Program-made: the position numbers and the translations under genes
Shown here: one piece after another, positions 1-64,000 of the stretch
Position numbering within the stretch: position 1 is the stretch's first letter
How the letters are laid out: the number at the start of each line of letters is the position of its first letter
The notes under the pieces: generated by a model
The model's database searches: none
The model's input: only the letters and a program-made list of their open reading frames with translations
What the model was told of the DNA's origin: nothing
DNA from: an uncultured Blautia sp.
GTDB lineage: Bacteria > Bacillota > Clostridia > Lachnospirales > Lachnospiraceae
Length of the DNA stretch: 64,000 nt
Reading direction: 5' to 3'
Assembly: GCA_946557785.1 (NCBI GenBank)
Contig: CAMNTH010000018.1
Span: 1 to 64,000 of the forward strand

Positions 1-182
1 AGACAAAGCTGGGCGCTCCTACTGATTTCGAAGTGACCGTTCGTAACCTGAAGATCTCCGCAGGCGCAGGCTTCATCGTAGCCCTGACCGGTGAGATCAT
101 GACCATGCCAGGTCTTCCGAAGGTACCGGCTGCAGAGAAGATCGATGTAGATGAGAACGGAAAGATCACTGGTCTTTTCTAA
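1..182 (+). CDS. fhs: Formate--tetrahydrofolate ligase, C-terminal end (partial)
   Basis: Only the last 59 codons are present; the reading frame starts at base 3 and the gene is cut by the window edge. The tail contains the family's closing block, including [19 protein letters not shown] and a terminal ITGLF, which are typical of formyl-THF synthetase. The enzyme makes 10-formyl-THF from formate, THF and ATP in the cytosol, and is the entry step of the methyl branch of the Wood-Ljungdahl pathway. It fits the MetF/MetV/RnfC2 module found 20 kb downstream. The TAA stop is at 180-182, and the first terminator follows 300 bases later. Confidence 0.93.
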
Positions 183-470
183 AAAGAAGTGATTTTAAGA
201 AAATTGGGAAACCCTGAGGGGGGCCATCTCAAAGTTGCAAAGCCCGAAGGCCCCCCTCAAACTCCCCCTTCTTGGGCACGCCGTGTACACCGGAAGACTG
301 TGGTGTCGGACGATATATTTGCGGCCTATAGGTTTTCTTACACCGGGGGGGGCATCCAAATGGGAAGTACAGGACCTCTTCCTTCGGAAGACGAAAGGTG
401 CCAGCATGCCCAACAGGGGCGAGGGGGGATCCGGCCTTCTGGGCTGTGAGCTCTCCCCTCGCATCTCGCA
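183..470 (-). repeat. Gene-free stretch with a G/C-run-rich dispersed repeat, copy 1
   Basis: No convincing gene lies here. The stretch is full of runs of six to eight G or C, and includes a block at 397-470 that recurs at 10658-10736. Shared segments read on the minus strand include GCGAGGGGAGAGCTCACAGC followed by CCxGAAGGCCG and CCCCTGTTGG. Short ORFs through it begin MRGESSQP at both sites, which shows conservation of the DNA rather than of a protein. Function unknown; it resembles intergenic repeat elements that are multiplied through a genome. Confidence 0.65.
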
Positions 471-491
471 AAATTCACTCATTTTACACCC

Positions 492-536
492 AAAAAAGCA
501 GTCCTTAGTTGTCAATGACCTAAGGGCTGCTTTTTT
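492..536. terminator. Bidirectional rho-independent terminator
   Basis: Stem AAAAAGCAGTCCTTAG pairs with CTAAGGGCTGCTTTTT across the loop TTGTCAATGAC, with a T-run on both strands. It can end fhs transcription on the plus strand and the amidase transcript on the minus strand. Confidence 0.85.
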
Positions 537-622
537 CGTTGAATATTAATACATAACTTAAATCACCTAAAACAGTATAACGTGGAACTGTCATAAAAAC
601 GTATATCTTTTCATATATTCTA

Positions 623-1243
623 TTATTGCTTTCCAACTGTTTTTCCCGCAGATTCCATCCTGCTTCTGATTTGTGTTTTTCTGAAATACCTGAAGGGAAT
701 TTCTGGAATTCTTTCTGTTAACGGAACTGTAGTTTTTTTCTCTTCTGAAACAACTGTTTCTTTTTTTAAGATTAAACTTTTAAATCTATTCCAGTCTCCG
801 TTTTGGCGAATCACAGATGGACAATTTTTCGCACATACATCATAATGCTGTATTACCCGTTCTGCCGGTATTTTAAGTATTTTCATTATTTGGCTGCAGA
901 TTTCGACCGCATTCAGAAAAGCTTTTTCATAATTGTAATCTTTCTGGACACATACTTCTATTCCAACAGAATTCCGGTTGTTCACTGTTCCGAACAATCT
1001 GCCGCCATAATCTGCCCCCACGTGCCAGGCTCCTCTGTTAAAAGGAAGCGTTTGATATGCTTCTTTATCATCCACATATACGTGCGCAGACATGTTATCA
1101 AAGTTTCCATTGTACTGTGCTTTCGCATGGGCTTTTGCATCTGCCCCTTCACTAAAATTATCTGTGTTATGGATTACAATATATAATGGTATCTGCCCAT
1201 CATAACTGTTATTATTTGATAAATAAGTAGTATTTAATCTCAT
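623..1243 (-). CDS. N-acetylmuramoyl-L-alanine amidase (Amidase_2/PGRP type), C-terminus frameshifted
   Basis: Secreted-type or phage-type lysin that hydrolyses the amide between MurNAc and L-Ala in peptidoglycan. The PGRP fold is visible from YIVIHNTDN (first zinc His) through SAHVYVDD and GRAWHVG-like GAWHVGADYGG to RVIQHYDVCAKNCP (second His and Cys ligand). No signal peptide is visible. The start at 1243 (MRLNTTYL) is preferred because GGAAGGGAATAATATT precedes it; an upstream ATG at 1279 has its AGAGGA too close. After residue ~165 the protein runs into a meaningless tail. The other frame, entered at a seven-A run near 733-739, continues to a stop at 591-593 with VFQKNT...QDGICGKNSW, a peptidoglycan-binding_1 signature. 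The gene therefore looks frameshifted. Confidence 0.8.
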   Translation of the reverse strand: MRLNTTYLSNNNSYDGQIPLYIVIHNTDNFSEGADAKAHAKAQYNGNFDNMSAHVYVDDKEAYQTLPFNRGAWHVGADYGGRLFGTVNNRNSVGIEVCVQKDYNYEKAFLNAVEICSQIMKILKIPAERVIQHYDVCAKNCPSVIRQNGDWNRFKSLILKKETVVSEEKKTTVPLTERIPEIPFRYFRKTQIRSRMESAGKTVGKQ

Positions 1244-1345
1244 AATATTATTCCCTTCCTTAAATCTTAATATTTTCATGTCCTCTAGGCTTCTCTATCC
1301 TGCCTGCTATTTCCTTCTTCCATAAGGTTTTCGCAACAGGAAGCA

Positions 1346-1390
1346 AAAAAAATCCCTGAAGGTTTAAAACCATCAGAGATTTTTTTCTTT
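1346..1390 (-). terminator. Rho-independent terminator
   Basis: On the minus strand AATCTCTGATGGTT pairs with AACCTTCAGGGATT (two G-T/mismatch positions) and is followed by eight T. It ends the transcript of the gene at 1513-2013, upstream of the amidase. A 62-codon ORF across it is not real. Confidence 0.7.
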
Positions 1391-1512
1391 ATTCTTATGT
1401 CTGTTTTGCCACTATAATGATTATAACAGAAGGATATCCGTAACGTATCCTGGATTCCAGCTAAAAACTCCACGATCTTCCAAATAAGTCCACGATTTAA
1501 TCCATCTTATAG

Positions 1513-2013
1513 TTATTTTTTTACTTTTGCCAATGGAAGTACAATTTCATAAAAGTAAAATCCCAGATATTTCAAGGCACTTTTTTTCCTCTCATAAAAT
1601 TTGCTTCGTCCATATCCCAACTCTAATTGCACATCTTTATCCTTTTGCTTTATACCGCTGCAATAGCATTTCCGTATAATTTCTTCCAGATCACATCCTT
1701 GCGGCGCATAATATTTCAATAGTACCAATGACCGATGTATCAAATCTGACAGCCCATAAACTGCAAGAAGATTTTCCATCTCATAGTGGAAATGCCCCAC
1801 ATTAATGCGGTAATCATACTGATTTATGTAGTCCAATGCGTACGCCAGATTCTCATTAATCTTTACCTGACATTCTGCTTCCAATTCTTCCAATACAGTC
1901 TGGTTTTCAAGAACAAGCTTCCGGTAGAAACCCATCAGTGGCTTAATCTTTTGATAATATTTTTCCATCTGCTCTTCCGATGAGCATTCCATCTCATCTT
2001 TTACAATTTGCAT
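1513..2013 (-). CDS. Hypothetical protein, possible ArpU/sigma-like phage regulator
   Basis: 166 residues, mostly helical and charged. The end contains LGYGRSKFYERKKSALKYLG, which resembles the helix-turn-helix tail of ArpU-type phage late regulators, where a serine/arginine recognition helix is followed by a lysine-rich helix. This is pattern resemblance only. The ATG at 2013 has no ribosome site. A good site (AGGGAGAAAATT) lies 39 bases further up, but is followed by ATC where an ATG would give a natural in-frame start (residues EEKKYVLNL before MQIVK), so the original start codon may have been lost. Neighbours are an amidase and Rhs debris, consistent with a mobile or phage-derived zone. 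Confidence 0.45.
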   Translation of the reverse strand: MQIVKDEMECSSEEQMEKYYQKIKPLMGFYRKLVLENQTVLEELEAECQVKINENLAYALDYINQYDYRINVGHFHYEMENLLAVYGLSDLIHRSLVLLKYYAPQGCDLEEIIRKCYCSGIKQKDKDVQLELGYGRSKFYERKKSALKYLGFYFYEIVLPLAKVKK

Positions 2014-2110
2014 TAAGTTTAATACATACTTCTTTTCTTCGATAATTTTCTCCCTATTAAATCAAATTTCCAACTGTTCAGTACCTTCACAGTTACCTAA
2101 ATAATAATAT

Positions 2111-2172
2111 AAAAGGCATAGGACAAAACAATCCGGAAAAAATATTGCAGATTGTATATTCCTATACCTTTT
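2111..2172 (-). terminator. Long hairpin, probable terminator of the downstream pseudogene
   Basis: Arms AAAAGGCATAGGA (2111-2123) and TCCTATACCTTTT (2160-2172) are complementary at 12 of 13 positions. On the minus strand an A/T-rich tract follows. It lies just past the stop at 2225. Confidence 0.5.
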
Positions 2173-2224
2173 CCTAATTTGATTGAAAAAAGAAATACGG
2201 CGCAGGTAAAGTCAAATAAAACTT

Positions 2225-3334
2225 CTATCTCTTTGATTTCCCGTACTTATCATTTACACCCAATAATTCTAATAATTCTTCTTTCATTTTTTGATATTGC
2301 TTCTGTCCATATCTTTTTTTCTGACGGGATATAAAAAGAACTCCTGTGGCAAGAGACAACCGTGCTTTAATCCAGTAATGTCCCCGGGATTGACCGATAG
2401 GCATCATGGTATCACTTGTAAAAGGCTGCGTTATTTCTCCGCAGGTTACCAATATAAGGAATACATCCTTTTTTAATCGTACGGTTCCAAATTGTTTCAG
2501 AAAAAAATCTTTCAGTATTTTATCAATTTTTCTATTGGGGTTCTTTTTGTCCACAGCCGCCATCCAGACAGTCTCCGAAATCTCACGTTTCATCTCACGC
2601 CGTCTGAGATCTTCCAACTCCTCATCAATAATCTCATCCAATTCTTCCCCGAACAAAAAAATAAAGACTTCTTTTCCTGCTTCTTTATAATACAAATCCC
2701 ATTTTTCTTCCGGGCGTGCAGAATACCGTTTGAACAACTGATATTCCTTTTTATTCAGGGAATGCTGTACTACATTTTCAATATCCGGAAATGTATGGTA
2801 AGCTGTTTCAGCAGAGATTGGTATTGTATTTTCCCATTCACCAGTTCTATTAAAAGGTTCCCATATATACCTCTCTTTTTTCCCCTTCCACAGTTTCTTA
2901 TCTAATCCTTTTTTTTAAATTCTATCGTAATGAGACTGAACGCTGGAGGAAATGAAAAACAATCCAATAGTCATAACAAACTCTATTGTCTTATATCTTC
3001 TTACAAAAATCGTAAAGATTCCATAAAAGAGGAAAAGTACTGCCTGTACACAACCCACAATCTGAATCCAATAGAACCCTTTCAATTCAGCCCAATACCA
3101 GCTCTTCTTTCTATTTGTCTCACGGTAACATCCCGCTACATATAGAGGATTTGTTGAATTTTTTATGCCTTTATAATCAGAAAATAAAGAGCTTTCTTTA
3201 TTTAGATAAGCAATCAATGACCACCCAATCATAACGATAGAATATCCCACCCCGCCTCCATATGTTATAAGAAGCAGAGGAACGAAGAATAATATTACCA
3301 AAAGTTCAAAAATGTAAAGTATTATATTAAACAT
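2225..3334 (-). pseudogene. Membrane-anchored protein next to Rhs toxin, interrupted by in-frame TAA
   Basis: Two apparent ORFs, 3334-2915 (139 aa, three or four membrane segments) and 2737-2225 (170 aa, soluble, charged), lie in the same reading frame. They are separated by one TAA (2917-2915) and 59 further open codons that contain no good start. Read through, they give a protein of about 369 residues with the same plan as the 378-aa protein at 6912-8048. Shared blocks are NPLY..GxY followed by lysine/tyrosine then a Q-rich membrane start, and W..K...IWxPF just after the last membrane segment. The two are therefore paralogues and this copy is broken by a nonsense codon beside an eight-A run. 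Flanking an Rhs toxin gene suggests immunity or toxin-associated function, but no family is recognised. Confidence 0.7.
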
Positions 3335-3403
3335 TACTATAGCAATTCCTTTCTTTTTGCTCAGGGAAAAATGCTATGAAATGGGGCCTTAGTTGAAAGC
3401 TTC

Positions 3404-3444
3404 TTACATCATAGGAAATTGCAATGCAGTTTCCTATGATGTAA
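3404..3444. terminator. 15-bp perfect hairpin after the Rhs toxin end
   Basis: TTACATCATAGGAAA (3404-3418) pairs perfectly with TTTCCTATGATGTAA (3430-3444) over an 11-base loop. There is no strong T-run, so it may be a weak terminator or an RNA-end stabiliser for the minus-strand Rhs transcript ending at 3501. Confidence 0.5.
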
Positions 3445-3500
3445 TTTGATAATATGCTAACGAACTGTTAAATCTGCCATACAACTAAGGAAACGATGCC

Positions 3501-6500
3501 TTATGCGTAGATTGGATGGTTTGTAATCTGTGGATGACAAGGTACATACCCTCTGTTTTGATCGTAATTTACTATTAATGATTTAGAGTACTTTGCTTTA
3601 GAATTATCTCTAACATTGGATGCAATCTTTCCGGTTTCATAGCCAGCTACTCCTCTTACAAATGTCATTTTTATGCTTCTTTTTGTACCTTTAACATAGG
3701 ATCGCCGTATAACAAATCGTGAACGCGCTCGTGTATCTATAGGATTTTTTAGTATTTTTTTCATTTGGGTCTCAAACTTTGCATGCCCTTTCGCAAACCC
3801 AGCTTCCATCTCCACCCATTGCACCAGACATCGCCCCCACTGCCGTATTGAATACTACAGATCCTAGATCTTCACCTTTTATGATACTTCCAGCGCCTCC
3901 TAAAGCTGCATTAATGACTATCTGTCCTGTTCTTCTAATCGCCGTTGTTGCAGCAGCCCCACTTATTGCTGAAGTTCCAACCTCTACCCAGTCAATTTCG
4001 TCCCATGATCTTTTTTCAAAAATCACTTGTGTGCCTATGGAAACTGCAGCACCTGCTGCGGCACCTACTACAGCACCAAGAAGCGCAATCCCCCAAATAT
4101 ATCCTTTTCCATCAAAGCGCATAATTGGATTTTCATTACAGTATGCATACAGGTTCCGATTATGGAAAGAGTCTATTGACATCTGTACTGTAGGCATTTC
4201 GTCCGACGATATAAGTCTTCTCAATGCCGGGTCGTAATATCTGCTCCTCAGGTAATACATCTCCGTCTCATTATCATAATAGTATCCTCTGTACCTGAAT
4301 GGATTCTGTACACCTATCGTGTCTTTAAGATCTCCGGTGATTTCCAGCAGCTTTCCCCAACTATCGTAAGCATATTTTACCACAGTGTTTCCGTTTGCGT
4401 CAATCAGACCAATCACATCGTTCTGGGCATTCCTTACATAAAAGTAAATTTTCCCCGCAATAGTCACAGATACCAGGTTTGCCCCGGAATCGTAGCGGTA
4501 CCAGTACGTCTGGGTGCCGGTTTTTTCGGATACGAGCAAATCGCCTGCCATACGGTACTCTGTTTTGATTCCGTCCACGGCTTTTTTCGTCCTTGCCCCC
4601 GTATGGTCATAGAAATACTGGATGCTCTTTCCGTTCTCCACTCCGGCGAGCTTCCTTCCCTGGGTCCATGTATAGGAGGTACTGCCTTTGGTAAGCATAT
4701 TTCCGATAGCATCATAAGTCATAGATACACCGTCCCAGGACAGAAGCTGGTCCTTCCAGGCCGTACTATATGTTCCTGTCTCTGTATTAATTGGCTGGGC
4801 AGGATCATCATCTGCCGCAGTAAAGGCATACTCGTTCACTGCGGTCATGTTTCCTCCCAGATCGTAACGGTAGGTAACAGTCTTCTTCAACACATGATTA
4901 TTCTCACGGATAAGGCGATTTAATTCATCATACCGGAAGCTGCTTTCTCCGGAAGCATCCTTGATGCTGGTAATGTTTCCGTTTGCATCATAGGTATATT
5001 CCATGGTCTCAGTACCATTCGTCAATGTCTTTATCATATTGCTGCGGTTATTCCCGCTGTCAAAATAGGTATAAACCGTATTAAATGCCTTCGGAGTATT
5101 CCAGGAGTATTTTGTCACCCTTCCAAACTTATCATATGCTGATGTCCGGATATAGCTTGCGGCACATTTCGTTGTCACTTCACGACTATCCTTATCGTAA
5201 GTGTAAGAAGTGTTTGCAGAAGAGGATCCGCAGGTATGATTCATCTTCTCCATACAGTTATTCTTATCATAAGTATAGGTATAAGAATTCCCCTGTTCAT
5301 CTGTCACCCTCATCAGGCGGTCCAGCAGGTCATAGGACAAGCGGTAAATCTTGCCTGCCATATGGGCAGTCACCTGGTACAGGTTTCCGGATTTATCATA
5401 GACATATTCATGCAGCTTTACTTCTGCTCCGGCTGCAGCATTCTTATAATAACTCAGGAGAAGACGGTCTTGATCATCATAGGTATATCGGATATAATCC
5501 CCGTTTCCGTAGGTTACTTTTTGCAAATTTCCATTATTTGCTTCATAAGTGTAACCTACCACCTGCTTTCCCGCTACTGACGCACTCGTTGTATTCCCAA
5601 ACCCGTCATAAGCAAATCCGTAGCTGAACTCATTATGGTTAATGGAGGTCAGACGGTCATCTGTGTAAGTATAAGTCTCCTTTAATGTCTTTGCCTGTCC
5701 ATCCACAGTCATCTTCTGGGAAATGCCGGAAAGGCGGTCTGCATCATCATAGGTATAAGAAATCTTATTTCCCTTTCCATCCAGCATATATAACATAAGA
5801 TCCCTGTTCTGATCCCAGAAATACTGTACCTTATTTCCTTTTGCATCTGTTGCTGATGCAATCTGGTTCTTGTTGTCTGTCATGGTTCTTGCCAGCCATA
5901 CTCCTACGCTTAAGTTTGCCGGATCTGCACAGCCGCTTTTTATCACATTTCCTTTTGCATCATAACCGAACGTATAGACAATCCCCTGGGCAGATGTTCC
6001 TTTTGTCACATTATGCTTCTTGTCATACTCATATGTGAATTTATTTCCCTTGGCATCCACAATTCCGGTCATATCCTGATTGCTGTTATATTCAAATTTC
6101 GAATTCTGCTTCTGGAAATTTACCACGGAAACCAGATTATTGTCCTTATCGTAGGTATAGGACTGTCCGTATTCTTCCCGGTACAGGGATAATCCGTCAA
6201 AATATGCGATATTCCCGTTGTGGCAGTAAGTATAGGAAATCTTAATACTGTCATATGCCTGCTTTGCTACATATGCGTCACTTAAAAACTGCCAATCAAG
6301 GATATCCGGACTAAAATTTGTATAATGGACATCGTTCTTTCCATCCGCCCCTACAAAAATTACTTCCACGCCGAAGCGGCGGGCTTTATCATTATCTGTT
6401 TCCGGAAGAGAGCTTCCGCATCCCCATATAATACCATTTTTTATTGCTGACAACCTTTGTATTGGAAATTGCCACGGAAGTCCATTTCGGAATCGCTTCC

Positions 6501-6745
6501 TGAACAGGCGTACCTGTGTCGGATGCACTCGCCCTCAAGATTGCATTGGATACGCCTACCGCAGCGGTATTCACCCCTTCTGAACCGCCAAGATAAACAA
6601 TAGCCTGGGAAGACAGTATATATCCTTTCTGCCCGGATGCAGTTCTTGCCCTGTACCAGGTTTTCCCTTCATACCCACACGGGCTTATTGTAGCAACGAG
6701 ACTCAGACTCGCATGCTTTTTAGCAGCAAATTTTGAATTCAGAAC
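3501..6745 (-). pseudogene. Rhs/YD-repeat polymorphic toxin, 5'-truncated and twice frameshifted
   Basis: The core (6400-3806) has at least fifteen YD repeats (for example YTYDKDNNL, YEYDKKHNV, YTYDDADRL). It then has the Rhs core-end block RYRGYYYDNETEMYYLRSRYY and LISSDE, a glycine/alanine-rich hydrophobic pre-toxin segment, and a short tip. Near 3803 the frame changes: the 918-aa ORF ends in SWVCERACKV, while the other frame continues GFAKGHAKFETQ for about 100 very basic residues, the natural variable toxin tip. One extra A in GGAAGC explains the switch. At the other end, around 6400, the frame switches again. Upstream codons 6745-6392 encode an SH3-like stretch (GKTWYRARTASGQKGY). The true N-terminus and secretion signal are missing; the open frame begins at 6745 where tRNA sequence abuts. 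Not functional as it stands. Confidence 0.82.
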
Positions 6746-6782
6746 TTAAACCTGCTGCGTTTTCCTATTTCGCCACGGATGC
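6739..6782 (-). tRNA. 5' half of a tRNA-Leu(TAA)-like gene
   Basis: The minus-strand sequence has a tRNA-Leu D-arm (TGGCGAAATAGGAAAACGC) and an anticodon arm with loop TTTAAGT, anticodon TAA. The acceptor would be GCATCCG, but no matching 3' strand follows. The sequence past 6740 reads as an open frame of the Rhs remnant, and the T-arm-like GCGAG/CTCGT further on lacks the invariant T55-C56. I take this as a truncated tRNA. Confidence 0.5.
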
Positions 6783-6786
6783 AAAA

Positions 6787-6859
6787 TTCGAATAGAGTGA
6801 ATTGAACGCTCGACTACACGCATATCAGGCGTGTGCTCTACCATCTGAGCTATATCCGA
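6787..6859 (-). tRNA. tRNA-Ile(GAT), unusual
   Basis: A 73-nt cloverleaf without encoded CCA. Acceptor TCGGATA/TATTCGA gives seven pairs with one G-T. D-arm GCTC-AGATGGTA-GAGC. Anticodon arm CACGC-CTGATAT-GCGTG, anticodon GAT. Variable loop TAGTC. T-arm GAGCG-TTCAATT-CACTC has one C-A mismatch. The U1-A72 first pair and the T-stem mismatch are unlike a housekeeping tRNA-Ile, which in Firmicutes usually sits in rRNA operons. It lies among half-tRNAs, as in the tRNA arrays of phages or mobile elements. It may or may not be functional. Confidence 0.68.
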
Positions 6860-6861
6860 GA

Positions 6862-6900
6862 GACGATGACAGGATTCGAACCTGTAATTGTAAGATTAAA
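6862..6900 (-). tRNA. 3' half of another tRNA gene
   Basis: T-arm ACAGG-TTCGAAT-CCTGT is perfect and is followed by the acceptor 3' strand CATCGTC, only a few bases before tRNA-Ile. No GACGATG 5' strand or D-arm is found upstream, because the 6912-8048 gene ends 12 bases away. Identity cannot be given. It is a truncated member of the same array. Confidence 0.6.
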
Positions 6901-6911
6901 AATATCGTGCA

Positions 6912-8048
6912 TTATATATCCAAAAATTTCAGTTTTCCATTTCTTTGCCTTTTTATTCCAACCATATCCCCCAATTCATCTACCATTTCATAATAGCTTT
7001 GCCACCTTGCAACCCGATTATAGCACCAAGGCACCCATAGTCTGTTTTGGGTTACAAAACAAAACAGACGCTCTTTTCCAGGCTTTTGACGAACATAGCT
7101 GCTATAAAAAATATCACCGTATGGGTTCAATATCCTATCCCTCAATTCCTGATAACAGTCATCCATCATTACAATAGAAATGAATTTCACACAAAGCATC
7201 TCCTGCTTATCCCGTATCATTCTCTTCCAAAATAAGGTAAATGATTTATCCAGCTTTTGGAAATGCTCTTTTTCAAACTGGTCTATATGCGCGATTTGAA
7301 ATATATGCAAGCAATCCTTTTCTTTTTTTGTAAAAAAACATATCTCATTTTTATTTTCCATATGATACCGTGCAGATAATTCATACTGATGATCTTGCTT
7401 TTTGGGGTGTTGAGCATGCCTGAAATAAGGCTCGGCGCTCCTTTTTTCTGCTATATATTCCAGCGTTTCTTCATAGGATTTTATATAATTACAGGTTAGT
7501 CTCTCCCTGGAGCGGATTTCACAATATAACTTATGAAAAATATAATGAAAAGGCTGCCAAATCCCCTCTTTATTTTCCCAATATGTATAATCTTTTTCAT
7601 ATCTGATAAAATAAAAAATCTGAAATCCTGCAATAAAAAAAAGCAAGATCCATCCAAATATATTCAAAATCACAAAAAGCTGATACCACATATCATATTG
7701 CAAATCTAATCCGAAATCCACAAGTAGATACCATAACCCCTCTATTTCAACGATCAGGAACAAAATCAGCTGAAGATACGATAAGATTTGATATCGTGAT
7801 TTAAAAAATATACCATAGGTATTCTTTTTATAATACCCTCTTTGGTACAATGGATTCAAAAAACAATCCAATTTATCTCCGTATTCTGCAAACACCCAAA
7901 AGCTTTTTTGTGTGCTTATGGAATTAATTGTAAAAATAAGAGATGACAATAATAGCAGAGTTAATGTCCCCGGATATGCACATTCAAAATTCCAAGGCAA
8001 TTTACAAAACGGTAATATTAATGCTAGATAAACCCATCTTCTACACAT
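6912..8048 (-). CDS. Membrane-anchored protein of unknown function, intact paralogue of the 2225-3334 pseudogene
   Basis: 378 residues: a hydrophobic N-terminal third to half with about four membrane segments, among them LILPFCK, the LLLLSSLIFTI region, LQLILFLIVEI and ILLFFIAGFQIFYFI, then a basic cytoplasmic domain. Blocks shared with the other copy are NPLYQRGYY after the first membrane pair and YWENKEGIWQPF after the last. Codon use is A/T-rich and rich in Tyr, Phe, Trp. It lies directly upstream of the tRNA fragment and the Rhs remnant on the same strand. Guilt by association suggests an immunity or accessory protein of a contact-dependent toxin; no known family was recognised. GGGAGGG is 13 bases before the ATG, which is a long spacing. 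Confidence 0.6.
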   Translation of the reverse strand: MCRRWVYLALILPFCKLPWNFECAYPGTLTLLLLSSLIFTINSISTQKSFWVFAEYGDKLDCFLNPLYQRGYYKKNTYGIFFKSRYQILSYLQLILFLIVEIEGLWYLLVDFGLDLQYDMWYQLFVILNIFGWILLFFIAGFQIFYFIRYEKDYTYWENKEGIWQPFHYIFHKLYCEIRSRERLTCNYIKSYEETLEYIAEKRSAEPYFRHAQHPKKQDHQYELSARYHMENKNEICFFTKKEKDCLHIFQIAHIDQFEKEHFQKLDKSFTLFWKRMIRDKQEMLCVKFISIVMMDDCYQELRDRILNPYGDIFYSSYVRQKPGKERLFCFVTQNRLWVPWCYNRVARWQSYYEMVDELGDMVGIKRQRNGKLKFLDI

Positions 8049-8324
8049 AGATTTACAAATACCCTCCCATATATCCCAAATAATAATTTACAAACTATAA
8101 ATGTATCATAGCATATTATTTTGTCAAAACAAATAGTCACCTTGTTGATGGTTGCGTAAATTTACCTTCAGATTTAATGGGATAGAGTCCTCCCACGATG
8201 CGCTGATAAAGTATCAGGCTGTGACTTGTGATTCTACCTTACTCCGTTTCCTTTTCTTTTGCAAGTTCTATTTGCCCATCTGGGCAGATTTGGGCTTAGC
8301 CCTCTTGGCACTCTGATGCCATCC

Positions 8325-8663
8325 TTACAGTCCCCAAATATGTGAATTAAAGTACACGATTTTTTTATTCTGAAGCGACAAGCTGTGCGAGATGCTCTCC
8401 ACATATTTTCCCAATTTTCCATGCCTGTTCTTTTCTGATGTTACGATCTGTGAACTGCTTAATATATCATACTCTGTTCCTGCTGCTTTGGCTGTTTCCC
8501 TTTTCTGGCTGCGCACTAACTCAAGCATATCTCCTCCATTCAGGCAATACGCCCTCAATTCTGACATTTTCGATACTCCGGTTACACTCCAGCCCATTGG
8601 CCTTGAGCTCATTCTGCTGGAAAGCACATGGCTTACATCAGCATCAATATAAAGATAGTCCAC
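8325..8663 (-). pseudogene. ISLre2-family (UPF0236) transposase remnant
   Basis: About 112 codons with YLYIDADVSHV, a typical ISLre2 strand containing the catalytic Asp, and then GWSVTGVSKMSELRAYCLNG, matching the conserved ELRAY..NGGDM-type block, with the middle of the domain missing. Full transposases are over 450 aa. Both ends are lost: upstream is foreign coding sequence, and downstream there is no clear inverted repeat. Marks past transposon activity in this zone. Confidence 0.6.
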
Positions 8664-8800
8664 GGCTTATAAGCCATTCTTTATCCGGGGTAAAAATCAC
8701 TTTTGCCTGATTTTCCTTATTTTTAGGAAATCTTTTCTCAAATAATTTTTCTACCTCTACGCTGCCCATTCCGAACGGATTCCCGGCGCGAGTATCAATT
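8664..8800 (-). pseudogene. Unassigned coding fragment fused to the transposase remnant
   Basis: An open frame without start reads GNPFGMGSVEVEKLFEKRF and KVIFTPDKEWLISRG, then stops at a junction with the ISLre2 remnant. It looks like genuine protein code by composition, but I cannot name the family. The stretch 8049-8324 between this debris and the membrane-protein gene holds nothing else I can identify. Confidence 0.35.
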
Positions 8801-8816
8801 GTTTAAAAAGTTAAAA

Positions 8817-8882
8817 ATAAAAACACCCCCTGCGGTTCAGATATCCAGCTTTACACTGTGTGTATCTGATTCACAGGGGGTA
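8817..8882 (-). terminator. Rho-independent terminator
   Basis: On the minus strand ACCCCCTG ... TCAGATA pairs with TATCTGA ... CAGGGGGT, followed by GTTTTTATTTTT. It ends the AAA/PD-(D/E)XK gene that stops at 8907. Confidence 0.75.
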
Positions 8883-8906
8883 TATGCATATTATCTCTTT
8901 TCAATT

Positions 8907-10597
8907 TTAGTCTGCCATCTTTATCAGACAAGTCTTCCCGCGGAACGCCGCGCCATAACACAGCATGGTCTTATATCCCTCAAGCTCAAGGTTTTTCTTG
9001 TACTGCTCCTTCTCGATCTGCGCCAGTACATCCGCGCATTCTTTTTCCAGGCTGTTCCCATTTTCTTTCTTTCCGAACCATTTTACCTCGATCACAAGCG
9101 CACGCCTGCGCCGCTGTTCTTTTATCATGACATCCGCCCGACCGGTTCCGGCTTCTGCGTTTGACTTTACCGCATAGCCTGCTCCCAGGAACATCCCCGT
9201 GACCATCGCATGGTAATAATCTTCTTTATAGTAAAATAACTGATCGTGGCAAACAGGATATCCGCGATCTCCTGCGTCAGCTTCTCTGCGTCGCCCTCCC
9301 ACCATGCTTTGAACAAGGCAGTGCGGTCCTGTGACGCAATCTTTTCCTCAAACCATTTTTTTACCGTGCTGCCAAACACGGACTTCACCTCTTCATTGGG
9401 AATACGCAGCGCCGCTTTCCCGTCCTCCGGCGCCATCCCCTCCGGCAGCTTCTCCGGCGGCACCTGGGTCAGATAGCCTGTAAGGTAAAGGATGCTCCAC
9501 AGGTTATCCTCTGTGGAATGGGCAATGTCATAGGTCAGATCCTCGCGGACCGGTTCCTGGATCACGCCGCCGCAGAGCAATGTCTCAAACTTATCGTTGA
9601 CGTTGATCTGCGGGTGGCCCATAAAACGCCGGATAATATTATTGTGGCTCGTGTCGATCCAGTAATTTCCGGGCTTTGCGGTCCGGTCGGTCAGCAGCGC
9701 ATCCACATGATTGATCACATCCTACGGGCAGTATATTTCCTTGTCACCGAAGATGTACCCGTCATACCACTTTTTCATTTCAGGCAAAGCATCCTGCAGT
9801 TCAGCGTCCTCCAGCAATGCGGCCACTTCTCCCTCACTAAATCCGAAGCAATCCTGGTACTTTTTGTTGGAAACCGAATTGGCAATAAAATTGTTTGCTC
9901 CTGTGAAGATGCTCTCTTTCGCAATCTGGAGACATCCGGTTACCACGGCAAATTTAAGGTTTGGGTTAGATTTCCATGCCATACCCAGGAGGCTTCGTAC
10001 TACCTCCAGCATGTCCCCGTAGTACCCATTATCGCTGGCTTTCGCTAATGGAACGTCATACTCATCAATAAGCAGGATTACTTTTTTACCGTAATGGGCT
10101 TTCATCATACGCATCAGGACGAATAAAGCAGTTTTTACATCGGTAGGCGTCCCGGACTGCTCCAGTAATCGATGAAAAACTTTCTTATCTGCTTCTAACA
10201 CTTTGTCACTGTCTGACAAATAATCATGTTCACCACAGGCAGATGAAATAACAAACTGAACCATCCCATACGCACTGTCAAATTTTCTTCCATCCACATC
10301 CTTCAGCGTCAGGAACAGCACCGGCCATTGGTTCATCCATTCCGAACAACACTCTGTATCTTTCGCGATCTCAAGTCCCTCGAAAATCTTCCTGCTATCC
10401 TTTCGAATATCGAAAAACTCTGCAAGCATGCTCATCGTAAGCGTCTTTCCAAAACGGCGCGGCCTGGTAATCAGATTTACGTCAAATGTCCGATCCAGAA
10501 GTTCCTTAATGAATACGGTTTTATCAATATAGTAGCAGTTGCTTTCCCGCACCTTTACAAAATCATCAATGCCATACGGCAGATTCACTTTTGCCAT
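8907..10597 (-). pseudogene. AAA-ATPase-like / PD-(D/E)XK nuclease family protein, broken by TAG and a frameshift
   Basis: The N-terminal AAA_ATPase-like domain starts MAKVNLPYGIDDF at 10597 after GGGAGGGATAGA. It includes TRPRRFGKTLTMSM (Walker A) and VILLIDEYDVPL (Walker B). The C-terminal nuclease part has GTGRADVMI and ALVIEVKW, the PD-(D/E)XK core. Two lesions are visible. An in-frame TAG at 9724-9722 (CP*DVINHVDALL) sits where a Trp codon is expected. A one-base loss near 9230 moves ISYF...YYKEDYYHAM into another frame. Members are common multi-copy genes in Lachnospiraceae, of unclear role. A second, more decayed member lies at 51799-52155. Confidence 0.82.
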
Positions 10598-10634
10598 TCT
10601 ATCCCTCCCCACCACATCCCCCCCCGCAAGCACG

Positions 10635-10663
10635 AAAAAAGGCGCCGAGCTTACCTCGGCGCC
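10635..10663 (-). terminator. Strong rho-independent terminator of the xylB operon
   Basis: Minus strand GGCGCCGAG-GTAAG-CTCGGCGCC followed by TTTTTT. Perfect 9-bp G/C-rich stem 76 bases past the xylB stop. Confidence 0.92.
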
Positions 10664-10736
10664 AGCGTGGCCAACAGGGGAGTGCGGCCTTCCGGGCTGT
10701 GAGCTCTCCCCTCGCAAAGGCTTTCCCCTCGCACCT
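10658..10736 (-). repeat. Dispersed repeat, copy 2
   Basis: Matches 397-470 in the same orientation, with the shared core GCGAGGGGAGAGCTCACAGC and CCCCTGTTGG. It sits between the xylB stop and its terminator. The AAA gene's open frame extends through it (MRGESSQPGR...), but the true start is 120 bases downstream. Confidence 0.7.
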
Positions 10737-10738
10737 CT

Positions 10739-12196
10739 TTAGAATAGTTCCTTCATCGTCGGATACAATCTTCTGAATTCCTGATATTTCTCTTCATATT
10801 TTGCAACAAGTTCCGGATCCGGTTCTACGGTGTCTACCACTTTGGTAAGCTTTCTGCCGATGGTTTCCACATCCGGGTATGCGCCGCAGCCGACTGCTGC
10901 AAGCATTGCGCCGCCCATGGACGGGCCTTCTTCATTTTCCAGAACATCTACTTTTAAGTTCATCACATTGGCAATGATCTTTTTCCAGAGCGGGCTTTTG
11001 GCTCCGCCGCCGCAGATTTTGGTACGCTCGATCTGAATTCCAAGGTTTCTTGCAACCTCCAGGGAATCACGAAGGCCAAAGGCAACACCTTCCAAAACAG
11101 CCTGGGTCATATCTGCTCTTGTGGTATCCATGGACATTCCGAAGAAAACGCCTCTTGCATCCGGATTGTTGTGCGGAGAACGCTCTCCCATGAGATACGG
11201 AAGGAAAAATACATGGTTTTCTCCAAGCTTGGTGATGGGTGCCTGTTCTGCCGCAAAGTCCTTGGTCTTAAGGATATCTTCTGCCCACCATTTGTTACAG
11301 GAAGCTGCGCTTAACATACATCCCATAAGGTGATAGCTTCCGTCTGCATGGTCAAAGGAATGAAGGGCATTGTTTTCATCTACGCCGAATTCTTTACTGG
11401 AAATAAAGATGGTTCCGGAGGTTCCCAGGGAAATGTTGCACTGTCCATCTCCTACCGTTCCGGTTCCCACTGCTGCCGCTGCATTGTCTCCTGCACCTGC
11501 CACTACTTTTACATCAGCAGACAGGCCAAGGTCTTCTGCAACTTCCGGTTTCAGGGTGCCTACCACCTGCCAGCTTTCATAGAGCTTCGGAAGCTGTGCT
11601 TCCGTAATGCCGCAGATTTCCAGCATCTCCTTGGACCAGCAGCGGTTCTTTACATCCAGAAGAAGCATGCCGGATGCATCGGATACGTCTGTACAGAAGG
11701 ATCCCGTCAGGCAATATGCCAGATAATCTTTTGGCAGCATGATTTTCTCTACTCTGGCAAATTTTTCCGGCTCGTTTTTCTGCATCCAGAGGATCTTTGG
11801 TGCGGTAAATCCGGCAAAGGCAATGTTTGCAGTATAAGCTGAAAGCTTATCTTTGCCGATCACATTATTTAAATATTCCGTTTCTTCGCCGGTACGTCCG
11901 TCATTCCAGAGGATTGCCGGGCGGATCACTTTGTCTTCTTTGTCAAGTGTTACCAGACCGTGCATTTGTCCGCCAAAGCCGATTCCTGCCACCTGGGATT
12001 TGTCTATGTCTTTTGTCAGTTCCTTAATGCCTTCCATACTCTGGGCAAACCAGTCCTCCGGATTCTGTTCAGACCAGCCCGGATGAGGGAAGAACAAAGG
12101 ATATTCTTTTGATACAATATTGCAGATCCTGCCGGATTCCTCCATGAGAAGCAGTTTAACTGCGGAAGTACCCAGATCAACGCCGATATAGTACAT
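10739..12196 (-). CDS. xylB: Xylulokinase-type FGGY carbohydrate kinase
   Basis: 485 residues, normal for the family. It starts YIGVDLGTSAVKLLLM (phosphate-1 motif of the ASKHA fold), then GWSEQNPEDW, and GIGFGGQMHGLVTLD with AILWNDGRT. The adenosine-site block is KICGGGAKSPLWKKIIANV. It phosphorylates D-xylulose or a related ketose with ATP in the cytosol. Start chosen after GCAGGAGGAATTTGAA. It is the third gene of an isomerase-kinase operon, 26 bases after the fucI-like gene. Because the partner isomerase is of the fucose/arabinose type, the substrate could be another pentulose such as L-ribulose or D-ribulose rather than D-xylulose. Confidence 0.88.
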   Translation of the reverse strand: MYYIGVDLGTSAVKLLLMEESGRICNIVSKEYPLFFPHPGWSEQNPEDWFAQSMEGIKELTKDIDKSQVAGIGFGGQMHGLVTLDKEDKVIRPAILWNDGRTGEETEYLNNVIGKDKLSAYTANIAFAGFTAPKILWMQKNEPEKFARVEKIMLPKDYLAYCLTGSFCTDVSDASGMLLLDVKNRCWSKEMLEICGITEAQLPKLYESWQVVGTLKPEVAEDLGLSADVKVVAGAGDNAAAAVGTGTVGDGQCNISLGTSGTIFISSKEFGVDENNALHSFDHADGSYHLMGCMLSAASCNKWWAEDILKTKDFAAEQAPITKLGENHVFFLPYLMGERSPHNNPDARGVFFGMSMDTTRADMTQAVLEGVAFGLRDSLEVARNLGIQIERTKICGGGAKSPLWKKIIANVMNLKVDVLENEEGPSMGGAMLAAVGCGAYPDVETIGRKLTKVVDTVEPDPELVAKYEEKYQEFRRLYPTMKELF

Positions 12197-12222
12197 TTCA
12201 AATTCCTCCTGCTATATGCACA

Positions 12223-13707
12223 TTATCCCCAGGGATTCTCTGTAGGATATCTTACGCCTGCAGGCTGGTTGTAGCCGATTTCTTCCACCGGAACGCCGAT
12301 GTATTTGAATACTTCAAACAAAGCTTTGCCGTGATGCCCGAAAGCAACTGCTCCGTGGTGAGGATATCCGCCCTCGATCAGTACATGACGGTAGAAACGT
12401 CCCATTTCCGGAATTGCAAATACACCGATACCGCCGAAGGAACGGGTTGCTACAGGCAGAATTTCACCATGGGCAATATAAGCGCGCAGCTTGTTGTCAG
12501 CAGTACTCTGGAGACGATAGAAGGTAATGTCGCCAGGCTTAATATCGCCTTCCAGTGTTCCGTTGGTTACTTCGATCGGAAGAGACCTTGCCATGATCAT
12601 CTGGTACTTCATTTCACAGAAGGACAGTTTGCTGGAAGCTGTATTTCCGCAGTGGAAGCCCATGAAAGTGTCTTTATGTGTATAGTTATATTTTCCTTCG
12701 ATAGACTCTGCATACATATCCTTCGGTACGGAGTTGTTGATGTCCAGAAGGGTAACGATATCATCGCTTACAACAGTTCCGATAAACTCACTTAAACATC
12801 CGTAAATATCTACTTCACAGGATACCGGAATACCTTTTGCTGTCAGACGGCTGTTTACATAGCATGGTACAAAGCCGAACTGTGTCTGGAAAGCCGGCCA
12901 GCATTTGCCTGCAATTGCCACATATTTACGGTATCCCTTATGTGCCTCAACCCAGTCAAGAAGAGTAAGTTCGTACTGTGCAAGCTTTGAAAGGATTTCC
13001 GGTTTCTTATTGCCTTCCCCAAGCTCTTCTTCCATTTCTTTTACAACTGCAGGAATTCTCTCATCCCCTTCATGTTTGTTGAAGGATTCAAACAGGTCAA
13101 GTTCAGAGTTCTCTTCGATTTCAACACCAAGGTTGTAAAGCTGTTTGATAGGCGCATTACATGCCAGGAAGTTTAACGGACGCGGGCCAAAGCTAATGAT
13201 TTTTAAATTATTCAGTCCCTCGACTGCCCTTGCAATAGGAAGGAAATCATGGATCATGTCTGCGCAGTCCTCTGCATCCCCAACCGGGTATTCCGGGATA
13301 TATGCCTTTACATTACGAAGCTGCAGATTGTAGCTTGCATTGAGCATACCGCAGTATGCATCGCCGCGGCCCTGTACCAGGTTATCCTGGGTTTCTTCTG
13401 CTGCTGCGATGAACATTTTCGGTCCGTCAAAATGTTTTGCAAGAAGAGTTTCGGAAATCTCCGGTCCAAAGTTTCCAAGGTATACGCAAAGAGCGTTGCA
13501 GCCTGCTTTTTTAATATCTTCCAGAGCCTGAACCATATGAATCTCGCTCTCTACAATACAAACCGGGCATTCATAAATGTCTGCTGCATCGTATTTTTTT
13601 GTATACGCTTCTACTAATGCTTTACGTCTGTTTACAGACAGACTTTCCGGGAAGCAGTCACGGCTTACTGCCACAATTCCGACTTTTACTTTAGGCATGT
13701 TGTTCAT
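12223..13707 (-). CDS. L-fucose/L-arabinose isomerase family protein
   Basis: 494 residues of the FucI/AraA-like superfamily (COG2407 type). Recognisable blocks include VGIVAVSRDCFPESL, NALCVYLGNFGPE, ISFGPRPLNFLACNAP and GKCWPAFQTQFGFVPC. Further on are EVDIYGC with MGFHCGNT, and VLIEGGYPHHGAVAFGHHG near the end. The conserved Glu, Asp and His residues needed for Mn-dependent aldose-ketose isomerisation appear to be present. The kinase partner xylB follows at once. The aldolase or epimerase that would finish a pathway is not in the operon, so the sugar is uncertain. SD AAGGAGA lies eight bases before the ATG. Confidence 0.8.
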   Translation of the reverse strand: MNNMPKVKVGIVAVSRDCFPESLSVNRRKALVEAYTKKYDAADIYECPVCIVESEIHMVQALEDIKKAGCNALCVYLGNFGPEISETLLAKHFDGPKMFIAAAEETQDNLVQGRGDAYCGMLNASYNLQLRNVKAYIPEYPVGDAEDCADMIHDFLPIARAVEGLNNLKIISFGPRPLNFLACNAPIKQLYNLGVEIEENSELDLFESFNKHEGDERIPAVVKEMEEELGEGNKKPEILSKLAQYELTLLDWVEAHKGYRKYVAIAGKCWPAFQTQFGFVPCYVNSRLTAKGIPVSCEVDIYGCLSEFIGTVVSDDIVTLLDINNSVPKDMYAESIEGKYNYTHKDTFMGFHCGNTASSKLSFCEMKYQMIMARSLPIEVTNGTLEGDIKPGDITFYRLQSTADNKLRAYIAHGEILPVATRSFGGIGVFAIPEMGRFYRHVLIEGGYPHHGAVAFGHHGKALFEVFKYIGVPVEEIGYNQPAGVRYPTENPWG

Positions 13708-13749
13708 GATGATTATCTCCTTTTCTATCCTTTATTTTTTTATGTACCA

Positions 13750-14367
13750 TCAGTCAATGGCGATGTTTTCACCTTTTAATCCGTTAAAAGCGCCCTCAAT
13801 GGAAGTTTCTTCATGGGCAATGAGCCATTTGTTCTTTGCTGTCATCAGGCTGTCTTCGCCACTTGTTGCAGTTTCAAAGGTCAGCTCTGTATTGGTTCCT
13901 GCCGGAAGTACCACAACGCATTGGAATCCGTTCTCATTCACATGGCACGGTGCATAGTGAAGGGTGGTTCCATAAACCTCGATCCCTGTTCCTGCCGGTA
14001 CCAGAAATGCCTCTATTTTTGCAGTATCGTATGAAAAATCTGCTCCCACATCTTGCTGGCATCCCAAAAGGAGCACCAGGTCTGTCACTGCAACATTGAT
14101 CTCGGAATTACGGTGGTATTCTACTGCATTCAGTTTCTTATTGTGTCCATTGCAATATCCGATCTGAATAGGAAGCCCCCCGAATCCTTTGTTCCTCAGA
14201 GCTTTTTCTACATCCAATGCTTCCAGTTCCTCTACGGAAGGAACATATACGACCCCTTCCGGTACAGGTGTATGTTTCATCTCTTTCAAAAGCGGAGCGA
14301 AATCATAGCCCTCCAATACCTTACCGTATTTGCGGAAAGAAGCATCTGTTACATTTTGAATCTTCAC
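13750..14367 (-). CDS. DUF4867 family protein, probable cupin-like sugar-binding/isomerase protein
   Basis: 205 residues beginning with a GTG after AGGAGGTAAAAG. The body contains NAVEYHRNSEINV and ETFLVPAGTG-like EAFLVPAGTGIEVYGTTLHY, APCHVNENGFQCVVVLPAGT, the repeated proline/glycine turns and His residues of a double-stranded beta-helix (cupin). DUF4867 genes usually sit with sugar isomerases and kinases, as here. The enzymatic role is not established; an isomerase, mutarotase or lyase are possible. First gene of the three-gene operon. Confidence 0.75.
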   Translation of the reverse strand: MKIQNVTDASFRKYGKVLEGYDFAPLLKEMKHTPVPEGVVYVPSVEELEALDVEKALRNKGFGGLPIQIGYCNGHNKKLNAVEYHRNSEINVAVTDLVLLLGCQQDVGADFSYDTAKIEAFLVPAGTGIEVYGTTLHYAPCHVNENGFQCVVVLPAGTNTELTFETATSGEDSLMTAKNKWLIAHEETSIEGAFNGLKGENIAID

Positions 14368-14479
14368 CTTTTACCTCCTCTTCCACCGGCATATCTCCGG
14401 TTCTTTTTTTGCGGATCTTCCTTTGGTAATCCAATCATAGCACAGCCCATTACCTCCTGCGCCGGTTTTTTTGTCTAAT

Positions 14480-15343
14480 CTATAGCACTTTCTTGACATT
14501 TTGGTTTCTGTCAGGCAGTCTTCCCAAATGCTTCGCTTCACTTGGGAGAGCCCCGTATCTCCTGCGGAATTCTTTTGAAAACGCCCTGCTTGTGCAAAAT
14601 CCATTGTCCATGGCAATCTGACTGATAGTTTTGTCAGTATTCATCAATTCCCGGTAGGCATAAGTCATGCGTATATCCTGCAAATAAGTCTTAAAATTGA
14701 CCTTTGCATATTTTTTAAACATTCTGGAAAGATATTCTGCAGAATAGCCAAAGGTAGCAGCCACGTCCATAAGCTTCAGCTCTTCTGTATAATGCTCACG
14801 CATATAACCGATAATTTTTGACAAAGCATCCAAATGGCGGCTGTAGCGAAGTTCTTTCTCCTCTACTGCTGTCACACGGTAATACTTTACCAGAAGGTAA
14901 AGAATCTCATAATACAAAGATCTTGTCCTGAAATCATAGCCTATGTCCCTCTCTGCATACAAGAGATAAAGCTTCTGGATTAGTTTTGACATATGGGCAT
15001 CCTGACGTATATCTCCGGATGTACTGGAAAAACGAATATATCTCTGCGCAGTAAAATAGTTTTCAAACTGCTTCAAGGGAATCTGGAACACTACCGTCCG
15101 ATTCTCCTTCTGCGCATGAACAGAGTGCATTTCATTGGAATTGATGATCAGAAATTCCCCGGCCCGCAAAGGATGCTCGTCCTCGTTCAGAAAAAAGGAA
15201 AGCTCTCCTTTTAAAACTGCAAAAATCTCAATAGAGGTATGCCAATGCTTTTCCCTGACATAATTCCCATTCCCCCCCTCAAACATAAACAGCTTAAAAG
15301 GCAGGTCTTCATTGGGGATGATCAATTCGTGCTGAAATTCCAT
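14480..15343 (-). CDS. AraC family transcriptional regulator with N-terminal cupin
   Basis: 287 residues. The cupin arm (residues ~10-90) includes KHWHTSIEIFAVLKGELSFF and AGEFLIINSNEMHSV. The two helix-turn-helix motifs of the AraC domain cover residues ~185-280, with LMDVAATFGYSAEYLSRMFK and TISQIAMDNGFCTSRAFSKE. It is 112 bases upstream of the DUF4867-isomerase-kinase operon on the same strand and probably activates that operon in response to its sugar. The Shine-Dalgarno sequence is weak. Confidence 0.87.
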   Translation of the reverse strand: MEFQHELIIPNEDLPFKLFMFEGGNGNYVREKHWHTSIEIFAVLKGELSFFLNEDEHPLRAGEFLIINSNEMHSVHAQKENRTVVFQIPLKQFENYFTAQRYIRFSSTSGDIRQDAHMSKLIQKLYLLYAERDIGYDFRTRSLYYEILYLLVKYYRVTAVEEKELRYSRHLDALSKIIGYMREHYTEELKLMDVAATFGYSAEYLSRMFKKYAKVNFKTYLQDIRMTYAYRELMNTDKTISQIAMDNGFCTSRAFSKEFRRRYGALPSEAKHLGRLPDRNQNVKKVL

Positions 15344-15467
15344 AGTTCACATTCTCGCTCTCAGAAATCTATTGATTAATTATCATTATCACATTTATTA
15401 TACGGGTTTCTCAGTCTGTTTTCAAGCAATTCTAAATGTATCCTCCTATTTTCGCCAAAAAATATCC

Positions 15468-16934
15468 TTATGCATATTTTTCTGGAATACGAATCTTAGC
15501 CCCGTTGGAAAACGGATGCTTTTCCGCCATATTCTTTTTCATGCAGCCTAAAATGCAGCGGTAACAATCTGCAATACTATCTGCAAATAAATCCGCATCC
15601 CCATCTTTTAATTGACGGATCGCAAAAAGCACCTTCTTATTTATTTGTGAAAAGATCTGTTCCCCGGACAGAAAATAAACAAAATAATATCCCCCTTCCA
15701 GAAGATGATTGGTTTCCGCTAAGATCACGTAAAAAGGCTGTAATGTGGTATGTTTTAGGATTGCTTCAAAAACATCTGTTAAATAAGCTGTTTCGGAAGA
15801 AGGCAATGCTTTTTCTAATTCCTCAAGTTCCTCTTTAGCAAAATGCTTCGCACAAGCCAATGCTGCAGGGCGAATAATCAATACCATTAACTGTAGTGCG
15901 TGAAGATAGCGCAGTGCCTTCTCCGGAAATCCGCTGCCTAAAAATCGCTCATAGATTTTTTCATCATCTGGTTCTGTTACGATGGTACCCTTTCCATTTA
16001 ATGTTTTTACAACACCCCATTGTTCCAGCTCAAGCAGCGCCTTTCTTACAGTAGCCAAGGAGACATCGTATTGTGCGGCCAGCTGTTTTGCATACGGAAG
16101 ATACATGCCTGCCGAATACTCCTTAAGGCTGATTTTTTTATTCAGGTCCATGGCAATCCTTGTATAGCAATATTCCTGGCCACGCATAGGATTCCAGAAA
16201 AAAGGCATGTCTTTGTGTACCTGGCCCACGGGAACCTTCCGTGATAAGCCCTCCAATGTGCACTCAATGAAATCCGAAAGTTCCTGATATATATTGAATA
16301 GCTGTCCATACATTACCGCCGGTTCTCCGCTTTTTAAAATATCCATTATATCTCCCCAGCCGGATACAGCCCCTTTTAAAAGCAGCTGCGAAAAACAGGC
16401 ACTATCTTCCGTGAAAAATGCAAATTTATTATAAAGTCCAAAGGCAGAATAAAGCTCACTGAATAAGGAATTCCCTCCTATTTTTAATATGTCGTATATC
16501 AGCTTTGAAAGGGAGCGCCATCTGCCTGCAGAATATCCCAAACGAAAGTCCTTCATAGCCTGTTTATAGTGCGGCATGATTTTTACGTCGCATCCCTGCA
16601 AAGAAAAGACCAGAAGGGACGGCAGTATCATAGCAAAGGTCCGATACAGCTGCAGAATACTATCTTTTTGTTTCAAAATATCTACAGCCGTCTCTGATAA
16701 ATCCCATTTATCTTTTACTGCTGCCGCAACCGGCGCAAGACGGGGTTTGATTTCAATCAGCCCTTCTTCCCTCAATACATCAAAAACACGATTCATGGTA
16801 TATCTGCTTACATGAAATTGTTCGCAGTACATTCTTGAAGATAACAAAGAACCTCCTGGAGGTATCTGCCCTTCCAAAATGCTTTGTTTGATTTCGTTAT
16901 ATACAAATGTAAATTTTGTTTCCTGATGCTCCAT
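15468..16934 (-). CDS. Transcriptional regulator with two GntR DNA-binding domains
   Basis: 488 residues. A GntR winged helix occupies residues ~10-70 (EIKQSILEGQIPPGGSLLSS, CEQFHVSRYTMNRVFDVLRE, GLIEIKP). A second occupies ~262-325 (SAGMYLPYAKQLAAQYDVSL, ATVRKALLELEQWGVV, GKGTIVTEP). The regions between and after have no recognised ligand fold. GntR proteins normally have one DNA-binding domain and dimerise; this one carries two in one chain and could act as a covalent pseudo-dimer. It starts after CAGGAGATAAGAT. It sits between the sugar operon's AraC and a divergent histidine kinase; its targets are unknown. Confidence 0.82.
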   Translation of the reverse strand: MEHQETKFTFVYNEIKQSILEGQIPPGGSLLSSRMYCEQFHVSRYTMNRVFDVLREEGLIEIKPRLAPVAAAVKDKWDLSETAVDILKQKDSILQLYRTFAMILPSLLVFSLQGCDVKIMPHYKQAMKDFRLGYSAGRWRSLSKLIYDILKIGGNSLFSELYSAFGLYNKFAFFTEDSACFSQLLLKGAVSGWGDIMDILKSGEPAVMYGQLFNIYQELSDFIECTLEGLSRKVPVGQVHKDMPFFWNPMRGQEYCYTRIAMDLNKKISLKEYSAGMYLPYAKQLAAQYDVSLATVRKALLELEQWGVVKTLNGKGTIVTEPDDEKIYERFLGSGFPEKALRYLHALQLMVLIIRPAALACAKHFAKEELEELEKALPSSETAYLTDVFEAILKHTTLQPFYVILAETNHLLEGGYYFVYFLSGEQIFSQINKKVLFAIRQLKDGDADLFADSIADCYRCILGCMKKNMAEKHPFSNGAKIRIPEKYA

Positions 16935-17190
16935 ATCTTATCTCCTGACCGCCCAAATAGTACTGCGAAGGTATTTATCCATATCAAATTATCCCTGCAT
17001 CTCTCCTGCATTCATCAAGTGTTCACATCATATCATGGAGAATCATCCTTGTCAGCATAAAAAGCCCAACCTATTCGTATACCTGACCAATATAAGTATT
17101 GCTAGTTTGTAAAAGTAACCTTTATAATAATAAAATAGCTTTAGTATCAAAAAATCTTTGCAATAAGCCGTCCAAGGAGGAATACTATCT

Positions 17191-19749
17191 ATGGTCAGCA
17201 ACAAAAAAAAGAATACTACAACGCAGTTTCTATTATTCAGCTTCATTGGGCTCCTTATCTTCAGCATTGTTGTTTTCAGCATTCTTGGAATTTATATGAA
17301 CCGAAAGAGCAAAACTGCGGTTTATGAAATCGGTGAAATCTATATGTCTGGAATGAACAATCAAATGTCCAAGCACTTTGAAACGGTTATTAAGCTCCGT
17401 TTTGATCAGGTCAGCGGCATCGTGTCCGTTGTTCCAGCAAGCAACAGCGGGCAAAAGAAACTATATGAGGAGCTGTCTTACAGGGCACAGGTCAGAGGAT
17501 TTGATTATTTAGCCCTTTGCTCCGCTGACGGAACCTTTGAACCCCTTTACGGACAGCCAATACAGCCTCTTAATCCGGAACCTTTTGTAGATGCGTTGGT
17601 AAAAGGGGAGCAGCGGGTTGCCGTAGGTACGGATTCTAACGGAAAAGAAGTAATTTTGTTCGGCATTGACGCTTCATATCCAATGCAGAATGGCGGAGAC
17701 TGCACCGGCCTGGTTGCAGCGGTACCGCTAGAATATATCACAGATTTCCTATCCTTGGAGGATAAAGAGCAGCTGATGTATTATCATATCATTCGGCAGG
17801 ACGGAAGTTTTGTCATTCAAAACTCCAACCCTGAGCTCCTGCCCTTTTTTAAGCTGCTTCAGGAGTATCTTAACCCTTCTGAAAATGAACAGCCCATGAA
17901 TAGCTCTGTGGAAAAAATAGGAGATGCCCTAAAAAATGCCCATAAGTCTGCAGCAACCCTGGCTGTAAATGGTGAAGACCGGCAGATTTACAGTATACCA
18001 TTACCATATTCTGAATGGTATCTGGTATCGGTAATGCCCTATGGTATATTGGACAATACTATCCGCAGCCTTAGCGACCAGCGTATTTTCATGACGCTGT
18101 TATCCTGCGTTTCTGTTATGGCCATTTTATCATTGATCTTTTTCCGGTATTTCTCCATGACCCGTTCTCAGCTGTATGAACTGGAGATAGCACGCCAAGA
18201 AGCGCTTGAGTCCAGCAAAGCCAAAAGTGAATTTTTGGCAAATATGAGTCATGATATCCGCACCCCCATGAATGCAATCGTGGGAATGACCGCCATTGCC
18301 ATCTCTCACCTGGATGACCGGGAGCAGGTACAGAACTGCCTGAAGAAAATCACATTGTCCAGCAAGCATCTGCTTGGACTTATCAATGATGTTTTAGACA
18401 TGTCAAAAATTGAAAGCGGTAAATTAACGTTGACAATCTCTCAGATTTCCTTAAAGGAAGTTGTAGAAGGCATCGTCAGCATTATGCAGCCCCAGGTAAA
18501 GGCTAAAAAACAGTCTTTTGACATACATGTTGAAAATATTTTTACAGAAAATGTGTGGTGCGACGGTGTCCGCCTCAATCAGGTTTTGCTGAACCTCCTG
18601 TCCAACGCCACCAAGTATACGCCCGAGGGAGGAGCAATACGATTAGCGCTTTATGAAGAAGAATCTCCCAAAGGAGAAGATTATATCCGGATTCACATTG
18701 ATGTGAAAGATAATGGAATGGGTATGTCGCCTGATTTCCTTAAAAAGATATACGAATCCTATAGCCGGGCTGACGGTGCCAGAGTGCAGAAAACAGAAGG
18801 AACCGGTCTGGGAATGACCATCACCAAGTACATTGTAGATGAAATGAAAGGCACCATTGATATACAGAGCGAGCTTAATAAAGGTACGGAATTCCGTCTG
18901 ACATTCGATTTTGAGAAGTCTACTGCCGTAGAATCAGATATGATCCTTCCTTCCTGGAATATGCTGGTGGTTGACGATGATGAACTGCTGTGCCAGACGG
19001 CTATAAATACGCTGAAATCCATCGGTATAAAAGCAGATTGGACACTTAGCGGAGAAAAGGCGATAGATCTGGTAATCCGCCATCATAGCATTGGAGACGA
19101 TTATCAAATAATTCTGCTGGATTGGAAATTGCCTGGCATGAACGGTATTCAGACTGCAAAAGAGATCCGCCGCAGTTTAGGAGATGAGGTACCGATCCTG
19201 CTGATCTCTGCATATGACTGGAGTGAGTTTGAAACAGAAGCCAAAGATGCGGGCATCAACGGTTTTATTTCCAAACCATTGTTTAAGTCTACGCTTTTCC
19301 ATTCCCTGCGCCAATACATGGGCGCCGACGCTTTACTTAACGAGGAAACAGACCTGGATGTCGATCTGTCCGGACGGCGCATTCTTCTTGCAGAGGACAA
19401 TGAACTTAACTGGGAAATTGCAAACGAATTATTGTCCGACCTGGGCGTAGAGCTTCATTGGGCGGAAGATGGTCAGATATGCGTGGATAAATTCCAGAAA
19501 TCCCCAGAAGGATATTACGATGCCATTCTTATGGACATACGAATGCCGAATATGACCGGATATGAAGCTACAAAAGCAATTAGGGAACTGAAGCATTCCA
19601 ATGCCCAAACTATTCCCATCATCGCAATGAGCGCAGATGCTTTTTCGGAAGATATACAGCGCTGCCTGGATTGCGGAATGAACGCCCATATAGCAAAGCC
19701 CATTGACATCATAGAATTGACCCGCTTGTTAAAAAGATATTTAAAGTAG
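17191..19749 (+). CDS. Hybrid sensor histidine kinase with two receiver domains
   Basis: 852 residues. Membrane segments at ~12-34 and ~297-318 enclose an extracellular dCache-like sensor. HisKA has FLANMSHDIRTPMNAIVGM with His354. HATPase_c has NLLSNATKYTPEGG, DNGMGM and GTGLGM (N, G1, G2 boxes). Receiver 1 has Asp644 in LLDWKLPGMNG and receiver 2 has Asp782 in LMDIRMPNMTGYEA; both have the downstream Lys (SKP, AKP). No DNA-binding output and no adjacent response regulator are present, so it must relay to an unlinked partner. Preceded by AAGGAGG ten bases before ATG. Transcribed away from the GntR gene. Confidence 0.92.
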   Translation: MVSNKKKNTTTQFLLFSFIGLLIFSIVVFSILGIYMNRKSKTAVYEIGEIYMSGMNNQMSKHFETVIKLRFDQVSGIVSVVPASNSGQKKLYEELSYRAQVRGFDYLALCSADGTFEPLYGQPIQPLNPEPFVDALVKGEQRVAVGTDSNGKEVILFGIDASYPMQNGGDCTGLVAAVPLEYITDFLSLEDKEQLMYYHIIRQDGSFVIQNSNPELLPFFKLLQEYLNPSENEQPMNSSVEKIGDALKNAHKSAATLAVNGEDRQIYSIPLPYSEWYLVSVMPYGILDNTIRSLSDQRIFMTLLSCVSVMAILSLIFFRYFSMTRSQLYELEIARQEALESSKAKSEFLANMSHDIRTPMNAIVGMTAIAISHLDDREQVQNCLKKITLSSKHLLGLINDVLDMSKIESGKLTLTISQISLKEVVEGIVSIMQPQVKAKKQSFDIHVENIFTENVWCDGVRLNQVLLNLLSNATKYTPEGGAIRLALYEEESPKGEDYIRIHIDVKDNGMGMSPDFLKKIYESYSRADGARVQKTEGTGLGMTITKYIVDEMKGTIDIQSELNKGTEFRLTFDFEKSTAVESDMILPSWNMLVVDDDELLCQTAINTLKSIGIKADWTLSGEKAIDLVIRHHSIGDDYQIILLDWKLPGMNGIQTAKEIRRSLGDEVPILLISAYDWSEFETEAKDAGINGFISKPLFKSTLFHSLRQYMGADALLNEETDLDVDLSGRRILLAEDNELNWEIANELLSDLGVELHWAEDGQICVDKFQKSPEGYYDAILMDIRMPNMTGYEATKAIRELKHSNAQTIPIIAMSADAFSEDIQRCLDCGMNAHIAKPIDIIELTRLLKRYLK

Positions 19750-19767
19750 TTCCAAAAAACACCTGTA

Positions 19768-19803
19768 AAAAAAGTGGCCGAAAGCATTTAAGCTCTCGGC
19801 CAC
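19768..19803 (-). terminator. Terminator of the rnfC2-metV-metF operon
   Basis: Minus strand GTGGCCGAGAGC / GCTTTCGGCCAC (one G-T pair) with a TTTTTTT tail, between metF and the kinase stop. It can also slow plus-strand transcripts. Confidence 0.82.
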
Positions 19804-19832
19804 ATGATTTTCAGCATATTGCATTTTAGGGA

Positions 19833-20711
19833 TCAGATTCCTGCCAGCTTCAAAATATCCGGTACCTTGGATTCCCAGCCCATTGCCATGATATGTACAC
19901 CCTGGCAGTACGGTTTACACTCTTTGATAATACGTGCGGAAATTTCTACGCCTGTAATTCCAGCTTTTGTCTTTTCTTTATCTGCTTTCAGTTCATTGAT
20001 CATTTCTTCCGGAATATGAACGCCTGCAACATTTGCATTCATATATCTGCACATTCCTACTGATTTCGGGATTACGATTCCAAGCTGAACCGGTTTTCCG
20101 AACTGTTTTGCCTTCTCCATAAACTGGATAAATTTCTCCGGCTCATAAACAGCCTGGGTCTGGAAATACTCTGCGCCTGCAGCAACCTTTCTTTCCATTT
20201 TTGCAAGCTGTGCGTCAAGAGAATCGCTGCATGGGGAAACAACTGCTCCCTTTGCAAATTTAGGCGGTTCACCAACCAGCTCGTTTCCGCCAAGGTCTAC
20301 GCCGGATTCCAGCTGTTTTACTGCATGAAGCAGAGAAACAGAGTCCAGGTCAAAGACCGGTTTTGCCTGGGGATGATCACCAAGCTTTGTATGGTCGCCT
20401 GTTAAAAGCAGCAGGTTCTCAATTCCAAACAGCGCTGCACTTAGGAGATCGGACTCCAGTGCAATACGGTTTCTGTCACGGCAGGTCATCTGGAAAATAG
20501 GGGTCAGGCCTTCATCCTTCAGTGCCTTACAGGTTGCCAGAGAACCAAGACGCATAACGGAAGACTGGTTATCCGTTACATTGACAGCTGTGATATCGCT
20601 CAGATAAGTCTTCGCTTCTTCCAGCATATGTTCAATATGAAATCCTTTTGGCGGACCTACTTCCGCAGTAACTACAAATTCACCACGTTCAAATGCTTCA
20701 GTAATTTTCAT
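19833..20711 (-). CDS. metF: 5,10-methylene-tetrahydrofolate reductase, catalytic subunit
   Basis: About 293 residues of the FAD/TIM-barrel MTHFR family: FVVTAEVGPPKGFH, ITAVNVTDNQSSVMRLGSLA, QMTCRDRNR, LLLLTGDH and the late AGVHIPEEMI. It reduces methylene-THF to methyl-THF in the methyl branch of the Wood-Ljungdahl pathway. The ATG at 20711 is favoured over a TTG five codons upstream because GGAG is nine bases before it. It lies 22-36 bases after metV. Together MetF, MetV and RnfC2 match the acetogen MetVF-RnfC2 complex known from Acetobacterium woodii, a ferredoxin/NADH-linked reductase of unresolved electron path. Confidence 0.92.
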   Translation of the reverse strand: MKITEAFERGEFVVTAEVGPPKGFHIEHMLEEAKTYLSDITAVNVTDNQSSVMRLGSLATCKALKDEGLTPIFQMTCRDRNRIALESDLLSAALFGIENLLLLTGDHTKLGDHPQAKPVFDLDSVSLLHAVKQLESGVDLGGNELVGEPPKFAKGAVVSPCSDSLDAQLAKMERKVAAGAEYFQTQAVYEPEKFIQFMEKAKQFGKPVQLGIVIPKSVGMCRYMNANVAGVHIPEEMINELKADKEKTKAGITGVEISARIIKECKPYCQGVHIMAMGWESKVPDILKLAGI

Positions 20712-20747
20712 GATACATTGCTCCAATCATTATAAATTTTAACAGTT

Positions 20748-21371
20748 TTATTGAGACACATCTTTATCTGTAGCGAAATTGCGCACCTGGGTCGGGCATT
20801 TTAAAGCGTCCAGGCGTCCCAACTGTTTCAGACGTCTGTAAATACGCTCCCATCCGCATTCCATTTCGCTGTCCACCTCACATTTGCCGTTTTTAGAGCC
20901 GCCGCACTGTCCGTTGACCAGACTCTTGGAGCAGGCAGTAATAGGACAAATTCCTCCGGTTAAATTCAGGTAGCATTCCCCGCATTGATCACAGTCATAC
21001 TCCAGCGCTGTCACGCCCTGGAAGCCTGGCAGCGGGTAGGTATCACATGCCGCACAGACCTTCTTTTCCTCCAGATACTCCGCAACGGTCTGCACGCCCA
21101 CGCCGCAGGATAATACCAGCACCGCATCTGCAGCTTCAATCTCACTTATATGCTTTTGAAGGCGCAGCTTCATATTATCCGGGTTGCATATGTAATCTGT
21201 TGTGATCACTCCGGTGAGACTTCCGGAAGCAGACAGTTCCTTCTGAAATTCCAAAGCTTCCTTCTCCGGGAAATGAACTTCCTTGCATCCATGGCAGTTA
21301 ACGATAAAAACCTTTTTTCCTTCTGCCAGCGATACGAGTGTTTCCTTATCTTTTAATTGGGTAATTAACAT
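20748..21371 (-). CDS. metV: MTHFR zinc/iron-binding partner subunit MetV
   Basis: 207 residues of the MTHFR_C (PF12225-type) family. Cysteine-rich: NCHGCKEVHFP near the N-terminus, LSCGVGVQTVAEY, then YDCDQCGECYLNLTGGICP and SKSLVNGQCGGSKNGKCEVD. These ligands hold Fe-S clusters and zinc in characterised MetVF enzymes. The ATG overlaps the rnfC2 end region (TGATATG), so translation is coupled. The same domain is repeated as the N-terminal third of the upstream gene. Confidence 0.9.
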   Translation of the reverse strand: MLITQLKDKETLVSLAEGKKVFIVNCHGCKEVHFPEKEALEFQKELSASGSLTGVITTDYICNPDNMKLRLQKHISEIEAADAVLVLSCGVGVQTVAEYLEEKKVCAACDTYPLPGFQGVTALEYDCDQCGECYLNLTGGICPITACSKSLVNGQCGGSKNGKCEVDSEMECGWERIYRRLKQLGRLDALKCPTQVRNFATDKDVSQ

Positions 21372-21372
21372 A

Positions 21373-23379
21373 TCACTTCATCCCCCTTACTGCATTTTTT
21401 CCCGCTTTAATCTTTGTGACTAACGGAATCTTGGAGGAACAGATGTGCTCGCAGCATCTGCATTCGAGACAATCCATGACATTTTTATCCTTCATGCCCT
21501 GCCAGTTCTCTTCATCTGCATATTTTGCGAAATACAAAGGAGTAAGTTCCATAGGACATACATCCATACAGCGGCCGCATTTGATACATGGCTGTTCTGC
21601 CGTATGGTCTGTGTCTACCGCAATGATTCCGTTGGAACCCTTCATGATTGGCACATTTGCGTCAGGAACCACAAAGCCCATCATCGGACCGCCTGCCTTA
21701 ATGGTAATATCATCACCTGTTACGCCGCCGCAATAGTCGATCAGATCCTGGGTATTGGTGCCGATCTTCACAATATAGTTGCCCGGCTTCTTGAGCTTCT
21801 CACCAGTTACAGTTACTACACGTTCAATTAACGGCATCCCCTTAAGGATAGCGTCTGCGATCGCCTTCGTAGTACTGATGTTGCTCACAACGCATCCTAC
21901 ATCTGCCGGCAGACCGCCTCTTGGAACCTGTCTTCCCATAACGCGCTTGATTAGCATCTTCTCAGCACCCTGCGGATATTTCGTCTTCGCTACTACAACA
22001 TCTATATCGCTGCACTGTGCAGTTTTTTCCTGCATAAGTTCAATCGCATCCTGCTTATTATCCTCAATTACAATAATACCCTTCTGAGCGCCTACGGTTT
22101 TCAGCATTGCTTTGAGCCCATAAATCACATCATCCGCATATTCCAAAAGAACTCTGTGGTCTGCAGTCAGAAGGGGCTCACACTCGCAGCCGTTCAGCAG
22201 AATCGTATCCACAGGTTTTGCAGGTTTTAATTTTACGGATGTGGGGAAACCTGCGCCTCCCATACCAACAATTCCAGCCTCGCGGACAATTTCAACAATT
22301 TCATCCGGCGTCAGATTCTCCGGATTTGCGTGGGGCTGTACTGATTCGTGCAGAGTATTTTTTCCGTCTGAGCGGATCACAACAGACATGCATTCTCCTC
22401 TTGTAGCATGCTTCCGCGATTCAATGGCAATAACCGTACCACTGACACTGGAATGTACCGGACTGCTTATAAAAGCTGCTGCTTCCCCGATCTTCTGGCC
22501 GACCATGACGGTATCTCCTACCTGTACCACAGGATTTGCAGGAGCTCCTGCATGCATGGAAAGCGGAATAACTACCACTTCCGGATCCGGAAATCTCTCC
22601 AGCGGGAGATGCTCCGTGAATTCCTTCCGTTCTGACGGATGAATTCCGCCGTAATAACCTTCGAACCGACTTTCACGGACTGATTTTACATAATCATTAA
22701 TTACTTTAAAATTAACCTTGGAATAGTCGCGCAGCTGTACCGGCTGGTTCAAAAATTCTTCAAGACGGCCCTGCTTCTCCAATCTTCTGTAGATTTTTTC
22801 CCATGCACAGTCTTTATTGCTGTCCACTTCGCATTTGCCGTTCTTCGCACCGCCGCACTGGCCGTTAACCAGGCTCTTGGAGCAGTCAACGATTGGGCAG
22901 ATGCCTCCGGTAATATTCAGATAGCACTGTGCACACGCATCACAGCTCTTCTTCGTCAGTGCCATACCATGATGGCCTGTATAATTCAATGAATTGCTGG
23001 CTGCAAATACGGGCGTTCCTGCCATATCCGCAACTGTCTGGATTCCCAAACCGCAGGAAATTACAAAAACATTTTCTGTACCTTCCGGGATCATATCCTG
23101 CAATTTCTTCTCAGTCTGGGTCTTGTTGCACAAAAAGTCAACTCTGGCACTGCCTGTAATGGTTTTTCCCTGTTCTGCAGCAAGCTTCTCAAACTCTGCA
23201 CAGTCCGGCTCGTCAACAGTTTCAAATTCCTTGAAGCACTTGTTACAAGCAATGATGAACAGATTGTCCTTATCGGCCAATAAGGACGTCAGCTCATCGC
23301 TGCTTTTCAACTGATACTTGGTATAGTTTTCCAATTGCTCACCTTCCTTATCAATTTGATATACAAACCTCATAATCAT
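21373..23379 (-). CDS. rnfC2: RnfC2: MetV-like domain fused to an RnfC-type flavin/Fe-S subunit
   Basis: 668 residues. Residues ~20-235 copy MetV, including CDACAQCYLNITGGICP and KSLVNGQCGGAKNGKCEVD. Residues ~245-668 are RnfC-like: AFISSPVHSSVSGTV, GIVGMGGAGFPTSVKL (FMN/NADH-site glycines), LLNGCECEPLLTADHR, and two [4Fe-4S] motifs, CIKCGRCMDVCP and CLECRCCEHIC. It probably passes electrons from NADH to MetVF in the cytosol. The start is uncertain: ATG at 23379 has a weak site, whereas a TTG at 23334 follows AAGGAAGGTGAG. First gene of the operon. Confidence 0.88.
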   Translation of the reverse strand: MIMRFVYQIDKEGEQLENYTKYQLKSSDELTSLLADKDNLFIIACNKCFKEFETVDEPDCAEFEKLAAEQGKTITGSARVDFLCNKTQTEKKLQDMIPEGTENVFVISCGLGIQTVADMAGTPVFAASNSLNYTGHHGMALTKKSCDACAQCYLNITGGICPIVDCSKSLVNGQCGGAKNGKCEVDSNKDCAWEKIYRRLEKQGRLEEFLNQPVQLRDYSKVNFKVINDYVKSVRESRFEGYYGGIHPSERKEFTEHLPLERFPDPEVVVIPLSMHAGAPANPVVQVGDTVMVGQKIGEAAAFISSPVHSSVSGTVIAIESRKHATRGECMSVVIRSDGKNTLHESVQPHANPENLTPDEIVEIVREAGIVGMGGAGFPTSVKLKPAKPVDTILLNGCECEPLLTADHRVLLEYADDVIYGLKAMLKTVGAQKGIIVIEDNKQDAIELMQEKTAQCSDIDVVVAKTKYPQGAEKMLIKRVMGRQVPRGGLPADVGCVVSNISTTKAIADAILKGMPLIERVVTVTGEKLKKPGNYIVKIGTNTQDLIDYCGGVTGDDITIKAGGPMMGFVVPDANVPIMKGSNGIIAVDTDHTAEQPCIKCGRCMDVCPMELTPLYFAKYADEENWQGMKDKNVMDCLECRCCEHICSSKIPLVTKIKAGKNAVRGMK

Positions 23380-23452
23380 CCGTTCTCACTGCATTTCCCC
23401 CTCTGCACTTTGAGAAAAAACAGCAATTACCAGATAATTTAGTTCTGCAATT

Positions 23453-23508
23453 AATACACGTTTAAATATAACATAGATTAGCTATTTTTTCTAGTCTAAA
23501 CGTATATT
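23453..23508 (-). promoter_or_regulatory. rnfC2 promoter region flanked by a 14-bp inverted repeat
   Basis: Arms AATACACGTTTAAA (23453-23466) and TCTAAACGTATATT (23495-23508) are complementary at 12 of 14 positions and enclose a plausible minus-strand promoter (TAGACT, 17 bases, TATGTT, overlapping TTATATT). The placement suggests an operator pair. No regulator is proven; the PocR-AraC gene is the nearest. Confidence 0.5.
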
Positions 23509-23604
23509 TTCATACAAAAATATACATAATGCGCAAAATCTTTCTTGAATTGCCTCGACAGCAATTTTAAAGCTTCTTCAGCCTCTTTACTATTCATTTT
23601 TATA

Positions 23605-23650
23605 GAAAAAGCGGCTTTCAGCCATAAAAACAGCTAAAAACCGCATTTTC
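23605..23650 (-). terminator. Terminator of the alpha-galactoside operon
   Basis: Minus strand GCGGTTTTTAGC pairs with GCTGAAAGCCGC, followed by TTTTTC. It lies 78 bases after the PocR-AraC stop. The rest of 23380-23727 holds only the promoter region described separately. Confidence 0.78.
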
Positions 23651-23727
23651 ATTTCAAGCAGATAATTTTTCTAAGACGAAGCCTTCAGAATCAAGCCATC
23701 CCTTCACAGAGATCCTGAAAACTTATG

Positions 23728-24591
23728 TTATTTATCATTACCGCATAAACGGCTGCGGTACTCCTGTGGTGTGCACGAGAATCTCCTCCTAAAAACCCTA
23801 TTAAAATAATAGCTGTTTTTATATCCGCACTTCTCTGATATCTCATATATTTTCCAGCCGGTGCTCTGAAGCAGATCCACAGCATGCTTTAGCCTGACTT
23901 CTTCCAGAAACTGCTTGATGGTACATCCTTTCTGACGTTTAAAAATATCACATACATAACTGTATCTGTATTGCGTAATCTTCTCAATTTCTGCACTTGT
24001 AATTTCTCTGGCATAATTCTGCTCCAAATAATCAGTCACGGAGCCTACAAGTGTCCTGTAATACAGCTCTACTACTTTTTGGTAACCAAGATAGTCTCCC
24101 ATCATCTTCAGCAGACTTACCCCTGCCTCAACTTCTTTATAGGTAAATCTGCGCAGTTCGCCAAAAAGCCGGCACAGCTTCTCCTGCACTTCAGGAGAAA
24201 CCTTGTCCCGTTTCAGGATCCTTACCACCTGGTCAAATGATTCCTGCCGGGTATCAAAGTCCACAATCTGTCCGATTGTCAGGTAAGACACCAGTTCGTC
24301 CCTGACTGTTACCGGTACGATTGCTTCCCAAAATCCCATATGGCATTTATAGATATACAGTCCTTTATTCTGCTCTGCATAAGCCTTTGCCTCAGCATCA
24401 CATTCTAAACATCTTTTCTGGTAACAGTCAATTTTCCGCAGTTCCCTGCAAAAAGAACTAAGCCTCTGGTTATTGCCATATAAAATTCGATCTCCGTAGT
24501 CAAAGGTTGCACGCACTCCGGTAAAAGTAGAAAAGCAGTCCAGCACCTGCTGCATTAGTTCCTGATTGATCCTAAGCTCTCCGCCTGCCAC
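23728..24591 (-). CDS. AraC family regulator with N-terminal PocR sensory domain
   Basis: 287 residues. PocR-like domain ~15-165 with Cys-rich IDCYQKRCLECDAEA and KCHMGFWEAIVPV, a form seen in hydrocarbon/propanediol and sugar sensors. AraC helix-turn-helix pair ~185-282 with EIEKITQYRYSYVCDIFKRQ and ISEKCGYKNSYYFNRVFRRR. GTG start after AAAGGAGGATGCAAA. Last gene of the transporter/alpha-galactosidase operon, 15 bases after the GH36 gene, so it probably controls that operon. Confidence 0.87.
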   Translation of the reverse strand: MAGGELRINQELMQQVLDCFSTFTGVRATFDYGDRILYGNNQRLSSFCRELRKIDCYQKRCLECDAEAKAYAEQNKGLYIYKCHMGFWEAIVPVTVRDELVSYLTIGQIVDFDTRQESFDQVVRILKRDKVSPEVQEKLCRLFGELRRFTYKEVEAGVSLLKMMGDYLGYQKVVELYYRTLVGSVTDYLEQNYAREITSAEIEKITQYRYSYVCDIFKRQKGCTIKQFLEEVRLKHAVDLLQSTGWKIYEISEKCGYKNSYYFNRVFRRRFSCTPQEYRSRLCGNDK

Positions 24592-24605
24592 TTTGCATCC
24601 TCCTT

Positions 24606-26792
24606 TTACTGTCGTTCAAACCTCCACATACAGCTAAAATAATCTTTTCCATCCCAGGGAATGTTAAGACCTGCATTCATCAATGTATCGCCTCCATAAA
24701 CCCGTCCGTCCTCCAGGCACACATAGTCAGCCTCTGCATCCAATCCTGCTAGTTTAAGTCCAAAATAAGCCTCTTCGCCAACAGCCTGTCCTTTAAAATA
24801 CCACACTGCAAGCTTCGATCCATCCTCTGCCAAAAGCATCCATGCAGCTTCCTCACTCTTAAAAGGACTCTTCAGCCGGTAAAAATCACCTGTACGCACA
24901 AGTTCCGACATCTCATGATATCTGCTGATAAAGGCCTTGGTACTTTCCTTCTCTTTCTCAGACAAATGCATCAGATTCAGTTCATACCCCAGGTTAAATC
25001 CTTCACACACATGCTCACGGAATTCCAGCGAAGTCGTACGCCCTAATTGAGCATTCGGCACATCTGAAATATGCGCGGTAATTGCAACATTCGGATAACA
25101 CAAGCTTGTTCCATATTGAATCTTTAATCTTGCATACCCGTCACTATTGTCGCTTGCCCAAGTCTGGGGAAAATAATAGAGCATCCCCGGGTCAAAACGC
25201 CCTCCTCCCGAAGCACAATTTTCAAATAACATGTTTGGAAACCTTCTGTTAAGATTCTCCAGAATGTAATACAGCCCCAGCATATAGCGGTGATGAAACT
25301 CTCTCTGCCGTTCTCTTCCCAATGCTTCTGACCCGCATTCCGTTAAGCGACGGTTACAATCCCATTTTACATAAGAAATCTCAGCACTGTCAAGCAAATG
25401 TATTAACTGTTCCAGCACATAATCCGCCACCTCTTTCCGTGACAGATCCAGCACCAGCTGATTGCGCCATTCCGTTCGTATATACCCTTCAATATGCACG
25501 CACCAGTCCGGATGCCTGCGGTAAAGCTCACTATCAGGAGAAACCATCTCCGGCTCTACCCATATTCCAAGACCAAGTCCCATTTCCTTCAATTCTTCTG
25601 CAAGCCTTTTAAATCCTCCCGGAAATTTCAGCTCATTTACTTCCCAGTCTCCAAGGGAACTATCCTCGCCATCACGGTGTCCGAACCATCCGTCATCCAC
25701 CACCACAAGTTCAATTCCCAGGTCTTTTGCCTGCCTTGCATACTGCATTACTGTATCATAGTTAATGTCAAAATAAGATGCCTCCCATGTATTGAGCAAA
25801 ACAGGCCGTTCTTTATCCCGGTAGCTTCCCCTGCAGAGCCTATCTCTGTAAATGCGGTGGAATCGTCTGGACATTTCTCCAAGACCTCTGTCTGAATATA
25901 CCAAAACTGCCTCAGGAGTCGTAAATATTTCCCCTTCTCCAAGCTTCCATCCAAAATTCAATGGATTTACCCCAATTTGTACTCGTGCACTCTTATACAT
26001 ATCCAAATGCACGGAGGCCAAAAAGCTTGAACTGTAAACAAGGTTTATTCCATATGCATCTCCTTGTTCTTCTGTTGTATCATCATTTACAAGTGCCACA
26101 AATGGATTCTGCTGATGAGAAGATATTCCCCTGGTGCTTTCTATGGACATAGTTCCCTGCTCCAAAGTCCGCCGGATTATATGTCTTTCTCTTAAAGCTG
26201 TACCTGAAAGCTGGAGCATCTGCTTTGGAGACTGCTTAAAATCCAGGCTCATAGAACAGGCTATCTCCAGATTCTGTACTCCTCCCCCCCCCTGGAACCT
26301 GGTATGGCGGGTAATCACATCATACTTTTCAAACACGTTATACACCAGAAAAATCCTTAACCCTGACAGCTCATCCACAAGCTCTATCTCCAGTGTCTGA
26401 ACCGCATCCCCATCCTCTGTATAAACATGGGGAAGGCCATCCAGGGAAGGCTTTCCTTCCAGGATCCGGTAAGATGCGTAACGGGGGTTCAGAACCTCTC
26501 TCCCGTTTTCATCACATGACCGAAATGCCGGAGGGCGAAAGTCAGAAGTCCCGTAACACGGATATTCAAATGGCCAGTATTCCTTTGTAAACTGAGGCGT
26601 ACCGGCCCTTGCATTGGTAATACGTTCCCGCCTACGGTAAGGCGATTCTATATACCAGTCCAATGCTCCGCCGCGCACATGCTTTCCCCAGTAAACATGC
26701 ATCGGATATTCTCCCTGCCAGAGCTTTATAACATAACTGGTGTGCTTTGTTTCAAGATGAAAGATTTTGCTTTTTTCAAAAAAAGTAATCAT
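24606..26792 (-). CDS. Alpha-galactosidase, glycoside hydrolase family 36
   Basis: 728 residues, a full-length GH36 enzyme without signal peptide, so cytosolic. It carries ELVVVDDGWFGHRDG, then YVKWDCNR with nucleophile Asp478, and FENCASGGGRFDPGM with the acid/base Asp548 in TWASDNSDG. These numbers agree with those I recall for the Geobacillus enzymes. It releases alpha-1,6-galactose from raffinose, melibiose or stachyose taken up by the upstream ABC transporter. The gene follows the second permease by 12 bases. Confidence 0.95.
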   Translation of the reverse strand: MITFFEKSKIFHLETKHTSYVIKLWQGEYPMHVYWGKHVRGGALDWYIESPYRRRERITNARAGTPQFTKEYWPFEYPCYGTSDFRPPAFRSCDENGREVLNPRYASYRILEGKPSLDGLPHVYTEDGDAVQTLEIELVDELSGLRIFLVYNVFEKYDVITRHTRFQGGGGVQNLEIACSMSLDFKQSPKQMLQLSGTALRERHIIRRTLEQGTMSIESTRGISSHQQNPFVALVNDDTTEEQGDAYGINLVYSSSFLASVHLDMYKSARVQIGVNPLNFGWKLGEGEIFTTPEAVLVYSDRGLGEMSRRFHRIYRDRLCRGSYRDKERPVLLNTWEASYFDINYDTVMQYARQAKDLGIELVVVDDGWFGHRDGEDSSLGDWEVNELKFPGGFKRLAEELKEMGLGLGIWVEPEMVSPDSELYRRHPDWCVHIEGYIRTEWRNQLVLDLSRKEVADYVLEQLIHLLDSAEISYVKWDCNRRLTECGSEALGRERQREFHHRYMLGLYYILENLNRRFPNMLFENCASGGGRFDPGMLYYFPQTWASDNSDGYARLKIQYGTSLCYPNVAITAHISDVPNAQLGRTTSLEFREHVCEGFNLGYELNLMHLSEKEKESTKAFISRYHEMSELVRTGDFYRLKSPFKSEEAAWMLLAEDGSKLAVWYFKGQAVGEEAYFGLKLAGLDAEADYVCLEDGRVYGGDTLMNAGLNIPWDGKDYFSCMWRFERQ

Positions 26793-26804
26793 TTTCCCTA
26801 CCGC

Positions 26805-27668
26805 CTATCCTTTTACTGCCCCGGCCGTAAGCCCTGCCGCCATATATTTCTGTGCAAATGTAAACATTGCCATAGTAGGCAGTATCGCAACAATCGTACC
26901 TGCTGCCATTTCTCCCCATTTGATATCATATTTTAAAATCAGGGAATTTAAGGCTACAGGAATTGTACGATATGCATCTACATCTATAAACATCGTAGAT
27001 ACAAACAGTTCATTCCATGAGTTCACAAATGCAAAAATGAATACTGATGCAATTCCGGGCATAATAACGGGAAGAACCACCCGGAATAAAGAAGCCAGCC
27101 TTCCGCAGCCGTCAATTTGGGCTGCTTCCTCCAATTCCCTGGGAACCCCATGGAAAAATCCACGCAGGGTTACAAGAGAAAACGGTATGGTCATATTAAT
27201 ATACAGGATGACCAATCCCCAAAGGCTATTGATCAATTTCAGATCTGCCATCATCCCATAAAGAGGCGCCAGCATAACGAACATAGGAATCATCTGCGTA
27301 AATAAAAAGAAGAATAAAACGGCCTTCTTCCCCCTGAACTTACAACGTGCCACAACATAGCCGCCAAAAATGCCGCAAAGTACAGACACCGTTGCTGCTG
27401 CGGCGGAAACAACAAATGAGTTTAAAAAATACGTTCCGAAATTTCCTACTTTAAAAATATTAATGTAATTCACCAGGGAAGGATGTTCCGGCCAGTACTT
27501 TATAGGAAATGCGTAGATTTCTGCCTGTGATCCTTTTAAGGAAGTAATCAGCATCCATGCAAAAGGGAACAGCACAAGCACCAAAGTCAATGATAGTACA
27601 GCAAGTTTTAAAATAAGCAGGGCTGCCTTGATCACGTCCTTTTTTCTAATTGCCGTCATAGTGCTCAA
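26805..27668 (-). CDS. Carbohydrate ABC transporter permease (MalG type)
   Basis: 287 residues with six membrane segments. The EAA loop ELEEAAQIDGCGRLASLFRV binds the ATPase. A WNELF motif occurs near the end. CUT1 family inner-membrane protein; it overlaps the preceding permease by 4 bases (ATGA). No ATPase gene is in the operon, so a shared MsmK/MsiK-type ATPase must serve it. Confidence 0.93.
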   Translation of the reverse strand: MSTMTAIRKKDVIKAALLILKLAVLSLTLVLVLFPFAWMLITSLKGSQAEIYAFPIKYWPEHPSLVNYINIFKVGNFGTYFLNSFVVSAAAATVSVLCGIFGGYVVARCKFRGKKAVLFFFLFTQMIPMFVMLAPLYGMMADLKLINSLWGLVILYINMTIPFSLVTLRGFFHGVPRELEEAAQIDGCGRLASLFRVVLPVIMPGIASVFIFAFVNSWNELFVSTMFIDVDAYRTIPVALNSLILKYDIKWGEMAAGTIVAILPTMAMFTFAQKYMAAGLTAGAVKG

Positions 27669-28570
27669 TCCTCCATTTCATCAAATTTTGTTATACACAA
27701 ATAAAATATGGTATAGATACTCAGCATAAGAATTACGATCACACCAATTGCCGAGCCTTTTCCATAATTCAGGGATTTTATCGTTTCCATCATATAGGAT
27801 GTAATGATATGAGAGGAACCTCCCGGTCCGCCGTTTGTCATAGAATAAATGAGTTCCGGAAAATTAAAGATCCAAATAACACGCAGCAGCAAGGTAAGTA
27901 CCAAAACCGGTTTAATGCAAGGCAGGGTAATCATGTAGAATTTTTTTAATGCTGTAGCGCCATCTACTGAAGCCGCCTCATACAGCTCCTCCGGCACTCC
28001 CTGCAATGCAGCGGTCAGCATAATAACAAAAAACGGAATTCCATACCATATATTTGCTACAATAACCGAATAAAGTGCAGTGGATTGTTCTGCCAAAAAT
28101 CCAAAGGGCTGTTCCAGGATCCCCATCTTAACCAGAACATCATTGATAACGCCGGACGTTCCATTAAACATCCACCGCCACATAATACCGATCATGAATC
28201 CTGATACTGCCCAGGGAAAGAAAATAATCCCTTTATAAACACCGCTTCCAAAAAATTTCTTTTTCAGTACCAAAGCCAATCCGAACCCAATGGTAAACTG
28301 GAAGAACAAAGAAATTACTACCCATTTTACCGTATTCCATAAAGTGTTATAAAACATATTTCCAGGCGTATACGTAAACAGTTCTTTAAAATTTCCCAAT
28401 CCGACCCATTCAATATTGTTGATATTAAATATGTTGTAATTCTGGAATGCCATGACGATTCCTTTAAGCATAGGATAATAAGTAAAAATCAAAACCATGG
28501 CCACAGCCGGAAGCAGCATCAGTATAATAAATTGTGTGTTTCTTCTTTTTAGTGATCCCCTTTTCTTCAA
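27665..28570 (-). CDS. Carbohydrate ABC transporter permease (MalF/UgpA type)
   Basis: About 301 residues, six membrane segments, EAA loop ELYEAASVDGATALKKFYMI. An upstream ATG at 28606 lies inside the 3' arm of a hairpin and has no ribosome site. AAAGGAGG followed six bases later by TTG points to a TTG start at 28570 (KKRGSLKRRNTQF). Pairs with the MalG-type permease for alpha-galactoside uptake. Confidence 0.88.
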   Translation of the reverse strand: MKKRGSLKRRNTQFIILMLLPAVAMVLIFTYYPMLKGIVMAFQNYNIFNINNIEWVGLGNFKELFTYTPGNMFYNTLWNTVKWVVISLFFQFTIGFGLALVLKKKFFGSGVYKGIIFFPWAVSGFMIGIMWRWMFNGTSGVINDVLVKMGILEQPFGFLAEQSTALYSVIVANIWYGIPFFVIMLTAALQGVPEELYEAASVDGATALKKFYMITLPCIKPVLVLTLLLRVIWIFNFPELIYSMTNGGPGGSSHIITSYMMETIKSLNYGKGSAIGVIVILMLSIYTIFYLCITKFDEMED

Positions 28571-28591
28571 AGTTTTCCTCCTTTCCAAAAG

Positions 28592-28632
28592 AATACCCGC
28601 CTGCACCCCTTACGGATGACCAAGCGGGTATT
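28592..28632 (-). terminator. Intercistronic hairpin after the binding-protein gene
   Basis: AATACCCGC (minus strand) pairs with GCGGGTATT, then CTTTT. It can attenuate read-through so that the binding protein is made in excess over the permeases. Confidence 0.65.
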
Positions 28633-28651
28633 TACTATCTCATCTCATTCA

Positions 28652-29995
28652 TTACCACTTTTGGCCCTCTTTTTCATAAGCTTCTGACCAATAAGAATCA
28701 AGATACTCTAACAACTCATCTGCTGTAATCTGATCATTGTAATATTTCTGATATTCCTGATCAATTGTAGCAAAATATTCTCCATATGCTTCGTAACCCT
28801 GAGGGGATGCTCCAAAGCAGTATACATCCGGATGTTCTCCCATTTCCATAAATACAGAAAACGGTCCTTCTACAAAATACGGTTCAATCTCTGTTGCTGT
28901 AGTATGAATAGGAATGGTGGAATATTCTTTTGCAAAATAGGTATTATTTTCCTCATTAGAAAGGTACAGGATAAATTCTGCTACAATATCCGGGTTCTCT
29001 GTATAAGAGGTCATTCCCCATCCTGCATAGCCGTTAGGGAATACAGCCTGTCCGGACGGACCTGTCGGCAATACCTGAACTGCCCACTGGCCTTCTTCCA
29101 TATTCTGCTGGCAGGTAGGAATTACTTCCGGATCCTGAATAATCATAGCCGTTGTTCCGCCGATAAAGCCCTGTACCATTTCGCTGAAGCCCCAGGCAAT
29201 AGAGTCTCTTGGAGAACCTTCCTGATAGAGTTTTTTATTAAACTCCAATGCTTCTTTTGCTTCCGGAGTTGTAAAAATAGTCTCTCCGTCAGTATCCTTT
29301 AAGAAGTATGCCGCAGTGGAATCTGCAAGCTTGTCGTTTCCAAGCCAAGCCCAGTACAGCATATCTACCATATTCACCCCGCCGCTGCCTCCGCGGAATG
29401 ACCATCCGTAACGATTAGAAGAAGCATCTGTCAGCTTAACTGCCGCTTCATAAATGTCTTCATAAGTCTTGGGAGCTTCTAATCCCGCTTCCTCAAACCA
29501 GTCCGCACGATAAAATAAGAGTCTCTGATAAAAACCATAGGGAATTAAATATACCTGATCCCCAATCTCAGATAATGCAGTCTGGGCAGTAGAAGTAAGC
29601 GTATCCTTTTCATCCCATGCATCAACATATTCGTCAAGGGGCGCCAGCCACTTATTATTGATAAACTGCGCTGCTGTCTGCTGACGTACTTCTACGATAT
29701 CCAAAGGCTGTTCTGCAATAAGCATCTGGGCAATTTTCTGGTCTGCCCCTTCCAGCGGCGGAGAAATAATTTCGATGGTCACATTCTCATGTTCCTCTTC
29801 GAATTTATCTGCAATCGTTCTCAGTATTTCCGTACGCTCCGGACTTGTAAGGGATTCAATCATACGGATAGTAACCGGTTCCTTAGATGCTTCCGAAGCC
29901 ATTACGTTTGCACTTCCGGCAGCTAACATAGATGCGGTCAATACTATTGCTCCAATTTTAGAAACTTTTTTTCTCATGTCCTTTCCTTTCTCCAT
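28652..29995 (-). CDS. Extracellular solute-binding protein, family 1 (alpha-galactoside type)
   Basis: 447 residues with a signal peptide (KKVSKIGAIVLTASMLAAGS) and no lipobox Cys, so it is either released or held by the transporter; unlike most Gram-positive binding proteins it is not a lipoprotein. SBP_bac_1 features include EEHENVTIEIISPP, YGFYQRLLFYRADWFEEAG and PNGYAGWGMTSY. ATG after GAGGAGGACGTTTC. First gene of the operon that continues with two permeases, the GH36 enzyme and PocR-AraC. Confidence 0.9.
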   Translation of the reverse strand: MEKGKDMRKKVSKIGAIVLTASMLAAGSANVMASEASKEPVTIRMIESLTSPERTEILRTIADKFEEEHENVTIEIISPPLEGADQKIAQMLIAEQPLDIVEVRQQTAAQFINNKWLAPLDEYVDAWDEKDTLTSTAQTALSEIGDQVYLIPYGFYQRLLFYRADWFEEAGLEAPKTYEDIYEAAVKLTDASSNRYGWSFRGGSGGVNMVDMLYWAWLGNDKLADSTAAYFLKDTDGETIFTTPEAKEALEFNKKLYQEGSPRDSIAWGFSEMVQGFIGGTTAMIIQDPEVIPTCQQNMEEGQWAVQVLPTGPSGQAVFPNGYAGWGMTSYTENPDIVAEFILYLSNEENNTYFAKEYSTIPIHTTATEIEPYFVEGPFSVFMEMGEHPDVYCFGASPQGYEAYGEYFATIDQEYQKYYNDQITADELLEYLDSYWSEAYEKEGQKW

Positions 29996-30036
29996 GAAAC
30001 GTCCTCCTCATTCATCAAGTTGCCCAATATTTTTCT

Positions 30037-30092
30037 AAAAAACAATTGTTTTTTGTTGATAACATCTTATCAGCGACTCCCCACTATGTCAA
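30037..30092 (-). promoter_or_regulatory. Promoter of the alpha-galactoside operon with a downstream perfect palindrome
   Basis: -35 TTGACA (30092-30087), 17-base spacer, -10 TAAGAT (30069-30064), giving a start near 30057. The 18-bp perfect palindrome AAAAAACAATTGTTTTTT at 30037-30054 begins a few bases inside the transcript, where a bound repressor could block it; it could also merely be an A/T-rich hairpin. Confidence 0.68.
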
Positions 30093-30165
30093 TGTAACCA
30101 CTTTCGATTTATAATACTTTTTTTCGATATAAAAGAAATATGTACTATAATACATGATATCCGCT

Positions 30166-30951
30166 TTATTTTCTACGCCAAATACTGGGTGAATTTCCAA
30201 CACATTCCTTGAATACCCTGCTGAAATGAAACTGGCTGGAGAATCCCAATTCTTCTGAAACTTCCCCAATGGATTTACTGGTATTCTTCAAAAGAAAACA
30301 TGCCATTTCCAATTTTTCACACATAATGTACTTTTTAGGAGAGCAGCCTGCATACTCCCAAAATAAAGACCTTAGTTCCCGCTCCCCGGTTCCTGTTGCA
30401 GCAGCGACCTGCGCAACTGTAACTATCGGAAGCTTCTGATGAATCATCTGCTGCGCTTTGTAAAACAGTTCCTTCTTTTCATCTCTATTCTCCGCCCGGC
30501 CAATCCGATACAAAAGCTCTGCCAGCACTCCGCCAAGAGCTGACGAAGCATATCCTGCCTTTCCCTGCTTGAGAAGAGTGATACATGTTTCACACTGACT
30601 TCCCAGCAAAAAATCCGGTTTTATATGAAAGCATTTGTCCATTTCCCACAAAAAATCCTCAGAGTAAAATTCAAACCACCAAAAGTCCCACCTTTCCCCT
30701 ATGGTTCGGTAAAAAAAATCGTTTTCTCCCGGACATAGCAAAAGCACGTCTCCTTGCTTTAGTTCAAACTCCTTTCCCTTCATACTAAGGAATCCATTCC
30801 CCCCTGTGACCATAAGTAAAACCTTCTTTTCTGATAAGAATGGTTTATGGTATACCTGATAAGAGGCATCCGCTTCTAAATGATAAACACAGTCAATCTT
30901 AAGGGCCAGGCTCTCTTCCTTCTGGCGGACCTCGCTGAAATCAACAAACAT
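30166..30951 (-). CDS. AraC family transcriptional regulator
   Basis: 261 residues. AraC-type ligand arm ~20-90 (KKVLLMVTGGNGFLSMKGKE, LKQGDVLLLCPGENDF). DNA-binding domain ~160-258 with VTVAQVAAATGTGERELRSL and SIGEVSEELGFSSQFHFSRV. Divergent from the URO-D gene at 31063 and upstream of the alpha-galactoside operon. It could serve either; the divergent layout favours the URO-D gene. Confidence 0.85.
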   Translation of the reverse strand: MFVDFSEVRQKEESLALKIDCVYHLEADASYQVYHKPFLSEKKVLLMVTGGNGFLSMKGKEFELKQGDVLLLCPGENDFFYRTIGERWDFWWFEFYSEDFLWEMDKCFHIKPDFLLGSQCETCITLLKQGKAGYASSALGGVLAELLYRIGRAENRDEKKELFYKAQQMIHQKLPIVTVAQVAAATGTGERELRSLFWEYAGCSPKKYIMCEKLEMACFLLKNTSKSIGEVSEELGFSSQFHFSRVFKECVGNSPSIWRRK

Positions 30952-31062
30952 AATTCCCCTTACTTTCCCGAAAAATATATAAAAAACTCCGTTTTTACCA
31001 TGGTATTTTCCGTTTATATATCTTATTCTGTATATTATAGTATAATATTAGGAGGTATAAAG

Positions 31063-32232
31063 ATGCAAGATAAACCTAAGTCATTTATTGATTCCCCCAA
31101 AATGAGCCCTTCCGCAAAAAAGATCCGTGATTTCTATGCATTACGTCCCGACGCTCCTATTTATCAAAAAGAATTCGGATATTACGTGCTTGACCGCTGG
31201 ATCAGCGAAGGTTATCTGAGACCTCGCAGCGGAGTCGCAGATTATGACGGCTATCTTAGAGAAGTATTCGGCTACGACGAACCAGCTGTTGATGAAGTAT
31301 ATGGCCTTGGCTGGTGTGAATCTGGTTTCTATCCGAAATTCGAGGAAAAAATCCTGGAGGATCTTGGGGATTATGAACTGGTGCAGGACTTTGCCGGAAG
31401 GAGCGTTCTCTATTTCAAAGGACGCCGCAACGGTTTTATGCCTGAATATAAGGATCATCCTGTAAAGGACTGGGAAACCTGGGAACGGGACGTAAAATGG
31501 CGCCTTGATCCCACTACACCCGGGCGAATGGAGCAGACTGACGAAGCGGTGGCAAAAGCCCTTGCCGGAGCAAAAAAAGGCAACGCAGCTGTACAGTGCA
31601 TGGTAGGCGGCTATATGTATCTCCGCAGTCTCATGGGGCCGGAACAGCTTCTCTATTTCTTCTATGATGAGCCAGAACTTATCCACGATTGTATGAAAAC
31701 CTGGTTTGAACTTGCAGATGCCGTTATTGCACACCATCAGGAAAAGCTGACTTTTGACGAATTGTTTTTAGGGGAAGATATTTGTTATAACAATGGCGCC
31801 CTGATTTCACCGGATATGATGCGTGAATTTTTGCTGCCCTACTATCAGCAGCTTTACACAAATATGAAGAAACGCAATTCAGATCCTTCCCGCAAACTGC
31901 ATTTTCAGATTGACACAGATGGGTACTGTGTAGATGTAATTGACATTTATAAAGAAATCGGATGTGACTATATGAGCCCGTTTGAAGTTGCTTCTCGCTG
32001 CGATGTGGTGAAGGTCGGCCAGTCTCATCCAGGACTTTTGATGTCAGGCGGCATAGACAAGCGAATCATCGCCCAGGGCGGTGATGAAATAAAGCGCCAT
32101 CTGGATTATATCATGCCCGCTATGCGCAAACGCGGAGGCTACATCCCCACCTGCGATCACGGCGTACCTGAAGAAGTTTCCTTTGAAAACTACATGCTTT
32201 ACCGCAAACTTATGAACGAATACTGCAAATAA
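31063..32232 (+). CDS. Uroporphyrinogen decarboxylase family protein
   Basis: 389 residues from the ATG at 31063, which follows TTAGGAGGTATAAAG; a 61-codon upstream extension has no ribosome site. URO-D fold features include FDELFLGEDICYNNGALISP, LPYYQQLYTNMKK and FEVASRCDVVKVG. The zinc-type HxC motif of MtaA/MtbA methyltransferases is not visible at the expected place (LHFQIDTDGYC). True HemE motifs at the N-terminus are also missing. So it is neither a clear HemE nor a clear corrinoid methyltransferase. Monocistronic, divergent from an AraC gene. Function unknown. Confidence 0.8.
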   Translation: MQDKPKSFIDSPKMSPSAKKIRDFYALRPDAPIYQKEFGYYVLDRWISEGYLRPRSGVADYDGYLREVFGYDEPAVDEVYGLGWCESGFYPKFEEKILEDLGDYELVQDFAGRSVLYFKGRRNGFMPEYKDHPVKDWETWERDVKWRLDPTTPGRMEQTDEAVAKALAGAKKGNAAVQCMVGGYMYLRSLMGPEQLLYFFYDEPELIHDCMKTWFELADAVIAHHQEKLTFDELFLGEDICYNNGALISPDMMREFLLPYYQQLYTNMKKRNSDPSRKLHFQIDTDGYCVDVIDIYKEIGCDYMSPFEVASRCDVVKVGQSHPGLLMSGGIDKRIIAQGGDEIKRHLDYIMPAMRKRGGYIPTCDHGVPEEVSFENYMLYRKLMNEYCK

Positions 32233-32250
32233 TTATGTTTTTGTCTTATA

Positions 32251-32289
32251 GAAGGCACCCCCGGAATGTTTATCCCGGAGGCGCCTTTT
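32251..32289 (+). terminator. Rho-independent terminator
   Basis: AGGCACCCCCGG pairs with CCCGGAGGCGCCT with two imperfect positions, followed by TTTTATT, just past the URO-D stop. 32290-32485 holds nothing else I can identify. Confidence 0.7.
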
Positions 32290-32485
32290 ATTATGCAGTT
32301 AAACCTGCAGCATTTTAACTCTTCAAGTCTTCGAAAAAACATCTCTCTGTTCTATCTTGTCTTGGAAGATTGAGCAAGGACAGATAAAGCTTATGCTGCT
32401 GCGGATAGGGAAACGCTCAACGTTAGTCAATATTTGGTCTTATTATTTATTCATATCTGTTTCGTTCTTTTCCCTTTTTCCTGAT

Positions 32486-33262
32486 TTAAAAACAGGTAAA
32501 TGCTCCATCAATAATGAAGTCTGATCCTGTTGTAAACGTGCTTGTATCTCCCGCCAGATATACACAGATAGATTCCAGTTCCTCCGGTTTTCCCATTCTT
32601 CCCAGCGGCGCCATCTCATTCCATTTTTCAATCAGAGGAATCAGCGTTGGTGAATTCAGCGTCAGCTCTGTTCCAATATATCCCGGGCTGATGCTGTTGA
32701 CACGAACACCTCTTTTTGCCCATTCGATAGCAAGTGATTTTGTAAGCTGAATCACGCCTGCTTTAGATGCATTGTATGCACATTGCGGCTGAGGTACGTT
32801 AACAATATGGGCTGACATGGAAGCGGTGTTTATAATAGAGCCTCCTCCATGTTCCAGCATGTATTTTCCTGCGGCAATATCGGTAAGGAAGATTCCGTTC
32901 AAATTAATATTGATCACCTTGCTCCATTGTTCATATGTCATTTCTTCAGCTGGAGCATTGATGCAGATTCCCGCATTATTGTGGCAGAAATCAAGACCGC
33001 CAAGTTCTGCCACAACCTGCTGTACCATTGAATCAACTTCCTCTTTCTTTGTACAATCCGTCTTTATTGCAATAATTTTTCTTCCAGTCTGCTCTGCCAA
33101 TTCTTTCGCTGTCTTTTTTGCTTCTTCATAATCAAGATCCACGATTGCCACATCCGCTCCTGCCTCCGCAAATGCTGTGGCTGTACATTTCCCGATTCCT
33201 CTTGCAGCACCTGTTACAAATCCTTTTTTTCCATCCAGTCTCATTTTTTCAATAATTCCCAT
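32486..33262 (-). CDS. Short-chain dehydrogenase/reductase (classical SDR)
   Basis: 258 residues. Cofactor motif TGAARGIG near residue 18, acidic DLD after strand two (favours NAD), NNAG at ~90, catalytic Ser (NTASMSAH), then YNASK (Tyr, Lys). Likely oxidises a polyol or sugar acid; the substrate is not deducible. Ribosome site AAAAGGAG. Divergent from the ROK regulator, whose putative operators cover both promoters. Confidence 0.88.
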   Translation of the reverse strand: MGIIEKMRLDGKKGFVTGAARGIGKCTATAFAEAGADVAIVDLDYEEAKKTAKELAEQTGRKIIAIKTDCTKKEEVDSMVQQVVAELGGLDFCHNNAGICINAPAEEMTYEQWSKVININLNGIFLTDIAAGKYMLEHGGGSIINTASMSAHIVNVPQPQCAYNASKAGVIQLTKSLAIEWAKRGVRVNSISPGYIGTELTLNSPTLIPLIEKWNEMAPLGRMGKPEELESICVYLAGDTSTFTTGSDFIIDGAFTCF

Positions 33263-33286
33263 GATGATTCTCCTTTTATTTTAATT

Positions 33287-33455
33287 TATTTTGTAAAATT
33301 ATTTTTCAAATTACAATTACATATTATTCCAGAATGGAAAATTCGTCAATCTGTAATAATATATGATTTTTTTGCACAAAAAATATGTATTTTATACAAT
33401 AGAAGTATTGTATAGTTCTTGCTATAATGTTCATAAACTTTCATTTTACAAAATA
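33287..33455. promoter_or_regulatory. Divergent SDR/ROK control region with paired operators
   Basis: TATTTTGTAAAAT (33287-33299) and its exact inverse ATTTTACAAAATA (33443-33455) lie at the two ends, next to each gene's start. The SDR promoter on the minus strand is TTGACG (33349-33344), 17 bases, TAATAT (33326-33321). A second palindrome, TATACAATA-GAAG-TATTGTATA (33393-33414), overlaps the -35 region of the ROK gene, whose -10 is TATAAT at about 33423. The layout fits autorepression and shared control by the ROK protein. Confidence 0.6.
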
Positions 33456-33465
33456 GTTTTACAGA

Positions 33466-34608
33466 ATGGATGGTTCAGTTATGAAAAAAAGTATTACCCC
33501 CAATCAGATTAAAGAAAACAACCGAAACCTGATTTATCAATATATTTATCGAAACCATAATGTTTCTCAACAAAATATCGCCTATGATTTACACCTGAGC
33601 CGCCCAACGGTCACTACTAATCTGGCTTCATTAGAAGAAGATGGGCTGATTACAAAAAACGGACAGATCAACACAGAATATGTTGGCAGAAAAGCGGCTG
33701 CTTATACGATTATTCCCGATTATCGAGTAGGTATTGGCGTGGAAATTCTGCGTAAAGAAGTGAAAATAATTGCAGTGAACCTTTATGGTGAGAAGATTCT
33801 ACGCTCCGTATATAAAATTCCCTATAAAAATGAAGATGATTATTTTCAAAAAGTCTGTCAGAAAATTCTGTCTTTTAAAGATTTCATTGGATTGTCTGAC
33901 GAACAAATTCTTGGAGTTGGATTTGCCATGCAGGCATTAATTTCGCCGGACTCTAAAATCGTACTTTACGGCAAAATTCTCGAATGCAGCGGCCTTTCGA
34001 TTAGTGCATTTACCAGATATCTTCCATATCCCTGCGCCTTTATTCATGATGCAGACAGTGCAGCAATAGCAGAACTTTGGGTTTCTCCAAATCTTGACGA
34101 TGCCTTTTATCTTTCTTTAAGTCATCACCTTGGAGCATCACTGATCATAGATCGGAAACTAATTAGTGGTGACCATGGACACAGCTCCACCATTGAGCAT
34201 ATTCAAATGGAACCAAATGGGAAACTCTGTTATTGTGGTAAACATGGATGTATAGAAACACTCTGCTCCCTTCATTCACTATTAGATGAAAATGAAACCA
34301 TTGAATACTTTTTTCAAAAAGTACGAAATAATAAAGAAGCCGAATTAAAGCGCTGGCACACTTATCTCCAGCATCTGGCAAAGGCTATCAACTTACTTCA
34401 TCTAATCTATGATAAGACCTTTATCCTAGGCGGCTACCTTGCACCTTTTCTGCTGGAAAATGATCTCGCATTTCTTTATGAGGAAATCAAAAAACTTACC
34501 CCATTTCCTGAAAGCTCTGATTTCCTGCAGATTAGTAAAATGCCAAAGCACAATATTACGATTGGAGCAGCCCTCCCTTATATTCAGAAATTTTTAAATA
34601 CCAGATGA
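33466..34608 (+). CDS. ROK family transcriptional regulator (NagC/XylR type)
   Basis: 380 residues. N-terminal winged helix ~12-70 (NHNVSQQNIAYDLHLSRPTV, SLEEDGLITKNG). ROK domain after ~80, with the zinc-type CYCGKHGCIE motif and ISGDHGHSSTIEHIQM. The ATP/sugar site is degenerate (no DxGxT), as expected for a sensor and not a kinase. The ATG at 33481 (MKKSITPN) is an alternative start; neither has a strong ribosome site. Likely represses the divergent SDR. Confidence 0.86.
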   Translation: MDGSVMKKSITPNQIKENNRNLIYQYIYRNHNVSQQNIAYDLHLSRPTVTTNLASLEEDGLITKNGQINTEYVGRKAAAYTIIPDYRVGIGVEILRKEVKIIAVNLYGEKILRSVYKIPYKNEDDYFQKVCQKILSFKDFIGLSDEQILGVGFAMQALISPDSKIVLYGKILECSGLSISAFTRYLPYPCAFIHDADSAAIAELWVSPNLDDAFYLSLSHHLGASLIIDRKLISGDHGHSSTIEHIQMEPNGKLCYCGKHGCIETLCSLHSLLDENETIEYFFQKVRNNKEAELKRWHTYLQHLAKAINLLHLIYDKTFILGGYLAPFLLENDLAFLYEEIKKLTPFPESSDFLQISKMPKHNITIGAALPYIQKFLNTR

Positions 34609-34610
34609 CG

Positions 34611-34644
34611 CAAAGAAGTGACGGTTGTTTCCGTCACTTCTTTG
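34611..34644. terminator. 14-bp perfect hairpin after the ROK gene
   Basis: CAAAGAAGTGACGG pairs perfectly with CCGTCACTTCTTTG over TTGTTT. The T-run is only the stem's CTTTG, so it is a moderate terminator candidate. Confidence 0.6.
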
Positions 34645-34731
34645 ATGCGGCTGTTTGTGATGGAAATATGATGCGTATAACGGCTGAGATATTCAATTGC
34701 ATTACCGAAACCATGGAAGGTTTCTTTTATT

Positions 34732-36543
34732 CTATTTAGGCAGACTCTCCTTCAAACACAATGTCCCATACCCAATCTCCTCATTGGGGTACCTTCCAAA
34801 CGCAGGCAGGGGCTTCGCCCCTCTCCTTAAATAAGCTTTTACCTTTTCGCCGTACAAAAATCTGTCATTTTCATTTATAATACCCCACTCCATCAAAAGC
34901 GCAGCAGCTCCGCTGACAAAAGGCGAAGCAAAGGAAGTTCCGGTAACGGATGCATAGCCGCCTCCCGGGACAGGGGCAGTAATATCTACTCCCGGGGCTG
35001 CAAGATCCGGTTTCCGGTAAACCAGATCCACACTTCCCCTTCCGGAAAAGTCTGCATAAGTATTTAGTCTGGAATCATAAGCTCCCACTGTAATAACCCT
35101 GGAGGCAGTAGAGGGAATCGTCAGGGTACCCTGGGCCTGAGGCAAAAAGAATCCTGTATTGGGATTCAGTACAGCACCTCCCGGAAGCCAGAGGTAGTAT
35201 TCTCCCTCACGGATATCTCTTCCCCGAAGAATAAATTTCCAGACACCGCTGTCCACATAATTTCCCTGGGGAATAAAATCAAAATAAATCTCCTGTGTAA
35301 TTTGAAATGGTCCTGGTTTCCCATAGTAGATCAGGATTTCCGTATTTCCAAGGGTATATCTTTGAGATCCAATTTCTTCATATAATGGACCGATCCGTGT
35401 TCCTGATGGATGCTCCAAAAAAATCTCAATCTCATCTGCGTAAGCTTTCCATAGCTGTACATTCAGCACTGATTCATAAGGGCTTACTCCCAATTCAATT
35501 GCTTTTGTTTCCGCCCCCATGACCTGGCCTGCCGTGTGCAGATTATCACTTCCATTATTCCCTGTCCCTGCACAGATAGCAAGCCTCCCCATATTAGATA
35601 CTGTATCTATATATGTTTCCAAAAGAGAATCTCCCCTGTGTGAACCATAATTATTTCCAAAACTTAAATTGATCACCATCGGTCTTCCAAGTGTCAATGC
35701 CTGCCGAACCAGATAGTCGATTCCCTGCATCAGTTCTGTAGTCCTGGGAAAGGAATTTTCCCTTGGAAGTCCTAACTTTACAGCAATGATATCGCTTTCA
35801 TATGCAACGCCCCTGTTCACGCCCTCAGAAGCCCTTCCATTCCCTGCGGCGATTCCAAGAACCGAAGTTCCATGACCGCTGAGATCCCTCTCCTCTACAA
35901 TCTGATAACCTTGTGCTGCAGGCAATGCAAGAGCGGCATTGATCATCTCCTGCGTATATTCTACTCCCAATGCATAGCCTTTGGGCGGTCTTGGGATCCC
36001 CGTTTCTTCTTCTTCTCCCGCTTCTGCCCTTTCACCCGTACTATTTTCCACATTCGCCGCACCACTCTGATCCCACAGTTTTAAAATCCTGGTGGTTCCA
36101 TTTTTATTGCAAAAATCCGGATGCCTGTAATCCACCCCTGAATCCACAATTCCCATCAAAATCCCCCGTCCGGATAGTCCGCCTGCCCCAATTCCCGGAA
36201 GGGTACCTCCATTCTGCACAGATGTGATGCAGCTTGCGAAATTTGCCTGGTAGTCACTAAAATACAACCTTTTAGGCTTCTCAATAAATTCAATCTGTGT
36301 CCTTTCAGAATATTCCTCCAATGCACTTTCCGGCAGTGTCACCACAGCATATCCCCCAAGCAGAGGCACTACTGTAATCCCCTCACCGGTGAGTCCCTCC
36401 TCACTTCCGCTGTATTTCACTACCACATCCCACAATCGCAGCTCTTCGTCATATCCTACATTTAAATTCCAGGATTTCTCTCTTTCCTGTGGTGTAGAAT
36501 CCATTGCAAGATTTAAAAGATTGTCTATTTTCTGATCAGCCAT
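34732..36543 (-). CDS. Subtilisin-like serine protease, CspA-like S8 family
   Basis: 603 residues, no signal peptide. An N-terminal pro-like region precedes the catalytic domain: Asp134 (GIVDSGVDYRHPDF), His224 (DLSGHGTSVLGIAAG), oxyanion Asn329/330 (CAGTGNNG) and Ser537 (VTGTSFASPFVSGAAALL). All triad residues are present. A ~130-residue beta insertion lies between Asn and Ser, as in the Csp germination proteases of Clostridia. In spore formers these activate cortex hydrolysis, but many gut Firmicutes carry stand-alone copies of unknown role. Monocistronic. Confidence 0.87.
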   Translation of the reverse strand: MADQKIDNLLNLAMDSTPQEREKSWNLNVGYDEELRLWDVVVKYSGSEEGLTGEGITVVPLLGGYAVVTLPESALEEYSERTQIEFIEKPKRLYFSDYQANFASCITSVQNGGTLPGIGAGGLSGRGILMGIVDSGVDYRHPDFCNKNGTTRILKLWDQSGAANVENSTGERAEAGEEEETGIPRPPKGYALGVEYTQEMINAALALPAAQGYQIVEERDLSGHGTSVLGIAAGNGRASEGVNRGVAYESDIIAVKLGLPRENSFPRTTELMQGIDYLVRQALTLGRPMVINLSFGNNYGSHRGDSLLETYIDTVSNMGRLAICAGTGNNGSDNLHTAGQVMGAETKAIELGVSPYESVLNVQLWKAYADEIEIFLEHPSGTRIGPLYEEIGSQRYTLGNTEILIYYGKPGPFQITQEIYFDFIPQGNYVDSGVWKFILRGRDIREGEYYLWLPGGAVLNPNTGFFLPQAQGTLTIPSTASRVITVGAYDSRLNTYADFSGRGSVDLVYRKPDLAAPGVDITAPVPGGGYASVTGTSFASPFVSGAAALLMEWGIINENDRFLYGEKVKAYLRRGAKPLPAFGRYPNEEIGYGTLCLKESLPK

Positions 36544-36613
36544 GGGCGCCTCACTTTATATTACTCATTTCATCTTATGAGGATAAACTCCTTAGGGTGC
36601 TTTTTATCATGCA

Positions 36614-36648
36614 GAAAAACAGCCCTCCGTCCATATAGGACGGAAGGC
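36614..36648 (-). terminator. Terminator of the second sugar ABC operon
   Basis: Minus strand GCCTTCCGTCC-TATAT-GGACGGAGGGC followed by TGTTTTTC, 62 bases past the permease stop. Confidence 0.82.
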
Positions 36649-36710
36649 CGGGAATTGGATTTCTTATGTAATTTAATTCTATTTCTTATCCTCTCTTTAC
36701 CCTTCAGGCT

Positions 36711-37583
36711 TTATCCTTTCACACCGCCGGAGGTCAAGCCTCCTACCAGGTGCTTTTCAATACAGATAAAGAGTGCCACAACCGGTATGGTTGCAAACAG
36801 CGAGGAGGCAAACAGGTATTGCCACTCAATCATATTGTAGCCATTAAAGACGGTAATACCTACAGTCAGCGGCTTCAAAATATCACTGGAGATCAATGTC
36901 AATGCCACCGTATATTCATTCCATGCATTAATAAACACAAAAATCAGAGCCGTTACGATACCAGGTGCCGCTACAGGAAGGAGAACCTTAATCATGGCCT
37001 GCAGCTGGTTACAGCCGTCAATAGTTGCTGCCTGCTCCATTTCCGGAGAAATAGACATAAATGTACCTCTTAAAAGCCAGATTGCAAATGCCTGATTAAA
37101 TGCCGCATTAATAAATACCAGTGCTAAAAGAGTATCTGTCAGGTGCAGCATGCTCATAATCTTATAAATTCCAACCAGCAATACGACAGGTGCAAACATC
37201 TGAGAGACGATCACCAGACCCAGGAAAAACTTTTTTCCTTTGAATTTCATACGGGACAGTGCATACGCAGCCGGGATTCCGCAAATAATGGCAATGGCTG
37301 TCGCTCCGCCGGAAACCACAATGGAGTTTATAAAATAACGCCCCAAAGGTGCCAGCTTCCAAATATCTGCAAAGTTCTCCCATTCCCAATCAATAGGGAG
37401 CAGGGTTCCTTTCATGGAATATATCTCCGCACGGGATTTCAGTGCAGTGGTAAACATCACAAAATACGGGTACAAAGTTACAAGAACCAACAGGATTACT
37501 GTGGCATACAACAGAACCCGAAAAATTTTCTCTTTCGGTGTGCGGGCGCTTTTTATGTACATCTTTTCTTTTGATTTACGCAT
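36711..37583 (-). CDS. Carbohydrate ABC transporter permease (MalG type)
   Basis: 290 residues, six membrane segments, EAA loop PEMEQAATIDGCNQLQAMIK, WNEYT near the end. Overlaps the previous permease by 8 bases. Last gene of binding protein-permease-permease; the substrate is not shown by any enzyme in the operon. Confidence 0.92.
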   Translation of the reverse strand: MRKSKEKMYIKSARTPKEKIFRVLLYATVILLVLVTLYPYFVMFTTALKSRAEIYSMKGTLLPIDWEWENFADIWKLAPLGRYFINSIVVSGGATAIAIICGIPAAYALSRMKFKGKKFFLGLVIVSQMFAPVVLLVGIYKIMSMLHLTDTLLALVFINAAFNQAFAIWLLRGTFMSISPEMEQAATIDGCNQLQAMIKVLLPVAAPGIVTALIFVFINAWNEYTVALTLISSDILKPLTVGITVFNGYNMIEWQYLFASSLFATIPVVALFICIEKHLVGGLTSGGVKG

Positions 37584-38466
37584 CCTGCTCCTCCTTTCTC
37601 AAGGACAAAACCATGTAAACTGAGGCGCAGATACAAAGGATCAAAAATCCGATCACAGAAATTGCTGCAGCCTCTCCGGTTCTCCCTTTATAAAAGGCCT
37701 GTTTATACAGATAGGTAACCAGCGTATCTGTCCTGTTGGCAGGATCTCCTTTTGTAATTGTCCAGATAATAGGGAAGGAATTGAATACATAAATAATATT
37801 CAAAACAGTACTTACAGTCAGGGAAGACCTTACCAGCGGCAGGGTAATATGCAAAAGCTTATCCCAGAAACCGGCGCCGTCTACAGTTGCAGATTCATAG
37901 TATGCCGCGTCAATGCTCTGCAGACCGGAAAGGACACAAAAAGTTACAAAAGGTATGGTTACAAAAATACCTACCCAGCATTCCCATGCAAAATAAGCAC
38001 CGGGAGTAGGGGTCCAGTTCATAGGCTTACTAATCAGCCCTAGTTTCATAAATAGGGTATTTAAAGTACCGTAATCTGAATCAATGATAAACTTCCATAC
38101 ACCTGCCTGAATAATCAGAGATGTTGCCCAGGGAAATACCACAATGGCCCGGGCGATTTTTCTTCCCCGGAATTCATTATTGAGCACCATAGCCAAGGCA
38201 AACCCAATAAGCGTGGACAGACCTACTACAACGATCGTCCAGACAACCGTATTTTTTAATACCAGTCCAAAAGTCGGCCCTTTAATTACTTTCGCAAAAT
38301 TATCCAATCCTGTAAATCCCTTGATAATTCCAGCCCTGCTCACTTCACTTAAAGATGTACGGAATACCTCAAAAATCGGGAAAAGGATAAAGATCAGCAT
38401 TAATAATATACTGGGAAGCAGCCAAAGATATGGTGTAACTGTCTTCATTATTTTCTTTTTTTTCAT
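37576..38466 (-). CDS. Carbohydrate ABC transporter permease (MalF type)
   Basis: 296 residues with six membrane segments; EAA loop YYESATVDGAGFWDKLLHIT. Membrane partner of the following MalG-type protein. An ATPase is absent from the operon. Confidence 0.92.
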   Translation of the reverse strand: MKKKKIMKTVTPYLWLLPSILLMLIFILFPIFEVFRTSLSEVSRAGIIKGFTGLDNFAKVIKGPTFGLVLKNTVVWTIVVVGLSTLIGFALAMVLNNEFRGRKIARAIVVFPWATSLIIQAGVWKFIIDSDYGTLNTLFMKLGLISKPMNWTPTPGAYFAWECWVGIFVTIPFVTFCVLSGLQSIDAAYYESATVDGAGFWDKLLHITLPLVRSSLTVSTVLNIIYVFNSFPIIWTITKGDPANRTDTLVTYLYKQAFYKGRTGEAAAISVIGFLILCICASVYMVLSLRKEEQDA

Positions 38467-38524
38467 ATTTCACCGCCAATTCAGAGTCACATTTACAAAC
38501 ATTGTATTCAATAAGCTTAGCACC

Positions 38525-38553
38525 AAAAAGCCGGACCGTTTTACAGCCCGGCT
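38525..38553 (-). terminator. Intercistronic hairpin after the binding protein
   Basis: Minus strand AGCCGG pairs with CCGGCT and is followed by TTTTTGG, between the binding protein and permease genes. Likely partial terminator that keeps permease levels low. Confidence 0.6.
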
Positions 38554-38590
38554 CTCTGTTTTCATTTTGTGAAATCAATTCTGATCATTA

Positions 38591-39811
38591 TCAGCCTGCA
38601 ATATCTGCCTGCAGTTCATCTAACAGGGTCTTCACATCTTCTCCAAGAAGAGCTCTCTGCTCTGCATCAATAACACCCTGCTTTACATCTGCCCATTCAG
38701 CCTTTGCTGTTGGATAGAATTTGCTGGATCCTACGATATCCACCCATGCAGCCATGCTTTCGTCAGCAGCGGCTACAGCCTCTCCGCCTGCCATTGTTGC
38801 AGGAAGGAAGCCTTCCATAAGCACCCATTCAGAATAGCGTGCGTCTTCATAGAAGTAATCAAAGAATGTCGTGATCGCTGCCAGTTCTTCATCAGAATAG
38901 CCATTATCGAAGCACATAAAACGATCCATAACACCTGCGGAAACAGATTCGCCTTTATTGCAAGGAATGGAAGCTACAGCATAATTTACTTCATGTCCGC
39001 CCTCTGCAATATAAGTAGGAAGGCTATTAGGCGCAATTACCATTGCCACCTGGCCTGCGCCGAACATATCCTGCAGATCATAACGTGTATCATTTGCCGG
39101 ATCACTATTAGTATAGCCAGAATTTACAAGATTGACAGCATACTCAATGGCTTCTACGTTTTCTGCACTGTTCAGCGCCCACTCACCATTTTCGTCCACG
39201 AATCCGCCGCCATTATTCCAGGTATAATAGGCAAATGCCGCCTGGCCTTCATCCGTTGTCATATCAATGCCCCATGGATAAATGCTGTCATCATATGCCT
39301 TAATTGCTTCACAGGCAGCTGTCAGCTCTTCCCATGTAGTAGGAGGCTTCACTCCTGCCGCTTCAAGAATATCTACATTGTAATAAAGTGCCCGTGCGGA
39401 AGCAAGATCCGGAACTGCCCATACAACATCATCAACTATGGACTGTTCCAGGAAGGAAGGATACATCTTTGCATAGGTTTCTTCTGAAACATAATCCTGT
39501 GCGGGTAGAAGAAGTCCGTCAGCCTGATAATCTGCAAAAACGTCAATATTCAGAATATCCGGTGCATTATTTCCCTGAATACGGGTATTTACCACTGTGT
39601 AAATGTCATTCCATGAAACGACTTCTACATTCAGTTTAATTCCAGGGTTGTCTTTGTTGAAATCTTCTACAAAGTTTGACCACCACTCTGCAGTGTTCTG
39701 ACCATACTCTGCAGCGATTACATTCACTTCAGTATCCTCTGCATAACAAACGGTAGGAACGGCTGCCACCATTGCGGCAATTGTTGCAGCTGCTAAACAT
39801 TTCTTGTTCAT
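38591..39811 (-). CDS. Extracellular solute-binding protein, family 1
   Basis: 406 residues with signal peptide (LAAATIAAMVAAVPTVCYAE). The only Cys, in VCYAED, is not in a good lipobox. Features: DVFADYQADGLLLPAQDYVS, YYNVDILEAAGVKPPTTWEE, WGIDMTTDEGQAAFAYYTWN. First gene of the operon. CUT1 sugar uptake. Confidence 0.9.
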   Translation of the reverse strand: MNKKCLAAATIAAMVAAVPTVCYAEDTEVNVIAAEYGQNTAEWWSNFVEDFNKDNPGIKLNVEVVSWNDIYTVVNTRIQGNNAPDILNIDVFADYQADGLLLPAQDYVSEETYAKMYPSFLEQSIVDDVVWAVPDLASARALYYNVDILEAAGVKPPTTWEELTAACEAIKAYDDSIYPWGIDMTTDEGQAAFAYYTWNNGGGFVDENGEWALNSAENVEAIEYAVNLVNSGYTNSDPANDTRYDLQDMFGAGQVAMVIAPNSLPTYIAEGGHEVNYAVASIPCNKGESVSAGVMDRFMCFDNGYSDEELAAITTFFDYFYEDARYSEWVLMEGFLPATMAGGEAVAAADESMAAWVDIVGSSKFYPTAKAEWADVKQGVIDAEQRALLGEDVKTLLDELQADIAG

Positions 39812-40015
39812 AGTTAAAATCCTCCTTTTAGTTATATCAGGCTACTGCCAAACGCACGCAGCTCCTTTGTTATGAACAGATTGTATAATATAGAAACTGA
39901 AAAGTCAATCTTTTTTCGTTATAACGACGAACATTTTCTGTCTTTTCTCATATTGATTCGTCATTTTTACAGTTGTATCATAGTAACTCACTAAACAGGC
40001 AGCATTATCTTCCTC

Positions 40016-40630
40016 TTATTTCATAGTCTTTAAAAAATCAAAGGGTTCCTCATCCTCCAGAAAATGCATCAGCATATAGGCACACATGATTGCAACATTT
40101 TCCTCCCGGAGTATCCGCTTCACCTCTTCTCTATCCGCAATCACTACCTCGATTTCCTCACTGTCTTCCTGTGCTGCTGCGCTGATTTCTCCGCTGGCAT
40201 ATCCATAAACCGTTGCGCAGGATTCGTCCGTCATACCGATAGTGGTAAAATAAGGTTTTTCATAAACAGCATCCACCTTAAGAGGGGACAAGGTAAGACC
40301 CGTCTCCTCGTATAATTCGCGTACTGCACCCTCATGGAAATCCTCCCCAGTCTCCACCAGGCCTGCTGGAAACTCGTAAATATAGTCATCCAATGTATAA
40401 CGGTACTGTCTCACCAGAACCACCTTGTCCCTATTCTCACCATATATGCTGTAAATAATCACGCCATCCGGTTTATTTTTCTTTGTTTTTAATTTCATTT
40501 CACTGATGCTTTTGGCTCTTGATGCCACAAAATAAGCTACTGGCGTATTATGCACGCTTGTCGCCTGTACGCTGTACAGATTTACATAAGGATTATCTGT
40601 CAATTTTTCCACATGATTAATCTGACCCAT
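40016..40630 (-). CDS. NUDIX hydrolase, ADP-ribose pyrophosphatase type
   Basis: About 204 residues. The Nudix box GLVETGEDFHEGAVRELYEE-TG matches GX5EX7REUXEEXG. The start at 40630 (MGQINHVEK) follows AAAGGGAGGATATTC; eight codons upstream of it are not needed. It cleaves a nucleoside diphosphate linked to a moiety X, most likely ADP-ribose. Stand-alone. Confidence 0.86.
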   Translation of the reverse strand: MGQINHVEKLTDNPYVNLYSVQATSVHNTPVAYFVASRAKSISEMKLKTKKNKPDGVIIYSIYGENRDKVVLVRQYRYTLDDYIYEFPAGLVETGEDFHEGAVRELYEETGLTLSPLKVDAVYEKPYFTTIGMTDESCATVYGYASGEISAAAQEDSEEIEVVIADREEVKRILREENVAIMCAYMLMHFLEDEEPFDFLKTMK

Positions 40631-40704
40631 GAATATCCTCCCTTTATTCTCCAATCAACACTTTTTCCTGAAATACAAATTCAAATCAAATATTTCATTA
40701 TTTA

Positions 40705-43700
40705 CTAAACCTCTAAAAGTTCCAGAATCTCTTCTTTGCTCATACCGCCAAGGCCGCCTGTCTCCCCCCCAATTACCTGGTCCGCAAGATTTTTCTTGGT
40801 TTCCTGAAGCTTTTGTATCTTCTCTTCAATAGTCTGTCTGGCAATCAGCTTATAAACTGCAACCTTTTTGGTCTGTCCGATTCTGTGAGCCCGGTCTGTT
40901 GCCTGATTCTGGGCAGCCAGGTTCCACCATGGATCATAATGAATTACAACATCTGCACCTGTAAGGTTTAGGCCCACTCCTCCGGCTTTGAGGGAAATCA
41001 GAAAAACAGGAACGGAGCCTTCATTAAATTCCTTTACCAACTGAATTCTCTTTTCCTTGGAGGTATTTCCTGTAATCGTATAATAAGTAATCCCCTGGCG
41101 TTCCAGCTCTCCCTGGATAATCTCCAGCATAGAGGTAAACTGGGAAAATACCAGCATCCTATGGCCGCCGTCCATTGCACTTTGGATCAGTTCCAAACAG
41201 GCAGTCAGCTTTGCAGTTTCACCTTTATAATTTTCAAAACAAAGGGAAGGATCGCAGCATATCTGGCGCAGCCTGGTCAGTTCTGCCAGAATCTGCAGTT
41301 TATTTCTGTTAAACTCTTCTCCGTCCTGACGGGCAAGCTGCTCCTTCATATGAATTACTTGTCCGTCATATACCTTTTGCTGTGTGCTTCCAAGGCGTAC
41401 ATAACGGAATTCCTCCAGCTTCTCCGGAAGATCTTTTTGCACATCCTCTTTCAGTCTCCGCAGGATAAATGGGCCCACCAACTTCTGCAGGCGTTCCATC
41501 GCCTTTTCATCCTGATTTTTTACAATGGGAGTTTCAACTTCCTTTTTAAATACATCATAGCTGTACAAAAATCCAGGCATAAGATAATCAAAAATACTCC
41601 AAAGCTCGCTTAAACGGTTTTCAATAGGAGTACCTGTCAGGGCGAAGCGCATTTTGCTTTTGATCACTTTTACTGCCTTGGCAGCTGCTGTAGTATGGTT
41701 CTTAATATACTGAGCCTCATCAATGATCTCGTAAGAAAATTCCTTATCCTCGTAAAAGACAATATCACGTTTCAAAAGATCGTAGGAAGTAATCAGCACA
41801 TCTGCCTGGCCATAATCCTCAATCTTCTTCTGACGTTCCTCCTGGGTTCCTATGATCAGGGACACCTTCAGATCCGGAGCAAATTTCTCAAACTCTTCTT
41901 CCCAGTTAAATACCAGGGAGGCAGGCGTTACCACAAGGGCGGTTCCCGTCTGTCCTTCTTCCTTTGCAGAAAGAAACAATGCAATCATCTGAAGTGTTTT
42001 TCCAAGACCCATGTCATCTGCCAGGATACCGCCAAACTGCCACGCCACCAAAGTACGAAGCCATTTATATCCATCCTTCTGGTATTTGCGCATCACGCCC
42101 GAAAGGCTTGCCGGCTCCTCAAAATCAGCATCCTTCACTGTCTTAAAGCCCTTTACCACCTTTCTGAAATGGCTGTCCCTGCTGCTGTACACACTGTCAT
42201 TTTCCTCAAGAAGCTTATCCAGATAAAGGGTTCTGTACATAGGAAGTTTCATTTTTCCCTTTAATAGGTCGCTCTTCTTCAGATGCATAGCCTCCACAAG
42301 TTCTGAGAGCATTCCAAGGTTAGGCTCCTCCAGATCCAAAAATGATCCATCCTTCAGCCTGTAATATTTTTGTTTTGTACGGTAGCTTTTCAAAATATCC
42401 AAAAGCTCCGCCGCAGGAACATCCTCTGTGGAAATATTCAGATCCAGAAGCCCTGAGGAAACAGATACTCCTACAGATACCTTTACACGATTAATTACCC
42501 GCTGTCCCAAAAAACGCTTTGTACACCTGACTTCTCCTATTTCCATCAGCTTGTCTGTTCCGTTTTTCATAACCTGATAGATCAGGTCTTCGTCCCCATT
42601 ACAATGTAATTCCATTTCCTCCGAATCAAACTCCGGAAGCCAGTAATTTGCCTGATATAAAACCTCTTCTTCCCTTTGGGTATCTCTGAATGGTTCTAAA
42701 ATTCCTTTGCTTTCCTTATAAGGAAAATCCAAAACAGACACTTCCTTATCCCCATACCAGGCAAATATCCTGCAGAAAACATTATCATCCCTTGCGTCCA
42801 GATAGAAAATGAAATGTGGTTCAGGCAAAAGGTATCGTCGGAATTTCTCCGGCTGCGTTTCTGTGATCTCTCCGATTTCCTGAAGCTGGGGCAAAACCCG
42901 GCTGTAGAATTCTGTCATATGGTTTCTTCCTACGCTAAAGGAATAGGAATCATTCACTGACAGCCCAGCCAATGGCTCCACCTTTTCTAGAAAGTCTTTC
43001 TCAACTTTATTCAAATGCTCATCACTGATATAATAGGCTGTATCCGTTCCGTAGTATAATTCCGGCAGGCTTCCCTCCACTTTTATTCCATGAAATTCTT
43101 TATCCCCGGAAATCTGATTCTCTGAAATACGGATGGACACCCTGGGGTTACTCACTTTGCAGGACAGCCGTCCTTTCTTCTTATCAGAGCCGTCCTTATC
43201 TTCAAACTCAATGCTTTCTCCCTTCAGTTCTTCATAAAACTCATCCAGTCTCCATCCAAAAACATTCAGGGAACTGCCCACGCTTTCCTTATCCCTGCCA
43301 TAGTAGAATCTGGAATCCCGAAGCCTTTGCTGGAACTCTGCTTCTTCTCTGACGAGCCGATTGATAAAACGGATCCAACCCTTACCCTGATCTGTAAAAT
43401 TACTGAGTTTATGGCTGATTTCCGTGCTGCTTCCATAAGTATCCACTGCAGAAGTTCTCACATTCTCACAAAAAACATCCAGTTTTTTCACTACAAACAG
43501 CTTCTGATAGCCAATCTTAAAGGATACGGACAGCTTTCCCTCTTTCTTTGTAAGACGGGGAACCAGATTCAGGCTCTCTGTTTTTTTTACTGCATCTGAC
43601 AAAATCAGATTGGCTCTCTTTTCATTAATCGTTTGGAACAGATGCAGTCCTCCAATATCTGTTGAATCTCCAATATTATGACTCTTCAGATATTCTTCTA

Positions 43701-44520
43701 AAAGCATTAACGCACCAGCTTTATAAGCACAGTCTGTTTTCTCCACATGATATTGTGAAAAATAATCTGTTCTGCACTTCGGGCATCCGCATTCGAAAAA
43801 ATCCACCTCTTTTCTGGTAAAGAGGATCCTTATGGGAAATTCCTTTCCCTTAAGCTTTCCCACTGCATCCATCTGTCCCCGTCTTTCCCTGTTTCTCCCA
43901 TTAAAACCGGATACTACTTTTTGTATTTGAATATCGCCTTGTTTACATAAGGTTTCCCCTTCCAGGCTGATCTTTTTGGATGCTTTCACGGAATTGCGGA
44001 TATCTGTTCCATTAAAAAAGCGGTAATTCTCCAGCAGCTCAATATCTGCTCCCTGGATTTGAGCTGCCTGCGTCTCCTGTTCTTCCTGCCATGCATCTCC
44101 AAGAATCACATAATCCTTTTTTCGATTCTCCTCTGCTTTCTGCTTCCTGGTTTTTTCTCTGCGGGCATCTTCTGCCTGCCGTCTTTCATATTCTCGCTGC
44201 TCATCCAGAAGCCTCACCGCCTCAGCAGTCCACTTTTCCTCACAGGGGGGCTCTTCTTCCTCTTTTCCGCCATTTATGGCAAAACACATGGCAGCCATAT
44301 GCTCACAATTTCTCCCCCCTCTTGCTGCAGGACAGTGGCAGCTCATTCTCCAGGCACCGGAGGGCAATATCCTTATCGCTACCTCATTTCGTATTCTGTC
44401 AAGCACCGCTCCTGTGTATCCCTTCTCATCCTCCTGCAGGTCAACTACCTTTCTATTTAAATAGGAGTTTCTGCCTCGCTCCAATGTATTGCTATCGAAT
44501 TTTTCCTTCCAGTTATCCAT
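40705..44520 (-). CDS. SNF2-family helicase with SWIM zinc finger
   Basis: 1271 residues. SWIM finger at ~55-75 (CHCPAARGGRNCEHM, CxCxnCxH). A long middle region is followed by the C-terminal Swi2/Snf2 ATPase: GGILADDMGLGKTLQMIALF (Walker A), TSYDLL, DEAQYIKN (DEAQ box), FALTGTPIENRLSELWS, then the helicase C domain with VFLISLKAGGVGLNLT and ATDRAHRIGQ. Bacterial HepA/RapA-like remodeler; it may act on RNA polymerase or DNA-bound proteins. The start at 44520 (MDNWKEKF) follows AAAGGGA. Confidence 0.9.
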   Translation of the reverse strand: MDNWKEKFDSNTLERGRNSYLNRKVVDLQEDEKGYTGAVLDRIRNEVAIRILPSGAWRMSCHCPAARGGRNCEHMAAMCFAINGGKEEEEPPCEEKWTAEAVRLLDEQREYERRQAEDARREKTRKQKAEENRKKDYVILGDAWQEEQETQAAQIQGADIELLENYRFFNGTDIRNSVKASKKISLEGETLCKQGDIQIQKVVSGFNGRNRERRGQMDAVGKLKGKEFPIRILFTRKEVDFFECGCPKCRTDYFSQYHVEKTDCAYKAGALMLLEEYLKSHNIGDSTDIGGLHLFQTINEKRANLILSDAVKKTESLNLVPRLTKKEGKLSVSFKIGYQKLFVVKKLDVFCENVRTSAVDTYGSSTEISHKLSNFTDQGKGWIRFINRLVREEAEFQQRLRDSRFYYGRDKESVGSSLNVFGWRLDEFYEELKGESIEFEDKDGSDKKKGRLSCKVSNPRVSIRISENQISGDKEFHGIKVEGSLPELYYGTDTAYYISDEHLNKVEKDFLEKVEPLAGLSVNDSYSFSVGRNHMTEFYSRVLPQLQEIGEITETQPEKFRRYLLPEPHFIFYLDARDDNVFCRIFAWYGDKEVSVLDFPYKESKGILEPFRDTQREEEVLYQANYWLPEFDSEEMELHCNGDEDLIYQVMKNGTDKLMEIGEVRCTKRFLGQRVINRVKVSVGVSVSSGLLDLNISTEDVPAAELLDILKSYRTKQKYYRLKDGSFLDLEEPNLGMLSELVEAMHLKKSDLLKGKMKLPMYRTLYLDKLLEENDSVYSSRDSHFRKVVKGFKTVKDADFEEPASLSGVMRKYQKDGYKWLRTLVAWQFGGILADDMGLGKTLQMIALFLSAKEEGQTGTALVVTPASLVFNWEEEFEKFAPDLKVSLIIGTQEERQKKIEDYGQADVLITSYDLLKRDIVFYEDKEFSYEIIDEAQYIKNHTTAAAKAVKVIKSKMRFALTGTPIENRLSELWSIFDYLMPGFLYSYDVFKKEVETPIVKNQDEKAMERLQKLVGPFILRRLKEDVQKDLPEKLEEFRYVRLGSTQQKVYDGQVIHMKEQLARQDGEEFNRNKLQILAELTRLRQICCDPSLCFENYKGETAKLTACLELIQSAMDGGHRMLVFSQFTSMLEIIQGELERQGITYYTITGNTSKEKRIQLVKEFNEGSVPVFLISLKAGGVGLNLTGADVVIHYDPWWNLAAQNQATDRAHRIGQTKKVAVYKLIARQTIEEKIQKLQETKKNLADQVIGGETGGLGGMSKEEILELLEV

Positions 44521-44601
44521 GAGCCATTCCCTTTTCCTGTTATTGGTTTTCTTTATTCTACAATATAACAAAAACTTTGTCCATGGGCTCCCCAATATAA
44601 C

Positions 44602-44632
44602 AAAAAGAACCCTGCATGCAGAACATGCAGGG
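44602..44632 (-). terminator. Terminator of deoB
   Basis: Minus strand CCCTGCATG-TTCTG-CATGCAGGG followed by TTCTTTTTG. Confidence 0.85.
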
Positions 44633-44648
44633 CAGCGTTTAAATCAAA

Positions 44649-45839
44649 TCAGTTCAATTTATCCAGCAGGGAGCTTCCAATGGTTCCTTTAGGCATTTTT
44701 ACCTGGAAATTATCTGCAATGGTCGTTCCCACAACACCGAAGGTATTCTGATCCGGAAGCACATTGCTGTCTTTCATGGATGGGGAATACATCAAAAGAG
44801 GTACGATTTCTTTTGTATGATCCGTTCCTTTAAAAGTAGGATCTGTTCCATGATCCGCCGTAATCATGAGAAGGTCATCCTCCTTCATGTTGGACAGAAA
44901 AACGCCAAGCTTTTCATCAAACTGTTCAAGCTCCTGTGCATAGCCTGCAGGATTGCGTCTGTGTCCCCAAAGGGCATCAAAATCAACCAGATTGGTAAAT
45001 ACAAGTCCGCAGAAATCCTCATTCTGCATCTCAATGGTCTGCTCCATACCATGAACGCTGCTTGTAGATTTATATGCCCTGGTAATCCCCTCACCGTCAA
45101 AAATGTCCTTGATCTTTCCTATGCTGATCACCTCATAGCCCTCTGCTTTCAAAGCATCCAGAGCTGTTTTTCCATAGGGCTTTATTGCATAATCATGACG
45201 GTTGGAGGTACGGCGAAACTCTCCCCGCTTCTTTCCCACATACGGCCTGGCAATGACTCTTCCTACCTTCCACTCATCCTTCAAGGTAATCTCACGAGCA
45301 ATTTCACAGCATCTATACAGCTCCTCAAGACCGAAGGTTTCCTCATTTCCGCAAATCTGCAGCACAGAATCTGCAGATGTATAAACGATCATATGCCCTG
45401 TGGCAATCTCCTCTTCTGCCAACTCCTCCAGGATTTCCGTCCCGCTGGCACTTTTGTTTCCAATAATGGTTCTTCCTGTCCTCCTGGAAAGCTCCTCCAA
45501 AAGCTCTTTTGGAAAACCTGTATCCGTAAAAGTTTTAAAAGGCTTTGTAATATGAAGTCCCATCAGCTCCCAATGGCCGGTCATGGTATCTTTTCCCACA
45601 CTGGCCTCCAAAAGCTTTGCCTGATAGCCCCAAATTTTCTCTGCAGCTTTTGCATGTGTAAGGGGATGCAGCCTTCCAAGTCCAAGCTTTACAAGATTTG
45701 GAATACGAAATTCATCCACTGACTGGTCAATATGCCCGCAGGTATCGCATCCCTCATCGTCATATTCTGCCGCATTTGGCATAGCACCAATGCCGAAGGA
45801 ATCAATTACAATGGTAAAAATTCTTTTATACTTCATCAT
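44649..45839 (-). CDS. deoB: Phosphopentomutase
   Basis: About 396 residues of the alkaline-phosphatase-like superfamily. Metal ligands appear in [33 protein letters not shown] and [10 protein letters not shown] with GTDHTKE. Interconverts ribose 1- and 5-phosphate (and deoxyribose) in nucleoside salvage, which would fit use of nucleosides taken up by the 56.8-60.3 kb transporter. The start is uncertain among the closely spaced ATGs at 45848, 45839 and 45836; GGGGG favours 45839. Confidence 0.94.
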
Positions 45840-45848
45840 ATCCCCCAT

Positions 45849-46394
45849 CCTTTTCTTATTCTTACAGATATTTTGTTTTTCTTTTTATAGAATAACCTAA
45901 AATGGATCATTAGGAAAGGACATATGTCATTTTTTTCATACTTTTTTAGAGATACGTTTTCTTATATTCTTCCCGTATCTCATCCGGAACAAGACTGCCG
46001 CCGGTGCCCCATACGATGTGCGGCTCTTTGCATTTTATCCGAAAGATTATTTTTCTTTAAGTACCGAAGGGTTCTTCTATGCTATTAAGGCATACAACTC
46101 CCTAAAAAGCAGCACAGGCGCTTGGTTCCAGAAAACCCCATATGCTTTTTAAGCACCCCTGCAATATGGCTTTCCGTAAAGAAGGTAAGTTCTGCAAGAG
46201 CAGCAAGTTCAATCTTCTCCATGTAGGACTCAGGTAAGACCTGCTTCTACGCACAGCTTTAGTGCATCATAATTCATAATATGAGCACAAATGGGCGTTG
46301 CAAAGCTCCCACGCCAGGCACTCCTGAAGTTGGCATAAATTTATTGTGTAAAAAAATTTCGTCTCCTGCCATTAACTGTCCTGCCTTTCTAACC
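45849..46394 (-). pseudogene. Decayed AraC-type regulator and an unassigned gene end
   Basis: No intact gene. Minus-strand fragments near 46370-46330 read MAGDEIFLHNKFMPTSG (cupin arm), and around 46230-46130 PESYMEKIELAALAELTFF and ESHIAGVLKKHMGFSGTK (AraC helix-turn-helix), in different frames. A separate fragment near 46015-45950 reads HIVWGTGGSLVPDEIREEY and ends at a TAA. Debris of a regulator beside the URO-D gene is the best reading. Confidence 0.4.
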
Positions 46395-47447
46395 TCATTC
46401 ATAAATCCTGGATGCTTCGTCAAACAGCGCCTTTATATTTGCAGGCGGTACATCTGACTGAAGTCCTTCGTGACTGGGAGATATGATCAATCCTGTAGGG
46501 AAATAAGTTCTCAGTTCTTTTACCTTGGCTGAAACCATCTCCGGAGTTCCCTTCGTGAGCAGTTCCTGTGTATCCACCCCGCCGCAGAAGGAAATCCGTC
46601 CCTCAAATCTGGATTTCAGATTTGCCGCATCCATCCCTTCTGCCAGAGCCTGAATAGGATGAATAATATCTGCTCCTGCTTCGATCAAAAACGGAATCGC
46701 CTCCACAATAGAGCCGCAGGAATGATACATCACCTTTACACCATATCTGTGAGCCAGGGCAATCAGTCTCTTCGCTCCCGGAATCACAAACTCTTTGACC
46801 AGATCCGGGCTGATCATCAGTCCACGCTGGCTTCCCATATCGTCCCCGATCAAAATCGCCTGCACCTTTCCTTTCGTTGCTTCCAGGAAAATTGTCAGAG
46901 CCTTTATATAAAACTCTACAATGTGGTCGTCCACATAATGCACCATCTCCGGATCGGAAATCATGTTCATCAGACAGTTCTCCATACCGAATGCCGCACA
47001 GACATCCTGAAAATGGCACGCCCAGAGCATCCCCATAACCACTTTATCCTCCGGTGCTTCCTCAACAAGACGCCTGCACTCCTTCGGATCAATATATTCT
47101 GCAGGATCAGGCCATGGAAAATCAACTGCTTTTACATCCTCCAGATCCTCACAATGTGCAAAGCAGCCCTCGGCTGTCAGTGTACGATGCTCCGTATCTA
47201 CATTGCTTCCGTTCCTATACCAGTCAAATGCCGCAAAAATAGCATTACAGATTTCAGAATGATACGGAATCTCCACAGCATAAAAGTCATCTCCGCAGAC
47301 CTTTTTCAGTTCGTTGATATTCTCTACATGATAGTAATCGCAAAGAGCAGGCACTGCCTCAGGCGTAGGGTCTCCCAGCCAGCAGGCCGGTCTGTCTACA
47401 GGTCTTCTCTCAACTGTTGCAAAAAAGCGTTCTCTGCTGTTCATCAT
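46395..47447 (-). CDS. Uroporphyrinogen decarboxylase family protein with HxC motif
   Basis: 350 residues. MMNSRERFFATVERRPVDRP is the usual opening of this family. IGDDMGSQRGLMISPDLVKE and VKVMYHSCGSIVEAIPFLIE follow, then SFCGGVDTQELL. The His-Ser-Cys triplet recalls the zinc-binding HxC of MtaA/MtbA-type methylcobamide methyltransferases, but the third ligand is not certain. No corrinoid protein is adjacent. It is co-transcribed ahead of nothing else and lies 29 bases after the esterase gene. Start after GGGAGGGAGCA. Confidence 0.83.
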   Translation of the reverse strand: MMNSRERFFATVERRPVDRPACWLGDPTPEAVPALCDYYHVENINELKKVCGDDFYAVEIPYHSEICNAIFAAFDWYRNGSNVDTEHRTLTAEGCFAHCEDLEDVKAVDFPWPDPAEYIDPKECRRLVEEAPEDKVVMGMLWACHFQDVCAAFGMENCLMNMISDPEMVHYVDDHIVEFYIKALTIFLEATKGKVQAILIGDDMGSQRGLMISPDLVKEFVIPGAKRLIALAHRYGVKVMYHSCGSIVEAIPFLIEAGADIIHPIQALAEGMDAANLKSRFEGRISFCGGVDTQELLTKGTPEMVSAKVKELRTYFPTGLIISPSHEGLQSDVPPANIKALFDEASRIYE

Positions 47448-47475
47448 TGCTCCCTCCCATCTTTCCAGGTATCTT

Positions 47476-48225
47476 TTATTCGTTTAAATAATTCTCCATA
47501 ATATATGTAACGATAGGTTCCGGATCTTCAAGACTATGAGGATGATGGTCACAGTCCTGCTTTACGATCACTCTGATCTTCCCCCCGTTTTTTTCATAAA
47601 AAGCTGCCAGTTTTGCCCCGTTTTCTTCATAAGGAACCACACTGTCTATGGCACCTGCAACCAGCAGGATCCTCACGTTTCCTTTTAAAAGCGCTTCCAT
47701 TTTATCCAGAGGGTTTCCCTTAAATTGAAGGGCAGTTTCCTCTGTCAGATGATACACTTCTTTGCACTCTTCCCATTCCCTGGGATAGCGCGCGCCTGCG
47801 CCGTATCCCCCCGGCCAGCTGGTCACATCCATCACCGGCGCATCCAGATATAAGGTAGAAATCGTGTCAGGATAACGCACAGCATAATTTACGGAATAAA
47901 GTCCTCCGCGGCTGAATCCGAATAGATCCGCCTTTTTACTAAGCCCTTCTGTTTCTGTCATATACTGATAAAATTTCTCCATGATGCCAATGGATTCCGG
48001 GCATCCGTACATGTCGCTGACCATAATATAAGCAATATGCCATCCCTTCTCCAAAAGAGCCCTGTCCGCATAGTCAAACGCACCAAAGAACTCCGCTCTC
48101 CAGACCCATGGCCTGCCGGGATAGGATTCTTTCGGCTCCACTACAATGCAATCATAGCCATCCAGCTTAAAGTCCCGACGCTGATACCCTTCCCAGTCTG
48201 AAACTATAACCTCTGCTTCCTTCAC
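47476..48225 (-). CDS. Alpha/beta-hydrolase, esterase-like
   Basis: 249 residues; nucleophile elbow GFSRGG with Ser at ~125; strand VRILLVAGAIDSVVP with the acid Asp; terminal His in CDHHPHSL. A cytosolic carboxylesterase-type enzyme, perhaps deacylating a sugar or glycoside. GTG start after AAGGAGGTATTGCT. First gene of a two-gene operon with the URO-D gene, divergent from the LacI-SBP regulator. Confidence 0.82.
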   Translation of the reverse strand: MKEAEVIVSDWEGYQRRDFKLDGYDCIVVEPKESYPGRPWVWRAEFFGAFDYADRALLEKGWHIAYIMVSDMYGCPESIGIMEKFYQYMTETEGLSKKADLFGFSRGGLYSVNYAVRYPDTISTLYLDAPVMDVTSWPGGYGAGARYPREWEECKEVYHLTEETALQFKGNPLDKMEALLKGNVRILLVAGAIDSVVPYEENGAKLAAFYEKNGGKIRVIVKQDCDHHPHSLEDPEPIVTYIMENYLNE

Positions 48226-48335
48226 AGCAATACCTCCTTAAAAGCACCATCATTGGTTACTGCTTCCGTTTTTCTTACTTATCCATATTATAAGACATCC
48301 CATTTCAAAAAAACAGAAGGCAAATTCAGAAGAAT

Positions 48336-48385
48336 TTAAACGTTTAACCATCCTGATTGACAGAATTTTTAATACATGATAAATT
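48336..48385 (+). promoter_or_regulatory. LacI-type operator and promoter of the LacI-SBP gene
   Basis: The perfect palindrome TTAAACGTTTAA (48336-48347), with the central CG typical of LacI operators, lies nine bases before a plus-strand promoter TTGACA (48357-48362), 17 bases, TAAATT (48380-48385). It is placed to serve the divergent esterase/URO-D operon too. Confidence 0.62.
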
Positions 48386-48476
48386 ATTATTCACACCTTA
48401 TTGCACTGCGCAAGCTCTGAAGGAGCATAAATGATCGATGTCTGAAAAGCTATCATACACCCTGATGGAGGAAAAA

Positions 48477-50735
48477 ATGATGCCTACACTAAAAGATGTG
48501 GCTGCACGGGCAGGCGTATCCATAGCCGCTGTTTCCTATTGCATTAACGGGACACACAATCTTACTCCCGAAACCCGTGCCAGGATCAACAAAGCCATTG
48601 CAGAACTGAACTATATCCCCAATTCCCAGGCCAGGAACCTGAAGCGCCGGACATCCCGTGAAATCTGCGCCATCTTTCCTGATCTGGAAAATCTCTGCTA
48701 CAATGAATACCTGAAGGGAATCCTGATGCAGGCAGAGAGCATGAACTATTCCTTAAATATTTCCTGTTCCTACAATGATATCGGCCAGGAACAGATGCTC
48801 ATCAAAAATGCCATAAGCAAAAACTATGCAGGCATTCTCCTCATAACCTGCCAGCCGCAGAACACGGATTTTTTTCGGGAAGTCATTGATAAGCATCAGA
48901 TGAACACAGTATTTCTTGACCGCCTTCCAAGCAGGATCAATGCGGTCTATTTTGGGTTTGACAATTACAGTACACTTCATTATCTCACACAGGAGCTTAT
49001 CAAGGCAGGATATACGGACATTGCCCTGCTCACCGGACCTGACAATTATTTTTCTGAATCAGAATGTATTGCAGGTTATCAGGAAGCAATGGATGCTGCA
49101 GGATTTCCCATTCCCGGGAAGCGGCAGCTTACTTCTGATCCCACCAAGGAAGGGGCATTCAGCGTATTCCTGCAATATTGGGCAAATCATCCTCCCCATG
49201 CCATTATTACCTCCTCCCAGTCCCTCTGCCAGGGCGTCATTGAGGCCTGTAACCTGACCATGCACCGTATTCCGGATGACATCTGCATTATTACCCTCGA
49301 CGTGGATAATTGGAACCGTTCCTCCTTTTATCCTAATATCATCCGTACCGCAAGGCCTGCTTATGCCATGGGGGCGCAGAGTGCTCAGGCCCTCATTGAG
49401 GCAGCGGAGCATTCCGAAAAACCTAAGAACCGCTTTCATCTCCTTCAGGATGCCATTCAAAGCTATCCCCTGCACCTTCCAAAGCCAGTTCCCAGGCGTC
49501 CACAGGCTCCCACGGTTTCTTCCGCAGTACTGCATATTGCAGCTGCAGATCTGCCTACGATTCATGCATTGGAAGCGGTCAGTCATGAATTTTACCAGAA
49601 ATTTAAGGTGCGGCTGGACTTCACCATTATGGCTCTTAAGGATCTCTTTGCACTGATCCTTGAGGATTCCCTGAGAGAAACACCGCAGTATGATATCTAT
49701 CTTTATGATACCTCCTGGTTCTCCTACCTTGTGCATTCCGGCTGTTTAAAGGATATTACGGATGACTTTTATACCTCAGCTGATATATCCGGATATTTTG
49801 TCCAGAAAAACCTTTTCAACTGCTGCTATCAGGGACGTCTGTACGGTTTTCCCATTATTGGCGGTACGCAGTTTCTGCTTTACCGCAAAGATCTGTTCAG
49901 CGATCCGGATCTCTGTCAGAAATATAAGCAGGATCACAAAATATCTCTGCGCCCGCCCAAAACCTGGAAGGAATTTAATTCTATTGCACGTTTTTTTACC
50001 AAAGAATTTAATCCTGATTCCCCTACGCTTTATGGAACTGCTATTGCAGCCAGCCTCAATGAAGAGCTGGCTCTGGAATTTGAGCCCCGTATGTGGAGTC
50101 ATGGAGGAAGCTTTTATAACAGCCAGGGACATCTGGCAATGAATTCTCCTCAGAATATCAGCGCACTTACCAGCTTTATGGAATCCCTCCGCTATTCCCA
50201 AAAGGAACTTTTCTCCAACCAGGACGTCTTTTCTGAATTTTCCAAAGGGCACCTGGCAATGATCATTACCTTTACAGAATATGCGGCAGAAATTCAAAGC
50301 TCCGTGCACTCCGAATACCTGCACCGGAATGGTTTCAGCATGATTCCCGGACGTATTCCCACTAATGTAGGGTGGCACTTCGGAGTTCCCAGGCACTGTC
50401 CCAGGCTCGCCCGCACCCTGGACTTTTTCCATTGGCTCAGAAGGCGCCATACCTCCTACTATATGTCTATTCTCGGAGGTTCCTCTGCTCTTGAGTTTCC
50501 CTACCAAAACCATGAGCTGTTGAAAATGTACCCCTGGATCAGGCTTACCCATGATTCCATAGACAACTGCCGTTCCAGGAATTATCCGCTGAAAAAGGCC
50601 AATGGCTTTATGGCACCGAATGAGTTTGAAGCGATCCTCTGTGACAATCTTCGCACAATGCCTCAAAGTTCGGAGGACATCTCCCTCTGCCTGGATCATA
50701 TGCAAAGGCAGATAGTCCACGCTTTATCAAAATGA
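48477..50735 (+). CDS. LacI family regulator fused to a solute-binding-protein domain
   Basis: About 752 residues. LacI helix-turn-helix at the start (TLKDVAARAGVSIAAVSYCI, then LNYIPNSQARNLKRRTSREI). A periplasmic-binding-protein-1 sugar domain to ~335 (IALLTGPDNYFSESECIAGY, DDICIITLDVDNWNRSSFYP). After a proline-rich linker (LPKPVPRRPQAP) comes a second domain of ~380 residues that resembles SBP_bac_1 transport proteins (YDIYLYDTSWFSYLVHSGCL, GRLYGFPIIGGTQFLLYRKD, GTAIAAS, HLAMIITFTEY). No signal peptide, so the binding domain works in the cytosol. Start at 48477 after GGAGG; the ATG at 48438 lacks a site. Confidence 0.86.
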   Translation: MMPTLKDVAARAGVSIAAVSYCINGTHNLTPETRARINKAIAELNYIPNSQARNLKRRTSREICAIFPDLENLCYNEYLKGILMQAESMNYSLNISCSYNDIGQEQMLIKNAISKNYAGILLITCQPQNTDFFREVIDKHQMNTVFLDRLPSRINAVYFGFDNYSTLHYLTQELIKAGYTDIALLTGPDNYFSESECIAGYQEAMDAAGFPIPGKRQLTSDPTKEGAFSVFLQYWANHPPHAIITSSQSLCQGVIEACNLTMHRIPDDICIITLDVDNWNRSSFYPNIIRTARPAYAMGAQSAQALIEAAEHSEKPKNRFHLLQDAIQSYPLHLPKPVPRRPQAPTVSSAVLHIAAADLPTIHALEAVSHEFYQKFKVRLDFTIMALKDLFALILEDSLRETPQYDIYLYDTSWFSYLVHSGCLKDITDDFYTSADISGYFVQKNLFNCCYQGRLYGFPIIGGTQFLLYRKDLFSDPDLCQKYKQDHKISLRPPKTWKEFNSIARFFTKEFNPDSPTLYGTAIAASLNEELALEFEPRMWSHGGSFYNSQGHLAMNSPQNISALTSFMESLRYSQKELFSNQDVFSEFSKGHLAMIITFTEYAAEIQSSVHSEYLHRNGFSMIPGRIPTNVGWHFGVPRHCPRLARTLDFFHWLRRRHTSYYMSILGGSSALEFPYQNHELLKMYPWIRLTHDSIDNCRSRNYPLKKANGFMAPNEFEAILCDNLRTMPQSSEDISLCLDHMQRQIVHALSK

Positions 50736-50818
50736 TACCAGGGTCAAAAGGTCATGCTGTTCATGCCTGCATGAAAAAGCATGACTTTGGAACCCGCAAA
50801 ACATGAATAAGATTATAT

Positions 50819-50867
50819 AGAAAATACGCTCTGCCTCATTCCGCAGAATAAAGCAAAGCGTATTTTC
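50819..50867. terminator. Bidirectional terminator
   Basis: AAAATACGCTCTGC pairs with GCAAAGCGTATTTT (one unpaired position each side) between the convergent LacI-SBP and ribU genes. Confidence 0.75.
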
Positions 50868-50894
50868 ACAACATATTTAAAGTTTTTCTAATAA

Positions 50895-51530
50895 TCAGTC
50901 GCCCTTTAATACCACGCGTATTCTCTTATAAATCAGGAACACGATCAGGGAAGTAAGGGTAAATTTAAAAAGGTTAAACGGTAAAATGATCAATGCTGCA
51001 AATCCCAGCAGGTTATGGACGGAGCTATGCACTGCGGTTCCCATTTCAATGAATGCTTCCACTGGCATATTGAATGCTTTTCCATATGCAGGAAGAAGGA
51101 AAAATGCATTGATAAAACATGCAATAACAGAAGTCAGCACTGTACCAACCGCCATTCCCACAACCGCGTGTTTTCGGCTCTTCACATTACGGAACCGGTA
51201 GATCAGCCCTGCCGGAACAACAAAGGCGCATCCGAAGATAAAGTTGGCAAGGTCACCTACACCTGCTGTTATTGTCCCCTTGGTTACCAGATGCACCAAG
51301 ATCTTTACCAGTTCTGTGAGCACGCCGGCCACAGGTCCCATGGCAAAAGAAGCCAGAAGGACTGGGACTTCCGAGAAGTCCAGCTGATAAAAGGACGGTG
51401 CCAGGAAGGGAAGGGGAAATTCCAGATTCATCAAAATACCGGCAACCGCTCCAAGCATGGCAATCTGCGTGATCGACCTGGTGCGGCTCCTTTCCATTAC
51501 ATTTCCATTTCTCAATACCTGTTCACTCAT
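50895..51530 (-). CDS. ribU: Riboflavin ECF transporter S component RibU
   Basis: 211 residues, five or six membrane segments. Typical blocks are GILMNLEFPLPFLAPSFYQL-D, SEVPVLLASFAMGPVAGVL, and TKGTITAGVGDLANFIFGCA. Binds riboflavin and works with a shared EcfAA'T module encoded elsewhere. ATG after AAAAAGGAGAGAGAAAGT. The FMN riboswitch and terminator directly upstream confirm the substrate. Confidence 0.95.
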   Translation of the reverse strand: MSEQVLRNGNVMERSRTRSITQIAMLGAVAGILMNLEFPLPFLAPSFYQLDFSEVPVLLASFAMGPVAGVLTELVKILVHLVTKGTITAGVGDLANFIFGCAFVVPAGLIYRFRNVKSRKHAVVGMAVGTVLTSVIACFINAFFLLPAYGKAFNMPVEAFIEMGTAVHSSVHNLLGFAALIILPFNLFKFTLTSLIVFLIYKRIRVVLKGD

Positions 51531-51600
51531 ACTTTCTCTCTCCTTTTTAGAAATATTCTTTACGGACTATATCCGCCTGTAAAAGAAAATTCCTGCTTGC

Positions 51601-51633
51601 AAAAAAAGCCCCGGAAATCACCTTACCGGGGCA
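51601..51633 (-). terminator. Riboswitch-controlled terminator before ribU
   Basis: Minus strand GCCCCGGTAAGG ... CCGGGGC followed by TTTTTTT. Its 5' arm can be captured by the folded aptamer state, giving premature termination when FMN is bound. Confidence 0.85.
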
Positions 51634-51659
51634 TTGAGCACGTATGAAATAAGCGTGTT

Positions 51660-51790
51660 CTTCTCTCATCCAGACTATACTGTCGGTTTTGGACTTTCAC
51701 CAAATCAACCGCCTAAGCGGCTCGCGGACTATACCGCCGGTAGGGAATTCCGACTGTCTCAGCAAGACCTCAGTCACCCTGCCCCGAAGA
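51660..51790 (-). ncRNA. FMN riboswitch (RFN element)
   Basis: Minus-strand core starts CTTCGGGGCAGGGTGA, contains GGAATTCCCTACCGGCGGT, GTCCGCGAGC, and ends GGATGAGAGAAGAAC, all conserved RFN segments. Controls ribU by transcription attenuation. Confidence 0.96.
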
Positions 51791-51798
51791 ATTTTCTT

Positions 51799-52155
51799 TT
51801 ATTTGTCTGTCATTATAACTCTATATGATGCTGATTTCAATAGGAGATCGGAGATTTTTTTAGTTTCTTTGATATAGCTTCCTGTCAGGAGAACCTCAAA
51901 CTTCTCTGTCACATCAAATTCTGTTTTATCAAGAAACGTCTCAATCACCGCATTGTCGCTGGTATGCTCCCAAAAATTTTCCGGCTTTTCCACGCCTTGG
52001 GATATGGTGGCAAATTTAAAAGAGGAATTGTCTTTCAGTGCAGTACTCAATATCCCGCTTATCATGTCAATTTTCGCTTATCTTTAATCCCTCGAACAGT
52101 TCTCTGCTATCCTTTCTGATATCAAAGAAATGCGCCAGCATACTCATTTTTCGCA
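51799..52155 (-). pseudogene. AAA-ATPase/PD-(D/E)XK gene remnant, two internal deletions
   Basis: Three pieces of the family seen intact-length at 8907-10597 are joined. MSMLAHFFDIRKDSRELFEG comes after Walker A. SGILSTALKDNSSFKFATIS comes before the sensor region. KPENFWEHTSDNAVIETFLD corresponds to KPGNYWIDTSHNNIIRRFMG in the other copy. Walker A and the nuclease domain are lost. Its 5' edge is fused to the MutS-like fragment. Confidence 0.7.
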
Positions 52156-52159
52156 AATT

Positions 52160-52740
52160 TCACCGTCTCCAGCATCTCATAAGCCACCCCATACTCCTGG
52201 CTGTTGCTTCCTGAAAGATATCCCGGAATCTTTTCGACTCCTCTCCCAGCCTTCCAAGATCCATCGTCTGATTTTCGTCCGCAGGATAATGGGTAAACAG
52301 ATTATCCGCAGGGCTGAAGGCAAAGGAATCCGCAGCCACATAAATGCCTCCCTGTGCCATAAGAAATTGGAAATCACACTGGATTTGGAAAAAGTTTTTC
52401 CGTTAATAGAAACAATCCCCACCTCCACAGGCTCATAACGGTCATTTAAGTTTACCCCCAAAGTAATGCTCTTTACTTTAGAGGCATCCACCTTTAATGC
52501 AGAAATGTCCTTTTTCAGCTCTTCAAATCCGCCCTCTGTATAAAGCTTCCCCACATACTCCTTCAGCGCCAAAAGCCCCTCAGACCGGATCTCTGCATTA
52601 TTTAGGCAGGCATACATTAACTCCACGCACTGAATATACTCATCCATTTCATCCAGACGGTGAACCAGCTCCCATACGCCTGCAGCATCTGATTCCTTCC
52701 CAAAACTTCCGTATTCCCTGAGAAAATCCAATCTGTCCAT
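52160..52740 (-). pseudogene. MutS-family protein remnant (internal deletion and frameshift)
   Basis: The N-terminal fragment 52740-52380 (MDRLDFLREYGSFGKESDAA, then SKVKSITLGVNLNDRYEPVE) matches the lever/clamp region of stand-alone MutS-like proteins. A second frame (52360-52160) reads FTHYPADENQTMDLGRLGEE-SKRF, the part after Walker A in MutS ATPases. Walker A, Walker B and the rest are missing. Joined directly to the AAA remnant. Confidence 0.6.
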
Positions 52741-52783
52741 CAGCTGGCGAAGCTCTTATAAAGCAGGCTTAATTCTACCATTT

Positions 52784-53221
52784 TCATGCCTCCTTCTGAA
52801 ACCATTTCTGTGGAAACTCAAACACCAGCAGAATCCCCATAACAATGGCTACCGCAATTTTCAAAGTTTCAAATCCCCGCGCTCCCGCCTTGTCCAGCTC
52901 ATTTGTCACAACATAGTATGCAGTCCAGTAAATACCCGCTCCTGGTACCAGGGGAAAGATACCGGCAATGAGAAATACTGTAACAGGACATCGCTTGCGC
53001 ACCGCAAACAGCCTGGACAGGAAAATCACCAGCACAGCTGCCAGAAAAGTGGAGGTAAACGATGCACCATAGGGCAATATCAATTTGTAGCACAGCCAGC
53101 CGCAGCCCCCGATCAGTCCGCAGTACCCATAATATTTCTTTGGCACCTGAAACAAAAGCGCAAATGCGATCGTGCCTATATAAGAAGCAAAAAATTCGAA
53201 AATAATCCGTACAGACAACAC
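52784..53221 (-). CDS. Threonine/serine exporter family, ThrE small subunit (DUF3815 type)
   Basis: 145 residues, four or five membrane segments, with PLVPGAGIYWTAYY, the conserved P-x-V-P-G turn. It corresponds to the C-terminal half of ThrE. GTG start after GAGGAGCTTAG. Pairs with the 260-aa partner 49 bases upstream. Confidence 0.87.
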   Translation of the reverse strand: MLSVRIIFEFFASYIGTIAFALLFQVPKKYYGYCGLIGGCGWLCYKLILPYGASFTSTFLAAVLVIFLSRLFAVRKRCPVTVFLIAGIFPLVPGAGIYWTAYYVVTNELDKAGARGFETLKIAVAIVMGILLVFEFPQKWFQKEA

Positions 53222-53269
53222 CTAAGCTCCTCTCAAATATCTTTTATGCCGGAACCATTCCGGCCGGGC

Positions 53270-54052
53270 TTAAAACACAGCTCCCCCTGCAATATTATGA
53301 TATCCCATCATGACGATTCCCACACCCATTGCAATGCAAAAGGTAACCAGAAGGGCGTCCAGCATACGGACAGCCCCTGCAATATAGTCCTGATCCGCAA
53401 TATCCCGGATGGCATTTGTAAACGCAACTCCAGGCACCAGCGGGATAATAGAACCAATGATCATTTCTCCTAAATGATGTCCTATTCCCAGATGATAAAG
53501 AAGAACTGCCGCAAAAGTTACCAGCATCCCGCCTGTAATATTGGATGCGATTTTGGAAAGCCTGCCTCTCACCAGATATAAAAGATAAAGATAGAGCAGA
53601 GTTCCAGCCAAAAAGGCAGCTCCGCAATCCACCATATCCCCGCCGAATAATAAGCAAAAGCAGCCGCTTCCCACACCGGAAGCAAGCACCTGATAAAACC
53701 TTGGGGCAGAAGGCATCTGCTGTATTTCCAAAAGCCGCTCTTTAGCCTGGGCTGCCGTATGCATTCCATTCTCAATTTCCCTGGAAAGCTGATTTACAGC
53801 CGTTACTTTATCCAATCTGGCTGCACTTAAGGGTATATGGCGCACCCTGGCAAATTCTTTTTCCTTTTCATTTCCTGCAGTAAGAAAGATCCCGCTGCTC
53901 AGTACAAAAGCATCGCAGGATTCAATGCCGTAGGCATGGGCAATCCGGTCAATCGTTTCCTCCACCCGGAAGATCTCTGCGCCGCTTGCCAAGAGAATAT
54001 CTCCTGCCAGTGCCGCCGCATCCAGCGCTTCCCTATTATAATCTGTTTCCAC
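53270..54052 (-). CDS. Threonine/serine exporter family, ThrE large subunit (DUF1212 type)
   Basis: 260 residues. Cytosolic N-terminal half (ASGAEIFRVEETIDRIAHAY, then SSGIFLTAGN), then five membrane segments with SIIPLVPGVAFTNAIRDI. Together with the small subunit it makes the split ThrE exporter common in Firmicutes. GTG start after GGGAGGAAGG. Confidence 0.9.
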   Translation of the reverse strand: METDYNREALDAAALAGDILLASGAEIFRVEETIDRIAHAYGIESCDAFVLSSGIFLTAGNEKEKEFARVRHIPLSAARLDKVTAVNQLSREIENGMHTAAQAKERLLEIQQMPSAPRFYQVLASGVGSGCFCLLFGGDMVDCGAAFLAGTLLYLYLLYLVRGRLSKIASNITGGMLVTFAAVLLYHLGIGHHLGEMIIGSIIPLVPGVAFTNAIRDIADQDYIAGAVRMLDALLVTFCIAMGVGIVMMGYHNIAGGAVF

Positions 54053-54161
54053 GAACCCTTCCTCCCACTGTAATATTAAAGCTATTCTATCATAAACCCG
54101 GAAATACTGCCAGCATTTGAATATAGATATAGCAGAAGAACACTTTGGCGCATACGCAAAT

Positions 54162-54206
54162 AATGGGATGATGCAGGCGCTTCAGCAATTCCCGTATCAT
54201 CCCATT
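54162..54206 (-). terminator. Hairpin after the mtmB-like gene
   Basis: AATGGGATGAT pairs perfectly with ATCATCCCATT; loop of 23 bases. No T-run on the minus strand, so strength as a terminator is uncertain. Confidence 0.55.
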
Positions 54207-54229
54207 TTCCTCTATTAACTAAATTCTTC

Positions 54230-55609
54230 TCAAGAAAGCTGTACTCCCATTTCGATCAGTTCAGCCTTCACTTCTTCATACATGCGCTCCCATTCCGGAA
54301 GTGGAGTGATGGTTTCCATATCGTATGCTTCATCAAAAGCAACACCAGGATTTCCTCCCTCTTTCTGGAAAACATACTCATATTTATCAAGAAGCTGCAG
54401 AACGATCTTATTAGCTTCGCTTCTGGTCATGCGCTGCCTTGTAACAGCTTTTCCAACCTCTGCCATCAAGCGGATTTCAAGACCTGTTCCATTGGGAGCA
54501 TTGCCGTTAGCTGCTCCGATTCCTTCCAGATGACCGCCGCAGACAGCAACAACGATGGTATTCGCTGCTACTTCATAAAGCAGTTCCTTGGTCATAGCTC
54601 CGCTGGCAGGCCACAGATCACACACAATGATAGCCGGAGCCTGGGTAGCAAAGGTCTGGCAAAGCACTGCCTGAAGCCATAAGCATCCTCTTGCCGTGGT
54701 GGCTACATCGGAAATATGAATCGGATGGCACAGATGATAATCTGCATTGCAGATCAGATTTGCCGCCAGGATAGATGCGATCATTACCATCGCAGCCCCC
54801 GGCGCATCTCCTCCAAGGCCTCCTACCATGGTACAGGCCAGAGAAGCATTTCTCATACCATAATCAAAAGAGTTGGCTGCGCGAAGAAGATTTCCGCTGT
54901 CAATCATCAATTCATTAAAGGTTGCCACAAGATGAGAGTCGCAGGGGCGCAGTGCACGGTCATAGGAAGCTGCATAATCGCCGATCTCCGTTACGGAGCT
55001 TTCTGCTGCCAGAAGACCCATGCCTTCTCGTCCTACTTCTTTTAATGCCTTATGAAGGTACTGAAGCTCTTTTCTTACAGCAAATACCTCTGTTACGTCT
55101 CCGCTTCTTACAGGATAACCATCCACATCCACCAAAGAGCCGCAGGTTAAAAGATCGATCAGGGGCTCCTTTGCCACACTCTGGATAATCGGATAGTAAA
55201 GTCTCTCCGGTGTAGGACAGCCCGGGTTTCCTGCCCAGATCAGAGGCTCCCTCTCATCTTCTACCTTTCTTGCTTCAAGAGTCACTGCGTCTTTTCCTTC
55301 TCCCATTACAAGAGAGGTTTTCATATTCCTGATACCCTCTTCAATCTCTTCTTCTGTGAAGGATATCACACGCTGGGTAGAAAGATTGTACATACCGCTT
55401 TCCAGGATCAGCTTTTTGGACGCTTCAAACATGTCCTGGAACAGCTTTTCATCTTCCGGGATGATCACCTGCTTATCCCAGGAAAAGTCATAATCTTCTA
55501 CAAGCTCCATGACATTTTCAACCACATAGTCCATGTCCCAGTCATCCTTGGAAACCTTTGGCCCCGTCTGTCCTCTCTGGCACAGCTCTAAAAATTTCTT
55601 ATGATCCAT
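54230..55609 (-). CDS. Monomethylamine methyltransferase (MtmB) homologue without pyrrolysine
   Basis: 459 residues, the same length as archaeal MtmB (458). From memory of Methanosarcina MtmB, matching blocks run the whole length. MYNLSTQRVISFTEEEIEEG aligns with the IYCTDTHRIVKYTEDEI block. GREGMGLLAAESS aligns with GRPGMGV-Pyl-GPETS. CDSHLVATFNELMID aligns with TDSHEVSQLNELKID. The C-terminal NGTGLEIRLMAEVGKAVTRQ, YDMETITPLPEW matches closely. The Pyl202 position is Leu200 (CTG at 55012-55010), and no in-frame TAG exists. MtmB proteins move a methyl group from methylamine to a corrinoid protein. Without Pyl the substrate must be activated differently, as known for non-Pyl MttB relatives that use quaternary amines. 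Last gene of the adenine deaminase/BMP operon, two bases after the bmp stop. Confidence 0.85.
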   Translation of the reverse strand: MDHKKFLELCQRGQTGPKVSKDDWDMDYVVENVMELVEDYDFSWDKQVIIPEDEKLFQDMFEASKKLILESGMYNLSTQRVISFTEEEIEEGIRNMKTSLVMGEGKDAVTLEARKVEDEREPLIWAGNPGCPTPERLYYPIIQSVAKEPLIDLLTCGSLVDVDGYPVRSGDVTEVFAVRKELQYLHKALKEVGREGMGLLAAESSVTEIGDYAASYDRALRPCDSHLVATFNELMIDSGNLLRAANSFDYGMRNASLACTMVGGLGGDAPGAAMVMIASILAANLICNADYHLCHPIHISDVATTARGCLWLQAVLCQTFATQAPAIIVCDLWPASGAMTKELLYEVAANTIVVAVCGGHLEGIGAANGNAPNGTGLEIRLMAEVGKAVTRQRMTRSEANKIVLQLLDKYEYVFQKEGGNPGVAFDEAYDMETITPLPEWERMYEEVKAELIEMGVQLS

Positions 55610-55610
55610 A

Positions 55611-56717
55611 TTATTTTCCGCCTTTTACGTTTTCAACAAAGAAGTCCTGAGCCAGAATATCTTCATCGCTCATTGTTTCACCTTCAGCAACCAGAACATT
55701 GCCCTTATCATCCTTGATCTCGCCGCCGTAAATGTTGATCTCGCCGCTGGCAATCTTATCTTTTACTTCCACAACCTTAGCCTGAACGTCTTCCGGTACT
55801 AAATCGGCGTTGAACTCTGCAAGCTGTGAACACTCGCCGCCTTCATAATAATTTGCGGAAATATCAATGCTTCCGTCAGCGGTCTTCTGGAAGATATCTT
55901 CAAAGATCGGTGCCCAGTTCCACACAAAGGAGGTCATAACTGCCTTAGGAGCAGATTCCTGCATATTAATGTTATATCCTACACAAAAAGCACCATTTTC
56001 TTCACAGGTCTGAGGTACTGCCGGAGAGGAAGCCTCCATACCCATGTATTTCACACCGCTGTCGATAAGGGTTTTTGCATTGTTGGATTCAATGTCCAGA
56101 TCATACCAGCTGTCTGCCCATACAACCTGTACGGTAGCATCCGGATTAGCATATTTTGCGCCAAGGGCAAATGCATTAATAGCAGTACGTACAGATCCTT
56201 CATCCATGCTGGCTTCAAATCCAAGTTCATTGGAGCCTTCATTCATGAGGGCACACAAATATCCTGCCTGGAACATACCCTCATATCCGCGGATCTGGAA
56301 TTCTACCAGATTGTCATAAACATCATTGTTCTGCTGAGCAAAAACTACCTCCGGAAATTCTTCCTGAAGCTCAGATAAAATGGATGCATATCCTGTGGAG
56401 CAGCCGATGATGATATCTGCACCATTATCAACCAGTTCTTCTACTGCTGATTCGATCAAAGCCGGATCTTCTTCAGAAATCTCTTCCATTGTAAGAAGAT
56501 TTGTGGATGTATCAATTCCCAGGTTTTCACATGCCTTTAAAACACCTTCGTGCATAGCCTGAGCCCATCCTCCGTCTTCTACTACAGAGTAATGCAGTTC
56601 ACCGATCACCAGCTCGCTAACGTCTTTTCCTTCTTCTGCAAAAACAGTAGTTCCTCCAAAGCACATAGCAATAGCGGATGATGCGGCCAGTACAAGGCCA
56701 AGAGTTTTTTTCTTCAT
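55611..56717 (-). CDS. BMP-family ABC transporter substrate-binding protein
   Basis: 368 residues. Signal peptide KKKTLGLVLAASSAIAMCFG; AMC is not a good lipobox and cleavage after VFA is likely. BMP (Med/PnrA-like) features are DGGWAQAMHEGVLKACENLG, DIIIGCSTGYASILSELQEE, EFQIRGYEGMFQAGYLCALM and GYNINMQESAPKAVMTSFVW. Family members with known ligands bind purine nucleosides. Ribosome site AAAGGAG. Directly precedes the mtmB-like gene, so uptake and methyl transfer are coupled genetically. Confidence 0.9.
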   Translation of the reverse strand: MKKKTLGLVLAASSAIAMCFGGTTVFAEEGKDVSELVIGELHYSVVEDGGWAQAMHEGVLKACENLGIDTSTNLLTMEEISEEDPALIESAVEELVDNGADIIIGCSTGYASILSELQEEFPEVVFAQQNNDVYDNLVEFQIRGYEGMFQAGYLCALMNEGSNELGFEASMDEGSVRTAINAFALGAKYANPDATVQVVWADSWYDLDIESNNAKTLIDSGVKYMGMEASSPAVPQTCEENGAFCVGYNINMQESAPKAVMTSFVWNWAPIFEDIFQKTADGSIDISANYYEGGECSQLAEFNADLVPEDVQAKVVEVKDKIASGEINIYGGEIKDDKGNVLVAEGETMSDEDILAQDFFVENVKGGK

Positions 56718-56759
56718 AATCTTTTTCTCCTTTGAAAGTATTGTAATATCCTATATTCT

Positions 56760-56796
56760 GCCCAAGTCATTGGGCTGCAGCCGACTTTCCCGTCGG
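56760..56796 (-). promoter_or_regulatory. Two tandem intercistronic hairpins before bmp
   Basis: GCCCAA-GTCA-TTGGGC (56760-56775) and CCGAC-TTTCCC-GTCGG (56781-56796). They sit in the 127-base gap between permease and bmp and may protect the bmp-mtmB mRNA segment from decay. Confidence 0.5.
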
Positions 56797-56843
56797 AAAT
56801 GCACTGTTAAAATAAAAAATTTCTGCCTTTGACCTCCTCTTTG

Positions 56844-57770
56844 CTAACGGCTCTCTCGATCGTATGGCTTACAAAGAGCTGCTGGCTGTGCAGTATGTGA
56901 TTTTCTGAAATTTCCCGTAGTCAGAATAAAAGCCACGATGGTTGCAATATAAGGAAGAGCGCTGTAGATCTCCGTGGGCACGCTTGGAAGATAAATCTGC
57001 AGATTACTTCCCAGGCAGCTGATAAATCCAAAGAGCAATGCTCCCATCATCAGTTTAAATGGATTCCAGGAAGAAAATGCCACAAGGGCAAAAGCGATCC
57101 ACCCTTTACCTGCAGTCATGCCGCTGCTCCAGAAGTTCGTATTGGCCAAAGAGACACAGGCGCCGCTCACAGCCATCATGGCACATCCGAAGGTCACATA
57201 AGCATAACGCATAGCAAATACGTTCATTCCTGCAGAGTCAAGGGCTGCAGGATTCTCCCCCAATGCCCTGAGATAAAGTCCCTGCTTTGTTTTATAAATA
57301 TAGAACAGGGAAGCAGGCACAATAAAATACATTGCATAAACCAACAAGTTCTGCTGGAAGAATATTGGTCCTAAAAACGGAAGTTTCCCTAAAAGAGGAA
57401 TGGAAATATTTTCAAACTTTAGGTTTGCAGCAACTCCTGCCACGTCCTTTCCCAAAAATCCGCTTAAGCCTGTTCCAAAAATGAGCATCGCCATGCCGCA
57501 CACCGTCTGGTCTGCCTGAAGCGTTACGGTAAGGAATGCAAACACCAGTCCGAACACAGCGCCTGTAAGAAGGACAACCAAAAATGACAGGAGAAGATTA
57601 TGGGTATTTACCGCAGTAATATAACCGGATACAGCGCCCATCAGCATAATGCCCTCTACACCAAGGTTCATCACACCTGCCCGCTCGGAAAAGGTTTCAC
57701 CGATTCCAGCATACATAACAGATACTGCATAGACGATCGCTCCTGAAAAAAGAGAGATTAATAAATTCAT
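56844..57770 (-). CDS. BMP-type ABC transporter permease (YufQ-like)
   Basis: 308 residues, branched-chain/BPD_transp_2 fold with eight or more membrane segments; GETFSERAGVMNLGVEGIML is the family signature. Partner of the upstream permease, overlapped by 4 bases. Unlike most copies it ends in a basic tail (YDRESR). Confidence 0.92.
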   Translation of the reverse strand: MNLLISLFSGAIVYAVSVMYAGIGETFSERAGVMNLGVEGIMLMGAVSGYITAVNTHNLLLSFLVVLLTGAVFGLVFAFLTVTLQADQTVCGMAMLIFGTGLSGFLGKDVAGVAANLKFENISIPLLGKLPFLGPIFFQQNLLVYAMYFIVPASLFYIYKTKQGLYLRALGENPAALDSAGMNVFAMRYAYVTFGCAMMAVSGACVSLANTNFWSSGMTAGKGWIAFALVAFSSWNPFKLMMGALLFGFISCLGSNLQIYLPSVPTEIYSALPYIATIVAFILTTGNFRKSHTAQPAALCKPYDRESR

Positions 57771-58837
57771 GATGCCCTTCCTCCTTTCTTATCTGAAACG
57801 ATCTTATATCTCTGAAAAAAGTCACCTGCGATCACAATGATCATGATTGCCCCCTGCATCATAGTTGCAATCTGCGCAGGAACGCCCATTACCTGTACCG
57901 TTGCACTGCTGTTCTGCAGTCCTGCAAAAAGGATTGATACAATAATTACCACCAGGGGGTTAAAACGGCTCAGATAAGCAATTACAATTCCGGTATATCC
58001 TGCATTATTCGGCATATTCTCCTGGACTCTCCCTGTAATTCCAGCATACTGGACAAATCCGGCAAGTCCGGCAAGTCCGCCGCTTAAGGCAAGTACCAGG
58101 ATAATGTTCTTTTTAATATTGATTCCTGCATATTTGGCAGCCGTCAGGCTCTTGCCGATTACATTGATCTGATAACCGCTCGCCGTATATTTATAGAATC
58201 CAAACAGCAGCAAAGCGATGACAATAACTACAGGAAATGCAGTGCTGATCTTAAGTCCCGAAATCTCCGGCAGAGCAAGGTTTTCTGCAATTTTCTCCGT
58301 CTGTCCCACATTCTGCCCTTTAGCTTTCCAGGGACCAAGGCACAAATAACTTAACAGGATCAGTGCAATATAGTTCAGCATCAAAGTGGTAATACTCTCA
58401 TCCACATCCCAAAAGGCCTTTGGAGCTGCTGACAGCAGAGCCCAGAGGGCACCACCTGTAAAGCAGCACACTGCCAAAGCCAAAATTCCAAGAATTCCTG
58501 GAAGTTTCGGTCCGTACAAGGCAAAAGCAGCACCGAAGATCGCCCCCACTGCATACTGTCCCTCCGCACCAATATTGTTCAGATTCATGCGGAAAGCAAC
58601 GGATACCCCAAGACCGCAGAGCATCAAAGGAAGACCGGATTCAATGGCCTTACGGATACCTCTTGAGGATAAAAATGCCTTGCTGAACATTTTGCCGTAA
58701 ACTTCCAGCGGATTGAATCCTACGGCGCCGATAATAAATCCGCAGAACACCAGAGCCAGAGCCACAAACAGCAGGGAATTCAGCAAAATGGAAAGTCCGG
58801 AGCTGGTGCTTTTTTTCTCTAATCGTAGTTTTCTCAT
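57767..58837 (-). CDS. BMP-type ABC transporter permease (YufP-like)
   Basis: 356 residues, about nine membrane segments; NLNNIGAEGQYAVGAIFGAA is the signature. Overlaps the ATPase stop and the next permease start by 4 bases each. Part of the nucleoside/purine uptake system. Confidence 0.92.
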   Translation of the reverse strand: MRKLRLEKKSTSSGLSILLNSLLFVALALVFCGFIIGAVGFNPLEVYGKMFSKAFLSSRGIRKAIESGLPLMLCGLGVSVAFRMNLNNIGAEGQYAVGAIFGAAFALYGPKLPGILGILALAVCCFTGGALWALLSAAPKAFWDVDESITTLMLNYIALILLSYLCLGPWKAKGQNVGQTEKIAENLALPEISGLKISTAFPVVIVIALLLFGFYKYTASGYQINVIGKSLTAAKYAGINIKKNIILVLALSGGLAGLAGFVQYAGITGRVQENMPNNAGYTGIVIAYLSRFNPLVVIIVSILFAGLQNSSATVQVMGVPAQIATMMQGAIMIIVIAGDFFQRYKIVSDKKGGRAS

Positions 58838-60345
58838 AATTTCTCTCCTGACATTAATCTTCCAATGGTGTCGTAATCCGCATCCTCACGGTTCAAAACT
58901 GCCATCATATTTCCATCACACATAACTCCGATCCTGTCTGCCATTTGGAACAGCTCGTCCAATTCCTCTGAAACAAGAAGAATGGCTGTACCTTTTTCGC
59001 TTTCTTCCAGGAGGATTTTATGAATGGCTTCTGTCGCACCAATATCAAGCCCCCTGACAGGATAGGACGCTACCAGAAGAGAAGGACTTCCATTGATCTC
59101 CCGGGCGATCAAAAGCTTTTGCTGATTGCCGCCTGACATAAGCCCTACAGGAGAATGAACGCCTGCAGTCTTAATTTCATATTTCTGTATGTAATCCTTT
59201 GTTATTTCATCTATAGCTTTCTTTTTCAGAATGCCCTTACGACTGAATTTCTCCCAGCCAAAATGCTTTAAGATCATATTCTCCGAAAGGTCCAGACCAG
59301 GGACAAGTCCCATGGAAAGTCTGTCCTCAGGAATAAAGGAAACACCTTTATCAATATGCTTTCGGATGCTTAATTTTGTAAGATCTTCGCCTTTTACTGT
59401 AATTTTTCCATTCTCTGCCCTGCGAAGTCCGGCAACGGCCTCTGTCAGTTCCTTCTGTCCATTTCCCGCTACACCGGCAATTCCGAAAATTTCACCTGCA
59501 TGGACAGAAAAAGAAACATGGTTCACCGCATTTAAGCCTTTATCATTTTTTACAGACAGATCTTCTACGTAAAGAACCGTTTCTTCTGAATAATTATGGC
59601 TGTCACGGATCTGAGGCACAAATTCACGCTCTCCCACTACTGCTTTGGTCAGACGCTGTACTGTAGCATCCTTCGCTTCCATCGTATCTTCCACCCTGCC
59701 ATTTTTCAGGACGGTAATCCTGTCTGCATTCTGCATAACTTCGTTCATTTTATGGGAAATGATAATGACGCTTTTTCCGCTGTCCGCCATTCTCCGAAGA
59801 ACCTTAAACATCTCCACTGCTTCCTGTGCCGTCAAAACAGCGGAGGGTTCATCCAGGATCAGAATCTCCGCTCCCCGGTAAAGCAGCTTTACGATTTCCA
59901 CTCTCTGCTGCTCTCCCACAGAAAGCTGCCATACCTTTGCAGAAGCATCCACATCCAGATGAAATTCCTTCGAGCAGGCAGTTATAGCGTCCTCCATTTC
60001 CTTCTGGCGAAGCACCGTACTGCAGTTAGGCATATAAAGAAAAACATTTTCTGCTACAGACAAAGGCGGAATCAGACGGAAGTGCTGATGCACCATACCG
60101 ATTCCCATATCCACAGCCTGCTTAGGAGATTTAATAGAAACTTTTTTTCCCTGATAATAAATTTCCCCTGAATTTGGTTTATAGATTCCCGTAAGAACGT
60201 TCATAAGGGTACTTTTTCCTGCGCCGTTCTCTCCCAGCAACGCATGGATTTCCCCAGGATAAAGAGACAAATTCACATTTTCATTGGCTGTCACATCACC
60301 AAAGCGTTTGGTGATGTTCCGCATTTCAATAACCGGTTCTTTCAT
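58834..60345 (-). CDS. BMP-type ABC transporter ATPase with two ABC domains (YufO-like)
   Basis: About 503 residues. First domain with LLGENGAGKSTLMNVLTG (Walker A), LSVGEQQRVEI (signature), LILDEPSAVL. Second domain degenerate, with GIAGVAGNGQKELTEAVAGL and MSGGNQQKLLIAREI, ASYPVRGLDIGA, as usual in this family. ATG at 60345 after AGGAGAACAACC, only 10 bases after the adenine deaminase stop. Confidence 0.92.
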   Translation of the reverse strand: MKEPVIEMRNITKRFGDVTANENVNLSLYPGEIHALLGENGAGKSTLMNVLTGIYKPNSGEIYYQGKKVSIKSPKQAVDMGIGMVHQHFRLIPPLSVAENVFLYMPNCSTVLRQKEMEDAITACSKEFHLDVDASAKVWQLSVGEQQRVEIVKLLYRGAEILILDEPSAVLTAQEAVEMFKVLRRMADSGKSVIIISHKMNEVMQNADRITVLKNGRVEDTMEAKDATVQRLTKAVVGEREFVPQIRDSHNYSEETVLYVEDLSVKNDKGLNAVNHVSFSVHAGEIFGIAGVAGNGQKELTEAVAGLRRAENGKITVKGEDLTKLSIRKHIDKGVSFIPEDRLSMGLVPGLDLSENMILKHFGWEKFSRKGILKKKAIDEITKDYIQKYEIKTAGVHSPVGLMSGGNQQKLLIAREINGSPSLLVASYPVRGLDIGATEAIHKILLEESEKGTAILLVSEELDELFQMADRIGVMCDGNMMAVLNREDADYDTIGRLMSGEKL

Positions 60346-60355
60346 GGTTGTTCTC

Positions 60356-62056
60356 CTATTGTATTTGATGCCAGCAATCATGCTCTGCGTCGTAAATTCC
60401 CATAGGCGTGATGCGCACTTTTGGAATCACCGGCAATGCCAGGAACGACAAGGTAACAAAGGGATCTATTTCTTTTGGAATTCCCATACTTCTTGCAAGC
60501 TCAATCATATTTTTCAGATTAGATGCCACTTCCTCATGAGAGGATGCGCTCATCAGTCCCATAATCTCCAAAGGCTGTGTCAAAGGCTTCCTTCCTTTTT
60601 TCACAACCGTATATCCGCCGTGACAATTCATCAGTTCCTGTACGGCCTGTTCCATAGCTTCATTGTCATCTCCGATCACAATAAGATTGTGAGAATCATG
60701 ACCCACAGTAGAAGCAACAGCTCCTCCTTTTATGGAAAAGCCCTTCACGATTCCTTTTCCCACCATACCGGTACTGTGATGCCGTTCAAATACAAAAATC
60801 TTCTGGTAGTTGTCATCCGGCTGGAATTGCCCGTCCCTGACGGTAACAGGCTCAAAAGTAAAATCTGTAAGAATCTCTCCCGGTACCACATGGATTACCG
60901 GCTGTTCCTCCCGGGTAAGGCGCATCTGGAATACCTCGGCTCCCGGATAAGCAATATGTACTGTATTCAAAAGATTTTCCGGAATATTTGCCCTTTGGAC
61001 TTCTTCATTCCCCACCAGCTTTCCTTTATGGTAGACAGAATGGATCTGTACTGTTTTATAATCATCCAGCACTGCCAGATCTGCCTGATAGCCCGGCGCA
61101 ATGGCGCCAAGATGGTCCAGCCCATAACAGCGAGCCGTGTTATAAGAAGCCATCCTGTATGCATCCTCCGGTTTTACACCAAGGGAAATAGCCTTTCGGA
61201 TATTGTAGCTGATATGGCCATTTTTAATAATATCCTCTATATGCTTGTCATCTGTACAGAAAGAAAAGGCATCTGCAGGAATTTGATTCTTCACGATTCC
61301 AGCTACGATTGCTTCCAGATTTCTGGCTGCCGTTCCCTCACGGATCAAAATCTGAATACCGTTTCTTGCCTCACGAACCGCATCCTCATAAGTAGTGCAT
61401 TCATGATCTGTGCGAATGCCTGCCAAACGGTAGCACGCCCCCTGCTTTTCTCCAAGGCTGCCCCCATGCCCATCCATAACACGTCCTTTTTTCCGAAAAA
61501 GATCCAGCTTCTCCATCATATCTTCCCTGCAGTCAAGTACAGCCTGTACATCCATAACCTCGCCAAGTCCCAAAATATGAGGGTCTTCTATAAAGGTCTT
61601 CATTTGCTCTGCACAGATAAGAGCGCCATTTTTTTCAAAAGAAACGGAGGGAACACAGGAAGGCATCATAAAAAAGACATTGGCACTGCATTGGCTGGCA
61701 TCGTCAATCATATACCGGACGCCATCCATGCCTGATACATTGGCAGCTTCATGGGGATCCACAATAAAGGTAGTAGTTCCCTTAAGCAAAGCCTGACTGA
61801 TTAGCTGAGAAGGATTCAGAAGAGTGGATTCAAGATGAAGATGGGCGTCCATGAAACCGGGAACTACATACTTTCCACATAAGTCCGTCTCATGCTCCCC
61901 TTCATAGGAGCCTACGCCTAAGATAGTATCATCCATAAGAGCAATATCACCCGAAACCCATTCATTTGTAAAAATATTAAGGACCGTAGCGTTCTTTAAA
62001 ACAAAAGGAGCTTTCTTTCGTCCAAGTGCGCACGCCGCAATTTCTTTATGATACAT
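60356..62056 (-). CDS. ade: Adenine deaminase (AdeC family)
   Basis: 566 residues of the amidohydrolase superfamily. Metal motif DAHLHLESTLLNP, the glutamate loop ILGLGEVMD, VMDGHGGSLG, RTDHECTTYEDAV, FCTDDKH, and the C-terminal domain GGAVASTVGHDSHNLIVIGD, typical of AdeC. Converts adenine to hypoxanthine and ammonia. Some enzymes in this superfamily are reported to use N6-methyladenine and release methylamine. The start at 62056 follows GGGGAGAGAAGATT; the 26 upstream codons overlap a terminator hairpin. First gene of the operon. Confidence 0.93.
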   Translation of the reverse strand: MYHKEIAACALGRKKAPFVLKNATVLNIFTNEWVSGDIALMDDTILGVGSYEGEHETDLCGKYVVPGFMDAHLHLESTLLNPSQLISQALLKGTTTFIVDPHEAANVSGMDGVRYMIDDASQCSANVFFMMPSCVPSVSFEKNGALICAEQMKTFIEDPHILGLGEVMDVQAVLDCREDMMEKLDLFRKKGRVMDGHGGSLGEKQGACYRLAGIRTDHECTTYEDAVREARNGIQILIREGTAARNLEAIVAGIVKNQIPADAFSFCTDDKHIEDIIKNGHISYNIRKAISLGVKPEDAYRMASYNTARCYGLDHLGAIAPGYQADLAVLDDYKTVQIHSVYHKGKLVGNEEVQRANIPENLLNTVHIAYPGAEVFQMRLTREEQPVIHVVPGEILTDFTFEPVTVRDGQFQPDDNYQKIFVFERHHSTGMVGKGIVKGFSIKGGAVASTVGHDSHNLIVIGDDNEAMEQAVQELMNCHGGYTVVKKGRKPLTQPLEIMGLMSASSHEEVASNLKNMIELARSMGIPKEIDPFVTLSFLALPVIPKVRITPMGIYDAEHDCWHQIQ

Positions 62057-62090
62057 AATCTTCTCTCCCCAATTCCTTTTTGAGTTGAAT

Positions 62091-62233
62091 AAAAAAAGGT
62101 CAAACGGAAAAAGTTCGACCTTATTATGCTCCATATCAAAAAAAGCTTCTATGATATGCGTTTTATTTGAATTTTAAATCATACCTATTCATTTGTCAAT
62201 ATATAAGTAGGCACAATTGTACAAATCATGCCT
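62091..62233 (-). promoter_or_regulatory. Promoter, operator and leader hairpins of the ade-BMP-mtmB operon
   Basis: Promoter TTGACA (62199-62194), 17 bases, TAAAAT (62176-62171); start near 62164. A partial dyad 10 bases upstream, AGGCATGATT/AATTGTGCCT (62233-62209), has 8 of 10 complementary positions and a TTGTACAA centre; repeats of AGGCAT lie further up. The leader carries CATATCA/TGATATG (62158-62132), then AAGGTCGAAC/GTTTGACCTT with TTTTTTT (62122-62091), a complete terminator ahead of ade. This indicates attenuation. Confidence 0.72.
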
Positions 62234-62279
62234 GTTTATGCCTGTCTAATGTACATCGGCAAAATCCACAGTGTCTATG

Positions 62280-62796
62280 AGATTTAAATGATAGTCCCTT
62301 ACCATCTTTTCTGCTGTCAGAAGGGCTTCCGGGTTCCATACCAAATGGCCTCCTTAGGAATCTCCATCTGAAAAATAACAAAATCACAGTTTTTCAGAAG
62401 CTCATCGTTCTCCTTTAAATACTGCACATCACATTTACTGTTTGTTCCAGGTGCAACCACAATGCTGTTGCTTCCTTCTTTATCAACCAGAATAATGCGA
62501 TACCGATAGAAAGCTGCCCCCTCTCCCCAATATGAAATACATCCACTCCGGCCTTCAAAAGATTTTCCGTCTGATCTTTCCCAAACTGATCAGTTCCAAC
62601 ACATCCCAGCATCGCCACATTGCCCCCGAGCTTTCCGGCAGCAGATGCCTGGTTTGCCCCTTTTCCTCCGGGAACATGGGTAATATTCCCGCCTAAAATC
62701 GTTTCCCCCTTCAAAGGCATCTGCTCTATGGGAATTACCATGTCCATATTCACGCAGCCAATAATCAGAATTCTTTTTCATCTGTTCCATATCCAT
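62280..62796 (-). pseudogene. rbsK: Ribokinase (PfkB) remnant
   Basis: Ribokinase motifs survive: VNMDMVIP, GGKGANQASAAGKLGGNVAM, FGKDQTENLLKAGVDV and, in another frame, SIVVAPGTNSKCDV and IFQMEIPKEAIWYGTR. Frameshifts lie in the A-run near 62775 (after MEQMKK) and near 62500. The C-terminal half with the catalytic Asp is missing. It sits just upstream of the ade promoter in the same direction, so nucleoside-ribose salvage may once have been part of the operon. Confidence 0.82.
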
Positions 62797-62939
62797 AAGA
62801 AATTCCTCCTCTTTCTATTTAAATTTTAAATAGGCTATAGCACCTAAAGTCAACTTCATGTCAATGCTTTTTCATAAACTGCAAAAGTGAATTCTTGATT
62901 CTAAAATTCTAAAGACGTCCTTAGAAAATAATTTGTTTA

Positions 62940-63997
62940 CTATTTCTTCTCCGATAGTTGCTTCAGCTTTTTATTCATTTTAATCCTATTTTCCACTTGT
63001 AGTTCTCCACAAAGCAGGTAACAAAATTTCAATGCAAACCACCATATATACAATGCCTTAAAGCTCTGGAAAGCCTGATCTGGGAACATTCCATGTGCTA
63101 CATTGTTTCGCATGTTAAATCCAAATTTTGAACAGAAAATAGTTTTTAAAGTAAATATAAGATCTTCATCCAGACTTTCTTGTACTCCTTCCAGTTCTAA
63201 GACAGCATGCATCGTTTTTATTTCTTCAATGTCATCTTCATTCATATTGCAGACAGGTTCTCCACATTCCACCGCCAAGTATCTTACCGAATTTTCTATA
63301 TGCGGAACGAGGATGCTAAGAGCCATTAGAAAATCCTTCTGAAACCCAGCCAAAAGCCCCTTGGTATATGATTTTTTTCTATCGTCTGGAATCACACCGC
63401 TTGCATCTACAATCTTTTTCACATCACTTTCTTCGATTTTAAACCTGGATCAAATATGTTCAAAAGTGTTTCCCACCAGAATCTGTGCAAAGTAATCCAT
63501 CTCCCTAGCTGCTATCTGCTCCATATTATCCCGCAATGCCCCTTCATTAATTGTTCCATCTGCATTTTTTATAGGACGGCTTTTTGCAATTAATTTTCCC
63601 CCATCTCCAAGGATTGCGTTTGGAAATATCGTATGCCAAATTCCATTTTTGCTTAATACCTCAGTTTTTACCCGCTTTTTTCAGGGATAGGGAGAAATGA
63701 GGCAAAATAGCACAATGCTTCCTCTTTATCTAAATCTTCCAGTTGATGCAGCAATTCTTTTACAACACTGCTGGCATCCTGCTTGTCTTTCCATGTCATC
63801 ATCTCTGCCATTTTTGTACTCGCAAAATCATTTTCCACAATCCATAGAAAATCTGATATTTTTGCTTTATTTATCTGTGCAATTGAACAGTTCCGAATTT
63901 TCTCTAGCAAAACTTTATACTTTTCTTGCGGAGTATAAATCCATTGTTCCACTATAATATCCTCTAAAAGATTTTTCAGTTCTATCTCCGTCAGCAT
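62940..63997 (-). pseudogene. DUF4209/HEPN-like protein, broken by a frameshift and TGA
   Basis: Fragments in order: MLTEIELKNLLEDIIVEQWI to FLPIPEK (63997-63680), then a shift at a six-A run into VLSKNGIWHTIFPNAILGDG to VGNTFEHI. An in-frame TGA follows at 63452-63450, then SRFKIEESDVKKIVDASGVI to the end. The last part has FNMRNNVAHG, an RxxxxH motif as in HEPN RNase-like domains. DUF4209 assignment is by resemblance. Total about 350 residues. The 5' end may continue beyond the window, but an ATG lies at 63997. Confidence 0.62.
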
Positions 63998-64000
63998 CGG

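Follow-up and report, generated by a model that had tools for sequence, protein, structure and literature searches.

A pyrrolysine-free MtmB subfamily of gut Lachnospiraceae, linked to an ABC importer, as a candidate corrinoid-dependent demethylase of N-methylated purines

The window, a stretch of 64,000 nucleotides from an uncultured Blautia sp., contains an mtmB-like gene whose product belongs to a real, conserved pyrrolysine (Pyl)-free MtmB subfamily of gut Lachnospiraceae and their kin. The protein is likely to be a corrinoid methyltransferase. Specifically, we propose, at roughly even chances, that it is a corrinoid-dependent demethylase (MtxB) of an N-methylated purine or similar heteroaromatic compound and that it feeds acetogenesis; we infer both the substrate and the corrinoid partner. 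The methylpurine reading is based on the protein fold, the replaced active site, the operon, the linkage to an importer, an AtzT-like binding protein and the purine context of the wider family. The corrinoid role is based on a stand-alone corrinoid protein (MtxC) with a RACo-type activator and a PocR regulator in the genome, on the co-occurrence of MtxC with the gene, and on the arrangement of PocR in one related locus. The earlier note on this DNA had recognized the Pyl-free protein. It mentioned neither the operon nor the purine-type binding protein, nor did it remark that a corrinoid protein is lacking nearby or that the wider Pyl-free family has a purine-catabolism context.

Family and fold of the MtmB-like protein

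The open reading frame, whose strand had been left unstated, is real and lies on the minus strand. It and its neighbouring features are as follows.

54230..55609, minus strand: mtmB-like gene, 459 aa, Pyl-free (PF05369, 313.5 bits; aligned to 1L2Q; model TM 0.94 to 1NTH)
55010..55012, minus strand: CTG codon of Leu200, which faces Pyl202 of MtmB (alignment and codon reading)
55611..56717, minus strand: BMP/PnrA-type substrate-binding lipoprotein (PF02608), 1 base before the start of the mtmB-like gene
56844..57770, minus strand: ABC permease 2 (PF02653)
57767..58837, minus strand: ABC permease 1 (PF02653), overlapping permease 2
58834..60381, minus strand: ABC ATPase (PF00005)
60356..62134, minus strand: adenine deaminase, ade (TIGR01178, 547.8 bits, cut-off 472.5)
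62096..62122, minus strand: hairpin resembling a terminator, in the leader ahead of the likely ade start; similar sequence in L002, L004 and L007
62171..62199, minus strand: promoter-like TTGACA-17-TAAAAT before ade, 11/12 matches; similar sequence in L002, L004 and L007

A profile search matches residues 8-455 to the Pfam family MtmB (PF05369) with E 3e-93 and a score far above the cut-off of 25 bits. Residues 9-455 align to Methanosarcina barkeri MtmB1 (1L2Q/1NTH) in the PDB with E 6e-60. No NCBIfam model matched the protein, and a plasmid search with it gave no match. The AlphaFold model, calculated with an alignment (A2) of 23 of the 27 clade rows, has pLDDT of 89.6 and pTM of 0.92. The model superimposes on 1NTH with rmsd of 1.8 Å at 28% sequence identity, and 1NTH, 1TV2 and 1L2Q are all matched at TM of 0.94; the next-ranked matches are MttB and MtgB structures, with TM near 0.5. 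Thus, the protein scores above the curated cut-off of the family over its full length and adopts the MtmB TIM-barrel fold, consistent with the earlier claim that it is colinear with archaeal MtmB. Residue 200 is located on strand 199-201 of the model, and residues 226/227, 257/259, 291/298 and 330/331 are located on later strands.

The dN/dS ratio against six close relatives is 0.03-0.06, indicating that the gene is under purifying selection. A decayed relict was considered and rejected on the same values.

Replacement of the active site

Pyl202 of MtmB, described as anchored to a barrel strand (PMC9842639), faces Leu200 in the alignment to 1L2Q, and the codon is CTG, as had been read earlier. 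Leu occupies this site in all 26 related loci and in 31/31 clade rows and is absent from it in the 31 Pyl-free rows outside the clade, while Pyl202/TAG is present in 9/9 Pyl rows. The gene therefore lacks the Pyl202 from an in-frame TAG that would mark MtmB function. The genome, which is 95.8% complete, gave no match to pyrrolysyl-tRNA synthetase PylS (TIGR02367).

The replacement extends beyond the Pyl site. Glu229, Glu259 and Gln333 of MtmB, which we take to be active-site residues, are invariant in the 9 Pyl rows and are replaced by Leu, Leu and Asp in the clade, so that this second mark of MtmB function is also absent. The earlier note had proposed a listing of the Pyl, Glu and Gln sites; for Pyl202, Glu229, Glu259 and Gln333 it reads Leu, Leu, Leu and Asp in 31/31 clade rows. 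The position of Tyr335 is occupied by Trp (29 rows) or Tyr (2 rows), and Glu205, His228, Asn234 and Glu235 are kept in the clade (31 rows). The alignment of 71 family rows, the clade among them, has 28 columns in which at least 95% of the rows agree. With Pyl and three more active-site residues of MtmB replaced, the substrate is likely to be a compound other than monomethylamine. The active-site sets of the other Pyl-free groups differ from that of the clade, suggesting that the Pyl-free groups probably differ in substrate.

Phylogeny of the Leu clade

The genome scan identified 26 related loci, 54-95% identical and for the most part carrying Lachnospiraceae or Blautia labels; because near-identical loci (L018/L019/L025, L020/L022 and L008/L009) are kept, the counts given here are not counts of independent events. 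Both in the first PF05369 tree, of 71 rows, and in a mixture-model tree of 51 of these rows, the Leu-bearing sequences form one group (support of 100/100 in the latter). The Pyl rows form a separate group (100/100), and the other Pyl-free rows fall between the two. The order among the Pyl-free groups is unsure owing to long branches; the nearest outsiders to the clade are L058 and L064. The trees leave out L024, which is partial, and include only five of the 12 carriers from the family sample (G807, G619, G714, G723 and G737). Also excluded were PF05369 fragments that are truncated or broken (G042, G060 and parts of G047, G315 and G186), the Pyl fragment from G108 and duplicate Pyl copies from G097 and G131. 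One genome of the window's family (G536; L207/L218) carries a pyrrolysine-type mtmB with in-frame TAG.

Operon and linkage to an importer

Along the minus strand, the operon runs from adenine deaminase through the ABC ATPase, the two permeases and the BMP-type binding protein to the mtmB-like gene, with gaps of -26, -4, -4, 126 and 1 base. As judged from homologues, the true ade start is probably near 62056. The promoter-like sequence comes from a scan without overall excess (19 sites vs 18.0 in shuffles). The hairpin is a possible attenuator, from a scan with 12 hairpins vs 10.2 in shuffles and with no covarying pair in four species. No riboswitch for the operon was found: Rfam matches in the ade leader are at chance level, and there are none in 8 purine-type loci. 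Over the whole window, Rfam gave only an FMN riboswitch and a tRNA. The FMN riboswitch (RF00050, 51654-51795, minus strand) lies upstream of 50895-51530 (minus strand), the product of which has sub-threshold matches to ECF-type S components and is probably a riboflavin importer. Upstream of ade, a 112-aa ORF (62415-62753, minus strand) matches only the first third of ribokinase and has the look of a truncated gene.

The BMP importer is present in the stretch of 19/26 relatives, and another permease, P521, is present in 3 more, so that 22/26 have either; L008, L009, L011 and L026 have neither, and the contig of L026 is 5.2 kb long. In L023 and in the deep branch L221 (52% identity), mtmB precedes the importer genes; the gene order is changed and the importer is kept. 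Five further loci of the family sample show the same alternatives, with the importer in L221, L223 and L224 and P521 in L222 and L225. Because mtmB stays with an importer through rearrangement and through exchange of the importer type, its function is probably tied to the imported compound. P521 is a membrane protein of 517-521 aa (L010:11444-12997, L017:6659-8224, L027:11397-12962 and, partial, L062:1-936). No significant match in Pfam, NCBIfam or the PDB was obtained for the proteins of L010, L017 and L027; inspection by eye tentatively suggests a distant NCS2/AzgA-type nucleobase permease.

Purine genes are less constant neighbours. Adenine deaminase is near mtmB in 4/26 relatives (L002, L003, L007 and, divergently, L010), and tblastn found xanthine dehydrogenase, 8-oxoguanine deaminase and PucR beside clade mtmB in 0/26.

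Ligand site of the binding protein

The nearest solved structures to the binding protein are AtzT (6pi5) and 3s99. AtzT is reported to bind guanine at 0.11 µM, with the base sandwiched by Tyr45 and Trp194, and 3s99 was modelled with adenine (PMC6834077). We aligned 18 clade binding proteins, from the window and 17 of the 19 importer loci (L006 and L016 are absent). The aromatic clamp and Ser97 are common to AtzT and the clade. Specifically, the position of Tyr45 is Trp (15) or Phe (3), and Trp194 and Ser97 are kept in 18/18. In contrast, Glu165, Asn218 and Asn220, which read the base in AtzT (guanine/2-hydroxyatrazine), are replaced in 18/18 by Ser, Glu and Ser (17) or Thr (1). The ligand of the clade protein is therefore predicted to be a flat aromatic compound other than plain guanine, and it may be no purine at all. 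The 11 binding proteins of other Pyl-free loci are more varied, with Glu165 in 2, Ser97 in 6 and Trp194 in 8. Sub-threshold matches to a putative B6 importer were also obtained, at 59 bits (cut-off 400) for the binding protein of the window and at 445 bits (cut-off 670) for the L023 ATPase.

Candidate corrinoid partner

A corrinoid protein is found near clade mtmB in 0/26 stretches, several of which end soon after mtmB, and none was found on the window's contig. Apart from a MetH-like frame of 950 aa, a single stand-alone MtxC (PF02607 and PF02310) was found in the window's own genome; PF02310 alone is found in a 601-aa frame and in one weak match. MtxC (G000:C3, near 20 kb) adjoins a RACo-type activator (PF14574, 243 bits) and a divergent PocR regulator, and no MtxB was seen among the neighbouring ORFs. 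Thus, of a three-component system, the genome has the corrinoid protein and RACo, but the corrinoid protein is not near the methyltransferase.

A stand-alone MtxC frame shorter than 400 aa is present in 22/26 clade genomes; of the four without it, three appear to be G450, G429 and G449 (72-85% complete). Among 20 MtxC regions from clade genomes, identity to the MtxC of the window's genome is at least 74% in 11, of which 10 also have a RACo-type protein, and 57-59% in 3, all with RACo; the other 6 hold less similar or unlabelled proteins. In the family sample of 348 genomes, with the clade gene in 12 and a close MtxC (E <=1e-70) in 36, close MtxC occurs in 9/12 genomes with clade mtmB vs 27/336 without (Fisher 9e-8, kinship uncorrected); G619, G714 and G723 have clade mtmB but no close MtxC. 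Within the genus (64 genomes), mtmB is present in 6, MtxC with at least 69% identity in 9, and both in only 3; the three mtmB carriers without such an MtxC have genomes of 72-85% completeness, in which mtmB is close to the end of its contig.

The L003 locus may connect the two genes. An orthologue of PocR (80% identical) is divergent from the ade-mtmB operon, where the window's genome has MtxC and RACo, and two genes read by eye as hflK and hflC stand beside this operon with PocR. The L003 intergenic region also shares A-rich repeats with the MtxC-PocR region, a weak indication. Together, the PocR arrangement and the shared repeats suggest that the clade mtmB operon and MtxC belong to one regulon.

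In G439, G448, G400 and G425, which have no clade mtmB, the orthologous MtxC adjoins UroD-type proteins, one of which matches PF01208. The stand-alone MtxC may therefore serve UroD-type enzymes instead. The window itself encodes two UroD-type proteins, one at 46395-47447 (minus strand; PF01208, with MtaA/CmuA-type models matched below cut-off) and one at 30880-32232 (plus strand; read by eye only), and these may compete for the single corrinoid protein.

Downstream, CODH/ACS is present in the genome (two CdhC matches, PF03598), consistent with the earlier acetogen label. PF00809 matches only a 274-aa frame, presumably FolP, a 267-aa frame on the ACS contig, presumably AcsE, and the MetH-like frame; none of the three proteins is clearly a dedicated methylcorrinoid:THF methyltransferase, and no such enzyme was found in the genome. 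Genes of an acetogen-type methylene-THF reductase (MetF, MetV and a MetV-RnfC2-like fusion) were recognized by eye at 19833-23379 (minus strand).

Purine context of other Pyl-free MtmB

PF05369 is matched in 28 of 398 genomes of the same phylum. Outside the clade, 28 Pyl-free loci (26 from the phylum scan and two from a Lachnospiraceae-family genome, G772) were compared with 10 Pyl loci. A corrinoid protein is present in 28/28 Pyl-free and 10/10 Pyl stretches, and the gene-order list places it next to mtmB everywhere but at one of L077's two mtmB genes. Core purine genes, meaning at least one of XdhA, an 8-oxoguanine-deaminase-like amidohydrolase, PucR and adenine deaminase (tblastn, E 1e-10), are found in 18/28 Pyl-free vs 0/10 Pyl stretches (Fisher 5e-4, a guide only because several loci share a genome or genus, stretches span 3-20 kb and three Pyl stretches are shorter than 12 kb). 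The gene names are supported in family representatives by XdhA at 1212 bits (cut-off 916), 8-oxoguanine deaminase at 637 and 532.7 bits (cut-off 532), methyl-THF:corrinoid methyltransferase at 369 bits (cut-off 259) and, for PucR, PF07905. Nine of the 28 Pyl-free stretches have no purine-type gene, counting L064, though clustering puts a PucR-type protein beside its mtmB. A RACo-type activator at L092:9566-11836 (minus strand) has no Pfam family match in its first ~220 residues.

Discussion

We propose that the adjacent transporter would import a flat N-methylated heteroaromatic compound, most likely a methylated purine base, which would bind in the TIM barrel where MtmB holds the Pyl-methylamine adduct. 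The N-methyl group would then be handed directly to the Co(I) centre of a corrinoid protein. This transfer would need no Pyl adduct, since a purine anion leaves readily enough. The partner would be the genome's single stand-alone MtxC, re-activated by the adjoining RACo-type protein; the methyl group would enter the Wood-Ljungdahl pathway, and the demethylated purine would go to adenine deaminase and salvage. Against this proposal stand the failure to find a corrinoid protein in the 26 clade stretches, the four clade genomes in which no stand-alone MtxC was found, the possible use of MtxC by UroD-type enzymes, the failure to find a dedicated methylcorrinoid:THF methyltransferase, the three clade carriers of the family sample that lack the close MtxC, the 27 genomes with a close MtxC and no clade gene, the mere 3 of 64 genus genomes with both, the scarcity of purine genes near clade mtmB, and the loss of the guanine-reading residues of AtzT. 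A wider proposal, in which most Pyl-free MtmB of anaerobic Bacillota, the clade included, would be cob(I)alamin-dependent demethylases of N-methylated purines such as methylxanthines, 7-methylguanine and other modified bases, is more tentative, and we put it somewhat short of even.

Four other explanations were considered. The clade protein could act on an N-methyl heteroaromatic compound that is no purine, such as an N-methylpyridinium (trigonelline or N1-methylnicotinamide) or a vitamin-like base. The binding protein, with its aromatic clamp kept and its base-reading residues unlike those of AtzT, and the sub-threshold matches to the B6 importer would agree with such a ligand; we nevertheless regard it as unlikely, given adenine deaminase in the operon and near mtmB in four relatives (divergently in L010) and the purine genes adjoining other Pyl-free subfamilies. 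A quaternary amine methyltransferase using the same corrinoid machinery, with choline, tetramethylammonium or similar as the substrate, is suggested by MtqB, presented as the first Pyl-free MtmB homologue with shown function, and by the Pyl-free MttB relatives described as acting on quaternary amines (PMC13044021). However, clade mtmB is linked to a BMP/AtzT-like importer, the operon showed none of the betaine or choline type, and other Pyl-free subfamilies have purine genes beside them; we rate this explanation as rather improbable.

The contrast between 0/26 clade stretches and 28/28 other Pyl-free or 10/10 Pyl stretches with a corrinoid protein raises the question whether the clade protein uses a corrinoid at all. 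It could be a TIM-barrel protein turned to a new use, the binding or conversion of a purine, with the orphan MtxC serving UroD-type methyltransferases, beside which its orthologues stand where clade mtmB is absent and one of which is encoded in the window. The 28 family-wide conserved columns, the presence of MtxC in 22/26 clade genomes, its co-occurrence with the gene and the PocR common to both in L003 argue for a corrinoid enzyme, and we give a corrinoid-independent role little credence. Least probable by far, in our view, is a pathway in which N6-methyladenine is deaminated by adenine deaminase and the monomethylamine set free is then demethylated, without pyrrolysine, by the MtmB-like protein. 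The place of ade as the first gene of the operon fits such a pathway, related amidohydrolases are reported to free dimethylamine from N2,N2-dimethylguanine (PMC13054789), and MtqB is described as slightly active on monomethylamine (PMC13044021); but Pyl, Glu229, Glu259 and Gln333 are all lost, and ade is near mtmB in only 4/26 relatives.

What is new relative to prior work is the genomic context of clade mtmB, namely the operon, the importer and the purine neighbourhood. A published MtmB-family tree contains 1,061 Pyl and non-Pyl sequences, most of the latter being described as of unknown function (PMC13044021), and gene contexts give a concrete candidate substrate class for these numerous proteins. 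In the open-licence literature, we found no corrinoid enzyme for caffeine, methylxanthine, 7-methylguanine or methylated purines. If the methylpurine reading is true, it would open an anaerobic way of removing methyl groups from methylpurines of caffeine type or derived from RNA, an oxygen-free counterpart of the aerobic caffeine demethylases, by which gut acetogens would turn dietary and RNA-derived methylpurines into acetate. It would also bear on the gain or loss of pyrrolysine in the MtmB family.

The earlier proposal of a new subfamily holds in that the Leu clade is conserved and its substrate is likely not monomethylamine; the accompanying statement that no Pyl-free MtmB had been characterised is outdated. 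MtqB of Methanococcoides methylutens Q3c, published in March 2026, is described as a Pyl-free MtmB homologue that acts on tetramethylammonium and choline (PMC13044021). Both MtqB and the clade protein are of the MtmB family without Pyl, and MtqB serves mainly substrates other than monomethylamine; compared by description rather than by sequence, MtqB differs in being archaeal and in standing beside its corrinoid protein MtqC (PMC13044021). Another Pyl-free protein of the MtmB superfamily is reported to have risen most in strain DCMF grown on dichloromethane (PMC9768040). The UroD-type O-demethylases and dehalogenase (MtvB, OdmB, VdmB and CdmB) share the logic of methyltransferase, corrinoid protein and activator, with the methyl group passed to tetrahydrofolate in acetogens, but they are described as members of the UroD superfamily, not PF05369, with methoxyaromatic or haloalkane substrates (PMC13222342). 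The other Pyl-free MtmB of the phylum (such as L073, L067 and L075) resemble the clade in family, in the absence of Pyl and in purine-type neighbours, and differ in their constant corrinoid protein and their other active-site residues. MtmB of M. barkeri shares with the clade protein the full-length fold and the 28 conserved columns; unlike it, the clade protein, at 28% identity, has lost Pyl, Glu229, Glu259 and Gln333 and is encoded in a bacterial operon with an ABC importer and adenine deaminase, where no corrinoid protein was found nearby.
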